NCBI GenBank assembly: GCA_020912385.1
Contig: CP087209.1
Location: forward strand, 806,001 to 870,000
Direction of reading: 5' to 3'
Origin: Neofusicoccum parvum
Lineage: Eukaryota; Ascomycota; Dothideomycetes; Botryosphaeriales; Botryosphaeriaceae
DNA length: 64,000 bases
Positions 1 through 64,000 of the stretch are shown in pieces. Numbering within the stretch: position 1 is the first letter of the stretch; the number at the start of each line of letters is the position of its first letter. The notes under the pieces were generated by a model. The model was not told where the DNA came from. It ran no database searches and saw only the letters and a program-made list of their open reading frames with translations. The translations under genes were made by a program, and so were the position numbers.

Positions 1-114
1 AATGTCGTCCAGTGAGTGGCCAACCATCATGTTGGGACCCATCTCATCCTGGCCCATCACGCCCATCATATTGTCCCCGGAATCGGGCTGATCGATCGGG
101 TAGTACCCGTTCAT
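1..114 (-). CDS. 5' end of an unidentified protein, clipped by the window edge
   Basis: Reading the minus strand from the ATG at 114 down to base 1 gives 38 codons without a stop. The peptide begins MNGYYPIDQPDSGDN and is rich in Met, Gly and Asp, ending HSLDDI at the edge. This looks like the disordered start of a regulatory protein rather than a chance frame: acidic residues alternate with Met-Met-Gly and there is no frame interruption. The gene is divergent from the ribosomal protein gene at 496, which leaves about 380 bp for a shared upstream region. I do not recognise the family, and the fragment is too short for a function. Confidence 0.5.
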   Translation of the reverse strand, partial: MNGYYPIDQPDSGDNMMGVMGQDEMGPNMMVGHSLDDI

Positions 115-495
115 GGCGAGGGATGGCGTTCGGATCGAAGAGCTAGGATTCGAACGACCGAGGATCGATGGAGATCACCCGCTATTCGTGTGGTCGGCGC
201 GGGCTGCGCGGCGGCATGAAGGGTCGGTGCGGCCCGGTCGGGCTCTGAGGATGGCTATCGAGGCTTGCGGGCGTACACCGGGGTGCAACGTCGCTGCGAG
301 GGAGGTTTCCTGCGTCGGCGGGGCGGAGGGTTGCAGAGTTATCTCATCAGCGTGCAGCGCGGAGGTCGGGCGCGAGTGGGCGCTGGAGCACGGGATGCAC
401 TAGCGAGCCGAAGCGGTTTAGGCGGGCTGTGCCGTGCGAAGAGTATCGAAGCAGAAGGTCTGCGCGAAACACCCCAAGACGACACCACCACCGCA
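115..495. other. Divergent intergenic region
   Basis: This 381-bp stretch lies between two divergent starts, the clipped gene at 114 and the ribosomal protein gene at 496. It is GC-rich and I see no clear TATA box. The open frames crossing it are short and compositionally featureless. Confidence 0.5.
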
Positions 496-1755
496 ATGAT
501 TGTCCGGCGATTGGCTGCGCGTCAAGGTAAGCCCCAGTACCTCTGCTGTTGCTGCATGCTCACCGCCTGTGTCCCGCCCAGGCCGCAGCGCCCTAGCCCA
601 CGCCCACGCCCACGCACACGAGGCAAGAGCGCCTGCCCGGCAATGGCGCCGCTTCCTCGCCTCCGAGGTCGATGTTCTTGAGCGCAGCGCCGAGAACTCG
701 CTGAAGGAGACGCGTTCCGTCGAGGCTGCGCTCAACAGCTCCACGCCGCAGCCCGTGCCCTCGTTCAACCCAGAGGCCGCGCGCCAGGCCGCTCTCACCG
801 ATCCCACCGTCGCCGAGAACTGGCAAGCCAGGAAGCACTTGCGTATGACGAACCCGGCTCTCCTCCATCTCGCGCACACAATTGACAGCGGGGCTTTCAG
901 AACACATCACCAGCAACGTGGGCTCTGCCGTCGAGCCGCACTACCAGCCGCACACGCTGCTCACGAACCCGCCTCGGCCGCAGGACGTCACGCTCGAGCT
1001 GCTCCTCGCCTCGCAAGCCCACCTTGGCCACTCGACCTCGGTCTGGAACCCCGCTAATGCACGCTACATCTTCGGCATCAGAGAAGACATCCATATCATT
1101 TCGCTGGATGTGACGGCAGCGCATCTGCGGCGAGCTGCGAAGGTGGTGACGGAGGTCTGCAGAAGAGGCGGCCTCGTCCTGTTTGTGGGGACAAGAGATG
1201 ACCAAGAAAGGAGCGTTGTCAAGGCTGCACAGCTTGCCAAGGGATGCCATCTGTTCGAGCGTTGGATTCCGGGCAGCATCACCAACGGCCAGCAGATCCT
1301 CGGCAACTGCGGGATGAAGGTGGTCGACGAGCTGGACCGAGAGCTTCCCGAGTTCCAGGACCAACTTGCTGACCGGTCGGTGCTGAAGCCCGACCTTGTC
1401 GTTTGCTTGAACCCGCTGGAGAACTACGTGCTCCTGCACGAGTGCGGTCTCAATCACATTCCCACCATCGGCATCATCGACACAGACGCAGACCCCACTT
1501 GGGTCACGTACCCGATCCCGGCAAACGATGACAGGTAAGCTTCCATGTCGGCAGACGGCTGGGCTTCGAGGCTAATTTGTATGCTACAGCCTGCGGTGCA
1601 CCAATGTTATCGCTGGCGTGCTAGGAAGAGCGGGTGAGGAAGGTCAGAGACAGCGGCTGGAGGCAGCCCGCAATGGAATTGTGACATACAAGTCACGCGT
1701 GCAGTTTGAGCGGCCCGAGACGAAGACGGCCAGCAGTGAGAAGAAAGCGGGCTGA
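496..1755 (+). CDS. MRP4: Mitochondrial small-subunit ribosomal protein uS2m (MRP4), with an apparent frameshift
   Basis: The product is the mitochondrial S2 protein of the small ribosomal subunit. Exon 1 (496-526) encodes a basic start, MIVRRLAARQ, typical of a mitochondrial presequence. Intron 1 is 527-581 and intron 2 is 1535-1589, with a GCTAAT branch point. The S2 core is clear: LLLASQAHLGHSTSVWNPAN, then an IFGIR strand, a LFVGTR block, WIPGSITNGQ and a PTIGIIDTDADP segment near the end. The frame changes at a run of four G at 890-893. Dropping one G joins TNPALLHLAH upstream to LSEHITSNVGS downstream, as expected for the family. An alternative 58-nt intron at 843-900 (GTATGA...TTTCAG) would also restore frame but would remove the conserved-looking TNPALL segment. 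A sequencing or assembly error in the homopolymer is my preferred reading. Confidence 0.88.
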
Positions 1756-2451
1756 CTCGAGAAGCCTGCAGTGAGGCCGGGAGACCTCTCGTCTCAGGAG
1801 GGGTTGTCGGGACATGAGGCCATATAGAGGAGTTCCTGTACAAAAATTGTACGATAATGAAAGCTGGGCCGCCTGGATCAGAAGTGCGGGACAGAAACAC
1901 GGGCCGCAGCTACGAGATCGGCCAGGAAAATACCTTCGGCGGCCGCTGGAGGTTGAAGCCCCGTCCGGATGCAAGTGTGCATATGCAGAGAGGCCAGACC
2001 CGTCCAGATGCAGGCGTCAGCTGGCCATGTGTGAGCTTGTTGCAGTGCTGCCCGAATCGGCCTCGCAGACACTCGCCTCGGCGTCGGCTGAAATAACGAG
2101 AGCACGGCCTGGCGAGAGGTGCGGCGGTGCATGGTGGAGCACGCTGAGTCTGGTCGAATTGCGCCCGGCCATATCAGCCATTCCCGAGAGTTGGCAGTCG
2201 CTAGCGCGGGCCAAGCGACGGCGGCGAATCAAGCACGCCATCTCCCAAAACAACAAAACGCCGATCGCGGAAGCGCACCGCTGCTGCACGCCGTGCCCGC
2301 TGAGGAGCCCACCCAAACCTTGATCCTCCCGCCCGCCGAAATCAGCAGCCCTTCACTGGACCGTCGAGAGCGGACCCTGAGCGCCGCCTTTCTTTTGCAT
2401 CCAGCCTGCCGGGACTGCTGAGCTGCGTCGCCTGTGACTCGCCCGATCGCA
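1756..2451. other. Gene-free interval
   Basis: This is about 700 bp between two same-strand genes. It should hold the MRP4 3' UTR and the carrier promoter. The open frames on both strands are short and lack protein-like composition. I see no RNA gene or repeat. Confidence 0.45.
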
Positions 2452-3834
2452 ATGGGTGTCGAGAAAGAGTTGGAGGAGACCGGCGGCCTCGCCAGGACCG
2501 TGAAGGACCTCTTCGCCGGCGCCGCCGGCGGCATTGCTCAGGTGCTGCTGGGTAAGACCATCCCATCATGCCTCTACTTATCCTGTTTCCGCGTCTTTCT
2601 TCGTGCGCGTCAGGCCCGCTGCATGTTTTTTTTCTCTCCTCGCGCTTTCACCGTCTCATACTTTTTCATGCTCCGCATCTTATATCGATTGCGATTGCGA
2701 CTTCGTTTTGACCACTGCGCTCTAGATCACTGCTAACCTGGACTGTCTGGCAGGTCAACCATTCGGTATGTTGGCATGCAAATTTTCACCGCCGCCGTCC
2801 GGGGCTTCAGACTGACTTGAGACGAAAGACATCGTCAAGGTCCGCCTCCAGACGTCGACGGACTACTCCGGTGCTCTGGACTGCGGCACCAAGATCTGGA
2901 AGAATGAGGGTCCCCTCGCATTTTACAAGGGCACCTTGACGCCTCTCATTGGCATTGGCGCTTGCGTGAGTCACCCATCACAATGACATCGTCCCTGCAG
3001 CATCGTCCTTCGTCCTCCCCCACAGATCTCTCCAACATTTGCGTTCTTCATGACAGCCCACGAAATGTCGGTTCTGCTCACGCCAATGCCAGGTCTCCAT
3101 CCAATTCGGCGCCTTCCACTACGCCCGCCGGGTCTTTGAAGCCCAGAACCAGGCCAAGGGTCCGTTAGCCAAGCCGGACCTCTCGTACGGCCAGTACTAC
3201 GCCGCCGGTGCCTTCGCTGGTATCGCCAACTCCGTCATCTCTGGCCCGATCGAGCACGTGCGTATCCGGCTGCAGACGCAACCGCACGGCGCCGGGAGGC
3301 TGTACTCGGGGCCGCTCGACTGCGTGCGCAAGCTGTCGGCGCACGAGGGCGTGCTCAAGGGGCTCTACCGCGGCGAGGCGGTGACGATCCTGCGTGAGGC
3401 GCAGGCGTACGGCGTGTGGTTCCTGACGTTCGAGCTCCTGATGAACCTGGATGCGCAGCGCAACAAGATCGAGCGCAGGGACATCTCCACCCCCAAGGTC
3501 GCGCTGTACGGCGGTCTCGCCGGCGAGGCCCTCTGGCTCTCCAGCTACCCCTTCGACGTCGTCAAGAGCAAGATGCAGAGCGACGGCTTTGGCGCCGAAC
3601 AGCGCTTCAAGAGCATGAGGGACTGTTTCGCCAAGACCTGGGCCCAGGAGGGTATGGGTGGCTTCTGGAAGGGTATCGGTCCGACGCTATTCAGGGCCAT
3701 GCCCGTCAGTGCCGGCACTTTTGCTGTGTAAGTGGTCTTCCTCGGTCTTGTTTCCATTCCTAGGAGGGCTATGAGTGCTTTTTGCTGACTGAAATACCCG
3801 CAGTGTCGAGATGACAATGCGTCTTCTCAACTAG
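2452..3834 (+). CDS. YMC1: Mitochondrial carrier family protein, YMC1/YMC2 type
   Basis: This is an inner-membrane solute carrier of about 304 residues with three repeats of roughly 100 residues. The carrier signatures P-x-[DE]-x-x-[KR] are visible in all three: QPFDIVKVRLQT, GPIEHVRIRLQT and YPFDVVKSKMQ. The first repeat, with VKDLFAGAAGGIAQVLLGQP and FYKGTLTPLIGIGACVS, is closest to yeast Ymc1/Ymc2, which are linked to amino-acid (glutamate/glycine) metabolism. Substrate assignment is inference from family. The exons are 2452-2551, 2754-2765, 2829-2965, 3093-3727 and 3804-3834, with branch points GCTAAC (near 2732) and ACTGAC (2811). Exon 2 is only 12 nt and encodes the essential QPF of the first signature. 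The length is usual for the family. Confidence 0.9.
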
Positions 3835-6800
3835 GTGGAATGAATTGCAGTTCACCCTTTCTTTACCTTTGGACAAATTTTTGCTGTGATAGAGGAATAC
3901 CCAGATTCTGTGCATCGGCTCCGCAGCCGCTCCATGTCCAACGACTCACCTTTTGTTTTCTTCAGTGAAAGTACATCAACTAATGAGACAGAGCATCGAA
4001 AGCCCCCGTTGCATAAGGTGCTCTTACCATCAGGTTGCTGCGTGTTGAAAGATTTCCGAGCATAAATAGCACCAAAAACGCCCATCCATTTTTCTGAAAG
4101 TCCTGCGTAGCCACTGCTAGTAGGGAGATGTGGTTATTGGGAGATCTCTTCAAGAAGTGGAGTAGGAACTTCTCTGGGTAGAGGTGTGTGGCTAATGAAG
4201 CTATACACGTTGCATGAGCAAATTTGGGCCATCAATGGAGGGGTCATGTTTCGAAGAGAGATCTCATGGTCCAACAAGCGAAAGAGAAAATGCTTTATTT
4301 GCATTGTGTCACGCCGACTGAACAATTGAGACCTATGGAAGCAAACAAGCCTCTCACGAAGGACGGCCAAACAACGCTGTCGCAGGACCAAAACGGAAAA
4401 AAGCACAGTAACGCGGCCTCTCCTCGCTCTATAGCTATACGGCACTCCTGCAGCGTTCTTGCAAGGACGACACCCGAAAAGATAAGGAAGTAGTCTACTA
4501 ACGTGTTCAGTCATAAGCACACTTTCCAAAGGCTCATCATGCCGAAATCGTTGGGGTTCGTCAGAAGTGCGATTCTACTGACTGCGAAAACAGTCCGCCC
4601 ATCTATCAGGGAGATTCAAGAACCACGAAGTGCAAAGTAACCCATCCTCTCCGGATGACAACGGTTGGCGAGGTGATTGGCGATATGCCAGAGCCAAAAC
4701 ACAAGACAATAGAAATAGAGTCTTAGTTGAGTATCACGATCATGTTGATCTTCTCTACAGCAAACGCCTTTCCCGAAAGACGGATGGCGTGGAGGCGTTG
4801 CGATGGTTTCCTAAATAACCGTGCTATTGAGAAGAACATAAGGTCTCACTCGCTCAAGCTGCTTGGTGCTATTTGACGTCAGAAGACTGTTACTGCACAC
4901 AGACGGGGCATCCATTCCACCAGGCGCCATCTGCAGCCGTCCACGCGCAAAGGAGGCACCGCCCCGGTCACCATAAGCTCTCGCTCCACCTGACCATTTG
5001 GGCGACGTGCGAGTCGCACCCGCCGAAACTCCTTTCCTTTCCACCCTATTTATATTTCAATCTCTATCACGACTTCTCCGCCACTCCTCGAACGGCCCCG
5101 ATGCAGGAGAGCCAGGAACAAAAATGCAAGAGACGATATCGTTACTCCGCAATTATCCCATTTTCGGTTCATCACACCCTGCCGCCACCGTGCTCCGGAT
5201 TCGCCCCAGCCGAGCGGTTCTTGGGGAATGCCTTCGGAGAAATAGGGTGGCGGCTAAGACTGGGAGCAACAGGCAGGAAGTGCACACAAGCTCAAAGCCA
5301 GTTCCAAAGCCAGAGGTTGGTTTGAGGAATAGTTATTGAAGGCATTGGCTGTGGGCTGTGACGTGTTCGTCCTCGGGGGGTAAACGCTCTCCCACTGCGC
5401 ACAAAGCCACGGCCTCCGACACCCACACTGTGTACCGGGGAAAGGAAAATAGCGGTGAAGGGAGAGATGCTCCAACCGCCAAGCAGTGTGAAGCGAGTGA
5501 AGTGCCTGCTCTGATACCTGTATGGGGTAATGAGCACCCATCTGGATGCAGGAGAGCTTTGGTTCACGTTGCTCAAGCCATCCGGAAGAATTCTTTGACC
5601 CCCCCTCCCATCGGCAAGCTTTAGCTGAATTGAAACCGTCTGCTCCCTTTGTGATACATCTTCTAGGCGTTTCATGTGAGAGGTGGGGCGAAAGGAGCAG
5701 GTAGTGACGGTGGCAAATGTAGGTCCAGAGACCCAGATATTACAAATGATTTGTAACTCGTTGACGGATGTCTGGTTCTGAACCGCATTTCCAAAGCACA
5801 GCAGTCTCGCCAATATTTTCCAGCCAATTACAGCACAAAGTTTCCCATGCAGCTAATGTATGGACAACGCCCAATCGCATTCTTCCAAAGCCACCCCGCC
5901 CCCAAAAACAGGTGGGTTGAAGTTGGGGAGCTTCACTCACCTTTCGCAACGAGGTCGGGATTGATTGAGTAGTTATTACGATACGAGATTATACTGAACT
6001 CGAAGCTCAGGATACTTGCGAGGTGTCGGTACTCCGACGGAACTGAGTTCTCTCAACAACAGGTGTTTCTTAAACCGCACTCAACTCACTTGCCGGTCGC
6101 TGTGTGGCAACCATCGGTCACTCGCGCTCGCTCCTCCAACAGGCCGTTATCTCCGTCCGGTTGTGTTGTCACACAGCCACAACGACAAGCGAACACATAC
6201 TCCCTGCCAAGGTCGGCTGGGGTTTCGTGAGGGGAAAGAGCCCGAGGGCAGGCCCCGACGTGCTGGGACGACGGAAGCGCGTAGGGCTCCATCGGCGCGC
6301 TCGGGAACGCTTCGCTCCGAGTGGGCAGATGGATTGCACCCAATAGCGGAGAAGAGTGTACGTTGCCGTGCTCTTGGGGGTGGTGGTGCTGCAGTTTGTT
6401 TCTCGGCGTGGCTCAGGGCTAGTGGATGGTGTGGGCTTGGCACCCTGGCCCTTTTGCCACCTCCTCTCAAGGCGGTTGGTCTACAGCACAGGGGCGGCGA
6501 TTTTTGAATGCAATTTGGTTCGAGGAGGACAGGTAGGTCGCATTCGTCACGCTTTCGGATGATCCCAAAGTTGAATGCCGTGACAGAAGCTTTTCCACGT
6601 TCCTGAGTACCTCTGACTTACTTGAAAGGAGGATAGTATGTTCGGAGTTGAAAGAATGAGACATCATCGAAAGAGAAATTCGAGAGACGCATGTTGCATC
6701 TCCGAATACTGTGGCGCGTGGCTGCTGTACGGCGCGAACATGATGCACGACATTCATGACAGTGAAACATTCGGATGTGTTGATGGATCTGGACGATAAA

Positions 6801-9800
6801 CGGACACTGAGAGCGCCTATGAAATGATGAGCATCTTTCGGAAGCCCGTGACTCTCGGCTTTGAGATTTAGATTGAGGAGCTGCATGGTCTAGCTGGGTC
6901 ACTCTCGTGCCAGTTGCCACTGTGTAATGTTGGCTCTGGCTCCATCTGGCCGTGTTTCAGCCGGTATCCATCAGTTCCTGACCAGAAGTGCACGCAACAG
7001 TTTCGAGGTCGCGAATGGCAAGATGAAGGACCAGCAAAAGCTAGTAGAACCTGGGAAACGGTAGGAAAAGAAACGGAGTATGGAGAATTTCTTGCATGAT
7101 CGTGCATGCTTGCGCGCATGGGTTAGTTACTACTAGCGGGCCGTTCGTATTGCGGTGGAGTCAGATCTAGATAGCGCAGAAAACGTGCAAGCCCGGCACA
7201 CCCTCGCGGAGCCCGGCAATTTGGTGCTGCTGTGCTCGCACTGCTAACCCTCGCCGGCAAAAAGGGGAGCCCGGGACGGCGGCAAAAGGCGCACTTTCCA
7301 GGGATTCCAGATGCACAAGCAAGGGCATTACACGCGGGAGTGAGCACAGAGGGGTGCTGGGGCGGGGCGCGGCCTGTCCCTTGCTGAGCAGGCTGGGAGG
7401 TTGAGATAACCATGGCATGGGTCTGAGGATCAGCCCCAGCCGCAAGAGTGCTGCCTCGGCTGCCCGTCCATTGGGTAACGTCGGCACTCCTGAAGACAGA
7501 CGGCAGGCTCAGATTGGCCCAGCAGCAGCGGAGCCACCTGCGACTTCTACGTAGTACGTACTCACGGTTCCCGGCGTTGAGAGAGCCTAAAAGGCTCGGC
7601 CGCGACCGGAGGACTGATGCTTTGCAGGTGCTCAGTCTCGGATGAAGTAGACAGAGGCACGGCGCAGCAAAGCGTCCACAAGCAGAGGATCCGGTCATCA
7701 AGCGTGATTTGCTAGAGCCGCTAGCGGCGTTACCCGTCCGCGGACGTTGCAGGATGGTAGAATGACGGAGAAAGGGGCTCGCGTCCGGGGAGATGGCATT
7801 CTGACCGGCAAGTGATGGAGTGTCTGGAGTGTAAAGCCGTCCCAGCTGGCAGGGTCTGGCACACACGGGTGTCGCGCTCGTGTCCGCAGGCACATGGTGG
7901 GGTGGGAAATGCGATGCTCCAGCGGCCGGAAAGCTCAGGGAGACCTGGTGGGGGAGGCGCAGGCCACGACAGGGCGGCGGAGGGCCGACGCGCAGCCCGC
8001 CACGGCGCAGGAGGAAACCATACGTCACAGCGACGCAGAGCCACGTGAGCCGCGCCGCGACCCCGGGCGACCTGAGGGCGAGGGTGAGGGTGAGGGTGCT
8101 GCGCAATGCAGCGGCCGTCATTTGTCACGCCGTCGACCTGGGCCGCGACGGCGCTGGCCGACGGCTGGCGACACACGGAGAAGTCGAGCAGCGCAGGCGT
8201 GTATGAAGGGCTGGAGCGAGTGACGTACCAGTACCTCTTGCTCTGTCCACAGCCGCCAGCGCGCCTCTGCCAATGCCCAGCCTGGTGTTTCACGGGGCCC
8301 AGGCCTGAGGCTGGCGCCAGAGCCTCCGCCATGACGGAAGGTGTTCAGTAGCGGGCACGTCGGGGCGTGGTCAACTGCCGGGCCTGCGAGGCGGACGGGA
8401 TCGTGGCGTGTTCCACAGGCCATGTGGGCTAATGGGAGGGCGAGGATGGCCGTACGCGCGAGGACGGCGAGCGACGGCCGCCCAGATCGCGATCGCAGGG
8501 CAGATAGAGTTCTCGCGTATCTGGCGGGCTCCTGTTGCGGCAGGCCGCGCGCCGATCGGGGCTGCCGTCGAGGCGCGACACGCCAATGGGACAGTGCTGT
8601 CGCGCGGTGGCCAGGCGGGCGGGGGGCAGCGCCAGAGCCTGCGCCAGCGCGAGAGCCCAGGTGGCCCGCCGCCCACGCTGCCGGGCTCTGATGGCGATGG
8701 CGACGGCGGCGGCGACAGGGTCTGCAGCGTCCAGCAACAGCGCCGGCCGCGCCTGGCCCCATCTGGCAGCGGCGGCTTCTGGAAGTTGGGGATCCGCGCC
8801 GCCTGCTCGAGCGGCGGTGCTGCCGCCAGCGGGCCCGCGTCTCGCAGCCAGCAGCCAGCGCCGCCGCTCGCCAATCGCGCATCCCCATGCCGCACGGGGC
8901 ACGCGATCTGAGCGGGACGGCGGCCTCGATCGCGCGGGCTGGCGCTGGGGCTGCGGGCTGCGGTGCGGGCTGCAGGCGAGCGGCAAGCGGATTCGCGGGC
9001 TGGCGCTGCCCAGCCGCCTCTGCCCCGTCGCCGTCGCTCTCGCTGCCTCGCGGCCTCGCCATCGCGGCCTCGCTGCCTCTGCTGCCCGTCCGACGTTGTC
9101 TGCTAGCGCTGGCGCCGCTATCGACGCGTTACCGCACGCCCGCACCGCCTTATGTGCCCGCCGCCCTCGCCCTCGCCCGCGCCCTCGCCCGCACCCTCGC
9201 CCTCGCCCTCGCCCTCGTCCTCGCTGCGTGCTCCTGCTCTGCTCTGCTCCTCTCCCGCCGCCTGCTAGCTCCCGCAAGCCCGGCGTTGCCGCGCCCTGGC
9301 TGCCACACCGGCCCACCGCCCGGCGTTGTCGCTGCCCCGGCCAGCTCCAGCTCCAGCTCCGCACGCGCACTGCCCAAGCTCTTCCGCCGGACAGCGCCAC
9401 CCACTTAACTCCGCCCGCCCCGATTGCCAGCGCCTCCGCGCCCATCGTACAAGACGCTGTCCCGCGCTCGATCGCTGCCAGCCCACAGCCCCTGCTATTG
9501 CCTGCTCCCATCGAATTTCCAGAAACGCTCCCGCACCGCCCGCCCGTCCAATTAATAAGAGCCCAGCTCCAGCCTGCGCAGGCCCTCCTGTACCTCCGAC
9601 CGTCCCATTCCGCTTTTTGCTTTTTGCGCCGTTTGATCTGGGTCGGCCCAACCGCAGCCCGCCAGAGACTCCCACACGCCTTCATTGGGGTGTCGCCCCC
9701 GCTCCCCCTGCCACAACCGCTTTGCCGCTCGATCTCTCCGCGTGGGAGCACCTGGGTTCGATATCAGTCGTTCCTTGACGCTCAATTCCTCACTTCTCGA

Positions 9801-9911
9801 CCCAAACCCCTCCCAACTCTCCACCCGCCTGCCGCCGGCGCCGCGCCGCTCTTCATCTCTCCGAGTCGTCGTTGGAGCTTGTTGGAACCCAACCCCCCTG
9901 CACCGCTTACC
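3835..9911. other. Long gene-free interval
   Basis: There is no convincing gene in about 6.1 kb. The proximal part (3.8-7.1 kb) has ordinary base composition and only short frames. From about 7.1 kb the sequence becomes very GC-rich and many overlapping frames of 150-490 codons stay open on both strands. Their peptides are dominated by Ala, Arg, Pro and Gly and show no domain or splice logic, so I treat them as composition artefacts. The last kilobase, rich in C and T, is probably promoter and 5' UTR of the gene at 9912. Confidence 0.5.
9163..9224 (+). repeat. Hexanucleotide simple repeat, (CCCTCG)n
   Basis: Imperfect tandem copies of CCCTCG or CCCGCG run for about 60 bp, some 700 bp upstream of the start at 9912. 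A shorter GAGGGT/GAGGGC run at about 8077-8098 is the same kind of sequence in the opposite orientation. Confidence 0.8.
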
Positions 9912-11335
9912 ATGCCGCCGGTTCGCACTCTTTCCACGGCGAAGCCCGTGAAGACGGAGCGAACTCACGAGGAGAACCAAGAGAGGTCGGTTCCTCGCCA
10001 TGCCTGAATGCGCACCCTGATTGCTAACCCCCCTTCAGAGCATACATTGCTGCGTCACGGCGAAGCGACCGTAGCCTCGAGGCTCGCATAGAGTCTGCGC
10101 GGAGAGCTTCGGAGATTCACAAAAAGCGCACGGGGCGCGCATTACGTGTTACTGAGCAAGACGTGGTGAACGAGGAGATGTATGAAGAGGAGGATGACGA
10201 CCTTCCTGCTCAGTACCGCCGGCTCACCGCCCACCTGCAGACCAACTCAGCCGATTTCAACCGCAAGCTACATGCCTATCTCGCGACCCACCAAGCCGGC
10301 CGCCAGGCTCTGTACGACCAGACGTTTATGGGTGGCTTTGGGAACACCTATCCGAACGCTCCCCATTTTGCACCTCAAATGATGATGCACCAGCCACCGT
10401 ACCAGCAGCAGATGTTGCCTCCGCAGATGATTCATCGGTCCCCCCAGTCGTTCCGTCAGGCCCCGTACCCGTCACCCCAGCCGCAGCAGAAGCCCCTTGA
10501 GCATCAGAGGTCGCAGTCTTTTGCCGCGCCGCAAGACTTCAGCTACCCGCAGTCTGCCGGCCCGTCTTCAAGCCGCACAGATTCACTCAAGCCTGAGGAA
10601 CAGCAGCGTCGCATGTCCCTTCCTGCCCAGTCTGTGCGGTCGCCGTCAATGTCACCAACAGCAACACGTCCGCTGAATCCCCAGGGTAATCCGCCACAGG
10701 CCGAAGCTCATAAAGACTCTGCGCAGTCCTCGCCGGTGGGCTACGAGAATCCCAATTCGCCTTACACATCAACAACAACAGCATCAACGTCCCAGTCTAT
10801 GCATGCGCCGTTTACTTTCAACCCGAACTTTGGTTTTAATTTCGATCCGAACTCGCCGAACATGAGCTACAGCCCTTTCTCCATGGCGCTTCCAACAGAG
10901 ACTCAGCAGATGCTCGGCTCGACATTGGACCCGAACGATCCGCAGACTGCCATGTTCATGGCAAACAGCGATATGGTCCCTCAGCCGTTCTACCAGTACA
11001 ACCCCAACCTGTCTGGCAAGTCGCGCCTTCAACAAGCGTCCTCACAAGGCATGAATCAGACTCTCGCCCCTTCGAGCGTACCAATGATGGACATCAACCC
11101 TGCGAACTTGAGCTACACCAGCAACACCGCTTCTCATCCAACGGCATCTGACGGTATGTCGACATCATTCAACCGTGGTTTTGGATTCGACGGAAGCTTT
11201 CAGGATTCCACCAAGGGTACGGGCATGTCACGCCAGAACAGCCAACAAGGCAGCACAGGTCTTATCACACCCGGAAATGAGTGGGCCAAATTTATCGATG
11301 GTGCTATGTTTGAAGAGATGCCATCATCTCAATAA
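9912..11335 (+). CDS. Conserved filamentous-ascomycete protein of unknown function, basic N-terminus and Gln/Pro-rich body
   Basis: Exon 1 is 9912-9985 and exon 2 is 10039-11335. The 53-nt intron has a TTGCTAACC branch point and restores frame through an Arg codon. The protein is about 456 residues. Residues 25-60 are strongly basic (RAYIAASRRSDRSLEARIES, then RASEIHKKRTGR), followed by an acidic patch EEMYEEEDDD and a helical stretch with YRRLTAHLQTNSADFNRKLH. The rest is low-complexity: Gln/Pro/Met-rich, then Ser/Asn/Thr-rich. The basic block followed by disorder resembles a nuclear regulator, and AASRR recalls a bZIP basic region, but no leucine zipper follows. From memory, the N-terminal block is widely conserved in Pezizomycotina without an assigned function. 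The start is the only ATG before the conserved block in frame. Confidence 0.82.
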
Positions 11336-14300
11336 TACACAGGCCCGCCTACCTTTCTTCACTTAACGTTTTTAAACTTCACCATCGGTAGTTCCTTTTG
11401 ACTGCACTATTCATCTTGTTAGAGCTCAGACGGCCGCTTTTTCTTCGGATCCACGAGTGTCACCCTTGGCGGAGTGGTGGCGGACCGCCTGGTTATGCCC
11501 TGTCGCCTATTACGGAACGGCTTATTCACGACCTACTTTGATGGACAGGTATTACCCTGATCTGCCCGTCAATCTTTGGAGCTTCACATATCGAGCCAGC
11601 ATTTGAAACGTCGCTGGCGTCACGGAGTTTTTGATTCTTGCGACACCATGTTCTATTGCCGCTTTTGCGAAAGTTTGTTCGCACGTTTTTCGAGTTGATC
11701 TCACCTCTTGATATACCTTGGTTTCTGGTATTTTGCATCATGGGATATTGGTATGAATGGAGCGGACGGGGACAAAAGCTGGGAGGTCCCTCATACTGTA
11801 CGGATACTGATCGGATTGGGGCTGTACATCTGAGATTCAGAAGTCCGGTTCTTGGACTCCACAAAGACGACGAAAAAATATAATGCAAAAATCGTGGATA
11901 ACTGAGGCACCCAACGATCAGTGAGAATTTTAGCACGTACGTACTCTCGAAGAGGGGTTGAGTGCTTGAAAGCCAACATTGCCACAACAAAACTCCACTT
12001 CCTCCGGGCTTCTTGTACCGCCGCCTGTTGGTATTTCCGGGTGCTTCCTGGGATCCTAGAGCAGGGAAGCCTATATCAGCAAGATACGTGTACCACAATG
12101 TCCTGGCTGCACCAGCACTTCTCCATGGAGACAAATGCCGTGGCCATGGGCCGACTCTCGAGCAACACAGCCTCAACAGGGGGGGTCGAGCAGATCGTTT
12201 CGCTGCGCCGCCTCAAACGCTGATCCCGGGCCTTTCTCATTACCCTTGCCGCTGCGGGATGCAGGAGCAGACAGTCGCGGAAAGCAGCAGGGCGAATGAA
12301 TGCTGGCCGGATCTCGGACGGAGCTTCCGACGCGGCATGGGCAGGGGGTGTTTTCGAATGTCGCAGTGCGGTCTGGCAATCCTCATCTACACCCACCTGC
12401 CAACGATCACTGCTCTTTCCGGGTTGCTAGCAGAGGTTGCACAACGCTGTCCAGGTGGACTCAGTGACAGATAGCCACCCACCCACTTCACGAGAGCGGA
12501 CGAGGTGCGCGGTCATCCGCCTTGCACACTTGCCTCGCTCGCTTGTCCATCGCCTAGATGCTCGCGGCCGCATGCTGCGGACGGGCGCGTGCGCGTTTCA
12601 CACTTTGCTTTTCCGTCCTTCTCTGTCTTTGGTTTTCCTTTTGCTCTCGCTTTTTGTGATGGGTAGCACGGCCGCAAGCAAAAGGCGGCTCGTGCCCGTG
12701 TCACCTACTCTCTTCCTGCTTTCGCCACAGCGGTTTGTCGTACAGAACAGTGGCACAGATCTGCACTGCCGCTATCAGTCAGCTGCTCGCCGCCTCTTCC
12801 GAGTCCCTGCCCTCAGTCCTTCCGTCTCTGTTGGCCGAGACGTGGCAGTGCGCTTGTTTCCATCGTCACCATTATACACCGTGCGAAGACTGAACGTCAC
12901 CAGCTTCCGGCCATCAGAACCCAGCTCCGCTCCGGCACCAAGGTTTTTCTGAGCGGTAGATGACGATCGTCATGCCGGATCGATGCTGTGCTCTCCCGCA
13001 ATACGAGCCTGGGGAGCATTGCAACGCTTTCTCATGTTACAGCCGCGGTCACCCAGCGTACTGCGTGTCTTAGCGAGTGATGCGAGACTTCGGCTGCGAA
13101 TTGTGCGTGGCTGCTGTCAGCCACAGTGGTATCTTCATCACAATCTTCACGACACCAGCAACTTCGGCCGTTGCAGCGCCGTGGACATGGTCACCGGTGC
13201 AAGAGCCTTCCACCGAGATCAAGTGCTCATAATGCGGTATAGAGGAGCAACAAAGTCATACCTTGTGCCTCAGTGCCATGCGCTTGACACCTCCTGGGTC
13301 CTGGATGTCAACTTTCATCACCGTTTAGCGTCACCAATCGACGTTTCAACCCGAACCACTGATCATGTGTTCCAGAAGACGAACATGACCAAACGCCGTT
13401 TCGCAGGTGCCAAGCTCGACGACCCGGCCGTGCCTTTCGAATTCTTCTGCAGTCATCGTACGAGCACGACCCAGCGGCTTGGTCAACCTCTGGCCGACAA
13501 CGGACCCATCTTCGGGAAACCCGGAATTCTGCATGACGGAAGACGGCATCGTAAATCCTGCATTTCATTAATGTGAAGTGGCAGCTCCGCCTCATTCCCG
13601 CCCGTCGCTAGCAAACGCCGCATCCGCCTTTCGGTTCCTGGCCCCCTTCTCGAAGACGTACATGGCGCACTCCGCTGTGTCTGTGACGGCTGCTTCCGGC
13701 ACAGATAGGCGGCTGTCAACTTGTTAGGCGTTGGATGTATTGAGTGTTCCTGCATAAGCTTCCCAATCCGTCGTTGCACGACATACGGGTACCTGGAGCC
13801 TTGCCCACCTGCCCTCACCGAACCCCTTAACAACGAGCATAAGCATCTCGTGGTGAGCGTCTGAGGAGAGTGTAGAGTCTGGAATTAAAGCTATCGTGCT
13901 AAAGGTGAGTAGAATTCCTCTCCCGGATATTGGCTTTGCGCTCTCTGTGCTGTCTCCCGCTTGCCTTCCGTAACGGAACAGAATTTTCAGTGCAACAATC
14001 AGACGGGAGCGAGCAACCGTCAGCGACCCCACTTCTCGCCCAATTTCACATGGACGCCCTGCCATCTTTCGCCCAGATCCTCTCAGATGTCCCTCGGGTA
14101 CTGCTGGGAACAAGCTTCTCGAGTCTCAGCCTTGTACTGGCCACTTCGCGCAATCGAATTTCGTCAAGGCGAGACACACATCTTACATGTGCTCCATATA
14201 TGATCGTACACACAAGATCTATCAACCATGGATTGAATCCATCTCGTACAATTAGTTCCCTACCAGACTCTGCGGGGACGCGAGGCAAACGGAAACTAAT

Positions 14301-14555
14301 GCCCGCTTCTAAGTACATATTTCGCCGCATCTCGTGAGACGTAACAAAGGCGAGGCAACTTGCACCACGTAGGTCCTATCAGAAATGGAATTTTTCTTCT
14401 CCGCAGCCATAGGAGAATAAAAGGGCAACAGGCAGCTCTTCCTATCTACTCTACTTGTGCTCAATCCTTTTGGAGCCACGCTTTCGTTCAACTCATTTTG
14501 ACACTAGTAGTCGTCCAGAGACGACTAACGGCCAATTTGATCTGCACTCGGCAAT
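11336..14555. other. Gene-free interval
   Basis: I find nothing I can support as a gene in 3.2 kb. Frames of up to 216 codons (minus strand, 11526-12176) and 197 codons (plus, 12983-13576) lack domains, splice-site support and realistic composition. The right end must carry the promoter of the secreted protein at 14556. Confidence 0.45.
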
Positions 14556-16848
14556 ATGAGGCTCTTCGGTGTTGTGGCTTTGACCGTATGGTTTGGACTT
14601 GTGGTTGCTGAGCCTTTCGCTCTCAAGTGTAAGTCTGAGGCACTCTCCACTCTACCTCCTTCTTCGCGTCTTTTCTGGGGTTTGGTTTCGATTTCGAGGA
14701 AGCACTTCATGCAGTTTGCATGGAATCAGATTGAATTTCAAACACCTGTTGGTTCCTCGTCCCTATGGTAGAGCTTCCATTTTAACAGCCCCAGTCAATG
14801 TTCCCAGGTTCCCAGACGGAGGCCCCGGCAGTTCAGGCAACGAGACCGTACCAGGATACTACCCTCCTCCCCCATCTACATGTTCTGCGGAAACTGTCAC
14901 TTCTGTCTCCATCTCAATCTCCACCACAACTGTCTTGATCACGGGCTACACCATTTCCACTCCCTCAGAAAGCACCACCACCGCGTCCGTCCCCTCCACC
15001 GGCAGTTCTTGGATCATCACGCTACCAATACCGTCGCAATCGACGCCAACTACCTCACTACTCCCTTGGATTACCTCAACGACCGTAATATGTCCCTCCA
15101 CCACCGGCAACTGTGAGACTTACACCTTCACTCTGACAACCCCAACGAGATCGTCCGCGCTCACCATATCGCCTTCCACCCCCGGCCCCAGCAGCGGTCC
15201 GACTACGAGCCCAGATTCTTACACAACTATCACTCAAACCATCTCGATCGGGAATCCTACCACGCTGGAAAACTCCTCCTCCACGTCGGAATATCCTACT
15301 TACAGTCCGCCTCCCCCGACTTCAACCTCGTCATATATTCCGACGACCCCTCCGTACACCCCACCCTACCCGCCGCCTCCGCCTCCCAGTACTTCGATCT
15401 TCACGTACTATTCAACTTCGGGCCGAAGTACATATACGAGTTCGTACACTTTATCAGCACCTCTCGATACAACCTCGGCCTATGGTCCCTCAACGCAAAG
15501 TTCATCTTCTTACGTTCCGCCACCTCCACCAACCTCCTACACGATCTCGCAACCTGATACGAACACGTGGACATATTATGGTAGCAGCTCTACCTCCAAT
15601 AACACACCACTTCCACCTTTGTCGACTTCTCCTTACACGGTGCTGACTTCAACCACTCCCACATACAAAACATCCACTCAGACTGCAACGCCAAGCACCC
15701 CCAGTGCAACCTACTCGTCCAAGTATACAACCGCATCAGTCACAACAATCACCTACTCTATTTCCAGGAGCAGTGACCTTTCGACCCCTGAGTTGACATC
15801 CTATACCACGATTTACCCGACGGTTTTAACAACTGAAACGTCATATACAACGGCCCCCATTGCAGAAACCACAGCAAGTGGTTCTTCCACATATGTATTC
15901 ACAATCCCTGCGACCTCCACCCCATCTCCATACACTGGGTTGACTCCCTCGGTTTCAACATACACTGTGACTTACCCATCCACAACCTCCATTGGTACTA
16001 CAACATGGGATGCCACCACCATTGGACCAGCTCCCTCGATTTCCACATACACCGTTACTTACCTCTCCACAACCTCTACTGCAACCGCAACAGTCTACCC
16101 TGAGCCCTCAACTTACACACCAACCTACACTTTCACGTACACTGTCAGCTCTTCGACCTACACCTCGAAATACACTCCGACCTACACGCCATCTTACACT
16201 CCATCCTACACGCCATCCTACACACCGTCCTTCACGCCATCCTACACACCGTCCTACACACCGTCCTACACACTGACATATACCACGATATACACTCCCA
16301 CTGGTACAACTTCAGTGGCGACACCTCTCACAACCACGACCATCTCGTACACGTGGTCAACCTACACTCCCTCGCTCACAAACTCGGTGTTGAGCACTCC
16401 GACCACTGTTACCATTTCTTTGACAGACTCAACATTCACGACGACTTTCCCAGTGCCGGTTACCGCGTCCATACCAATTCCATCGACCTCGGCGTATACC
16501 TACACTGACACATATACATCGGGGTCGACGCCGGTAACGACAACTCGGACATTCTACACTACATACACGCCATCGACCTTCTCAACTCTCTACTCCGTCA
16601 CCTCCGGAAACAGCACAACATACCCCACCACCACATACTTCCCCTCCTCCCCGTCCATCTCCGTCAGCGTCACAACGGTGACACCTTCCACCGTCATCAG
16701 CGTGACAACGCTGACCACTCCATCCCTCACCACAACGACAGAGCCTTGCACCTCTTCGCCAACGACCTCGTTACTAGGGACGATCAGCATCCCTGGGCAG
16801 CCATCGTACGTACCCACGACGCTCGTAACGTACTCGAGGCGTCGATGA
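14556..16848 (+). CDS. Secreted Ser/Thr/Pro/Tyr-rich repeat protein
   Basis: Exon 1 (14556-14628) encodes a classical signal peptide, MRLFGVVALTVWFGLVVA, followed by EPFALK. The donor GTAAGT at 14629 joins in frame to an acceptor at 14788 (TTTAACAG) or 14794. The mature part of about 690 residues is almost entirely Ser, Thr, Pro and Tyr. It has proline runs (PPPPP, YPPPPPPS), repeated STYT/TYTVTYPSTTS units and a TPSY tandem array near residues 470-505. Only a few Cys occur. This composition suggests a heavily O-mannosylated cell-wall or secreted stalk protein. There is no hydrophobic GPI-anchor signal: the frame ends SRRR and stop. Immediately downstream a 45-nt intron-like segment (16852-16896, GTAAGT...TTGCAG) may be a 3' UTR intron; splicing it does not add a membrane tail. 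No catalytic domain is visible. Confidence 0.8.
16171..16272 (+). repeat. 12-nt coding tandem repeat (TPSY units)
   Basis: About eight copies of a 12-nt unit, CCATCCTACACN with small variations, encode TPSY (one TPSF). The array lies inside the secreted protein and is a likely site of length variation between isolates. Confidence 0.9.
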
Positions 16849-17272
16849 AGGGTAAGTTCCGTCTGTGTTTTTTATAAACTCCCGCTTTCCTTGCAGAAGG
16901 GATCGACATCTCGCTTCCTCGCCCATCCCTATTGCATTCCTTTCAGCAACGATCACCGATCTGAGAAGCCGCATCTCCGCTCACGTCGGTGGTAACGATC
17001 AACGATCTCGCTAACTTCCGTCTCACGCAGGTCTGGTTAGCAATGGTCTGAGCATGACATCAAGTGGAAACGAAGGACGCGGGCTGGAAGTTTTTGTGGG
17101 CTGGGGTGGAGAAGGGTTCGTGTTGGTGGAACTTCGGAACGAGCGTGGGGACGAGCATGCATGCATGGAACAACAGTACACACTCTCTCCTTATCAACAC
17201 ATCTGGATCGGAGATTCGGAGGTGTTCAAGCCTGTTATTCCCTTTTCTGGTAATTTCTTTTTACTCTCTCCC

Positions 17273-17295
17273 TCTTCTTCTTCTTCTTCTTCTTC
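17273..17295 (+). repeat. (TTC)n microsatellite
   Basis: About seven TTC units in a pyrimidine-rich stretch outside any gene. Confidence 0.85.
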
Positions 17296-20200
17296 TCCTT
17301 CTCGGGGATCTGTATGCGGCACGGTGGCTCCGCTCTACATTTTTGTGGTTGGTGGTTTGGTGCAGATGAGTTATTTTCTCGACACTCCTTGGAAGCGTGG
17401 ACAGTCCCGTCTGACGCTTCTCCTGTTGATTTGCTTTCTTCCGTCCTCTGTCAAACTTTCCGACTTGGCAGATTGGTAATGGATTCATCTTGTAACCTGC
17501 GCCCTGGGCCTCTGCGTACTTGGAATGGTGTAATGAGCGAGACCTGCTAGGTTACGCTAGCAGTGGTTACCGGCCAGGGTGGGGAGCGGTTGGAGAATCT
17601 GTTTTGATGAACTGCCTTCTTCACCATGACTTCACTCTCTGCCAGGCTATGGTCATGTGGCACAACTGGCTAGGGCGTCGAGAGTGTGACCGAGCCACGG
17701 ACTCTGTCGCCGACACCGACGCCGACACCGAGACTGACGGTGGCTCTACATCTCACTACTTCCTGATCGGCTTAGCAAATGCTTTCCGAGCGCATTACTC
17801 GCGCCAGGCGCGAGCGTTTGCTGCTCGTGTCCCCTGCGCTGCAGCCGAAGTCGGTTGGACGCTTGCGGCAGGTTTGTCGCGGAGGAAAGTCAAAGTCACG
17901 GCGCGAGGCCGGGCCGGTTCGTGATGTTGAAACGGCGCTGATCCAGATGAGTCGAGGCAGCACAGGAAAGCGGACGGACGAGGGCGATGGCACGGCGGTG
18001 TCGGGCAGCGGCCGACCCCCCTCTTGGCAAGTTGGTTGTTGTTTCGGTCCCCGCCGCCAAGTGTGATAGAGCAGTTGCTATCACCATGCCGTCATGTAGG
18101 CAGCGTCCACGGAGGCAAAAGTAGGCGAGAAAGGACTGGATTAGATAGCGCGATGCTGTCGATCCGACGGAGGCGCAGAGACCCGCTTGCGGCGCGGCAA
18201 AGGACGACAGGCGCTACGCACGTACGGGAATAACGAGCACCCCTCCATCTCATCAGTGGGCTCTCAGGCGAGGGGCAGGGCGCGGTGGGGCGGCGACGTG
18301 CATTGGGAGACTGCAGGAGCAGGAGCAGGAGCAGCATTCGCATTGATCATCTCCCACGCCGTCCGGTGCACCTGGCATCCTCCCTCCAAACCACCAGCTC
18401 CCGTTCGGAGTCTCGGACGGCCCGAAAAACCGCCAGCCGCGTGCTGTGCGGCGGATGCTGAGCCCCACACCAAAGGTTCGGCCCGTCCAGCACCGCCTCA
18501 GCCTGCACCCTCTCTCTGTCTGTCTGTCTCTCTCTCTCTGGCTCTCAGCCAGGAAACACCGTCGGCAAAGCACCGAGCTGCCTCCGCCTTCCACCCCGTC
18601 CGCTGCCGCTCGCATGATGCGGCTGTTCTGGCCGCCCCGGACACAAACTCTCTTAGATGATGTGTTGGCTCCAATTAAGCTGATGCGGCTCCCTTTCACC
18701 TCCCCGCCACAGTCGTCGTCACGATGCAGCACCCTTTAACTTGCAGCCGCCGCGGAAACTCAAATAGGCTCAACCAAGGCGCGCACATCACGCAGACCCC
18801 CGGGTGCGTGTAGTACCCACCGCGTTGATTGACGGTGGTCGAGGGCCCCAGCTCCCCGCTTCCTCCTCTTCGCCTGGACTTCGGCGTCGCCTGCAGCGCC
18901 GGGGCCCTGACGGCTGGCGGCGGTTGCTGGCGGAAGAAGGGCACCCCCGCGTCTTGAAACGGGCTATGCCCTCTGCGCCGGGCCGTGGTAGCTGCGCAGG
19001 AGGCGCAAACGGGGGCGGCGGCAGGCGATGCTAAGTAAGGCTGCGGCTGAGAAACAAGGCTGGTGGGCAATCGGCGTCCGGGATGTCGCGCAGAGAGCTC
19101 GAGAGAGCGCCCAAGGCGGCTGCCGTTCCTGCGGGCGCCGCTGCCACCTGCCCGGCGGGATTTGTTCGGCGGCGCGCGAGTCGTGGGCGCGCGGCGGGCG
19201 GGAGCAGCTGGCTCGCACGTGGTGTTGCTGCGGCTTTGAGGGTGAGCGAGGCTCGGAGGGCGGTTCGTGGGCCCTCTCGCCCTCGTGTTGCGGCTGCGCG
19301 CCTGAAGACGACTGTGCCTCTCTCTGCCCGCTCTCGCCACACGGGTGCTCACTTCGCTGCGAATCCCCCGCACGCAGGGCGTCCAGGCAGCCGCCGCGCG
19401 CCGAGAACGGATAATGCTGCCACCCAGCCAGCGAAATGCGTCCCGTCCGCGGCCGCCCATCGCGGCGGCCCAGCCCTTGGTGTTGAGCAGTGCATTCCCG
19501 CTTCCTGGCGGAGTTTCGGGCGAACTCCCCAGAAATGACGACCGTCCCTGTCGGCAGCAACGCCGTTTCAGATGCGCGCTGTATTGCTAAGGGGCTTGCA
19601 AAGCCCGCTCTGTTCGTTTCCGCGCGCCCACGTCGTCCCACCCCATGCCTTAGCCGATCTTGCTATAGGCGTCTGAGGTAATAGTTCCGCTGCGCCGGCC
19701 CCGGCCTGTGTTCTGGAATAGCAACATCTCGCCAGGGGCATGGCCGCAAAGCCTGGGCGGACAGGGTTCGGATGCCGGCAGCGAGAGATGCTGTGAGATT
19801 GAGCTTCATGCAGTCGCGCCTCACTCGATCGAACGTGGCCACCACTGGCAGCTGGAAAAATGCATCGGGGACAGAGCGGAGAGGGAAACGCGCCATTGCT
19901 CGTGTCTGCGTCCCTTCGGATGATGGTGGCATGGGCTTCTGCTTGGCTTGCGGTTCGTGGCAGTTGAAACGGATGTACAGAGGCGAGACTTCCCTGTTTC
20001 TCCGTCTCTTTTACTTACGGACCACGCACGGGGCCCACCCGCTGGGCTCGATGTCACTGCCAAACCACACGACCGGGCCGAGAAGGGCAGCAGTTGGCGA
20101 GAGGGAGTCCTACCGGCCTGTCGGGGGTTTCTGTCTTCCCTATTGCAGGGCTGCCGGGGTCGCCGCGACTCGCGCGCAGGACGACGCAGCCCAAGCCATT

Positions 20201-20418
20201 TCCCTTCCCGCCCCCCAGTCTCCCGATTTGTAGGGCTGTGTGCGAGCAGCGCGGCGCAGCAGCAACCCTTGTAGCTGACCCGCACCAGCCCGGCCGCCCA
20301 GCAGAGGAAAATCCATCCTCGAGCACGACTCGGCATCCGCCATGACAAGCACCCCAGCCAAGACAAAGACGCGAGACCTCGTGGAGACTGAGTCGTTCGA
20401 AAACATCCAAACCTCCGT

Positions 20419-20427
20419 TATATAAAG
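20419..20427 (+). promoter_or_regulatory. TATA box of the gene at 20599
   Basis: The sequence TATATAAAG lies about 170 bp before the ATG. It is followed by a 5' UTR rich in CAA/ACA triplets that ends ACACAAAATGG, a strong fungal start context. This suggests a highly expressed or inducible gene. Confidence 0.6.
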
Positions 20428-20598
20428 CGGGTAGCAGGCGTCCAGCACCTGTTTCTTTTTTCTTCAGCAAGCAGGTCTACAACTCCCTTCTTTCCAAACA
20501 AAAGCCTCCTTGCCAAGCAGCACTCTTTCGTTGACCGAATCAACTCTCTTTCACTCGCAACCAACTCAAAACTTCCCTCCTTACAACAACAACACAAA

Positions 20599-21100
20599 AT
20601 GGCCACCGCTGTCGCAGTCACCATCCTCACCTCCGCGGCCTCGGCCGTCATCTCGGCCGCCATCAACCAGGTCGCGCCCACCATCGCCAACCTGGGCAAG
20701 TGGGACGAGGCGCGCGAGGCCTTCACCCAGCAGACCGTCAAGGGCATGTGGGACAACAAGACGGGCGACTACGGCGCCGCCATCTGCTACAACATGGCCT
20801 ACGAGGTCTCCAACACCGACCAGATGTACGAGAAGACGTCCGTCATGCTCGAGCTGGAGCTGCTGCACACCGACTACGACTGCTTCTACATGAGCGGCCC
20901 TGGTAAGTTTTTTTTTTTTTTTTTTTTTGGGAGAGAGAGAGAGAGAGCCCACCCCGAGAGAAAAACGGAAGAGGACTGACAGGAACAAAGACAACCACTT
21001 CTGGACCTACGGCGACGGCGGCTACATCAACCTCGCCATCTACCACGACGAGTCCAAGTGCTGGTACGACGACAACACCGGCGACCTCTACTGCCCTTAA
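20599..21100 (+). CDS. Small protein of an uncharacterised fungal family (possibly DUF7888)
   Basis: Exon 1 is 20599-20902 and exon 2 is 20991-21100, giving 137 residues. The 88-nt intron has donor GTAAGT, branch GACTGAC and acceptor ACAAAG; splicing joins MSGP to DNHFWTYGDGGYIN. The N-terminus (ATAVAVTILTSAASAVISAA) is Ala/Val-rich and hydrophobic, but lacks the basic residues of a good signal peptide. The rest has conserved-looking aromatic and Cys residues (AAICYNMAYEV, TDYDCFYMSG, SKCWYDDNTGDLYC), consistent with a compact beta-rich fold, possibly with disulphides. From memory the start resembles fungal entries labelled DUF7888; that name is tentative. TATA box and CAA-rich leader point to strong expression. 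The function is unknown. Confidence 0.78.
20908..20947 (+). repeat. Poly-T/(GA)n tract inside an intron
   Basis: A run of about 21 T is followed directly by about nine GA units within the intron of the gene at 20599. The length may be unreliable in the assembly. Confidence 0.85.
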
Positions 21101-24100
21101 GCGCGCGGAGAGACACCCCGTTTTTTGGGACCTGATGGAGAAAATCGCGTTGGACTTTCGGTTGTAAATATATCTGCACGTCGTTCTTGTTTTGCTCTTG
21201 CGCGTTCTTGCCAGCTTCGTTGTATAGGGAAATTATTGAGAAAAAGAGAAAGTGTTTGCTCCCGCTTGGAGGCACAAAGAAAACTATCCGACCATGCTTG
21301 CTGTAGACTTTGCACGTGAATTCTCCCGAGATTGCCGGTGCTGGTGCTGTCGACGATGCAACCGGATGAAGTGGAGAGCGGGCGATGGAGAGCAGTCGAT
21401 AGTCGATACTATGATTCTCACTTCGGTGGGCTGGCCAGATGAGAAATGGTAGGTGGAGGCAAAGAGCATTCTCATCGCGGGTGAGCGGTGCTTCTGGAAT
21501 GCAAAGCACCACAATTCCGTACGAGCGACGTGCGAATACGCCAGAAAAGAATGCTTAGATGAGATGGTGGCGGGTGACGTGATGTCGTTGACGCAAGACA
21601 GGGACCCCGCATGTTGATCTCCCGAGAAAAGCACCCAGATTTGCGCGGATGGTCCCTAGTGTCCCGCGGCAGACCCCAGGAGAAAATCCGCGTGTTCGAG
21701 TTCCCAGCGTGTTTCGTCAATGAATAGAGTTGGCTGGCCGTGGATCCGGGGGGATGGGATGAATCGCTTCAGGCGGACTGCCATCAATGCTTAGGCTCTT
21801 GGCCTTCGAGCATCATGAGTTGTGTTGTGGGATGCCTGATGCTTAGGCGGGATGCTCAAGGCGCACCACCACTTTCGTTAAGAGATAAGGCGAGCCTGGT
21901 GCGACTCGAGATGGTAGGAGATTGGGATTGGGGCGAGGCTTGTTCATGACACTTAGATACTACTATCAAGTGCAGGCGCAGGCGTGGTGGTGTGCACGCG
22001 GTTTGCGGTGGTGGAAGTTGCTTATCTATGGAATCTGTCGACATATCCCGGGTCGGCAGACTGTTTTCGGGCAGCCCTCAACACGATTCGTAGGCAGTCT
22101 GTTCATTCGCATGAGAAATTTAGCACATATTATACCATCAGCAAATGACAACGGGAGCGCTCACCTTCCTAGGTAGTCGAAGTAATCATCTACATGCTCC
22201 AACGCATCTACTACTGAACTTCTACATCCAGAGAACGTGTGAAAACCCCATATATGTTACTTTATGATACTGCCAGATCCATAAACCGGTATCGTCGATG
22301 TAGATACGCGTCCCAGCGCGATCGTATCCAGAAATGATCCTCAAATGGATCGAGTCATTGCGCGACGTCCTGAACCTTGGTCAAATCCCAGATAGATCCT
22401 GTGATTTGCGAAAACACCAAACGGTACACAGTAGTTCCAGCATCTTCCAAATATTCTTATAATGTGTGATACCATGGCGTCTTCATGTGCTAATGGCCTG
22501 ATTGTGGCAGCTCAGTAGCTGGGACGAAAGCGATGGAGACGCGGGGTGATACTCGGGGTGAAGCGCATAGGACGAGCGAAAGTGATAAATCGTCCTGGGT
22601 GGTGATATCAACATGAGTAGGACTGGGTGGAGATACGAAACGTCTGGAAGTTGCTGGAGATGAGCGCAAGACATATCAGTGGGAAATGAATGAATGGTGG
22701 TCTCGATAGCCTTCTCGAGGACCGTGATCATCGAGACAGTCTTGATAAAGAAAGTCGCATCGAGGACGCGTTAGCTTGGACCGTAGTGAGAGGTGAGTTC
22801 GTGTGTATCGCGTTTATAGTGACAAAAATCAAAGACGCTGTGCACATTTTGCAGTTGCTTTCGCATAGCCAAAGGGAAACTTCTGAAGGAGTATCTAGCG
22901 GATGGGCTATTCTCCTGTGCTGGCATCTCCTGTTGACGTTGGATAAGCAGGCCTGCGCCGCATTCCTGCAGAGCCACGTCATGATCACGACGTGAATTAG
23001 CAAAACCGGACTGACGCACCTTCCGTTACGATGGGCAACATTTCCGTCATCAACTGTCTTGATTAGTCTGCAGCCGGAGATACGGCCGACCCAATCGGAG
23101 GAGCACATCAGCCCAAATGTCTGGTACTGGCTAGACTGAACTGCCGATTATTGGTTTTTCGAGCGACATGGCCTGAGTCCGGGACTGCAAGTCTTTTAGG
23201 TAGCCAAGCCCCTCGTTTGTGGAACCACGCACGAGTCCGAAGAGTTGCTTGGGGCGAGAGGATCGACCTTTATGAAGGTGCAGCTACTCTGTGTAATGGT
23301 GATCAGTAGGCAACCAAGATCCCAAAGCGATAGCAGTAGGGTGCAGATGAGAGACATGTTGGCAGTCTTCTTGAAGAGAAATTCGCCGGATAATGAAAGA
23401 TGTAGGCACGCCATCGTCTCTCACCGGTCCATCGCTATCTCCGAGAGTATGTTCAGCGAGCCAGAGTCAGTCCTGACGAGGGAACGGATTCCACGGCACA
23501 GCTAGAAAACTCGAGCCTCGCTTAACATGGAAAAGCCTGCCCCTGACCTCCCCCTTGCTCCATTGTGGCTTGAAGGTGAGATGGGATGCAGAATCCGACG
23601 CTGCGAACCCTCCTAGTCAGACGATCGATGCACCGTATCGTGTATCCGTCAAAACGATAGTTGGTGGAACGTGATGGGTCCAAGAAGCCCACAACGCTTT
23701 TACATCGAAGACCGATACAGACTCTATCCCTAGCAGCGGATGTGATGGCATAGCAGAGAGCATCTGCCAGTTTCGAAGTCGCAGGAGCCGTCAGGTTACA
23801 TATGTTGTCAGTATTGCACCGCTTCGGCACGCAGGGAGGTTTCCGTGGCTTGGCCAGCTCGCGGAGCCTCGGGTTGCTGTCCTCCCAATAGGAAAGGCCC
23901 ACGCGGGCGTGCACTCGGCCCGACCTTCCATGGCACGTCGGATTTGAGTAATCCATTGCTCTTATTCCCGGCTGGTGGCTGAAAAGGATGATCATTCCCG
24001 ATTGTTGCCAGACTTAGCACATCAAGGCGGAGCAGCAGTACGGGCTGCTCTGGTGCTGAATCAGTTAGGGGCTGGACGGACGCACACTTTGCCGGTCAAT

Positions 24101-26658
24101 GGTTGTTTTGGAGGCAGACTGGCCTCGATTGCGCGGGCTCTCGAGAGCCAGAGTGTACGCAGCATCCGACTGGCTGGCGGGAAGCCGGCACCCTGAGCCG
24201 GCAGTTTGCAGAGTGGAGCATGGGTCGAACAAGACGAAGTTGCGGAGACACTGGCCACGATTTGAAGTTCAGGACAGCCAGAGAGTCTTTATACCCGCGG
24301 GCCGGGAGCACGAGAGACCGCGATGATGTTCACGAACGCGGGAAGCCAATCGCTACGTCATCCACGTCCTGCAAAATTCCGAGCTGCACTTGAAACAGAA
24401 GCGCGTGTTTCCAGTCTGCCTGATCCCGACCACCCAACCTGGAGCAATGGAGCTGCTGGAGACGGCCCCCGCAAAGCTTGTCTCCACGGTGGCCGGCGAG
24501 GTGGTGATTAGCCCGGGCGATGGGCGGACATGCCGTCGGAGCCGGCTCCGACCCTCGTGAAATAATGCCCCTTTGAGCAGCAGTGCACGTCTGCTGTGAG
24601 GGAAGGCGCAGGCACGCTGCGAGATTCCCGCTGCTCCCTACGCGAAGCTTTGCCAGGCCGACCGCGTGCCCCGGTCAGGCTGGGAGGATCCGGCTGTAGC
24701 GCCGGCAGCGCTCCCGTGCCTGGAGCAGGTTGCCGCCGGATATGTCGGGTTCTTAGTGGCCTGCCAGCCCGCCCGCCGCGTCCAGCCCTACGGGAGCGGG
24801 AGCTCGAATCGCAGAGTGCGACGGAGGGGCGAGTGGCAGGGCCGGCGAGCCAGGTGACGGCCGCACTAGCGAGCTTCCTCAGCAGGCGCTGCCGTGCAAC
24901 GGACGCATCCTCGTCGGAGCCGACTCCACACCATGGTGCATCAAGCGGACAAGACCACAGGCCTCGCTGGGTCCTCGGTCGTCCGCCGGCGCAGCCGAGA
25001 GTCATGGCACCGCGGGCTCGAGTCCATCGCGCCCGTAGCCCAATCACCGGCCCCGCGCCGTGCCAGAACGTCCGCATGTTGGCCGCAACGGGCAGCGCGC
25101 GGGCCGCCTGGCTCAGTCCTCTTCGGAGCCTTCTCCTTACTACGTTTGAAGTTGCGCGCCCGGCGCTTTCCGCAGTCGGCTGGCGGCAGGGCCGCGCGAA
25201 GGATGAGGTGGGCTTTCTTGCTCTGCTGCAGCTCCGGTCGTTTATGTGTCGTGCGAGATAGGCCTTGCATGGCGACTGGCGGACTGGTACTCCGGAGTGC
25301 GCACCGGGCCCACGTGCCCCGGACTGCCAGCTCCCGCCAGCCCCCAAATGGCCTAGCCGTGTGCTTTGTAGGCATGACACTGTGATGATGGCACATTCGC
25401 GACTGTCCCCAGCGCCATGGCGAGCTGGGCGTGATGCTCGCGGCCGGCACCAGGGGGGCGGCGCGTCTCCTCGCTGCCCAGTAGCACGGTCGCTCAATGA
25501 TGGACAGCCGGGGCGGCTGGCTCTTACATGAGCCGCATATGACCTTACGTTATAACACGGAGCCGGCCTGGCGCTGACCTGCAGAAACACTCCTGCCTCG
25601 CCGCGTTGCCGCATGAGCGACCCGTTGGACCAAAGACAGTGACCGCAGTGAGTGCAGCTTCTCCTGTCGATGGATCAGTGCCTGCCATGAGGCTTGTCGG
25701 GTCCCGCGGCAACCACCAAAGACAGATTCAGAGCAACGAGACGCAATGGCGCCCCCCACGCGCTGCGCAGACACTACGAGGAGACTCAGGGACCAGAAGC
25801 TTCTGGGAAGACGCAGAAAGGAGGGACACCAATGGCCTTCGCCATCCCAGCCCGAGAAGAGGCCGGTCTCGTCGAGGCCAGCCACCATGGACAGCAGCAA
25901 AGGAAACGAGACGGAAGGCAGAATGGCAGGAAATGGAAAAGACAGAGAAACGAAATTTGTCAGGACGAGACGGGCGGCGGCTTGGGATGACTGAGAAATC
26001 CAGGTTCGCGTGAAACGCCAGCGAACACGTAAGTTGGAGGCTGGCCTGCTGTTGTTGAGCTCCATTGATCTCCAAGATCTCCACCGCGGCGTCTGCGGAC
26101 CCGGGAGAGCGTGCGTAGGGGGCGGCTGCGGCGGCTCTGGACGAGCCCGACGAGCGCGATCACGTGCCGGGCGACCTCGCGCGGGCGCAGATGCGTGGGC
26201 GGCGGCCGCAGGCGCAGGCGCGCGTGTGGCCGGCGGAGCGGCACAGCGGGCGCGGGTGGCGGCTCGGGGAGAGTGCCTGGTGCGCGGCGGGCTTTGGGGC
26301 TGGCCACGGTGACGGGCTGCGGCTGGAAATCTTGGCGCGGCTTCACATTTCTGTTTTGACCGTCCGCCGCGCTCACCAACCTTAGACATCCCCCTCTGTG
26401 TCCGCCGTCAGCCCGACGACTCGCCTTCAAGCCCACCGAGCAGTGCCTGCGCGGATTTGACTATCTCGCGCTCCCCACAGCGACCGTCTGCGCGCCCCAA
26501 GCCCGCCAGTGCAGGCCCGACTCGAAGCCCTGCCCAGCGCGCCTTCAACCCGGTTCCCGAACAAAGGAATCAGCGTCACGCTCGCCCGATCCTCTCGCAC
26601 TGCTCCGACAACCTCCACCCGCCCCGATCTGCCTCGCGACCTGTGGCTTTCGCTAGTC
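21101..26658. other. Long gene-free interval
   Basis: There is no supportable gene in about 5.6 kb. The first 2.4 kb has ordinary composition with frequent stops. From about 23.9 kb GC rises and frames of up to 368 codons (minus, 24508-25614) stay open without any domain-like sequence. The final few hundred bases are the eIF2A promoter and leader. Confidence 0.45.
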
Positions 26659-29048
26659 ATGGCTGCACCGACGCAGTTGGCTTGTGAGCCCGACACCCCT
26701 GCCCTGCCTGTGCGACCACCAAGCTGACCGAGCCCGCCGTTGTAGTCCGCACTTTGAAGGGCATTGGCGTCTTCAACGCTGCCCCCGTCTACGAGAACCT
26801 CCCAGGCTTCCAGCAGTGAGTGCAGTTCCGACCAGCCCTCAAGCCCGCCAGCGCTGACCCTGATCGCCAGCCCCGAAGGCAACCTCCGCTGCTGCGTCTA
26901 CTCCCCCGACGGCAAGTACTTCGCCTGGGCGTCACCGGAACAGTAAGTCTCGCCCTCTCCAGCGTGCGCGCGCCGTGCTGACAATGCGCTAGAGTCACCG
27001 TCATTGACGCCTCGACTGGCAATGTCGCCACCGTGCTGCCTGCGGAGAACGTCTTCGAGCTGGGCTTCTCGCCGCTGGGGACCTACATCATCACCTGGCA
27101 GCGGCCGACGAAGGACGAGACTGGCAATGCTACTAAGAACTTGAAGGTCTGGAGGACTGTCGATGACAATGCCGGCGCTGAAGGACAGAGGAATGTCGTT
27201 GGCCAGTTTGTGCAGAAGAACCAGTACGGCTGGAACCTGCAGTACACCAGCGACGAGAGTTACTGCGCCCGCTGCGTCACCAACGAGGTGCAGTTCTACC
27301 AGAGCAACGACCTGAGCACTGTCTGGAACAAGCTCAGGGTCGAGGGTGTAGCTGACTTGGCCGTCTCGCCGGGCAAGAACCATTCAGTTGCCGTTTTTGT
27401 CCCCGAGCGCAAGGTATGTCACGCTGACGTATTCTTTTCGAGCTTCTCACTAACAAACTCTAGGGCCAACCCGCCAGCGTCAAGGTCTTCCTTGTGCCGC
27501 AGTTCGCCTCGCCCGTCTCGCAGAAGACGTTCTTCAAGGGTGACAAGGTGCAGATGAAGTGGAACAATCTCGGCACCAGCGTCATTGTGCTTGCTCAGAC
27601 TGATGTCGACAAGACTAACAAGAGCTACTATGGCGAGACCAACATGTACATCCTCAGCGCCAACGGCGGCTTTGACGCGCGCATCACACTTGGTAAGGCT
27701 AGATGTTCAGCTGTCATGTGAGCACGCTAACTGGAGTTAAGACAAGGAGGGTCCCATCCACGACGTGACCTGGTCGCCCAACTCGAAAGAGTTTGGCGTC
27801 GTCTACGGATACATGCCGGCCAAGACCACGGTCTTCAACCAGCGTGCGGTTGCTACGCACAATTTCAACCTCGCGCCGCGTAACACGATCCTCTTCTCCC
27901 CCCATGGTCGCTTTGTGCTCGTCGCCGGCTTTGGAAACTTGGCCGGTCAGATGGACATTTATGATCTGGAGAAGGATTATGCGAAGGTCTGTACCATCGA
28001 GGCCGCGAACTCTTCGATTTGCGAGTGGAGCCCGGATGGCACGCACATCATGACCGCCACCACCAGCCCTCGTCTCCGTGTGGATAATGGCATTAGAATC
28101 TACCACGTGACCGGTGGTCTGCAGTACTTCACCGAGTTCAACGAGCTGTACCACGTCACCTGGCGTCCCCAATCTATTGCCGAGCACCCGTTGGAAAACC
28201 CGCTCGGTTCCATTCCAACCCCTCATGAGTCGGCTACCAAGTTCCTGGCTACCGTCAAGGCCCCGACGAAACCTGCTGGCGCCTACAGGCCACCTGGTGC
28301 TCGTGGTTCAAGCACTCCTCTCCATTTCAAGCGTGAGGACGAGGGTGGTGCCGCGTACATCAACACAGGCATTTCCTCCACCAGTGGTAACATGAATGGC
28401 AATGGCTTTGGCGGCAGGCCCCGTCGCCAAGTTCCTGGTGCCGAGGAGCACGTTCCACCAGGCGCTGCTCCTGGTGGCGGAGTCAGCCTTGCCGGCACTG
28501 GCGAAGGTGCTGATGAGGGTCTTTCTAAGGCGGCCCTCAAGAACAAGAAGAAGCGTGAGGCCAAGAAGGCAAAGGAGGCTGCTGAGAAGGCTGCTGGTCT
28601 CAGCGCTGGGCAACAGCAGGATAACGGCAACAACCCTGATCGCAAGGCACGTAGCCACTCCCGTACCCGCTCTCGCAACTCTCCAGACGGTCGCGCTCCC
28701 TCGCACAACCGTCGGGGAAACAGCAACAGCACCAACAACTACCAGCAGAACCGCAATGGCCAGGCTCCCGGACAGAATGGCCAACGCGGCCCCCCTCCAA
28801 GGCAGATCCAGACCCAGCAACCTCCTCAGCCGGCTCCCGAGGTGGCTCCGGAGCTTACTGTTACGTCTCCAGGTGGTGTTTCGCCTCAGGACAAGAAGAT
28901 CCGCTCGCTTATGAAGAAGCTCCGCGCCATCGACGATCTGAAGATGCGCCAGGCTGGCGGCGAGAAGCTCGAGGACACGCAGGTCAAGAAGATCCATACC
29001 GAGGAGTCGATCAGGAAGGATTTGGATGCGCTTGGTTTCCATGGTTGA
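26659..29048 (+). CDS. eIF2A: Translation initiation factor eIF2A
   Basis: This is the single-chain eIF2A, unrelated to eIF2-alpha, which binds 40S subunits and supports non-canonical initiation. There are six exons: 26659-26683, 26746-26815, 26871-26942, 26993-27413, 27464-27692 and 27742-29048, about 707 residues. The N-terminal two thirds form the family's WD-like beta-propeller: RTLKGIGVFNAAPVYENL, CCVYSPDGKYFAWASPEQVT, ELGFSPLGTYIITWQRP, FLVPQF, HDVTWSPNSKEFGVVYGYMP, FSPHGRFVLVAGFGNLAGQM and CEWSPDGTHIMTATTSPRLR. After about residue 430 come the conserved YRPPGARG motif, a Gly-rich linker, a Lys/Ala helix with KKKREAKKAKEAAEKAA, a long Asn/Gln/Arg disordered part and the conserved C-terminal helices KIRSLMKKLRAIDDLK and ESIRKDLDALGF. 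The start is the first ATG in frame and gives a usual N-terminus. It is convergent with Nup37. Confidence 0.96.
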
Positions 29049-30389
29049 GAAACCGGTTGCTAGGCGAGCGCGTGTCCTCTGTTCCCGGGCCGTGCGTTTT
29101 GACTTACATATCTGCGTTCATGGATGCGTGGCAGTGGTATCTGGAACGTGTTTGCGGAATCGGGGTCTTGCCTTCCCTCTTTGCGAGCGCGTTCAGGAGT
29201 TTTTTTTTTCTTTTACGGCTAGACGGGTGGGTTGTTCACTTCGCTGTGAATGAGCTGGATGGAAAAAAAGTATGCTATCTTACTACTGCACGATATGGGA
29301 AGGCAGGTACGGGAAATTAGGAAGTACGGAGCCCGTGAGAAAGTAGCAGAGGACAGATTGTGCTTAGGAAGGATGGATGGACAGATGAGATCTCGTGGTT
29401 GATGAAAGTGGGTGGGAAAAGAGTTTTGGATGGTTGGTGCTAGGAAAAGAAAAGAAAAAAAAAGAAATCAGAGTTCTTCACTGACTTTGCTCCTGTGGGC
29501 TTTTCGTGATGGCAGTGTTACCCCCCTTGAGTGATGAGCGGGGTTCAGTGACCCGGGCGTGCGTTCGTAGGTTTATTGGCTGTGAGGAGAGAGGCACCTC
29601 AATGCGCTAAGTCACCCAGTAAAAACACTTCACTCGACACGCCCAGTCACAAATTTATTTGGCATCAACCATCCATTCATTCATCGTGGCTGCCAAATTG
29701 AACCATCACACCCGACCAGAAGAACAAACAGAGAAATGTAGCAGCACCACCCAAACCAGCGCACAGAACCCACAGCTCTCGTCCCCCGAAGGAGGCCGAG
29801 AGGATCCCATGCGCCGCGCCCTCCCTCCAGTCGACCGTCCTCACGCTCCGCGCCGCAGAGGACGGAAGCGCTCGAGTAACAGCAGGGAGAGCGCTGTCCG
29901 TCGGTATGCCCGGCAACGATGGCCGGTGCATCCGGGGCGTAGGCTGCGGCTCGGGAAAAAAAACCCCCCGTTGACACAGAGCCTCCCTGCGAGGAGAGGT
30001 TGTTGGGAGGTCCCGAGGCGAGTTTGATGTATCGCGAAGAATACTGAGCGTAGCAAGGTGCACCTTAGCCTTGTGCTCCACCTGACATCGCGAAAGTGGG
30101 GAAGGGGGGGAGAGGAGATGGTGGGTGTGGGCACGGTCACGGGAGAGTGGAAGAGGCGATAAAAAGGAGAAAGATAGAAGGGAAAAGAAAAAAACGTCAA
30201 ACACAAGATTGGACCGTTCACTTGGGGGGTATATTAGTTCTTTTCCGCTGTTGAGATCTAAGTAGCTCGCTCGCGGTGTTCATCCTTGGGACCCTTGTCA
30301 TCCGTGCTCCGTCGACGTCCTGTCGAATTTTCAAAGTTTCGCTTTTGCTTACCGTTGCGACTGAACCCCTGTAGTTGCGTATTGGGGTC
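29049..30389. other. Convergent intergenic region
   Basis: These 1.3 kb separate the stops of eIF2A and Nup37 and should hold both 3' UTRs. Purine-rich and A-rich runs occur near 29440-29465. A T/C-rich stretch lies between about 30060 and 30200 on the minus strand. No gene or RNA is seen. Confidence 0.45.
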
Positions 30390-32500
30390 TCACCTCGACG
30401 AGCCCAAGCTGCTCAGGCCCGCGAAGCCCACTCTCCTCACACTTTGTGCAGCAGCGCCATTGCCGAAACGCAAAGACCTCGGATCAGCACCACCTGGGCC
30501 TGCTCCTCCAGTGGCCATGTTGTCGAGTAAGCGGTCCATGCCACCAATGTCGAGCTCTCCGCGCTTGAGCAGGTCCTGGTCGACCTTATCGGTGCGATCC
30601 ATCGCCTCAAGCTCCTTAGCGAAGATGTTGCCAGACTTGGCCTCTGGGCTGACATGTGCGAGCACGACCAGCCGGCGCTCGGCGACAACGAGCAGGTCGC
30701 GCGGCACCCCCATGCGGGCGGCAGCGCCCTTGGGCTTGCCGAATTGCTCAACATCCGTGACGGGCTCGCCGAAGAGCGTTAAACCATCGACGCGTGTGAG
30801 GCCAGGCCCGTAGAGCGAACCGCTGCCAGTGCTGTGCGTGCTACGGCTCCAGAATTGCTGCAGGTTCGGGATGCGGTACATGTCATCGCCGTAGAATATG
30901 ACAATCGAGTCGTCCGCTTGGCCGTTGGACGAGTTGAAGGAGCTGGAGACGGAGATTCCGCCGTGAGAGGAGTCGTTGGAATTACTGGTCACCGGACCAT
31001 GGAAGAGCGTTTCCTCGCGCGTACGCCGGGTGTTGGGTGTCATGGGTGCCAGGGTCAAAGATTTGTTGCCAGACTTAGCTGGTGCCAGAGCTGTCGACGA
31101 AGCGGACTTGGGCTCGGAACCGCTCACGTAGCCGCGGAGTGCAAAGATCGAGACAGGCTTGGTGGATGCGTTACGAGCAGTACTAGCACCGTCCAAGGCC
31201 CAGACACCCCATTCTCCGTCCGACAACAGCGCCACGATGCTCTTGCCGTCGGAAGCCCATTTCGCATCAAGAATGCTCTTTCGCCGGGCAAGATAGGGAT
31301 TTGCCACCTTGTTGTGCTTCGGAATCTCAAAGCTTGTCGAGAACGATGCGATCCATGCGCCCAGCTTGGGTTCGACGACGACGTCTCGACCAGCAGACCG
31401 AGGTCGTGCTCTCGGAGGAGCTAGCGGGTCATACACCTTGACTGAACCCTTGGCATCAGCCACGAGCAGTTGCAGATGACGGCGACTAGGGAATGAGGAG
31501 GAGCTGAAGTAGACACGGGTGGCAGGGGAAGAGAGGTACTGGGTTTGGTGTGGGAAGATAGGGTCGGTTGTGAGTGTGTATTGGTTGTCCTTCAGGACAA
31601 GCGGGATGCGGAAGATGTGTAGTAGTCCGGTAACCTCGACAGAGTGAGATGCCACAATAAGGTCCCATTCCAACGGCTCATCACCCGTGCCGATTTGTCT
31701 CCGTGGGCGCAGGCTGTCGGTATCATCGTCGTCCGAGGCATCCGCGTCCATGTCAATGTCGTCGGGATAAGTTTCGGAGGTGCGAGAACTCCATGTCATG
31801 GTGAGGCCGCGGGGTATTGACTGGTGTCCATGCTGGCCTTCTATGCGCAGCACCTGCTCGCCGTACGGTGTCTTGCTCTTACTGCGATCGGCCGCTTTGC
31901 GTGCATCCGACGGAGGGGTGAGAGGCAAGGTGATAATGCGCACACTCGAATCTGCGCATGCCACGGAAAGGACGATTCTCTCGTTGAATATGGGGGGGAT
32001 CAAGTCGGCGGGGCGATACGGCGATACAGACGGAACTTGCGGGAATGACAGGTACAGGACCTCTGTGCCCAGCGGAAGGTCAAGATGTTGGACGACGGCC
32101 GGATACGGCTCAGACTCATCTTCCTCGTCTTCCTCAGACTCAAATTCTACATCGTCGTCTACGACCGTCGGAGGCGGTTGTGAAGGCTCGTCATCGGTGA
32201 GATCGATCATGACCGTGTCGGTTGCAGTGCCATTGACCTTGGGCTGGCCATCGTGCTTGGAGCCAGCCTTGCGCCTCAGCGGACGGCCGCCCCGCCATAT
32301 TATGCGCAGTCCGTTGCTGTGGCCGTAGACGAGGACGGTGGAGCCGTTGGGCGCGGTCTTGGGATAGATTTTCGCGGCGTTGATGCGCTGCGGAAGGTCG
32401 TAGCTGCAATGTGCATTAGCGGCAGGCCAGGACGCGCGGAGGAGGGCGGAAGGCACCAGAGCTGCAGCTGCTTGCCCTGTCGCGACACGCGCGGCTTCAT
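30390..32500 (-). CDS. NUP37: Nucleoporin Nup37 family WD40 protein
   Basis: Exon 1 is 32457-32500 (MKPRVSRQGKQLQL) and exon 2 is 30390-32403, giving 685 residues. The 53-nt intron has a GTGCCT donor, a GCTAATG branch and a TTGCAG acceptor. The first exon-2 block, YDLPQRINAAKIYP followed by GSTVLVYGHSNGLRIIWRGG, matches what I know of fungal Nup37, a member of the Nup107-160 outer-ring complex. Propeller blades are visible at VLSVACADSSVRIITLPL, LIVASHSVEVTGLLHIFRIP, LQLLVADAKGSVKVYDPL and ILDAKWASDGKSIVALLSDG. An acidic insert (EFESEEDEEDESE) and Ser-rich linkers lengthen it relative to the 326-residue human protein, as usual in filamentous fungi. It is divergent from APC1. Identity rests on recalled family features, not on a search. 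Confidence 0.75.
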
Positions 32501-32710
32501 GTCGGTGGCCATCTGGGTCGGGTGGGGGTGCTGTGTGGGGAGGAGGTTGTTGTGTTGCGGCGGCAGCTTCGTCGCTGAAGCTTTGAACTTTCCCGCGTCG
32601 CGTCTCCCCGCCGCGCGCTGCCCGGCGCAAAGCCAACAACAAACACCCAACCGCGCCCCAGACCATGCCACGCCGCCCAGCGAGGCCTCCATGAGCGCTG
32701 CCGCCCCTCC
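32501..32710. promoter_or_regulatory. Shared divergent promoter region, Nup37/APC1
   Basis: Only 210 bp separate the two ATGs, so both transcripts must start from this short GC-rich region. No TATA box is seen, which suits two constitutively expressed cell-biology genes. Confidence 0.55.
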
Positions 32711-35700
32711 ATGGCCTCCGTTCGCTCTCTGGGTGTCCGCACCCCCGCCGCCCTGCCCTACCTGGTCCAGGAAGGGATCCTGCCCGCCGACGCCCCGCCC
32801 GACGCATGCACCTGGTCCACCTACAGCGACGATGGCGGAGAAGAGGAGGTTACGGCGACCGAACACTGCGTCGTGTGGTCGCGCGGTGGTATAATACGCA
32901 AGGTCTACAATTTCGAGGTTGAGCAGGAAAAAGTGCTGGAGGCGGTCCTGACCTGGTTTCCGTCGGACGAGGCCACCGCTCTGCGCAACACCACCCAGGA
33001 TTTAAGGCAGGATCACGGCCCGGGCACTCTGTTCGCCAAAGACCGAGTCCGCGAACCTGGATATCCGGCACACGAGGAAAAGGGTTCTAGCAGGCGTTCG
33101 CCGCCGGACGCACCGCCGGAGAAGCTGTCCCGCGCATTGGTTGTCTTTCTCAAGACGCAGGCTCATGTTTTCTTCCTCGCCGGATCCAGTCATGTTGTCA
33201 ATCTGCCGTTCGAGGTCGAGCGCGTCTTCCCGGCACCTCGAGGCTTGCTCATCCAAAGAAAGATGTCAATGCCGGATTTCACGCCAACCAGCCCGGCCGT
33301 ACCAAGGCCTCCGCCGAATTCCTTCTTCTCTCAGCTGCCCACCCAGTCATTTTCTCAAAATTCATCTGTGTTCACACCGATGGTTAATACTTCGTTTGCG
33401 GCCCCCCGCCGCTCTAAGTCGGGCTCGGGCGCCTATCCCTCGTCTCTTTCTGACCTTCTCAGAATTGGCACGAGCCCTTCTGCGGATGGTCTTCCACGTC
33501 TGTTTTCCTTTACTGATCCATTCTCGGAGATGGGCTTGGTGGTTGCATCCCAGTCGCAAGCATCCAAAAGCACCTTCTCCGTGAGGCAGTCTGGTTCAAA
33601 GACACTTGAGCCTGTGGACAAGGCTGAAGAAGTTCTCTATGTTACAAAACAGAATGAAATGTCGGATTCCGATAGCCCTGCAGACAAGCCATTGATCCTG
33701 GTTGTAACCGTCAACTATGAGAGGCGGATTTACTCCGTCTGGTACGCATCTTACATCGAGCCCAAGCCAGCGTCGGCGAGAAAGAGCCAACGCAGCGCCA
33801 CTTTGTCTGTTAGCCGGTCTAGGCGGCGAAGCTCCATACATCCAGGAACAGGTGCCACCACGCCTGCTTTGAGGACAAGGGAAGGGACGCGAGACAGCTT
33901 CGGTGGTCCCAGTCGGGGTTACGGAAATGCTTCATTCACTGCCAGTCAGACCCGTGAGCCCAGTGGGGAACATCAAACAGCAGAAGAGGCATTCGCATCC
34001 CAGCTGGATCCGGAGACAGATCTTGCCAGGCAGCCAACCAAGGAATCCAGACGCGTAAGCTCTTTGCTTTCGCGGGCGGACTTGTCGAGAAGTTTCGACA
34101 AGTCGGCCTTTGAGCAAGCAACGCACCGGAGCAGCTTAGGAAGTAGCTTTGGTCATGGACGCAGAGGACCATCTCTCGGTGGGCATGGGTTTCGTACAAG
34201 TCTGGGTCCCAGTTCTCGACCAGCATCCCGAAAGACGAGAGCATCAACCCCAGGGGACGTCTCGCAAATCAGCCTAAGTGCCGTATCTCTTGAGGACACT
34301 TTGGACGATGAGCTGGATCTTGACGACACAATCGACGATTCAGAGATCCCGGATGAACTTCTTGGTGGAGATGGGGACGATCCAATGGGCCTGCAGGAGC
34401 CGATTGAAGGACTACGCCGAGAACTCCTTCTGGTGAAGTTCTCTGAAATTCCTTTCGGTACTTCTGAAAGTATTTTCCATTCGTCAGTGCACGGAAACCC
34501 AACGGTGCGCCCTGTTCTGCCATGTGATACCCACTGGAATGCGAGTACGATGCTAATGCTGTATTAGGAGTTGCCAAAGATATTCACGCTGAAAGCTCCT
34601 AAATCGTTCTCAGACTCGTACCAGAATGACGGTCGCTTCTTCTTGTACATGATGCAGAAATCGAAAGGCGAGCTCGTCGAGCATGAATTCACCGTTCAAA
34701 GAAGGAGGCTCACGCCTATTCCTGCTGCAAGTATTGGCTCTAAGTCGACAGAGCCGCCAAACATCCTGATACCAACTGCGGTCAACACACAACGTCAGAG
34801 GAATTTCGTCGATGCGGCGAAGATATGTGACAGTAGCATCCAGCGTGTCCTTTGTCTGGCTCGAGATGGCTCCGGAGGCCACCTCCTCTCACTTTCGGCA
34901 GGCTGGTGTCCTCGTGCGCGCATTATCCTGGCTCTGCCACGGAGGTTCAGACTCTCCAACCCTTACGCAATTGGGGTCAATGTTTCCATGCGGGATGCAG
35001 CAGAAGACCTGAACCGGTCAGTTGGTGTACCTCAAAATCTAGTCGGATTAGCACATGCGGCAAAGGACGGGCTGTTTGATATCCGGGAAGATAACGGCCG
35101 GCAGCACCGTATACAGATCAAGCTGTGGCCGCAAAATTCGACTGCCTCCCAGGTTCTCTCAGTCTGCCGGCTAGTATTGCCCTCTCCTCAAGGAGATCAT
35201 TTGCTGGCAATTTGGTGGAACGCCTCACGAAACTTACGGAACGAGATGCGTTTCGATGTCGAATGGGCCGCTCTTGTCACCTCACTATTCACGTTTGCCG
35301 TCAGTAGCATTGATCCGAAGACGATTCGTCTCACCGACATCACGCGTTCTGTTGAAGGTACTCCGAGCACTCGAAGGTCACTGAAGCGCCTCACGTCTGA
35401 CGACCCCTTTGAGCTGATGTGGCGCTACCAAAGCCAGGATCACGCCGCAAAAAGTTGGGATGGAGCGGCTTGGGCTTGGGTGGAACAAACACTTGCAGAA
35501 AAGGGCAGGCCACGAACATCTACTCGGCACTCTCTCCTATCACCTTCCACCAACTACGGAATCAAGAGGAAAAGTGACTTCATACCATTTTGTGCTAAGG
35601 CTGCGAGAGACTTCCTTCAGGAGCCACTGGGGAAATCCCTCATCCCCGAGACCGCTGGAAGATCCACTCGTACTAAACATCAGGACTCGCACGCAACGTA

Positions 35701-38700
35701 CCTCCCATCTCTTCTTGTTGCCTTGCATCTTCTGCGAGAGGAGAAGAAACTGAATGTTTTGACTAAAGATTTCCGGTCATCCGAGACGGGCAATTTGTCC
35801 CCCGTCCTTGCTCAGCTTGGACGTTGGTTGGACTGGGAATTCTGGGACTGGAAGCATGGTAGTCCTTATGGACTGGATGGTGCAAGTCTTGATCAATGGG
35901 TATTTGAGGACGGTATGTTCCCCCGTCCGAGGAAGAGATTATGTTTCCGTCTAAACGACACTCATGATCAGTGCTAACAGCTGAAAGATTCGATCACGTC
36001 TGTCACTCTTCCTACCCCTCCCTGGGACAGGCCACCCTCAATATTTGATTGGCTGGAGAAGATGCTTGATCCTCGCATCTCTCAGGGGTTCCCAACTCTG
36101 GACATGCTCATCGCCCAGCCAGACAAAGCTCAGCTGTCGCACCCTTCACAGTCTCTCGCCGAGGCTGTCGCTGCCTTGACTCCGAGGACAGCAGCACTCT
36201 GCAAATACTTATCCAAGATACGCAGGGGTGTCCAAACACCAAGCTTCCAGGTCGAAACAATGCTAGCAAGTGGAATTGACAATCGCATGTTGGAAACGTT
36301 CCCATCTGCGGTTGTCGCTGGCATCCGTGAGGCTATTGTTGAGTGCCAGTCAAGTCCGCCAACCACGTGGAATGAGACGCTTCTGGAAGTTGTCGGCAGA
36401 GAAGACCTGAATATGTTGCTCAGACCTGACGCTGAGTGGTCTCCAAGTTCAGCTTCCCTGATCGTAAGTAGAATTCCCTTGATTACAGCGGATCTTGCTG
36501 ACAATGATAGTCTACTCCTGGGGTTGCGAGCCGAGATGTGCACAGTATCTGCCAGTCCGCAGAGGCTAACGATTCGGCCCAGAGCTCCTCTGAAGCCGAC
36601 AGACACATGATCACCCGACTCATTTTCAGCGAGGACAGGCGCTATATCGAAGCGCTCCGTCTGCTTGAACCACTTCGTCCTGCCGTTGCAGAGTGTATCC
36701 CAGATCCATCATGGACCGAGGCGGAGCACTTGGACGCGCAGAAAAGCGTGATGCAATGGGTCATGCTCCGAACCTTTGCACTGCCGTCTGGGCATTCGAT
36801 GCTCCAGTTCGACAGCAAGAGGCCACTTGTTACCGAAAAGTACCCGTTGCATGGGTTTACTACGCTGTGTACCATGAAGCCTCTCAACAACACAGTGAGT
36901 GCCGACCGGAGTACGTACACCGAGGAAAAGTTCGCGTGGGCATTCTTCCATGCCGGTGTCTCAGCTGGTCTCAGCATTTCCCGACGAGCCAAGGGTATCG
37001 ACACTTCTTGGATTGCGTACAACAAGCCGGGAGAACTAAGCAACAAGCACGCTGGATTGCTCTTCGGGCTGGGCTTGAATGGCCACCTCAAGAACATTGC
37101 CAAATGGCTCTCATTCAAGTATCTTACGCCAAAGCACAGTATGACTTCAATTGGCTTGCTTCTTGGCCTGTCCGTCTCTTACATGGGAACGATGGACACG
37201 CTGGTTACTCGGCTACTCTCAGTGCACGTCACACGCATGCTGCCGCCCGGCGCCGCGGATCTCAACTTGCCTCCGCTGGCACAAACAACTGGACTGATGG
37301 GCATTGGGCTGCTCTATCTGAACAGCCAGCACCGGAGAATGAGCGAAATAATGCTCTCAGAGATCGAGCACGTCGAGCTGGAAGACCCTTCCGCACCAAC
37401 AGACAACATCCGGGACGAAGGCTATAGACTCGCTGCTGGATTTGCCTTGGGGCTCATCAATCTTGGCAATGGGAGCGATCTCCGCGGCCTCCACGATATG
37501 CGCTTGGTTGAGAGACTCCTTGCCGTAGCTGTCGGGCCAAAGCCTGTCGATGTCGTCCACGTCCTCGACCAAGCAACTGCCGGTGCTGTCATCGCAATAG
37601 CATTGGTCTTCATGAAAACCCAAAACGCTTCAGTAGCACGTAAGATCGACGTACCGGACACCATTCCTCAGTTCGACTACGTACGCCCTGATATCTTCTT
37701 GCTCCGAACGCTCGCGAAGCATCTGATTATGTGGGGCAACATCCAAGCAGATTGGAAATGGATGATCATGAACCTACCACCTGAGTATGTCGCCAACCAC
37801 AAACTCACAGATATCAAGGCCCTCCGTAGCGAGCACATGCCGTTCTACAACATCATGGCAGGCTTGCTCTGGAGTATTGGTCTGAAGCATGCCGGCACTG
37901 GCGATACCAAAGTGCGGGACTTCTTAGTTTCCTACCTGGATCAGTTCATCAGGCTGTGCCATCTGCCGGCCATTCGCTACGACGCACGTCTGACGCGGAA
38001 CACGGTGCGGAATTGTCAGGACCTGGTTGCGCTGTCGGCAGCAACCGTCATGGCTGGCACCGGCGACATCGTCGTCTTCCGTCGCCTGCGGCTGCTCCAC
38101 GGGCGCGTCAGTCCAGACGTTCCATACGGCTCACATTTCGCGGCCCACATGGCACTGGGCGCGCTCTTCGTCGCTGGCGGCAGCTACACCTTCAGCACGT
38201 CGAACCTCGCTATCGCCTCCCTCGTGTGCGCTTTCTACCCGCTCTTCCCTACCGACGTGCTGGACAACAAAGCGCACCTGCAAGCCTTCCGCCACTTCTG
38301 GGTCCTGGCCGCCGAGCCGCGCTGCGCCATCATCCGTGACGTCGAAACGCGGCGCGCCATCTCGCTCCCCCTCGCAGTCACGTTCAAAGACGGCACGACC
38401 AAAGAGTACACGGCGCCCTGCCTCCTTCCCGAGCTCGACACCATCGCCACCGTCCAAACCAACTCGGCAGAATACTGGCAGGTCACGCTCGACTTCGTGT
38501 CCAACCCCGCGCACCTCGCGGCCTTCAAGCGCACCCAGACCATCCACGCCCGCCGGCGCCCGGCGCACTCATCGGCGCTGCACGCGTCCACGTTCAACGC
38601 CACGCTCTCGGCGCTCAACGACAACCAGCTCGCCCTGCGGTCGGCGCCGTCGCGCCAGGTCCTCTGGGACTGGATCTTCGACCTGCCGGCGCTGCGCGGC

Positions 38701-39084
38701 GGCGACCAGCACCTGCGGACGGGCTTCCCGCTGCCCATCGTCAGCAAGGCGGACGTGTCGGCGCTGGTCATCCCGACGGACACCAGCAACACGGCGGCGT
38801 CGGGGCTGGCGACGGGCGGGCTGACGACGAGCAGCGCGTCCGGCGGGATCGAGCTGCTGACGGACTCGAAGACGAGCCCGGTGGACGAGCGGCTGGTGCT
38901 CAGGACGGCGGCGCTGCGGGGGTGGGACGCGGACGGGCTGCGGAACCTGCGGCTGCTGTTCAGGTGGGCGGAGAGGGCGGCGGAGGAGGGGGGGAGGGTG
39001 AGGTGGTTGGGGAGGGAGGTGCTGGAGGGGTTGAGGGCGGTGGTGGGGGAGAGGGGGAGAGGGGTTGGTGGCGGGGTTGTTTGA
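32711..39084 (+). CDS. APC1: Anaphase-promoting complex subunit 1 (APC1/BimE)
   Basis: This is the largest scaffold subunit of the APC/C ubiquitin ligase, about 2056 residues. The exons are 32711-34486, 34568-35912, 35988-36463 and 36511-39084. N-terminal part: a propeller-like start (MASVRSLGVRTPAALPYLVQ, SRGGIIRKVYNF, FLKTQAHVFFLAGSSHVVNL) with the family's VTVNYERRIYSVWYASYI segment and a long Ser-rich insert. C-terminal part: PC (proteasome/cyclosome) repeats, for example HAGLLFGLGLNGHLKNIAK near residue 1380, YRLAAGFALGLINLGNG near 1507 and SHFAAHMALGALFVAGGSYT near 1738. The first intron has a weak donor (GTGCAC at 34487; GTGCGC at 34505 is the alternative) and ends GTATTAG. It is a multiple of three long and carries an in-frame TAG at its last bases. 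The Gly/Arg-rich C-terminus is GC-driven. Confidence 0.95.
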
Positions 39085-39383
39085 TGGGGGGATGAGGCGG
39101 TGTTGATGCGGAAGACGTCGGGGTGGGTGGTCGCTGTGAGGTTGAAAGGAGCGGCAGGTGGAAAGAAGAGAAGTTGGAGTGATGTGGAGTGGTTGGGGTA
39201 TGGTTGTTTTTGTTGTGCATAGCGCGGTGTCATCGTTTTTGAAGTGCAGCAAAATAGAAGGGTATTTCATTCCAAAGCCCTCGGGCCTCCAAGGGTCTCG
39301 TGAAGTGTCCAAACAAAGTTGCGGCGGGGCTGCTAACGTTACATGAAATATAATACAAGTGAAGTATATCAGACCTTTCCTTC

Positions 39384-39941
39384 TCAATGTGCATGACCTA
39401 ACGACCGGCGGTGAAGAAACTGTAGACTCTGCAACGGCGTTGGAAATATGAGAGCCCTCCATGGCCGAACGTTGTCCATTCGAGATGTGTTGCACAGCGA
39501 CCCAGGACCGATGAGGCGGGAGACAGGAATGGCCCATAGGAGGACAGGGGCCGGAGTGGCTACGGTTGTACCGGAGTGAGCTACAGGCGGACCTCGCACA
39601 GCTGACGCACCTGTAACCCTGGCGCCCACACCCCTCTCGAGGTCCTGTTCTTCAGAATCGTCAGTTCCATGCATGACGCTGAGATGGAAGGATCTACCCG
39701 GCGAGGCGTGCTTCCGAGCTCTCCATATGTGCCGCAATTTCTTGCGGAAAATGTACCCGGCGCAGGGTAGAACGATGGTGATGAGGAGGGATATCAGGGC
39801 AAGAAGTGCTTCCTTGGACCACCCTGAAGTCTCGGAGGACTTGTCAGAACGGGGGGAAATTGAGGGTGTCGTAGAGGTTCCTGGCCTGGTCAGTATATTG
39901 TGTGAGATCGGTTCTCGGCTGCGGTTGCCATCAATCACCAT
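39384..39941 (-). CDS. WSKEA family membrane protein, paralogue A
   Basis: This is the first of four same-strand paralogues. I do not recognise the family. After a Ser/Thr/Pro-rich N-terminus comes SGWSKEALLALISLLITIVL, one predicted transmembrane helix with a central Pro, then the basic RKKLRHIWRARK. By the positive-inside rule this places the C-terminus in the cytosol. The alignment with B, C and D predicts a 48-nt phase-1 intron at 39650-39697 (GTAGAT...CTGAAG), joining SP to EQDLERG. It is a multiple of three, so the unspliced frame also reads through. The spliced length from the ATG at 39941 is 169 residues. The start is uncertain: the sequence ACTGACCAG/GCCAG just inside it looks like an intron end, so a short upstream exon is possible. 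The C-terminal SPY...W motif of the other copies is not recognisable in frame. Confidence 0.7.
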   Translation of the reverse strand: MVIDGNRSREPISHNILTRPGTSTTPSISPRSDKSSETSGWSKEALLALISLLITIVLPCAGYIFRKKLRHIWRARKHASPGRSFHLSVMHGTDDSEEQDLERGVGARVTGASAVRGPPVAHSGTTVATPAPVLLWAIPVSRLIGPGSLCNTSRMDNVRPWRALIFPTPLQSLQFLHRRSLGHAH

Positions 39942-40057
39942 TTACTGAACTCAACTCCATGATAAAATGTACGGCAGAAAATGGTACAGGGTGTGACATG
40001 CGGCAACAAGCGACAGAACGGCCTGATGAAAGACGCATGTTAAGGAGCGAGGCTCTT

Positions 40058-40066
40058 GTATATATG
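40058..40066 (-). promoter_or_regulatory. TATA-like box of paralogue A
   Basis: CATATATAC on the minus strand lies about 117 bp before the ATG at 39941. The other three paralogues have comparable elements at 90-190 bp. Confidence 0.4.
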
Positions 40067-40205
40067 TGTTTAACTATGAAGACCCGGGGTTGCCCGGCTG
40101 GCCATCTACACTCCACTTTGGTAATTATGGCTGTGCTGAGCAGCGCGCCCGTACCACTAAGACGTGACGGGTAATCAGCAACTATTACAGGCGACCGATC
40201 TCCTC

Positions 40206-40255
40206 CGTCGCTGCTACCAATCAAGGCCTGCGTCGCTGCTGCCAATCGAGGCCGG
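40206..40255 (+). repeat. 25-bp imperfect tandem duplication
   Basis: Two adjacent 25-bp copies, each starting CGTCGCTGCT and containing CCAATC, differ at three positions, mostly A/G changes. Confidence 0.75.
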
Positions 40256-41074
40256 CCATGCTGGCGTTTGCTGCAACCCTTGTGCAGCGAACAAGTTTTC
40301 GCGCCCGCGGATTCGCTGCCCACCACCCCGCTACCTGTATATGCCCTCAGTGGCACTCCGTGGCCCCCGCCCGCCACCGGACATCGCTTCACATCCACAG
40401 GCACTGCGCCTTGCAAGGCCGCACACAGGGTTCTCGGGTCGTAGTTGAGCCGCGTGCAGACACGCCTGCTCTTGCCGCCCCAGTCCTTCTCGCTGGCTGC
40501 TGCAAAGCCATCGCGCACAGTGGTAAGTATTCTGTGCAAGGCTGTCGTTGTTCAACTTTGCAGAATTCAACGCGAGCGCATATTCTCAGTCTCCTCGAAT
40601 TCATCCTGATTTCGTTGTTTGAGTGTTGCCTAATGCTCAACAAGCATTTTCCTTGACAAAGTCCAAGCTGGACCGGCGGCTCGGCTCGGATCGCTCGGCC
40701 AACTAACCGCTTTAGTCCACCGCTACCATTGCATGCGGATTTGGAGAGCATTATAGGCGATGTGGCTCATTCCACTTCGGCTTCTGCCACGAATGAGTGG
40801 ATTTGAGGTGTTGGGTCCTTGTTTCTGATCTACATTTACAACCTCAGCGTCTACGACGCTACCTCCGATCTCCGCCAAACCAAATGCAACCAGGTTATCC
40901 AGCCACGCATCCCCAAGTTTTGTTCATCGAGACATTGCAAGAGCTACAAAGCTCTCTCAAGCTACATGGTTCAGTATCTGTAGAACTCTAGAGACTAGAG
41001 AGGTGCGGTGTACCGGTTTTCATTAGTGCAAAGCCAGTACCAAGGGCCAGACGAGCGGTCAGAAGTGCGGTCGC

Positions 41075-41083
41075 ATATTTAAA
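41075..41083 (+). promoter_or_regulatory. TATA-like box of the 41136 gene
   Basis: ATATTTAAA lies about 53 bp before the ATG, followed by a short A/C-rich leader. Confidence 0.45.
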
Positions 41084-41135
41084 GCACGGAATTCATCATG
41101 CACAAGAACTACATTCTATCGGCACCTCTGTCATC

Positions 41136-42413
41136 ATGGCGTATTCGGATGCATCAGACATCGAAGGCGAAGAATATGGCACGAGCTATCACGCCTCCAG
41201 TTCCCCTACACCTGCGCCAGAAACGGAGACCGAACAGATCCGCGAGATCCTAAAAGACGTCCCCACAATGGAGTGCCCAGAGAGTGTGAGAACAAAACAA
41301 CCATATGCCATGGGAACATGGTCATTCGAGCGCAGTGTCTTGGACCCACGCTGCATCACGATAGAAGACGACGTCAAGACCGAGGATTTTTGGGAGCATT
41401 TTGGCACCTCCGCGCCCATGTGCGCATCAGGCGGATTTGAGGCTTATAAAATGATACCAGCTCTCAAAGACACGAGCATATGGGTTCCGACAAACGACAA
41501 CTCCATCGCGTCCGTGCGTAACGAATAAGCTGCACTGCGCTACCACCTCCACAACGAAAGCGAGCACGAAGCCAAAGCATTCGAACTCTTATTACGGGCC
41601 GAGAGATGCCATCCAGGAGTCTTGCCGACGACGCAACATACCATTTCAGAGCGGATGATCAAGTTCAGTATGAAGCCGCAGCGCAATGAAGCCTGGAAGC
41701 CCCCACCAGTTCTCCAGACCAGTGACGCCGACGCTACACCGGACTTCTCGTTCGACGTCAACCCCAGCTGCACGTACTGGCTGTCCCTACGAACGTTTGA
41801 CCCAAAGCACTGGAGCAAGATCACGGATTATGTCTACGCAGCCCAAGATAGGATGATCTGCCCTTATTTGACGGCCGAGATCAGGCAAAACGCCACAGAC
41901 GCAGACGGGACTGCATCTCTGGAAGCCATGCACCGTATGGCCTCATCCGCAGCAATGGCTGTATACAACAGATACAAGCTCCGGGAAAACTTGATGCCTG
42001 CCACATCCTACAACGGCGAAAGGTCATGGGCGGCTGAAGACCGTGCGGACATGAAGCACTATGGCCTACTCATGGCAGGCGTCGAGTACAGTTTCTGGGT
42101 GATTGAAGCTAAAGCCAAGTATTTAGGCGGTACCACCGCGGGCTGGGAAGGTTGCTCGGCGAGGCGTTTGGTCCGAGGGAGGCTTGACATCGAGCCACAA
42201 GTCAAGATATTTGCGGAGTGGCTGAACGAGATACACCGTTGGGGTCTCACCGTCCACGCTCCTGAAGTTCAATATGACATCAACGTTTGTATTGGCCTTT
42301 TGAATGCAGTGCGGCCGGAAAAGAAGCGGAAGAGAGAGGGCGTCAGTGGTGCTTATGACGATGGCGGGCCTCAAAGACACCGTGTTCCGGATGATCATCA
42401 GCATGGGTTTTAA
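41136..42413 (+). CDS. Uncharacterised fungal protein, nuclease-like fold suspected; interrupted by an internal stop or a 60-nt intron
   Basis: The reading frame from 41136 continues to 42413 except for one TAA at 41526-41528. Coding-like sequence continues on both sides in the same frame (NDNSIASVRNE, then AALRYHLHNESEHEAKAFEL). Either a 60-nt intron at 41518-41577 (GTAACG...AAAG, phase-compatible but with no good branch point) removes the stop, or the gene is a young pseudogene. The body has a pattern I recall from a large unnamed fungal family: CPYLTAEIRQ, AVYNRYKL, HYGLLMAGVEYSFWVIEA, GWEGCSARRL and WLNEIHRWGLTVHAPEV. The usual form of the first motif is CP[FY]LT[VI]EFK, which looks like the E-x-K of a PD-(D/E)XK-type core; here it reads E-I-R. 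The tail is Lys/Arg-rich (RPEKKRKRE), a possible nuclear signal. The nuclease idea is inference only. Confidence 0.6.
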
Positions 42414-42700
42414 AATTATTCTTGTGTTCAGATTGCTTATAGAGAGTCCAGTCACCCGATGGCATATTGTAGACTACTGCTACATGCTGAAGTGTACTGG
42501 CATTAGCAGTGGAAGGGTATGTGACTGGGCCAAGTGTGCTTCTGTACTGGCCAAGATGACTGCACAGACTAGAGTCTTGCCCAGGTCCTCGACTCGGCAG
42601 CATTTAGAAAAAAAATCCTTTGATTTAATATGTCTAGGAGCCATCCCAATGCGACGATCGGCAAGGCTGTACATCCGCAGACTGCCCAACCTGTGCAAGC

Positions 42701-43105
42701 TCAGTCTTCTTGTTGTACATTTTGTAGCCGCCACAAGTCCTCCCAGTCAGATGTTTCGATTCGGGACACGTCGTAGGGTGACTGATATGAACAAAGGTCG
42801 ATAAGAGAAATGCCTCCAGTATCACTTGTGGTTACTGCCTCGGCATCTTCCTCGACAGAAAGTCAGCTCAATGTGCACGCGACATATTTGCGATCAATGA
42901 TGAGAATGCACTGACCAGGTTGTTGCCGCCCGCGGCGTTTGGTCTTGGGGATATGGTGTCGGAAGACATATGCAGCAACCGGAACGAAAATCGATATGAA
43001 GAGACCAGTCAAAGTAAGAAGAGCTTCTTTAGACCATCCGGACGGTTCAGTGTTGAAGTTTCCGGGAGAAGGCTGAGAATTATTGCTGACCAAGGGTCTT
43101 TCCAT
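42701..43105 (-). CDS. WSKEA family membrane protein, paralogue B
   Basis: Exon 1 (42916-43105) encodes MERPLVSNNSQPSPGNFN, then SGWSKEALLTLTGLFISIF with Pro and a predicted transmembrane helix, then RHHIPKTKRRGRQQP. Exon 2 (42701-42834) encodes VTTSDTGGISLIDLCSYQ and SPYDVSRIETSDWEDLWRL and ends QQED. The total is 107 residues. The 81-nt phase-1 intron has donor GTCAGT, branch GAGCTGAC and acceptor GAGGCAG. The exon-2 tail closely matches paralogue C, which is why I accept an exon that lies outside any long open frame. The acceptor is displaced relative to the other copies, and the acidic block that should open exon 2 lies inside the intron. A further in-frame ATG at 43171 is possible, but the start at 43105 resembles that of C. 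The gene is convergent with the 41136 gene, with 287 bp between stops. Confidence 0.72.
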
Positions 43106-44240
43106 TGCGAGGGTTTCACCGAATACTGGGCAGTCTGGAGGTAATGATGAAGATACCGGAAGTGCATCCACTCTTGAAAGGCGACAGGCTGTAATTCATA
43201 TAGCTGCCCATGAAAGAATGATTCTCATCTCCAAAGGAGCGGGTACAGCGTGAAGCGCGATTTATACATACGGAGGGGCTGACATCGGACAGGGATGGTA
43301 CAACGGCACTCGCCTGCATACGATCAACCGGAGCTTTGCATATGGGATCAACCGCTGATTTGCGGCCGCTGCGCCGTACTTACAAGGATATGCGACCACA
43401 CTAGCGCCCTTTGCCTGCTGACGCCGCGCGCTTACTTTCATGATTAGTGACCTTTTGCATACTCACTACAAGATCCAGACATACTTCACGACGTCCACAA
43501 GCCACAACAGGGAGGGGCCGCTCCACAGCAACACGGCGTGCCTCAGATCATGAGTCCACTTTCGGCGATGTGCAGGTAAATAATCCGGGCCCCGCACCCC
43601 TCTTCGCGCTAGACCACGGAGGGTTGTCGTGTGGCCTTTGTCGAGCCTTGCAGGATTCTGCCGAGTTTTGCTGCGTTTTGCTGAGCCACCATCACCAAGC
43701 TGCGCGGCCGCCCGATCTTGCAACTTGCAGACAGTGAGTGCCATCCGTCAACTTCCGTAGTTATCGATTTTGGCCATGCCACCTGTCGAAAACTCTGCCA
43801 TGATACGAGCTATGGCATGTGTTATGGTAGTATGCACCCCGTCGCTCTCCTACGCAGTTGCTACATTGAAGTCTGTTAAACTCTTCTGTCTCCTTTGTTT
43901 AACATGAACTTGAATGATCAGACACGACATACTGGTCTGAGAAATCTTGAAGTCAATTTGCTAGCGAATTTGATGAATTCACCCAGGGACGAAAGAACAT
44001 CTGCGGCCCCCTTTCCGGAGCTCAGCTAACAAGACTGATGGGCAAAAACTCAAACTGGCATTCCATGTTGTGCCTTTCCTATATACTTCACGTCAAACGA
44101 ACAAAACCAAAACGTTGTTAAAACATCAACCTGCAATCCCCAGGGCGAGTTGAGGCGCCCTGAGCCCCTGCTGAGTCTACCAAGCTTATTTCAAGGCTCT
44201 CTAGAACTCCCGGAATCGTCTTCAGATCATCACAAGTTCT
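43106..44240. other. Intergenic region between paralogues B and C
   Basis: 1.1 kb holds the promoter of B and the 3' region of C. Short frames around 43450-43740 on both strands show no relation to the family. Nothing else is supported. Confidence 0.45.
43258..43269 (-). promoter_or_regulatory. TATA-like box of paralogue B
   Basis: TATGTATAAATC on the minus strand lies about 155 bp before the ATG at 43105. Confidence 0.45.
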
Positions 44241-44714
44241 TCACCTAGCCGAAATGTCCAGTGAAGTTACCGCTGCGGCAGCTGGTGGAAGGAACTGTGA
44301 GGGTTCCAGTCTGTGGCAACCATGACGCGTTCGCAGGCGGAAAAGCTCTTCCCAGTCGGATGTCTCTACTTGAGAGGCAGCATAAGGAGATTCGAAGTCC
44401 CAGAGGTGGATGGAGTCCAAGACGTGGGGGTCGGGAGTGACGGTGACAGCGGCATTGGCGGAAGTAGCCGCTTCGATATCTCGGCCTCCGGAGGATTTCA
44501 ATGTCAGTGCCTGCCTTGAGGCTCTCCGACTGCGGAGCTCACCGGGATGGAGGTTCTCGAAAGACGTGCGGATGCCGTGCATCTTGTGCCGGACTATCAA
44601 CGCAACGCAGGGCAGAAGGACTGAAACGAGGAGGGTGACCAAGGCGATGAGAGCTTCTTTGGACCATCCCGAGAGCTCGTTGTTCGAGTCCCGTGTAGGA
44701 TTTTGTTCCCTCAT
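44241..44714 (-). CDS. WSKEA family membrane protein, paralogue C
   Basis: The start MREQNPTRDSNNEL at 44714 is followed directly by SGWSKEALIALVTLLVSVLL, then PC and one predicted transmembrane helix, then RHKMHGIRTSFENLHP. Paralogue alignment predicts a 57-nt phase-1 intron at 44486-44542 (GTGAGC, branch GCACTGAC, acceptor CGGAG). Splicing joins HPG to RDIEAATSANAAVTV, and exon 2 continues LDSIHLWDFE, SPYAASQVETSDWEELFRL and an Ala-rich tail. The spliced product is 138 residues. The intron is a multiple of three and open, so the unspliced form is also readable. The frame could extend upstream to 44894, but that part has no counterpart in B or D. The C-terminal acidic motif with Trp is the best preserved with B, and the basic-acidic charge pattern is the same. 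Confidence 0.75.
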   Translation of the reverse strand: MREQNPTRDSNNELSGWSKEALIALVTLLVSVLLPCVALIVRHKMHGIRTSFENLHPGELRSRRASRQALTLKSSGGRDIEAATSANAAVTVTPDPHVLDSIHLWDFESPYAASQVETSDWEELFRLRTRHGCHRLEPSQFLPPAAAAVTSLDISAR

Positions 44715-45710
44715 GCTCGCAGCTGCCACTTCGCATTGACGGGTGCGCCTGTGACTAAGATGGACTCTCAGGTGGCAGATCGAGAATGGTCCCTCGGAAC
44801 ATGGAGTAGGCAAAGTAAAGATCTGCAAGCTGTAGTAACTTGGTATGAAGAATGAACGCCATGAAGACGAATGATGTACCGAGGCCAGCAACACGTGGGG
44901 TATTTAAAGGAGAGCAACCCAGCCCGGAGCCTCAATGAGATTGACCGGTAGCATGCGTAGGGCTGCGGCGTTGGACGAATGCCGTTGTAGCACTAAACGA
45001 CACACCCTCGTGCAGGTGTGACTCGCAGCACGGCCTCCCCCAGATGCCTCGGTCGAGAGCGCGTTGAAATGTGCTCTGCACGACGTAATCCTGAAACTGA
45101 AGGTCCACAACAGCGGGTCACAGTTCTGAAGAATTGGTTGGCAGGATTCCTGAACGGGTTAGGTGGTGACGCTGGCAGGGTTACAGGATATATTGTGCAG
45201 GGGTAGTCTTGGGGGAGTCGCCGCGGAAGAGGAGGCCTGAACTCGGCGAGGTCGACGTTCGGGGGGACAATGTGCAACGATACAGAGCGTAGTCCCGCAT
45301 CTGAGCGCGGACCCCATGGGTACATAAGACAGACTTACGATTAGTGTCGAAATTTTCGCAGAGCACAGAAATTGACCTGCCGCCGAGGCCGCGCCCATGT
45401 CCCTCGCACCTTCTTCGCCGCCCGCTACAATAATCTTTTCTGCGTACAATCCAACAAGCTCGCATCTAAAACAGCTGCTTGGTTTTGCTTCACGACTTTG
45501 GCGAATTGATTATGGTTGAGCGGGAGGAGCGGTTGGCTGAGGATCCGCCGGGACACATGCACAGCTCGCCCGGAGTCGATGTTCTGGTATCATGGAATGC
45601 TCTTGTATGTTTGAAATGGCATGCTGCCTTGTGGGCCACGCTCCATACTGCTTTCCTCAGTCTCTGCCGGCGTCCTCTACAACCGTGATCGTCCTTTGCT
45701 TTTCCACACT
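44715..45710. other. Intergenic region between paralogues C and D
   Basis: About 1 kb with the promoter of C and the 3' region of D. The overlapping frames at 45159-45465 do not resemble any family member. Confidence 0.45.
44901..44910 (-). promoter_or_regulatory. TATA-like box of paralogue C
   Basis: CCTTTAAATA on the minus strand lies about 187 bp before the ATG at 44714. A CACGTG core is adjacent at 44893-44898. Confidence 0.4.
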
Positions 45711-46102
45711 TCACATGATTCGGTTCTGCGCTGCAATCACAGTTTCCACGTGATGCTGCAATAAAGAGAGCTCCTCCCACTCAAATCTTTCCGACCGGGA
45801 GATCTCATAGGGTGATTCGCAAAACGTTAACCTGACGAACAAGGCTTCATTCTGTATGACGTTGTTGTTTGCCTCGAGGTCGTTTCCTGAGGCAGGTCAG
45901 CCTTGGGCCTGAGGAAAGCTTTGAAGAAGCCATGCTGCTCCTCACTTTGCTGCGAGCTCAGACTTGAGTCTGCTGTAAACCTTGCTGAGATTAGGTGTAT
46001 TGCGGAGGTGCGGCGTAGAGTGTATGACAGGGCGGGAACGAGTATCATGAAGAAGAGGCCTATCAGTGCTATTGTGGCTTCGGCGGACCAAGCTGACGGC
46101 AT
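45711..46102 (-). CDS. WSKEA family membrane protein, paralogue D (divergent)
   Basis: Exon 1 (45946-46102) starts MPSAWSAEATIALIGLFFM, continues with a Pro-containing transmembrane helix and ends LRRTSAIHLISARF...SSQQ. Exon 2 (45711-45886) encodes RNDLEANNNVIQNEALFVRL, then SPYEISRSERFEWEELSLL and ends QNRIM. The 59-nt intron (GTGAGG, branch GGCTGAC, acceptor CCTCAG) is phase 1, as in A and C, and its length shifts frame, so exon 2 is hidden in another frame from exon 1. The RNDLEA and SPY..S..E...WEEL blocks align with exon 2 of A, C and B, which strongly supports the model. The product is 110 residues. It is the most divergent copy: W-S-A-E instead of W-S-K-E, and almost no N-terminal extension before the motif. 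Confidence 0.72.
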
Positions 46103-46190
46103 ATCTGAGGCACAGGCGGAGAAGGCAGCAGGTAAAGAAAGGCAGATTTGGAAGTAGGCTAGCGCGAGTAGGCAAGGTGGGGAAGACGGA

Positions 46191-46200
46191 GATTTAATGT
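46191..46200 (-). promoter_or_regulatory. Weak TATA-like element of paralogue D
   Basis: ACATTAAATC on the minus strand lies about 90 bp before the ATG at 46102. It is a weaker match than the elements of A-C. Confidence 0.3.
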
Positions 46201-46531
46201 GGTAAGCGCTAGGCAGAAACGAGCCAAAACATGGTAAGACGGCCGAGTGGGGGAAAGCGGGGCTGTGAGGAGGCGCAGCAGGTCTCGTACTCCCGATTGG
46301 CTGTTTGCCAGGTTTGAAAGGTACCGAACAGCGCCATGTCCGTGCCAATACCTTCGACCTGGCTAGTAAAGTGAAAGAATTGCCTCAGGCGTTGTGTTGG
46401 TAGTTCCCGGCGGACGTCAATGTCTTAAACTGGCGCGGGATGGCCCGATGATGGCCGGAGATGTCTTGTCTTCCCGCTTTCCACGCTCCGATTGTTCCTA
46501 CTATTATGAGAGAGTAACCCGCATCTCGTAT

Positions 46532-46605
46532 TAAGCCCAAAGTGGTAGTACCTCCGACCTCTTTTTCGCTCGGAGGGGGTCGGAGGTACTGCCACTTTGG
46601 GCTTA
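46532..46605. repeat. Near-perfect inverted repeat (28-bp arms, 18-nt loop)
   Basis: The left arm at 46532-46559 starts TAAGCCCAAAGTGG and ends CCTCCGACC. The right arm at 46578-46605 is its reverse complement with one mismatch, which would be a G.T pair in RNA. The 18-nt loop contains a T-run. Imperfect complementarity continues outward (GAGTAACCCG on the left, CGGGGCTACCC on the right). It could be a small non-autonomous element, a terminator-like RNA hairpin or a recombination product; nothing in the sequence decides. Confidence 0.85.
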
Positions 46606-47138
46606 CTACGGGGCTACCCGTCCGTCATCTCCCACTGCCACTGTGCTGCAAACTTGGCTTGGGTCGAACTTGCCAACGTATGACGTCGCACTATACTAAT
46701 GCGTGCTTAAAGACCTTATGTGTGATAGTAGCAAGAAAGCATCACTCCCGGCGGTTGTTTGTGTTGGATTTTGAACATGTCACTATCACGTCTATCCAAC
46801 CGATGGTCTACTTCAGACTGAAAATTATCATTCAAAGGATGTATGACGAAAAGATTTCCATAGGGATAGCCTACGAAAGCGGAGTGAGAGACCAGACTCC
46901 CACGTACCCTATCCACGAAGCCGGCGTGGAAACAATTGCAACAGCTCCACACATGAGTAGTTGAGGTAACCGCCCAGACGCATATGTGCTGTAAAAGAAA
47001 CACCAAACCCACTCGGATGAATGCTTCAATTGGCCATGAAGCTATGCGCGTCTTGCATTACTTTCCAAATCGACCCCCATACTTTATCAACCTAACTTTA
47101 GAAACTCTCATTAATGTAGTATCAGTGTCTCAGATACC

Positions 47139-49007
47139 TCATGCCTCACTCATTCCTTTTCGTGTAGTCCTTGGCTTGAATATGGCGTTCAGAGGCGGCA
47201 GGGTTAACGTGAACGTGTCCCGCTGGTTTGCGTCAAATAATTCTGGCGTGCCATCATCCGCCAGGCTCAAATCGAGGCTGAGAACAATCTGTGAGATTGT
47301 AGCACGAAGCTCCATTCGAGCAAACTGCTTGCCGGCACAATTCGTCGCACCTGTATGCTTCAGTATTCGAATGGCCCTGGCGGAGAAACTTGATCTTACC
47401 TCGTGAGAATGCCAGGAAAGGCGATGTCTCTGTGCTCAGCGTGCTCCACCGTTCTGGGCAGAACTCATCTGGATTCTCAAAATAACGCGGGTCCCTTTGA
47501 ATGGTGTGGGCGGAAATCATCACGACCGTGTCTCCGGGAATGAAGACATCGTCGATCTGCAGACCCTCGGGTGGCGTAGTTCGAGAAAGGCCGCTGGGGA
47601 CTGGCGGCCTGAGGCGAAGCACTTCATTGATAATGTAGTCAAGATAGGCAATGTTCTTGACCTCTGCGTAAGTCCAGCTAGCAAGGCCGTTTGGAAATGT
47701 GGTGTCCAGGATGGACCGGAGCTTCTCAAGGACACGGCGATCTTTTGCCAGATAGTAGATGGTGTTCGCCAGAGCGGCCGCAGTAGTATCACTTCCGGCA
47801 ATGATGATCAACCGCGCGTCCTCGTCGAGCGCAACCTTTCCTGGGGGCGCAGACCTGTCATTCTCGTACCTGGCCTTCAACAACCACGAAAGGAGGTCTT
47901 GCGGCTCCTTGTCCCTGTCCAAGGCCTTATTGAAATCTGTCAGCGCATTGACCAGACCATGCATTTTTTATAGAATGCTTACCTTCTCCTTGAGCACGAC
48001 TTGGTTTCCGCAGTACTGTTTGAAAAGTTTAAACCCCCCTGACGCTCCTGGGGTTTCGGAGAGAAGCTTCAGCAGCCAAGGAACAGCGCTGAGGAAACCA
48101 ATGATGGCCATGGATTCATGCACTCCCTTAATGGCAGGATGGTCTTTGCCGTGGTCCAGGGAGCGGAACTCAGTGCCCAGACCCACATCGCCAATGACGT
48201 CCAGGGAGAAAGCATTGGTCCAGGCAGTGACGTTCACGGGCTCGTTCGCACGGTCTCGGAGCTGCTCAACCAATCTTTCCGTTTTGGCTTTGACGCGGTC
48301 CTCGTAAGAGGACAGAGCTACTCGAATATCAGCATCGTGCCGTCGTGCATACATGGTTTGCTTTCAGTTTACCTTTAATGCTGAATCCTCGATCCCATGC
48401 TCGACGTCGGTTCCTCTGCACCTCGACATCCCTGGTGTAGAACAGAGACGCGTTTGACGGGTCATCTCCCGGCAGCGCGTACCACGGACCTTTTGGACAA
48501 CGGGACGGCGGGCCTATCTCTGTCAGCGCGAGTCTTGCATCACGCTCATTTCACACTCATACCATATACGAGCGGAATGGCGGAGGCCCGGTTGATCGAT
48601 ATGTGGCGAGGCCCGATGCGGACGAAGTCCCCGTACTGGCGATGCAGCTTGTCAACCTCGATGTGGAACTGGTTGTTCTTGGCCGTCAGTCCCAGAGCAT
48701 AGAACTGAGACAGCCTGGCCAGGAACGGGCCGGGAATGCCGCGCAGTCGGAGCAAACGGCCGGCACCGATGCTCGCGTAGAGGCCGGCGTTGAACAGAGC
48801 CGCGGCGACGCATGTTCGCCAGGCGGAGGCTGCAAAGTCGAGCCGAGAGACAAAGAGGGAGTAGAAGCCCAGCGCGACCAGTCCGGAAGAGTACAGTCCG
48901 AGAACACGCCAAACTTTCGCGTCGAGCTCAATGCCGGTCACACGGTAGCACAGGTGGACCAATACCCCAAGCGCCAGAGGCGCGAAGGAATTGATGTCGT
49001 TGGGCAT
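47139..49007 (-). CDS. Cytochrome P450 monooxygenase
   Basis: There are five exons on the minus strand: 48563-49007, 48373-48513, 47983-48317, 47400-47925 and 47139-47350, giving 552 residues. The N-terminus has about three hydrophobic segments before the hinge RGIPGPFLAR, more than the single anchor of a typical microsomal P450. Signatures: the C-helix region RRRAWDRGFS, I-helix AGSDTT, K-helix EVLR (E-x-x-R) with RLRPPVPSGL, the PERW motif and the haem loop FSRGATNCAGKQFARMEL, with the ligand Cys near residue 487. The haem loop is split by a 49-nt intron (47351-47399), which explains why a plain frame loses the Cys. The sequence style recalls fungal P450s annotated as tryprostatin B 6-hydroxylase-like, but the substrate cannot be inferred. 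No biosynthetic core enzyme lies nearby. Confidence 0.93.
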
Positions 49008-49842
49008 CGCGCCTGGATCCGAGCAAGGGCGCGAGCGGGAAGTTTGCGTCTGAGGACAACGTGCGGCGCAACTGTTTAAATGAAAGTTTGGAGAAGTTTT
49101 GCCTGGACTGGAATAGTGGGGGGTTACGTGGCAGATAGCATTGTCCAATGGTGCATCTTGCTGTGTTTATCATAGACTCAAAGCTTGTGCCGTTCCGTGG
49201 GTGCTCGAGCCAATCCTTGTCTTTTCCTGCATGCTGCACCCCCCCAATCCCCACTTTGAGAGCTGGGGAAGAACGCTATGAATCGACACCTTCCTCGAGT
49301 TGTACCGAATCCTTGCCGCTCCCAAGTTTTAACCGGCTGATAAGATAGTCAAGGTATATTTGTAGGCCCTGTTCACCTGGAACCTTGGTTTATGGATGAA
49401 ATATTGTCAATGTGGAGTGCAGCAGCATTGTTGGTGATGGAGAGGCTGAATTCTGGTCGAGTCAAGTGGGGATCACATAATTCGCTTAGCGCTGCGCTCC
49501 ATGTCAGGTACAAGTGCTGCAGGGATTGGCGGTGAAGCCCGCCAAAAACGTATGATTTAGTCCTGGGGCAAACAGTTGTTTCCGCAGAGCTTGCTATCAG
49601 AGCTTGGAAGGCTGGAGCTGGCTACTAGAGCAGACATTGGCAGACCTGGACAATTAATTCTACTCGTTTAAGGACTATCCGACGCACTCTACACCGGTTT
49701 CTTTAAAAGCTATAGTAAGGAGAACCATGATTCTATACAAAGCATCGAAGCGTAGGTCAATGGGTAATGAAAATCAGTCCACTGCAAAGCCAAAGTGCAT
49801 GATGAAGCCCCTAACCATCCAACACCAATCGCTCATCAACAA
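49008..49842. other. Intergenic region
   Basis: These 835 bp contain the P450 promoter and the 3' side of the F-box-like gene. Nothing else is recognised. Confidence 0.45.
49074..49082 (-). promoter_or_regulatory. TATA-like box of the P450 gene
   Basis: CATTTAAAC on the minus strand lies about 67 bp before the ATG at 49007. Confidence 0.4.
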
Positions 49843-51888
49843 TCAAGCAGAAACCAAATCACACTGCTCCGGAATCCCGTACTCCTCCCTGATCTTTCCA
49901 AACGCCTCGCAGACATGATCCAACACCTTCTCCAGCAACGGATCGTCGACGTTCGTGCTGCCATACTCGACCGCCTCACGCTTGCCCCACCTGATGGCGA
50001 GATGGAGCCCGTCCTGCACGCCCTGCACCATCCAGCGCTCCTTGTGCGCCTCTTGGATGACCAAGGAGTCGTAGCGGTAATAGGGTATCCACTTGCCGTC
50101 CGCAAACCGGCCGGGCCCACGGTGGGCGCATCCGACGGCGTAGTGGCGGCGGCCCAGCCAGCCGTCGCGGGCGCCGGCGTACCTGCGCGGAGGGAAGAAG
50201 AAGAGCTTGTCGGAGAAGGCGGGGTGGAGCTCCCACAGCTGCTCGAAGTAGACGTTCTGCAGGTGCGGGAGGTAGAGCCGCATCATGCGGAAGACGGAGG
50301 TCCAACTCTCGTCGGTGAGGTAGACCTTCGTGAGCCCGACTTCCTCGAGGCTGTGGCGGTGGGAGTTGAAGAAGTGGGCTAGGACCGGGACGCTGAGTAG
50401 CGTGTTGTGTAGGTGGAGTGCCTTGATGGTGGGAGGCAGGGCCCGCAGCACCTTGCGGACGAAGCCGATGGAGAACTCGTTGTCGGGTGCCGCCACGAGG
50501 TTGAACGACTCCAAGCTTGAAGCGGCAGAGAGGAGGCTGAGGAGAGCTTGCAATCCGTTCTCCTTGGTGAAGCCCTCCGGAGATTGGCTGCGGTGGATTC
50601 TGGAATTTGGGCCCTTATGCCGGCAGCTGCCCAGAGAAATCGCCAGATGGAGGTGCTTCAGCTGTGCCAATGTCGGTGCCAACTTGATGAGCATCGGCTG
50701 CGGAAGTTGGAGGGCCCAGACGCCGGCTTCCTCATTTGCAAACTTTCCAGGAGCCATTTGGACGGTGAGTTTGCGAAGTGGCATGGGATGAAAGGCTAGA
50801 GCCTGGAGGAGGCTGTTGAGTGTGGCTGCCATGGCCTCACAGCCGAATTCCTTCTTGCAAACCGCGAGATCTGGAGTGTCGAGGATGTTCATCTGTCCCA
50901 GACGTCTGCTGATCTTTCCGTCGCGAGGAGTGGTCTGGTAGAAGTAGTTGTGCCTCTTGTAAGCAAGCTCGTACTCCCCGATGGCGACCTCCTTGAGGTT
51001 AGGAAGATGGGCAAAAGCCTCCTGAAGGAGCTTCACATCCTCGTGGGCTGCCATCATCCATTCCTGCTCAACACACCCCTCGATCATCTTGGGGTGCTCC
51101 AGCTCGACCAGAGCATTTGTAGCGTTGCCGTACGCCTCAATACCGGTCTGATCCACCGGCTCCAAAAAGAGCTTGCCACACATGCCGACGAAGTCGCAGT
51201 CATCGCGCCAGCCCCGGAGCCCAGGGAGAGAGAGCTTCGCGATGTTGACATGCAAGATGGTGATGTTGGACGCGATGATCTCGCTCATTATGGTGCGGCT
51301 GAAGTCCTGGAGGCCGCGGTACGTCATGGAGATCTCCGCGATACCAGTCTGCGCCCACTTGCACTTGGGGAACTCGCGGCGGAACCACTCGATGAGGCTG
51401 ATGGAGAGACTCCTGCAAGTAAGGCGAAGATTCATGACGTCCTTGATACAGAGGCTCTCCTTCTCCAGGACCACGTCCTCGCGGCAGTTGATGACCAACG
51501 TGTAGTAGCGGTCAATGCCGTAGCGGGTCTCCTCGCGGTAGCAGGCGTTTCTTGGTCTGCCGCAGTTGAAACACCCACCTTCATCGGAGCTCGCTCCGAG
51601 ATCGCTACCGGTATCAAGGACCCAGAGCTGCTCTTGGCTGTCCTCGTAGTTCTCGTGGTTCTCTTCAACAAAATCCCCGCCGTCGTCATGGCTTTGAGTG
51701 CTCTCTTCTCCATCGTCTGTATCTCCGTCAACCCCATCATCTCCCCATCCATAGTCGGACTCGTCGGAAAACGGTTCAGAAGAAGAGCTGCTGTAGTAGC
51801 TTGGGGCAGCCTCCACCTCCGGGACGAAGGTGACCTTGCATATCACCTCGATGATATCTTCAGGCAACGTTGCGAGGCTCGCAGCCAT
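49843..51888 (-). CDS. F-box-like protein with leucine-rich C-terminal part
   Basis: This is a single-exon frame of 681 residues. The N-terminus MAASLATLPEDIIEVICKV resembles the first F-box helix (LP-x-[DE]-[IL]-[IL]). The second half of the F-box, LRLTCRSLSISLIEWFRR, comes only near residue 150, because a Ser/Asp/Glu-rich insert of about 100 residues containing a CFNCGRPRNAC Cys cluster lies between them. The rest has degenerate Leu-rich segments (LPNLKEVAIGEYEL, LAQLKHLHLAISL, LEEVGLTKVYLTDESW) typical of fungal F-box proteins that select substrates for SCF ubiquitin ligases. The last 100 residues contain Arg/Trp-rich sequence around RDGWLGRRHYAVGCAH. The SCF role is family inference. No intron is needed. 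Confidence 0.75.
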   Translation of the reverse strand: MAASLATLPEDIIEVICKVTFVPEVEAAPSYYSSSSSEPFSDESDYGWGDDGVDGDTDDGEESTQSHDDGGDFVEENHENYEDSQEQLWVLDTGSDLGASSDEGGCFNCGRPRNACYREETRYGIDRYYTLVINCREDVVLEKESLCIKDVMNLRLTCRSLSISLIEWFRREFPKCKWAQTGIAEISMTYRGLQDFSRTIMSEIIASNITILHVNIAKLSLPGLRGWRDDCDFVGMCGKLFLEPVDQTGIEAYGNATNALVELEHPKMIEGCVEQEWMMAAHEDVKLLQEAFAHLPNLKEVAIGEYELAYKRHNYFYQTTPRDGKISRRLGQMNILDTPDLAVCKKEFGCEAMAATLNSLLQALAFHPMPLRKLTVQMAPGKFANEEAGVWALQLPQPMLIKLAPTLAQLKHLHLAISLGSCRHKGPNSRIHRSQSPEGFTKENGLQALLSLLSAASSLESFNLVAAPDNEFSIGFVRKVLRALPPTIKALHLHNTLLSVPVLAHFFNSHRHSLEEVGLTKVYLTDESWTSVFRMMRLYLPHLQNVYFEQLWELHPAFSDKLFFFPPRRYAGARDGWLGRRHYAVGCAHRGPGRFADGKWIPYYRYDSLVIQEAHKERWMVQGVQDGLHLAIRWGKREAVEYGSTNVDDPLLEKVLDHVCEAFGKIREEYGIPEQCDLVSA

Positions 51889-52504
51889 GTTGAAAGGCAG
51901 TTGTGGTTTTAATGAAGAGTAAATGAGGCTGTGGTGGTGTTCGGCGTGACCGTATCGACGGAGCGGTAGTCTTGGTAGTTTCTGAAGAGGGGAGCATCTG
52001 TGGAAAGGACTTGGTTCAGAGTTAGAGTGTAGAAAAAAAAAACAGAAAGCTAGGACTTAATTTTATAAGCGGTAGAAGGAATGTTGGGAGAGAGAGCCGT
52101 GGTTGAAAGTGCAAGTTGGGATTTCTCAGGGTCCGGTCCAAGGCAACAGTGAACCATCAAGAGGCCAGGTTACCTGATGGAAGGAGATGCGCGATTTCAC
52201 AAGTTTGGAAGAACTTCAAATGGATGGAGAAAGGGGGCTGTGTGCCATTAAGCGAGTGTGGTGATTGCGGAGGAAGGCTCGATCGACTGCCGTTCTTGCG
52301 CATTTTTCTTTCGGCCGCCGCCCTTACCACATCTTGTGATCATCCTTACTTTCAGCCCCTTTCCATGTGTTTACAATCCGCTGGCTCGCATTTGCTAAAG
52401 ATTTTCACCTATGCTCTGCCATGCTCAAAGCCTTGAACGTAGGGTGCGTCATGTGAAGCGCCCAGGTCCCGGCCTCCTCTTTGTTTGGGAATCTCTTATG
52501 TGGT
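51889..52504. other. Intergenic region
   Basis: About 600 bp upstream of the F-box-like gene. An A-run at 52032-52040 and short frames only; no further feature. Confidence 0.4.
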
Positions 52505-52831
52505 TTACTCATCCTGGCTAACAATGATTTTGCTATAACATTTCCGATCCTCATCGTATGATGAAAGGTCCCAAGTTCTGACGTAGATCTCCCTGAAGTG
52601 AGGGAGTCGGCTGAAGCCGGTATTGAACATCTTGGGGTTCTCGCCAGTGGCGTTCATCCGCTCTTGGTCTGCGTATTCCTGGTAGTACTGAAGGTGCCTG
52701 AGCTCCCAAATGATCCGTTTGTTGTTCGCATCCTGCAGAGATGGGCCCTCCGGAGGTGCATCGACGGATGGGGTGACGGTATTTTTCATGGTGTCCTTGA
52801 AAGAGAGTAGGTTTTCTCTTCGGGGGTGGTC
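52505..52831 (-). pseudogene. Orphan 3' exon of an unidentified gene, probably a remnant
   Basis: Minus-strand sequence GCTGACCTTTACTACAG ends at 52832 and is a textbook branch point plus acceptor. It is followed by an open exon encoding DHPRRENLLSFKDTMKN, a Pro-rich turn, IIWELRHLQYYQEYADQER and FSRLPHFREIYVRTWDL, ending SQDE. The composition is protein-like and the LPHFREI segment recalls the Leu-rich part of fungal F-box-type proteins such as the one at 49843. Upstream, the minus-strand frame 52886-53350 does not look like the matching 5' exon, and no clear donor joins to it. The frame itself extends to an ATG at 52849, but the acceptor suggests that this ATG is intronic. I read it as the surviving 3' part of a decayed gene. 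Confidence 0.35.
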
Positions 52832-52849
52832 TGTAGTAAAGGTCAGCAT

Positions 52850-53828
52850 CGAATTCCAGTGGTGCAGAAGTTTAAACGGGAGTTCCTACATGAATAGAAG
52901 TATTGTAGCTACCAGAGGGTCAGAAAATGCGGTCGATATAGGGTAAAGGGTTCCGTCTTGCAGTCGGGAGAGGCGGGCGTTTAGTGGGTGGAAAACAGAA
53001 GGTGTAAAATTTTGATATCCGTTATATACGTGGTAGAACTGAACGTAGCAAAACCGAGCGTGACATGCTTTCGGCGACTGTTGGTGACTGTTTTCCCGTT
53101 CGAGGCACAAGTCTCCACATACTTTCACTAACTTGTGTAAGCCGTTTAAAATGGACTTTAGGCTGGGCTGGTATATGAGAATTTTACTGTATAATTGAAA
53201 TACGTGGTGTCGTTGCAATTTACCTACTGCCCACATGAGCCTTAGGTACACTGCCTCAAGACTGCCAAGGTTGCGGCGCGCTGAATTAGAGAGTGTACCA
53301 AGATGGTGTATCGCAAAACTCACTACACGATCACGGCAGGGCAACCGCATCTTTTGCTTATAAACTTAATGAAATATCTCCTGTCACGATCTCCAGAATG
53401 CCTCAAGAAGCAACATCTCCTCTAAATGTTGGAGCTTGTGATTGGTTTGGAGTAGCAATCATGAAAGGTCATGAGAAGCGTAATCAGACGTCGGGAAACA
53501 ATAAATGATGTGGTCATAGAGCGCGCAGAAGGATGACACAAACACTTCGGTTTTGTCTTTGGCCACAGATTGCTCAAAACTTAATGTCATCTCTTTGTAG
53601 TTCAATAATCGCGTCAGTTACTTGGAGACAGGGATTATAGATAATTACATTGGTTGGATGGACTGTTACCCTCTCTCAGAAGGTGCTTCCGACACAGCAT
53701 CTTGATCCTTTTTTGACTCCTGACCTAGTCGCTCATTAACCTCCTGCTCCTCTGAATCCTGCTCCTCAGATTGCTCTCTCTCCCGATGGCACTAAAGAGT
53801 CGCACTCATTATCCTCCTCCTCGTCATT
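52850..53828. other. Interval with no supported gene
   Basis: The sequence is more AT-rich than its neighbours. A 154-codon minus-strand frame (52886-53350) is open but carries no recognisable motif. The region may hold decayed 5' exons of the orphan exon. Confidence 0.35.
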
Positions 53829-55529
53829 CTAATCTACACGCCCCCCATCCTTATTCTCCACATTTTCTTCACCTTCATCTTCGGGTTCTTCCCACGGCAA
53901 CGACTCCTGCTCATTGCCCAGCCCCAACACTATAACCCTATCCGCAAACGGATTGATATCCGGATTCATCAGTTCCCCAATGGTCGAGTAGCACACCGCC
54001 GCCGGATCACTGCTCGAGTTCAAACTCCCGTTCCAGTACTCATTCCCAACATACGAATTCCCATCCCACGCCCAGCTCACCACCAACAGCTTCCCCTTCT
54101 CCCGCTTCCTGCACGGATCCGCCTGGGTGAACTTGACATCGATCACATTCTTCGCCGCGGCGGCCTCGACCGCCTGCTTCGTCTTGTCCGGCACGCCGCT
54201 GATCCAGCCGAACTCGACGGTAGCAATGTACTGCAAGTTCAGTGCGTCCAAGCTCTCCGCGAACGCCTCGATGAACCAGGTGTTCTGCGCCTTGTACTTG
54301 CGCCACACGCCGAGCCCGAGGCCCACAACATGCACGATTGCGTCCTTCCCGGCGGCCCTGGCGCGCGCCTCGGCCTCGAGCAGCAGGACGTCGAACGAGA
54401 CGCGCAGGCGGGCCTTGTACATGGCGACGTCGAAGGCGCCGTCGAGGGCGTAGGGGTCGGGGCGGGCGTCGAGGTCGACGCCGGGCAGCAGCCACTGCTG
54501 CACCAGGCGGCGCACGCCCGGGTCCATGCGGCCGCCGACGACGGCGTCGCCGCGCGCGGGCGGCGCGCAGATGACGGCCGAGTCGTGCTGGCCGTCGCGG
54601 TCGAAGCGCGGGCCCGCCAGCCCGACCATGACGCCGCGCGCCTGGTGGGCCACGCCGCCGCGCGCCGGCCTCCCGCAGTTGTTGCGGCTGCCCGAGTTGA
54701 TGAAGTGCGTGGGCGCCGAGGCGCCCAGCAGCGACGACAGCATGATCTCGTCGTAGGACAGGTACTCGGCCAGCGTGAGGTGCTTGTTCAGGTGCTGCGC
54801 TTCCGTGCCCACGCGGTCCCACTCCGCGTAGGCGGCGCCGATGTACTTGCCGTTGCGGAGGCGGGTGAAGTCGTTGCTCTGCAGGAAGCAGAGCGGCCGC
54901 TTCTCGATCATGCGTGTTGCCAGCGAAAGCCAGTTCATGTCCGCGTAGAGGGGTCGTTCGTAGCTCGACCCGTATATGCGCTTGTACTTGAGGAAGGTGT
55001 CGAGCAGCGCGGGCATGCGCTGGTGCAAGATCACCCGCGTCGACAGCGCATCTTGCTCGATCTGCTTGGCGGGGAACTTCTCGATGCGGTTTGTGTCCAC
55101 GTAAAACGTTCCTTTGAACTTGGAAGGCGTGAGGAAGTCCAGAGGCGCCGGCAGCTCGCCCGCTAATGGCGGGCGAGGCGGAAGCTCGATTGTATCGGGG
55201 TTTGGATGGAGGTCGGGGACGGCAGGGTTCAGAGTCTGCCCTTGGGCTTGCAGTCGATGTCGCAGCCCCTCTGAAGATCCTTCGAACAGATTGGTTGTTT
55301 GAACTTCTGGCGAGGCAGACGAGCGCCCCCTGCTCTGCGTCGGAAACATATTGGCTGCACACCGTCTCGTATGACGCTGGAGTTTGCAAGAATCCGACGA
55401 TGAAGCTGCGAGGTAAATTTTCTGTGAAAGACTATTGTTTGAGCAGGCGCGTGATATACACCGGCTTCGTAAAAGCGCCATTCTTTCTTTGTGCAAGACG
55501 GAACCGGGGGTCGACGACTGCCCACTCAC
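53829..55529 (-). CDS. DUF4804-like protein (macrodomain-like fold suspected)
   Basis: The open frame is 566 codons. The most likely start is downstream of 55529, either MALLRSRC or MFPTQSRGR, because the first 60 residues are not protein-like and GTGAGT next to the frame start looks like a splice donor. The core, from about residue 130, has YVDTNRIEKFPAKQ, PLYADMNWLSLATRM, YLSYDEIMLSSLLGASAPTH, FINSGSRNNCGRP, GVMVGLAGPRFDRDGQHDSA, MYKARLRVSFDVLLLEAEAR, VHVVGLGLGVWRKYKAQ, LLVVSWAWDGNSYVGNEYW and DPAAVCYSTIGELMNPDINP. I associate this order of blocks with DUF4804, a family found in fungi and in the Legionella effector MavL, described as an ADP-ribose-processing macrodomain-type protein. The activity is inferred from family memory. 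The C-terminal 30 residues are acidic. Confidence 0.7.
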   Translation of the reverse strand: MSGQSSTPGSVLHKERMALLRSRCISRACSNNSLSQKIYLAASSSDSCKLQRHTRRCAANMFPTQSRGRSSASPEVQTTNLFEGSSEGLRHRLQAQGQTLNPAVPDLHPNPDTIELPPRPPLAGELPAPLDFLTPSKFKGTFYVDTNRIEKFPAKQIEQDALSTRVILHQRMPALLDTFLKYKRIYGSSYERPLYADMNWLSLATRMIEKRPLCFLQSNDFTRLRNGKYIGAAYAEWDRVGTEAQHLNKHLTLAEYLSYDEIMLSSLLGASAPTHFINSGSRNNCGRPARGGVAHQARGVMVGLAGPRFDRDGQHDSAVICAPPARGDAVVGGRMDPGVRRLVQQWLLPGVDLDARPDPYALDGAFDVAMYKARLRVSFDVLLLEAEARARAAGKDAIVHVVGLGLGVWRKYKAQNTWFIEAFAESLDALNLQYIATVEFGWISGVPDKTKQAVEAAAAKNVIDVKFTQADPCRKREKGKLLVVSWAWDGNSYVGNEYWNGSLNSSSDPAAVCYSTIGELMNPDINPFADRVIVLGLGNEQESLPWEEPEDEGEENVENKDGGRVD

Positions 55530-56313
55530 CTGGTCTTTGAATCAGAATTTCCTGAGAACAACAGAGTGGCTGAGACCAAGGGATCAATCAGGCTTGGGGA
55601 ATGGTGCAGCTTTTGAGAAGGCGTGAATCGGGGCAGCCTTGCGTGCAGCCTTGCGTGCAGCCTTGCGTGGTTGCCTGGAGGGGTGACTCAGCCACACCAG
55701 CTTGACCGCTTCGCAGGAGCACTTCGCTGAGCCATTGATGCACTCAGCCACTTTCCCATCGGACAGCATGACTGCCAAGATGGCCAGTGCCGCGCGAATC
55801 TTGAATGCGGAAATGAACGAGACTCTTCAGACAAAGAAAATGGGCTGCCGGGTGAGATGAACAGAGGGTGGGACTCGTGCGCATCTCGAACATTTAGCTG
55901 ACAAAGTGTTCGGAAAGGGTTATACTGTATGAGGCTTAGGGTCATAGAGAGAGCGAGAGAGAGAGAAAGTGAATGCAACACCAAGAGGAGGTATCCTGCG
56001 ATGATGACGTCATATGCCATGCGGAACGCAGACCTCCTTCTAAGCCCACCAGCAACTCTCCATGCGTTGAAAGGCCAATTGGTAAGTAGAGAGCCATGCT
56101 GCAAACCGTCACTCAAGGCTGAGAACCTCGGGGCAGCCACATTCACATGAGGTTACATCTGGTGGACTTCCCATCTTGGCAACCCCGCCTCGCCTGCATC
56201 TGCATCTGCACGTCAACAACACAGCTGCTTATCAGTAACTCCAACGGACCCAAATGAAAAATCTCCACCGCGAGTCTCTTCCCTCCCATCTAACCCTCCA
56301 GTTTTCGTGAACG
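55530..56313. other. Divergent intergenic region
   Basis: About 780 bp between the DUF4804-like gene and the transporter. It includes a 12-nt tandem repeat, a GA-rich run near 55948-55970 and the CAA-rich leader before the ATG at 56314. Confidence 0.45.
55633..55668 (+). repeat. 12-nt tandem repeat, three copies
   Basis: Three perfect direct copies of GCAGCCTTGCGT, about 100 bp beyond the start side of the DUF4804-like frame. Confidence 0.9.
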
Positions 56314-57975
56314 ATGCCCTCCCCAAAGAACAGCATCACCATCCAGGTCGAAGGAGCAGCAGGCGGGCGTTCCGACTCCCCCCACGCCCTCCACCCACCG
56401 TCCGCTCAACCCCCCAGCCCGTGGAGCCGGCGCCGCTACCCAGGCGCCCTCCTCTTCAACCTCCTCGCCTTCGTGCTGCCGGCCCTCTACGCCACGCTGT
56501 CCAAGCTCTGGGTGGCCTCCATCTCGCCCGCCCTGGTCGCCACCACCGACGCCTACACCTACATCACCGTGGTCGCCGAAGTCCTCAACGAAGGCCTCCC
56601 GCGCGCGGCCTGGCTCGTCATCGGCAACCGCGCCACCCTCCCCCTCTCCACCCGCCTCACCCTCTCGCACACCCTCATCCTCACACAGTCCCTCCTGGGC
56701 GCCGCCGTCTCGCTCGCCATCCTCTGCGCCGCGCCCGCCTTCGCCGCCGCCTTCGTGCCGCCGGCCGCGCGCGCCGCGTCCGCGACCTACGTCCGCGTGG
56801 GCGCCTTCGCCGCGCTGGCCTCGGCCGTCGAGGCCGCCGTCGCCAGCTCGACGCGCGCCCTCGACCGCCCGGACGTGCCGCTGGTCGTCAGCTCCGTCAA
56901 GTTCGCCGTCAACATCGCGCTCGACCTGCTGCTCGTGTCGCGCTTCCACGTTGGCGGCGCCGCGCCCACCGTCAACACCCAGGCCGCCGTGCGGCTGGCG
57001 TGCGACCTCGGCGGCGCCGCCGCTGGCCTGGCGTACTTCGTCGTGAGCAGCCGGCGTGCCTGGAAGAGGGAGGCGGCGGCGGAGGGGCTGGAGGAAGAGG
57101 AGAGGATGAGGCCCCGGCTGTCGGTCTCCGCGCTCAGGATGCTGCTGCCGGCCGGGTCGTTGACGTTCGCCGAGTCGGCGGTCAGGAATGCGCTGTACCT
57201 GTGGCTGGTGAGCGGGATCGTGGCCATGGGCACCGACTACGCGACCGCGTGGGGCGTCTTCACGACCATTCGGTGGGGCTTGGTCATGGTGCCCGTGCAG
57301 GCGCTGGAGGCCACGTCGTTGGCGTTCGTGGGCCATGCGTGGGGCGCGTGGAGAGCCGGGGTCGGCGAGGTTGTGCGGAGGCCAAGGGCGTCGCGGCGGG
57401 ATTTGCTTGGTACGTTGGAGGAAACTCTCTGCGAGCGTTGTGGGATGTTGACTTGGAATCAGGTATGATGCACCCAGTGTTGCTATCCTGTCTGATAGCT
57501 CTCGTGTTTGAGGTGCCACTGTGCATCTTCCTCGCGCGATGGGGAGCTCGCCGTTTTGCATACTATCTCTCTGGTTCGGAGACGGTGTCACGCATCACTG
57601 AGAAGATGTGGAGAGTATGTTCAGATGTCTTCATTCTTCTGCCATTGACTGCGTTAACAAATGAAACACTAGACAATCGACTGGACATACATTTTCTACG
57701 CTCTCAGCACCCAGATGGCTACCATACTACTGGCAACACGCCCATTGTGGTATCTCTACCAATCCTTGGTGTCGAACATCTTCTGGGTGCTTCCATGGGC
57801 CGTTGTGGTTAGTAAGGCTGGAATTACGCCCAAAGACGCTTGGACCTACCATTCCATCGTCTTTGGTGGCTCCCTCGTTTTCAGCTTCTTCGACGTGTTA
57901 CTGTTCGTGTGCGGCTGGGCTTGGAGGTTGAAGAAGGGGAAGATGAGGCTGCCGTCGGTACAGCGCCAGATATGA
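56314..57975 (+). CDS. Multispanning membrane transporter, MATE-like
   Basis: The exons are 56314-57409, 57463-57614 and 57673-57975, giving 516 residues. Intron 1 is 53 nt (branch GTTGAC, acceptor ATCAG) and intron 2 is 58 nt; both restore frame into hydrophobic sequence. After a hydrophilic N-terminus of about 45 residues come 10-12 hydrophobic helices. These include [79 protein letters not shown] and, in exons 2 and 3, [19 protein letters not shown] and [20 protein letters not shown]. The [17 protein letters not shown] segment and the overall layout resemble the fungal MATE-type group (polyspecific drug or metabolite export). The family is assigned with moderate certainty and no substrate can be named. 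Exon 1 is very GC-rich at third positions. Confidence 0.8.
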
Positions 57976-60900
57976 ACTCCAGGATTCGATAGATCTGGCT
58001 CCAGGATACGGAAGAAGATGTTACATGATTCTCACCAGTGAGTTTGACGAGCTCACCTCCCTAAATCAATTGTGGCCCACGTCGGCGAGTCTAAAGAATG
58101 CCATGGTTTCTCGAACTATCAGCAATATTCCGGCGCAGACATCAGCGTGCGCAAAGCAAAGGGAGCAGCGACTGCCAGCTATAGATCACCAGACCTCGAT
58201 CAGCAGGAGGTGCCTGTAGATCGCGCGAGCGCAGAAGCCCACCGCACCTACCTTCTTCACCCCAGCAACCGCGATGGAACGTCATTCTTAGCAGCTCGCA
58301 ATTGACGCGTCCGGCTCTCCCTCGGCCGACCGCAGCCGTCATCCCCAAGGCCGCGGCTCTCCGAGCTCCAAAGGATGGCCGGTGCGTGGACACTCCCCAA
58401 AGCGCCAGCGCCAGAGCCTCCGTAGCCGAGATGACGCGGTGCCTGTGCTGTGGCCCCTTCCCCTCACTCCTCGAAAAACCTTCTTGCTCATGCGCAGGTC
58501 GTGTGATCAAGGTCGAACGCACGCGCGCGCGACTCGGAAATTGTTGAGGAGAGATGGGCATTCATGCTCCACAGCGAGAGCCCAACCGGAGAGAGAAAGG
58601 GTCCCGCCTGGCAAAATTTCTCGCGGTGCGCTGTCCGTAGGCAGAAGTGCTGAGAAGGAGCGTGAACCCGACGCAAATAGGAACCACGTGGAAACGGTGT
58701 GTGCGTGTGGGTTTGGCACGGTCTGGATGCTGGCGATACGGGGCCAGCTCTTCGCCGCATTGCCGGGCCGGACCTGCCTTGCTGGTTTTGCTGATCGTGT
58801 GATCATGCTCCCTTCGGCCTGGGTCGGCGGATCCTTCCATACGTGGCCCAGTGGTTGCTTTTCGACAAAATCCACTTGGGATAGGCAAGACACAAGAAAA
58901 AAGAACAAGCTTACTTGCTGGTGATGTGTCACGGAATGCGAATCCATGGCCAGCCAGGGAATGGTGCGGTGAGTCACGAATGCTGCCAGGCTGAGACAGG
59001 CTCCGGATCTCCAAGGAGTTCTTTGACAGCGATGCAAGACCGGAGTTAGCTGCGAACGATATCTCCTTTTGGAACGACGTTTGCGAGTTGGCGATAGTCA
59101 TTTGGTGTTGAGTTGACGAGATGGATCCAGTGTGCTGGGCCCAGATAACGACGCGTCAGAGCTCCCACGCTGCGGGTTCGTCACAAATGGGCGGATCGCC
59201 GGCAGGAAGAGTCACGGTATCGGTTTCGGAGGCAGGTCTGGACCGTGTTGGCATTGGTGAGTGCTCGCTGCGGCATAGGGACGACGGGGCCGACGGAGAA
59301 AAGCGCGGAAATGGATGGAACACTGCCCAACGAGACACTGGAGGCAAAAACGAGCGCGCCATGCGCCATCAGCGGGCTGAAAAGGGACGGAAAGTGGTGT
59401 TGCAGGCCTCCTGGAGTTCCTGGACGTGTTTTCCAGCCAGAAACTGCACGAACGGGACGACGTTGGCGTGAGAATCAGCTTCGGCGAGCCGAATCCCCCA
59501 TGGAAGCTTCGAAATCCGGGGCAGATTAGCCGGAGGGCGGCAAGGCTTCCCGGTGGAGCTATGATCTCCTGCGACGCGTTCTAGCCCGCCCGGCCGTCCC
59601 AAAGCGGAAGCTCACGATAGCCGACTGCGGAGTAAACCAAATAATGTGGAGATGACAGCGGCGCCCCGCGGTGCATGCAAGCTACTGGGAGCTGTGACCA
59701 GCCCGCCCTATGGCACGATGGGAGCTATGTCCAGGTCAGCTCGCTGGAAATTTCGAGACGTCAACAAAAGCTCGACGATGCTCTGCTCAGGCTCAGACGA
59801 CCGAGCAGCTGACAATGACCAGGTGACCACGGTGACGACTGCGCGGTGGAAGCGAGGCGGACTAGACACGGAGCTCGTAATCTGGGGAGGAGTCTGGAGG
59901 TGGCAGACGCGGAGGCCTTGTTTTCGTATCGCACGAGCGTCAGGCAGCTGAGACGGCAGGTCTCGCCGGCAAGGCATCCTGCTCGCGTCGCCTGCCTCGT
60001 TGGAAAGGTGCGGTGAGGCGGCTCGCACATGTTGCCGGCAGAGGCAGGCGAAACGGCAGCTCTCAACACCAGAGGGCCTTGGTTTGGAGCTCAACACGCA
60101 GGTCAATCACGTCAGCAGCGCCCTGAAGGGCCCTGGATCAGGGACCGAGGAGAGGCGGGATGAGCTGCAGCTGCAGCCTGGACAGTGGAGCGACAACGGC
60201 GGTCAGGAGGGTGGCCAACGTGCATGGCTGGCGGCGGCGCGAGGCGTGTGGAGGGCGCTGATTCGGCGTCTGGCGCGAGCGACACGCGAGCGGCGACCGA
60301 TCCCCGCCGGATATATTTTAATTCTGGGTCCCGCCCAGGCGGAAGGAATTCCTTCTGGAATCTTGGCCTGCAGATCGCTCATGCACGCGAGATCCATGCC
60401 TGGCTGCGCGGGCTGCTGCAAGCTCTGCAGCTCGTCTGTCGGCAATCCCTTCGCGACAAGCCGGTTTCGGTGCCAGGCAGGCCGCTGCTGACGAATGGCT
60501 CGCGGCGCGCGTGGCTCTGCAGCCTCGCGGTTTCCCCGAGCCTCCGGCCGACGCCGCGAGGGATGGCCACGGTCGGCGTGGTCGGCGTGGACTGCGGCGA
60601 CGGGCGGCCTGGGCAGCGGCTTGGAGCGCGACGCTGCCAGCCGGCGGGCGCGGCGCAGAGCGTTGCTGGCGCCGGCGGCGTCGTCGGGATGTGCGCAGCG
60701 ATGGATCTCCGGCGGGCGAAAAGCGGAGAGAGTGGAGCGCGACTCCACCGCGGTGCATCTGCCTTGGAAGCTTTTTTCGCGGCTGGCGGGGCGGCTGCTC
60801 ACTGCCGTGTCGGGCCACGGGCTCACGATGCAGCGCGCGGAGTTTGGCGCTTGCGCGGACGGCTGGCTTGACGTGGGAGGGCAGCCGCGGATCGTGTCGC

Positions 60901-61355
60901 GACCAGGATGGCGTACCGCGCGGCGTGGGCGAGCGAGGGCAGGTCTGGCGCCGCTTAGGCCGTGTGCCCTGCGTCTGATCGCACGCCACACGCTAATTTC
61001 CCACGCCGGCCAGCGACGGCGCAGCCGCTGATGACCTGGAGCATGGACGCCGACCAGGGGCTCCCGAAGCTCCATGCTCGCTCGCTCTCCACAGAAAATC
61101 TCTGTCCGGCCAATTCTGGGCCTGCCGAGGGCTGCCACCCTCCAGCAGCCACCTGCTAGCGAGATCAAGTCTCCGGCTGATTCCTAATTAGTTGCGAGCT
61201 ATGGCCGCCCTTATCGCCGCCAGCTCCGTATATATTTGGAGTCCATGAGGCCTCCTCCCTCTTCTCCATCCGCACCTCCACACGTCCACTCTCCGTCCAG
61301 CTCATCTTCCGTCTCTGAGCCAATTTCTCTCTCCAAACAATCTCTCCACGTCACA
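57976..61355. other. Gene-free interval
   Basis: There is no supportable gene in 3.4 kb. The section 60.0-61.1 kb is GC-rich and keeps frames of 150-320 codons open on both strands, all with Arg/Ala-rich non-protein-like translations. The right end holds the TATA box and leader of the gene at 61356. Confidence 0.45.
61228..61238 (+). promoter_or_regulatory. TATA box of the 61356 gene
   Basis: GTATATATTTG lies about 120 bp before the ATG. The C/T-rich leader ends CGTCACAATG, a good fungal start context. This fits a strongly or inducibly expressed small gene. Confidence 0.55.
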
Positions 61356-61646
61356 ATGTCTAAGAGCTTCGACAACGCCGCCTTCGAGGCCGAGAAGGCC
61401 GCCATCACCTCCTACGAGGAGAACTGGGACTCTTGGGACGGCCCCGTCTGGGACTGGCGCTCCACCAACAAGCCCGAGGTTGCTGCCAACAAGTCTCTCG
61501 AGGCTCTGAAGCGCCCCACCCTCCTCCGCAACAACTCGTCCTGCACCTCCATCAACACCGTCTCTTCTGAGACCTCCGAGTGGCACGCCTCCGCCACCCC
61601 CGCCTGCACCAGGTGCGGCCACGGCAACGCCTCTGTCCACGTTTAA
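61356..61646 (+). CDS. Small CTRCGHG-tail protein, paralogue 1
   Basis: This is an intronless gene for 96 residues, MSKSFDNAAF to GHGNASVHV. Blocks in order: EAEKAAITSYEENWDSWDGP near 11-32, VWDWRSTNKPEVAANKSLE, KRPTLLRNNSSCTSINTVSS and the C-terminal CTRCGHGNASVHV. The Cys-x-x-Cys-Gly-His tail could bind a metal but is too short for a standard zinc finger. No signal peptide or transmembrane helix. The second copy on the opposite strand at 62816-63235 shares every block, so the start and frame are well supported. I do not recognise the family. Codon use is strongly biased to C-ending codons, which suggests high expression. Confidence 0.8.
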   Translation: MSKSFDNAAFEAEKAAITSYEENWDSWDGPVWDWRSTNKPEVAANKSLEALKRPTLLRNNSSCTSINTVSSETSEWHASATPACTRCGHGNASVHV

Positions 61647-62815
61647 GTCAATCAACAACGTGTCATGGAGTTCAATTAAAATCGATACCTTTACACAACC
61701 AAGGGCTATCGCGGCTACCGGAATGGGAAAACGGGCGGATACGGTGTCTGGCGTTGAAATACACCCGGACAGGGAGATTTAATATCGAGCGAGCACGCAT
61801 CGTTTCAGATTCATCTTTCCATGAGAGTTCCTGCATTTAGACAGATCTCGAGCTTCTGGATTAGAGATGGCTACGGCCTAACGGGTTTGGAGTTTCTGCA
61901 TTGGGTCTTAAGCGAATCATCATCACATCAAATATCAACTCATCGACAGTCGTTTGACTGATCTTTTACTGCACCACCATTATTCCGTATGCAACTGGTG
62001 ACACATGCATTGAGATCTTGTCCGAGCAGGACAACGAATAGATACACGCGCGCTGCCAACCTCGCCGCCTTGCCTGCTTTCACTTTGCTTATTCTGACAG
62101 ACACCCGCGATAGCAATGCGGGGTAAATTTACAGATCGAACGCCTCGGATCTCTGGGGTCGTGTATATTGCTGCGCTAGTATGGCACCAGATCTGGCTCG
62201 ATCTCACATCTCCGTTCACGCCACTCCAGTCACCCGACGGCAAGTGAGATCTCCATTCGCCACCGCCGACGAGATCGAGTTCATTGGCTAGAATTCCAGC
62301 TCTGAATTACTTGTTTCGGCAGTCGACTAGTTCAGAGCTACATTCAGCCCCAGCATATTCGTCTGTCTGGTAATCCTCATGTTGCCGGATGCAACCCTTG
62401 TCGATATGGCAATTGCTCATCTGCTCCGAAATGTCCGAAGCGCTGCGTTGATGTCCTTGATGTGCTCTTCATTCACATGTCATATGATGCTTTGATTGAA
62501 TTTGAAAGGTTGAAATTGATTCGGAATTTTTCCCTTTCGCCATGTCCGGAAGCTGAGATCTTTCTACCAATCCCAAGGTCGATCCATCCCTGAGTTCTTG
62601 TTCTACTGTGCCATCGCATCCGTCAATGACAGTTCATTAAACCCAAGTGCCGTTCTTATCCAACTCGATCCTTAAGACCAAGGGATCACCAAAAACGCCT
62701 TTGACTCCAAGAGCCAGTCCCAGAAAAATCATCCCCAAAAACAAAACTCCGTAGGTTTGCAAAGAGACTTCGATCTCAGTCTACGCTTCGCTCTCCACGC
62801 TCTCCTCAACACCGT
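61647..62815. other. Convergent interval between the CTRCGHG paralogues
   Basis: 1.17 kb of ordinary, slightly AT-rich sequence between two stops. It should hold both 3' UTRs. No third copy or other gene is seen. Confidence 0.45.
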
Positions 62816-63235
62816 TTAGAGGTGGCTGGTGGCGCCTCCGTGGCCGCATCTCGTGCACAGGTGGGTGGACGAGTTGGTCCAGAGGCTGGCGCCGCTGGCG
62901 GCCGAGGCGACCGAGTTGGTGCTGGAGCTGCGGCTCAGCTCCGGGCGAGGCGGTGCCAGGTTGGCGGTGTTGCTTTCCTTCTTCTGTTGCGACGCGGGCT
63001 TGTTGGTTTCCCGCCAGGGCCAGATGGGGCCGTCCCAGCGGTCCTACGCCCACGAACGTTAGCGGACTGCTTGTGGCATGTTGCGCGCTGGTTCGATGCT
63101 TACCCAACCGTCCTCGTAGGAGGTGATGGCGGCCTTCTCGGCTTCCCAGGCGGCGCGGGCGTTCAGGGCGTCCATTTCAAAGCGCTGGGCGCGGCAGTGG
63201 CCTTCGGCAGTGCAGCAGTGTGGTGTGCTGGTCAT
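62816..63235 (-). CDS. Small CTRCGHG-tail protein, paralogue 2
   Basis: Exon 1 is 63104-63235 and exon 2 is 62816-63043, giving 119 residues. The 60-nt intron (GTAAGC...GGCGTAG, with CGCTAACG near its end) joins TSYEDGW to DRWDGPIWPWRETNKP. Exon 1 starts MTSTPHCCTAEGHCRAQ, a Cys/His-rich extension absent from paralogue 1, and then carries AAWEAEKAAITSYEDGW. Exon 2 continues with a Lys/Asn linker, a Ser-rich block with SSSTNSVAS, and ends LCTRCGHGGATSHL. The splice falls inside the most conserved block, so the pairing with paralogue 1 confirms it. An upstream in-frame ATG at 63283 is less likely. Function unknown. Confidence 0.8.
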
Positions 63236-64000
63236 TGCGGTGGTTGTGTGGTTGTTGGAGGTTTGGAGGTCGGTAGCTCGCAAGCTTGGTCGGTGTGATT
63301 GGTGTGCTGGTGTGTTTGGTCGAGGCGATCAAATGTGCTTTTGAATTGTCTTTGGTGAAGATGGAGGGAAAGGAGGTTGGCGTCACCGACGCGCGCGTCC
63401 TTAAATACTGGCTTCATCTTTGCATGGCCTCAGCGTGGGCAAAACGCGTGCGGGTCATCTGCGCGCGTTGTGTTGTCGCTGGCGGCGCCCGACAACACCC
63501 GCGGCGGGTGAGCTGAGCATCATGGGCGCCGGCGAGGTTGGCTGAGGATCACCCAACCCGGCGCTCTCGCGATTCGAGAACGCCCCCCTGTCAGCGCCAG
63601 CCCGCGGCGCCTGCGCCACCATCCCGGCTGCCGGGAGCCCACTTCACGATCTTCGACCGGCCCAGCTGAGCGACGCCGCCAGCGCTGCTCAACCGCCCTC
63701 AACACCACGCCCGCCAGCCATCCAACCCGCCTGGTTTTGCGACCTACAGACGCACCGCGCCCGCCGCTCCACGCTCCAAGCGGTTGCAGCGCAATTCGCC
63801 CACCTTTGAGCCCGCTTGCGATTTTCCCTCGCCCGCGTCTTCTTCACCGGCACTCGTCAGCGTCAGGGCACCGTCGCGCGCTCGTCTCCATGCAAGCCCA
63901 CTGGCACCCGCGCTATCAGCAGCCCAGCCCGCCCGCCCGCCCGCCACCCCTGCCATTCCTCTGGCCAGCGAGGCAAGTTTCCCTATCGCCTGCCTGCCTG
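63236..64000. other. Right-edge interval, no gene
   Basis: The promoter of paralogue 2 and about 500 bp of C-rich sequence up to the window edge. The last stretch, pyrimidine-rich, may be the leader of a gene beyond the window. Confidence 0.4.
63399..63410 (-). promoter_or_regulatory. TATA-like box of CTRCGHG paralogue 2
   Basis: CAGTATTTAAGG on the minus strand lies about 165 bp before the ATG at 63235. Confidence 0.45.

Follow-up and report, generated by a model that had tools for sequence, protein, structure and literature searches.

The Tom20/Tom70-type topology is that of signal-anchored proteins of the ER or the mitochondrial outer membrane, in which basic residues come after an N-terminal helix and the C-terminal part lies in the cytosol. 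The same layout is predicted for a family of small proteins, four of which (genes A to D) are encoded in the 64,000-nucleotide stretch of Neofusicoccum parvum DNA analysed here (the window). In contrast to the Tom20/Tom70-type proteins, no known receptor domain was found in the family, and its transmembrane (TM) helix is very hydrophobic, which would favour the secretory pathway. A second point of comparison is Schizosaccharomyces pombe Atg43, the fission-yeast mitophagy receptor, which is described in an excerpt of PMC7609059 as spanning the membrane and exposing its AIM to the cytosol. Both have a TM helix (predicted here) and, facing the cytosol, a short linear motif, whereas the order of the two elements is opposite, the AIM of Atg43 being N-terminal and its TM C-terminal. 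No sequence relation to Atg43 is shown; the family motif is longer and fits the xLIR expression in part, and the family is multi-copy and clustered. No description of the family was found in the literature at the level of titles and abstract beginnings. The statement of an earlier note on this DNA that no named family has this plan holds against the two resources compared, Pfam and the PDB: among six members (A to D and the copies at 780 and 778 kb) of 14 loci, none had a significant match in Pfam-A (best E 0.07, for two families with one member each), and a profile of the same six had none in the PDB (best E 0.23).

The coordinates and frames assigned earlier to four minus-strand genes (39384-39941, 42701-43105, 44241-44714 and 45711-46102) are correct, and the W-S-x-E-A/TM/Pro/basic core aligns without gaps across all of them, with a spacing of x(6) between the second Leu and the Pro rather than the x(5) previously given (Table 1). 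The exon-2 opening x-D-[LI]-E was rightly recognised in A, C and D, and this splice-junction motif extends to B (D-A-E-A), provided that the acceptor GAGGAAG is used. The phase-1 introns proposed for the four genes can all be drawn with GT...AG borders but are required only in B and D, where an in-frame TGA within the predicted intron and a frame change across it, respectively, make splicing necessary; those of A and C are multiples of 3 lacking a stop, so that retention is possible. The second exon carries the motif [ST]P[YF][DE]x[SA]...[DE]Wx[ED][LMI]xxL, present in B, C and D, as claimed, in the form SPYx2Sx2Ex3WE[DE]L. In gene A the counterpart is weak: SLCNTSRMDNVRPWRAL, whose S, S, W, L and L align with the other tails only once gaps are added (MAFFT), and its exon 2 was matched by none of the exon-2 models.

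Table 1. Features of the four-gene array (window positions). Held-out E values are from leave-one-out profile models within the window (exon 1: A to D; exon 2: B, C and D).
Feature	Position	Strand	Description
Gene A exon 1	39698..39941	-	WSKEA preceded by an N-terminal stretch, then a Pro-containing TM helix and a basic segment; held-out E 1.2e-12
Gene A predicted phase-1 intron	39650..39697	-	48 nt, multiple of 3, reading frame open
Gene A exon 2	39384..39649	-	Starts EQDLE; degenerate tail motif SLCNTSRMDNVRPWRAL
Gene B exon 1	42916..43105	-	WSKEA-TM-basic; held-out E 5.3e-8
Gene B predicted phase-1 intron	42847..42915	-	69 nt, in-frame TGA inside
Gene B exon 2	42701..42846	-	DAEA ... SPYDVSRIETSDWEDLWRLQ; held-out E 1.6e-10
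Gene C exon 1	44543..44714	-	WSKEA-TM-basic; held-out E 3.9e-10
Gene C predicted phase-1 intron	44486..44542	-	57 nt, multiple of 3, reading frame open
Gene C exon 2	44241..44485	-	RDIEA ... SPYAASQVETSDWEELFRLR; held-out E 5.7e-8
Gene D exon 1	45946..46102	-	Start 4 residues ahead of WSAEA; TM-basic; held-out E 1.2e-7
Gene D predicted phase-1 intron	45887..45945	-	59 nt, frame change
Gene D exon 2	45711..45886	-	NDLEA ... SPYEISRSERFEWEELSLLQ; held-out E 1.3e-4

Homologues outside the window, whose absence the earlier note had named as refuting, were found: the 44-Mb genome holds nine further exon-1 loci, eight on contig C4 (778-1554 kb) and one on C17, giving a family of 14 loci when one lone exon 2 is counted. 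The copies on C4 span about 0.78 Mb. When 190 kb were scanned with exon-1 models built from the window only, eight other exon-1 loci were matched (E 2e-11 to 0.13) and the first unrelated match followed at E 0.18, so that this model does not set the weakest locus, 1472 kb at 0.13, apart from unrelated sequence. The exon-2 model of B, C and D matched five other exon-2 loci over the same length (E 6e-10 to 3e-4; next match 2.4), the best match of 20 column-shuffled control models being E 0.06, and these five sit 144-249 bases behind a same-strand exon-1 match, the two models having been built separately. Among the best candidates scored across the whole genome, the exon-1 consensus query gave 13 matches, all of them family loci, and the exon-2 consensus query gave nine, eight of which lie behind an exon 1; the ninth, at 1314 kb, is an exon-2 motif alone with no visible anchor. 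An extra candidate at C14:1212 kb (E 0.61) was dropped, as no tail motif could be seen by eye on the matching strand.

Conservation is concentrated in a few positions. The proline in the hydrophobic helix and the arginine after it are present in all 13 aligned exon-1 cores, the exon junction carries an acidic D-x-[ED] in 9/12 gene models, and P, W and L(+6) of the 20-residue tail peptide are invariant in eight aligned copies. Differences at the three codon positions amount to 0.45/0.28/0.65 in exon 1 (13 cores) and 0.30/0.33/0.67 in exon 2 (eight motifs); where the residue is the same, 69% and 68% of the codons, respectively, differ. Third positions are thus near saturation (0.65-0.67) and second positions constrained (0.28-0.33), as expected of proteins that diverged long ago while purifying selection acted on them. 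Judged on these comparisons, the family is genuine and old and bears protein-level constraint. The earlier description of diverged paralogues that combine a membrane anchor with a conserved, Trp-containing acidic motif, predicted to face the cytosol, is supported.

Not every copy is intact. The tail motif is absent from three of the 13 exon-1 loci (883 kb, 920 kb and C17), which keep the anchor and the junction, and is weak in A and at 1554 kb; WS is replaced at 1474 kb and W alone at 1554 kb, while E-A is altered at 1472, 1474 and 1189 kb and on C17. At 883 kb, exon 2 soon runs into a TAA, and four of 12 gene models (1472, 1189, 883 and 920 kb) have no ATG in the drawn exon, so that an upstream exon or decay may apply. 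The missing tails, the early stop, the lone exon 2 and the models without ATG would be expected if these were repeats of a small gene, specific to the lineage and either decaying or non-functional. We nevertheless regard this as quite improbable, as the strong codon-position bias in old copies and the recovery of held-out members require a long-kept function. The same tail-less copies, retaining anchor and junction, together with the strongly conserved TM and its P and R, would also suit small subunits that regulate or help to assemble a larger membrane complex, with the WSxEA-TM-Pro helix packed on a multi-pass partner and the tail acting as a secondary clamp. That reading is unlikely, if by no means negligible, in that the loci have no linked partner gene in common: an all-against-all comparison of ORFs of at least 50 aa over 190 kb (1314 and 1554 kb left out) revealed no shared neighbour besides the family itself.

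A hydrophobic segment with a positive flank on its C-terminal side, the signal-anchor criterion, was found in all 12 gene models measured: mean TM hydropathy is 2.0-3.1, the net charge is +2 to +6 over the 17 residues after the TM, and it is -2 to +1 over up to 15 residues ahead of W. By the positive-inside rule, the helix would insert N-out/C-in, leaving the tail facing the cytosol, mostly disordered and possibly with a short helix near W. Such a helix is kept as a weak hint from AlphaFold2, which for gene C exon 2 placed a helix over residues 42-54, covering the W motif, at low confidence (mean pLDDT 55.7). A reading of the tail as an amphipathic helix was rejected, since the moment was not significant in the profile (p 0.45) and p fell below 0.05 in none of eight single copies. 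We propose, with a probability of about 0.5, that the family consists of small signal-anchored membrane proteins whose predicted cytosolic tail serves as a docking peptide for one conserved partner. The tail would act as a linear peptide that brings this partner from the cytosol to a site on an endomembrane or the plasma membrane; the copies would have diverged through local duplication, and the three that end ahead of the motif would be anchors without a hook, either dominant-negative or decayed. The sequence evidence is compatible with the docking role suggested in the earlier note.

The partner might be Atg8. If the [DE]Wx[ED][LI] core were an Atg8-interacting AIM/LIR, the proteins could be membrane-anchored selective-autophagy adaptors tying their carrier membrane to the phagophore, for which Atg43, with its cytosolic AIM, as well as the helical LIRs and DWE-type half-LIRs recorded in an excerpt of PMC7615515, provide precedents. 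The pattern [DE]Wxx[LIV] occurs at eight loci, out of 14 examined and 11 that carry any tail motif (at 1314 and 1554 kb the tail was entered manually), and B, C and D match the xLIR expression as given in part of PMC5119064. However, the remaining eight tail-bearing loci (780, 778, 1472, 1474, 1189, 1314 and 1554 kb and A) do not, leaving 3/11; seven of these eight have G or R at position 4, and residue +3 is M at 1472 kb and A at 1554 kb. Moreover, conservation extends from -12 (SP[YF]) to +6 (L), a stretch far longer than a LIR, and xLIR is permissive, with a probability of 1.5e-3 in random sequence according to the same part of PMC5119064. On sequence grounds, an adaptor role is therefore doubtful. 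A more elaborate version, to which we assign little probability, sees clustered multi-copy membrane autophagy adaptors in which each copy, through its anchor and short N-terminus, would mark a different membrane or cargo, the helical Trp hook shared by the tail-bearing copies would reach the same cytosolic machinery, and the tail-less copies would be natural antagonists.

The genomic neighbourhood bears on the suggestion, also made earlier, of an accessory or self/non-self setting. Receptors of the accessory, self/non-self or effector type might be thought of, given that the paralogues are clustered and diverged, that their N-terminal length is variable (with the first ATG used, 128 residues precede the core at 780 kb and 56 at 1474 kb) and that a MavL-like gene lies 7.7 kb from D. 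In the drawn models of D and the 778 kb copy, however, only about four residues stand ahead of W, leaving no ectodomain. Furthermore, the Pfam scan of window ORFs identified core genes near the array, with APC1 adjoining A and eIF2A also present, and no HET or NLR domain was detected among the 21 ORFs scanned. The accessory or self/non-self setting is thus unsupported, and receptors of this kind are very improbable. The MavL-like Pfam family matched by the ORF near D is named for a bacterial effector; a tie to the array is not visible.

The family was recovered from raw sequence, has no Pfam or PDB relative among the six members compared, and carries a motif that can be defined and mutated; small two-exon genes of this type are easily overlooked or mis-modelled in annotation. 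Should the tail of these putative signal-anchored docking proteins bind a conserved partner, the array would represent a set of natural variants (full, degenerate and tail-less) for tests of membrane recruitment.

Four minus-strand paralogues, A to D, were borne out at their proposed positions by translation in three frames of the gene strand. Their exon 1 shares a gap-free core, as an earlier note had claimed, with the second Leu-to-Pro spacing corrected from x(5) to x6: W-S-x-E-A-x3-L-x2-L-x6-P-x6-R. The predicted phase-1 intron after the basic segment could be drawn in all four, and in each a CT[AG]A[CT] motif resembling a branch site lies 14-22 nt upstream of the acceptor end. Splicing is needed in B because of an in-frame TGA and in D because of a frame change; the predicted introns of A and C keep the frame open, so that retention would likewise yield a protein. 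The statement that no named family has this plan held for Pfam, in which six members gave no significant match (best E 0.07), and for the PDB, in which the profile of the same six had no relative (best E 0.23); the papers listed by literature searches gave no description of this gene family.

Positions of the features in the window, unless a contig is named, with predicted introns and the residues after the predicted junction
Feature	Position	Strand	Intron	Residues
Gene A	39384-39941	-	48 nt, phase 1	E-Q-D-L-E
Gene B	42701-43105	-	69 nt, phase 1	D-A-E-A
Gene C	44241-44714	-	57 nt, phase 1	R-D-I-E-A
Gene D	45711-46102	-	59 nt, phase 1	R-N-D-L-E-A
ORF between A and B	40992-42410	+
In-frame stop in that ORF	41526-41528	+
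Inverted repeat upstream of D	46527-46610
Adjoining ORFs	49846-52056; 52508-52885	-; -
MavL-like protein	53829-55541	-
Opposed ORFs	61188-61643; 62819-63043	+; -
Lone tail exon	C4:1314528-1314626	+

The window (C4:806001-870000) bears genes of eukaryotic type, including APC1, eIF2A and a P450, and its source is probably a filamentous fungus. The ORF between A and B has a weak DUF7924 match in its second part (E 5e-4, below cut-off), and its in-frame stop marks either an intron or a decayed gene. The inverted repeat is near-perfect (33-nt arms 94% complementary, 18-nt loop) and is either a MITE-like element or a hairpin; a 22-nt arm piece has no second copy in the window at <=3 mismatches. The larger adjoining ORF has no Pfam match and the pair show weak mutual similarity (E 2e-4), the opposed ORFs have a DxWDGPxWxWRxTNKP segment in common (46% identity over 76 aa), and a protein in this fungus-like genome strongly matches Pfam 'ADP-ribosylhydrolase MavL-like' (6e-84), a family whose name derives from a bacterial effector.

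Homologues beyond the window, whose absence the earlier note had named as a refutation, are present as at least nine further exon-1 loci in the same genome. Searches of this genome (44.0 Mb, 18 contigs) with various members and two consensus peptides gave at least 13 exon-1 loci, namely the four in the window, those at 778, 780, 883, 920, 1189, 1472, 1474 and 1554 kb on the same contig (C4) and one at 402 kb on C17; such searches score the best candidates only, and locus counts are thus lower bounds. The consensus exon-1 query returned at least 13 matches (E 4.5e-13 to 0.0026), every one a family locus, and the exon-2 query at least nine across the whole genome (E 3.4e-9 to 0.06), eight of them behind exon 1 (B, C, D, 778, 780, 1189, 1472 and 1474 kb). 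The ninth, the lone tail exon at 1314 kb, is 68% identical over 31 residues to the 1474 kb tail, and no upstream anchor exon was recognisable by eye in the 901 bases inspected. The core P and the following R are retained in 13/13 exon-1 cores; other residues stand in for WS at 1474 kb and for its W at 1554 kb, and E-A is altered at 1472, 1474 and 1189 kb and on C17. The 12 gene models, which leave out 1554 and 1314 kb, are all phase 1, with donor and acceptor picked to fit the frame, so that this is no independent test; nine have D-x-[ED] at the junction (exceptions 778, 1189 and 1474 kb), and four have no ATG within the drawn exon. On C17 and at 883 and 920 kb the D-x-[ED] junction is retained and coding ends shortly after, at 883 kb with a TAA just past it; at 1554 kb a weak counterpart of the tail, free of gaps, was spotted by eye.

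When each window gene was held out in turn, exon 1 was recovered for A (1.2e-12), B (5.3e-8), C (3.9e-10) and D (1.2e-7), and exon 2 for B (1.6e-10), C (5.7e-8) and D (1.3e-4). Over 190 kb excluding 1554 kb, the window-only exon-1 model found eight further loci (E 2e-11 to 0.13), the weak ones being 1474 kb (0.028) and 1472 kb (0.13), with the first unrelated match at 0.18. The exon-2 model found five (6e-10 to 3e-4; next match 2.4), and 20 column-shuffled exon-2 models reached 0.06 at best; this result is cleaner than that for exon 1, yet partly choice-dependent, because the 190 kb were picked mostly by exon-1 queries, with one exon-2 match (1472 kb) helping to guide the choice. Pairwise differences at codon positions 1/2/3 were 0.454/0.279/0.649 among 13 exon-1 cores and 0.295/0.332/0.670 among eight exon-2 motifs, and same-residue codons were unlike in 557/806 and 168/247 comparisons, respectively, in keeping with the claim that the copies are clearly diverged. 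Judged from sequence, the codon-position pattern is a mark of old constraint at the protein level.

The transmembrane segment has a mean Kyte-Doolittle hydropathy of 2.0-3.1 in 12/12 models, with a net charge of +2 to +6 behind it and -2 to +1 ahead of W, a bias that predicts an N-out/C-in orientation; an ectodomain is no general feature, since the D and 778 kb models have just four residues before W. All eight aligned copies of the tail share P, W and L(+6); D or E precedes W, and position +3 is occupied by L, M or I. The amphipathic moment was computed and was not significant, and AlphaFold2 modelled exon 2 of C (alignment of B and D) mostly as coil with a helix at 42-54 across W (mean pLDDT 55.7). 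In a less favoured reading, the tail core, [DE]Wxx[LIV] in 8/11 tail-bearing loci, could be an Atg8-interacting motif, which would make these proteins membrane-anchored autophagy adaptors; however, among the same 11 loci the published xLIR expression fits B, C and D only, and the conserved stretch exceeds a LIR in length. The family is best read as a membrane-tethered linear docking peptide, in which the observed features are a hydrophobic anchor, a biased charge and sequence conservation, and the tail, given the predicted topology, would be exposed to the cytosol and may engage a partner there.
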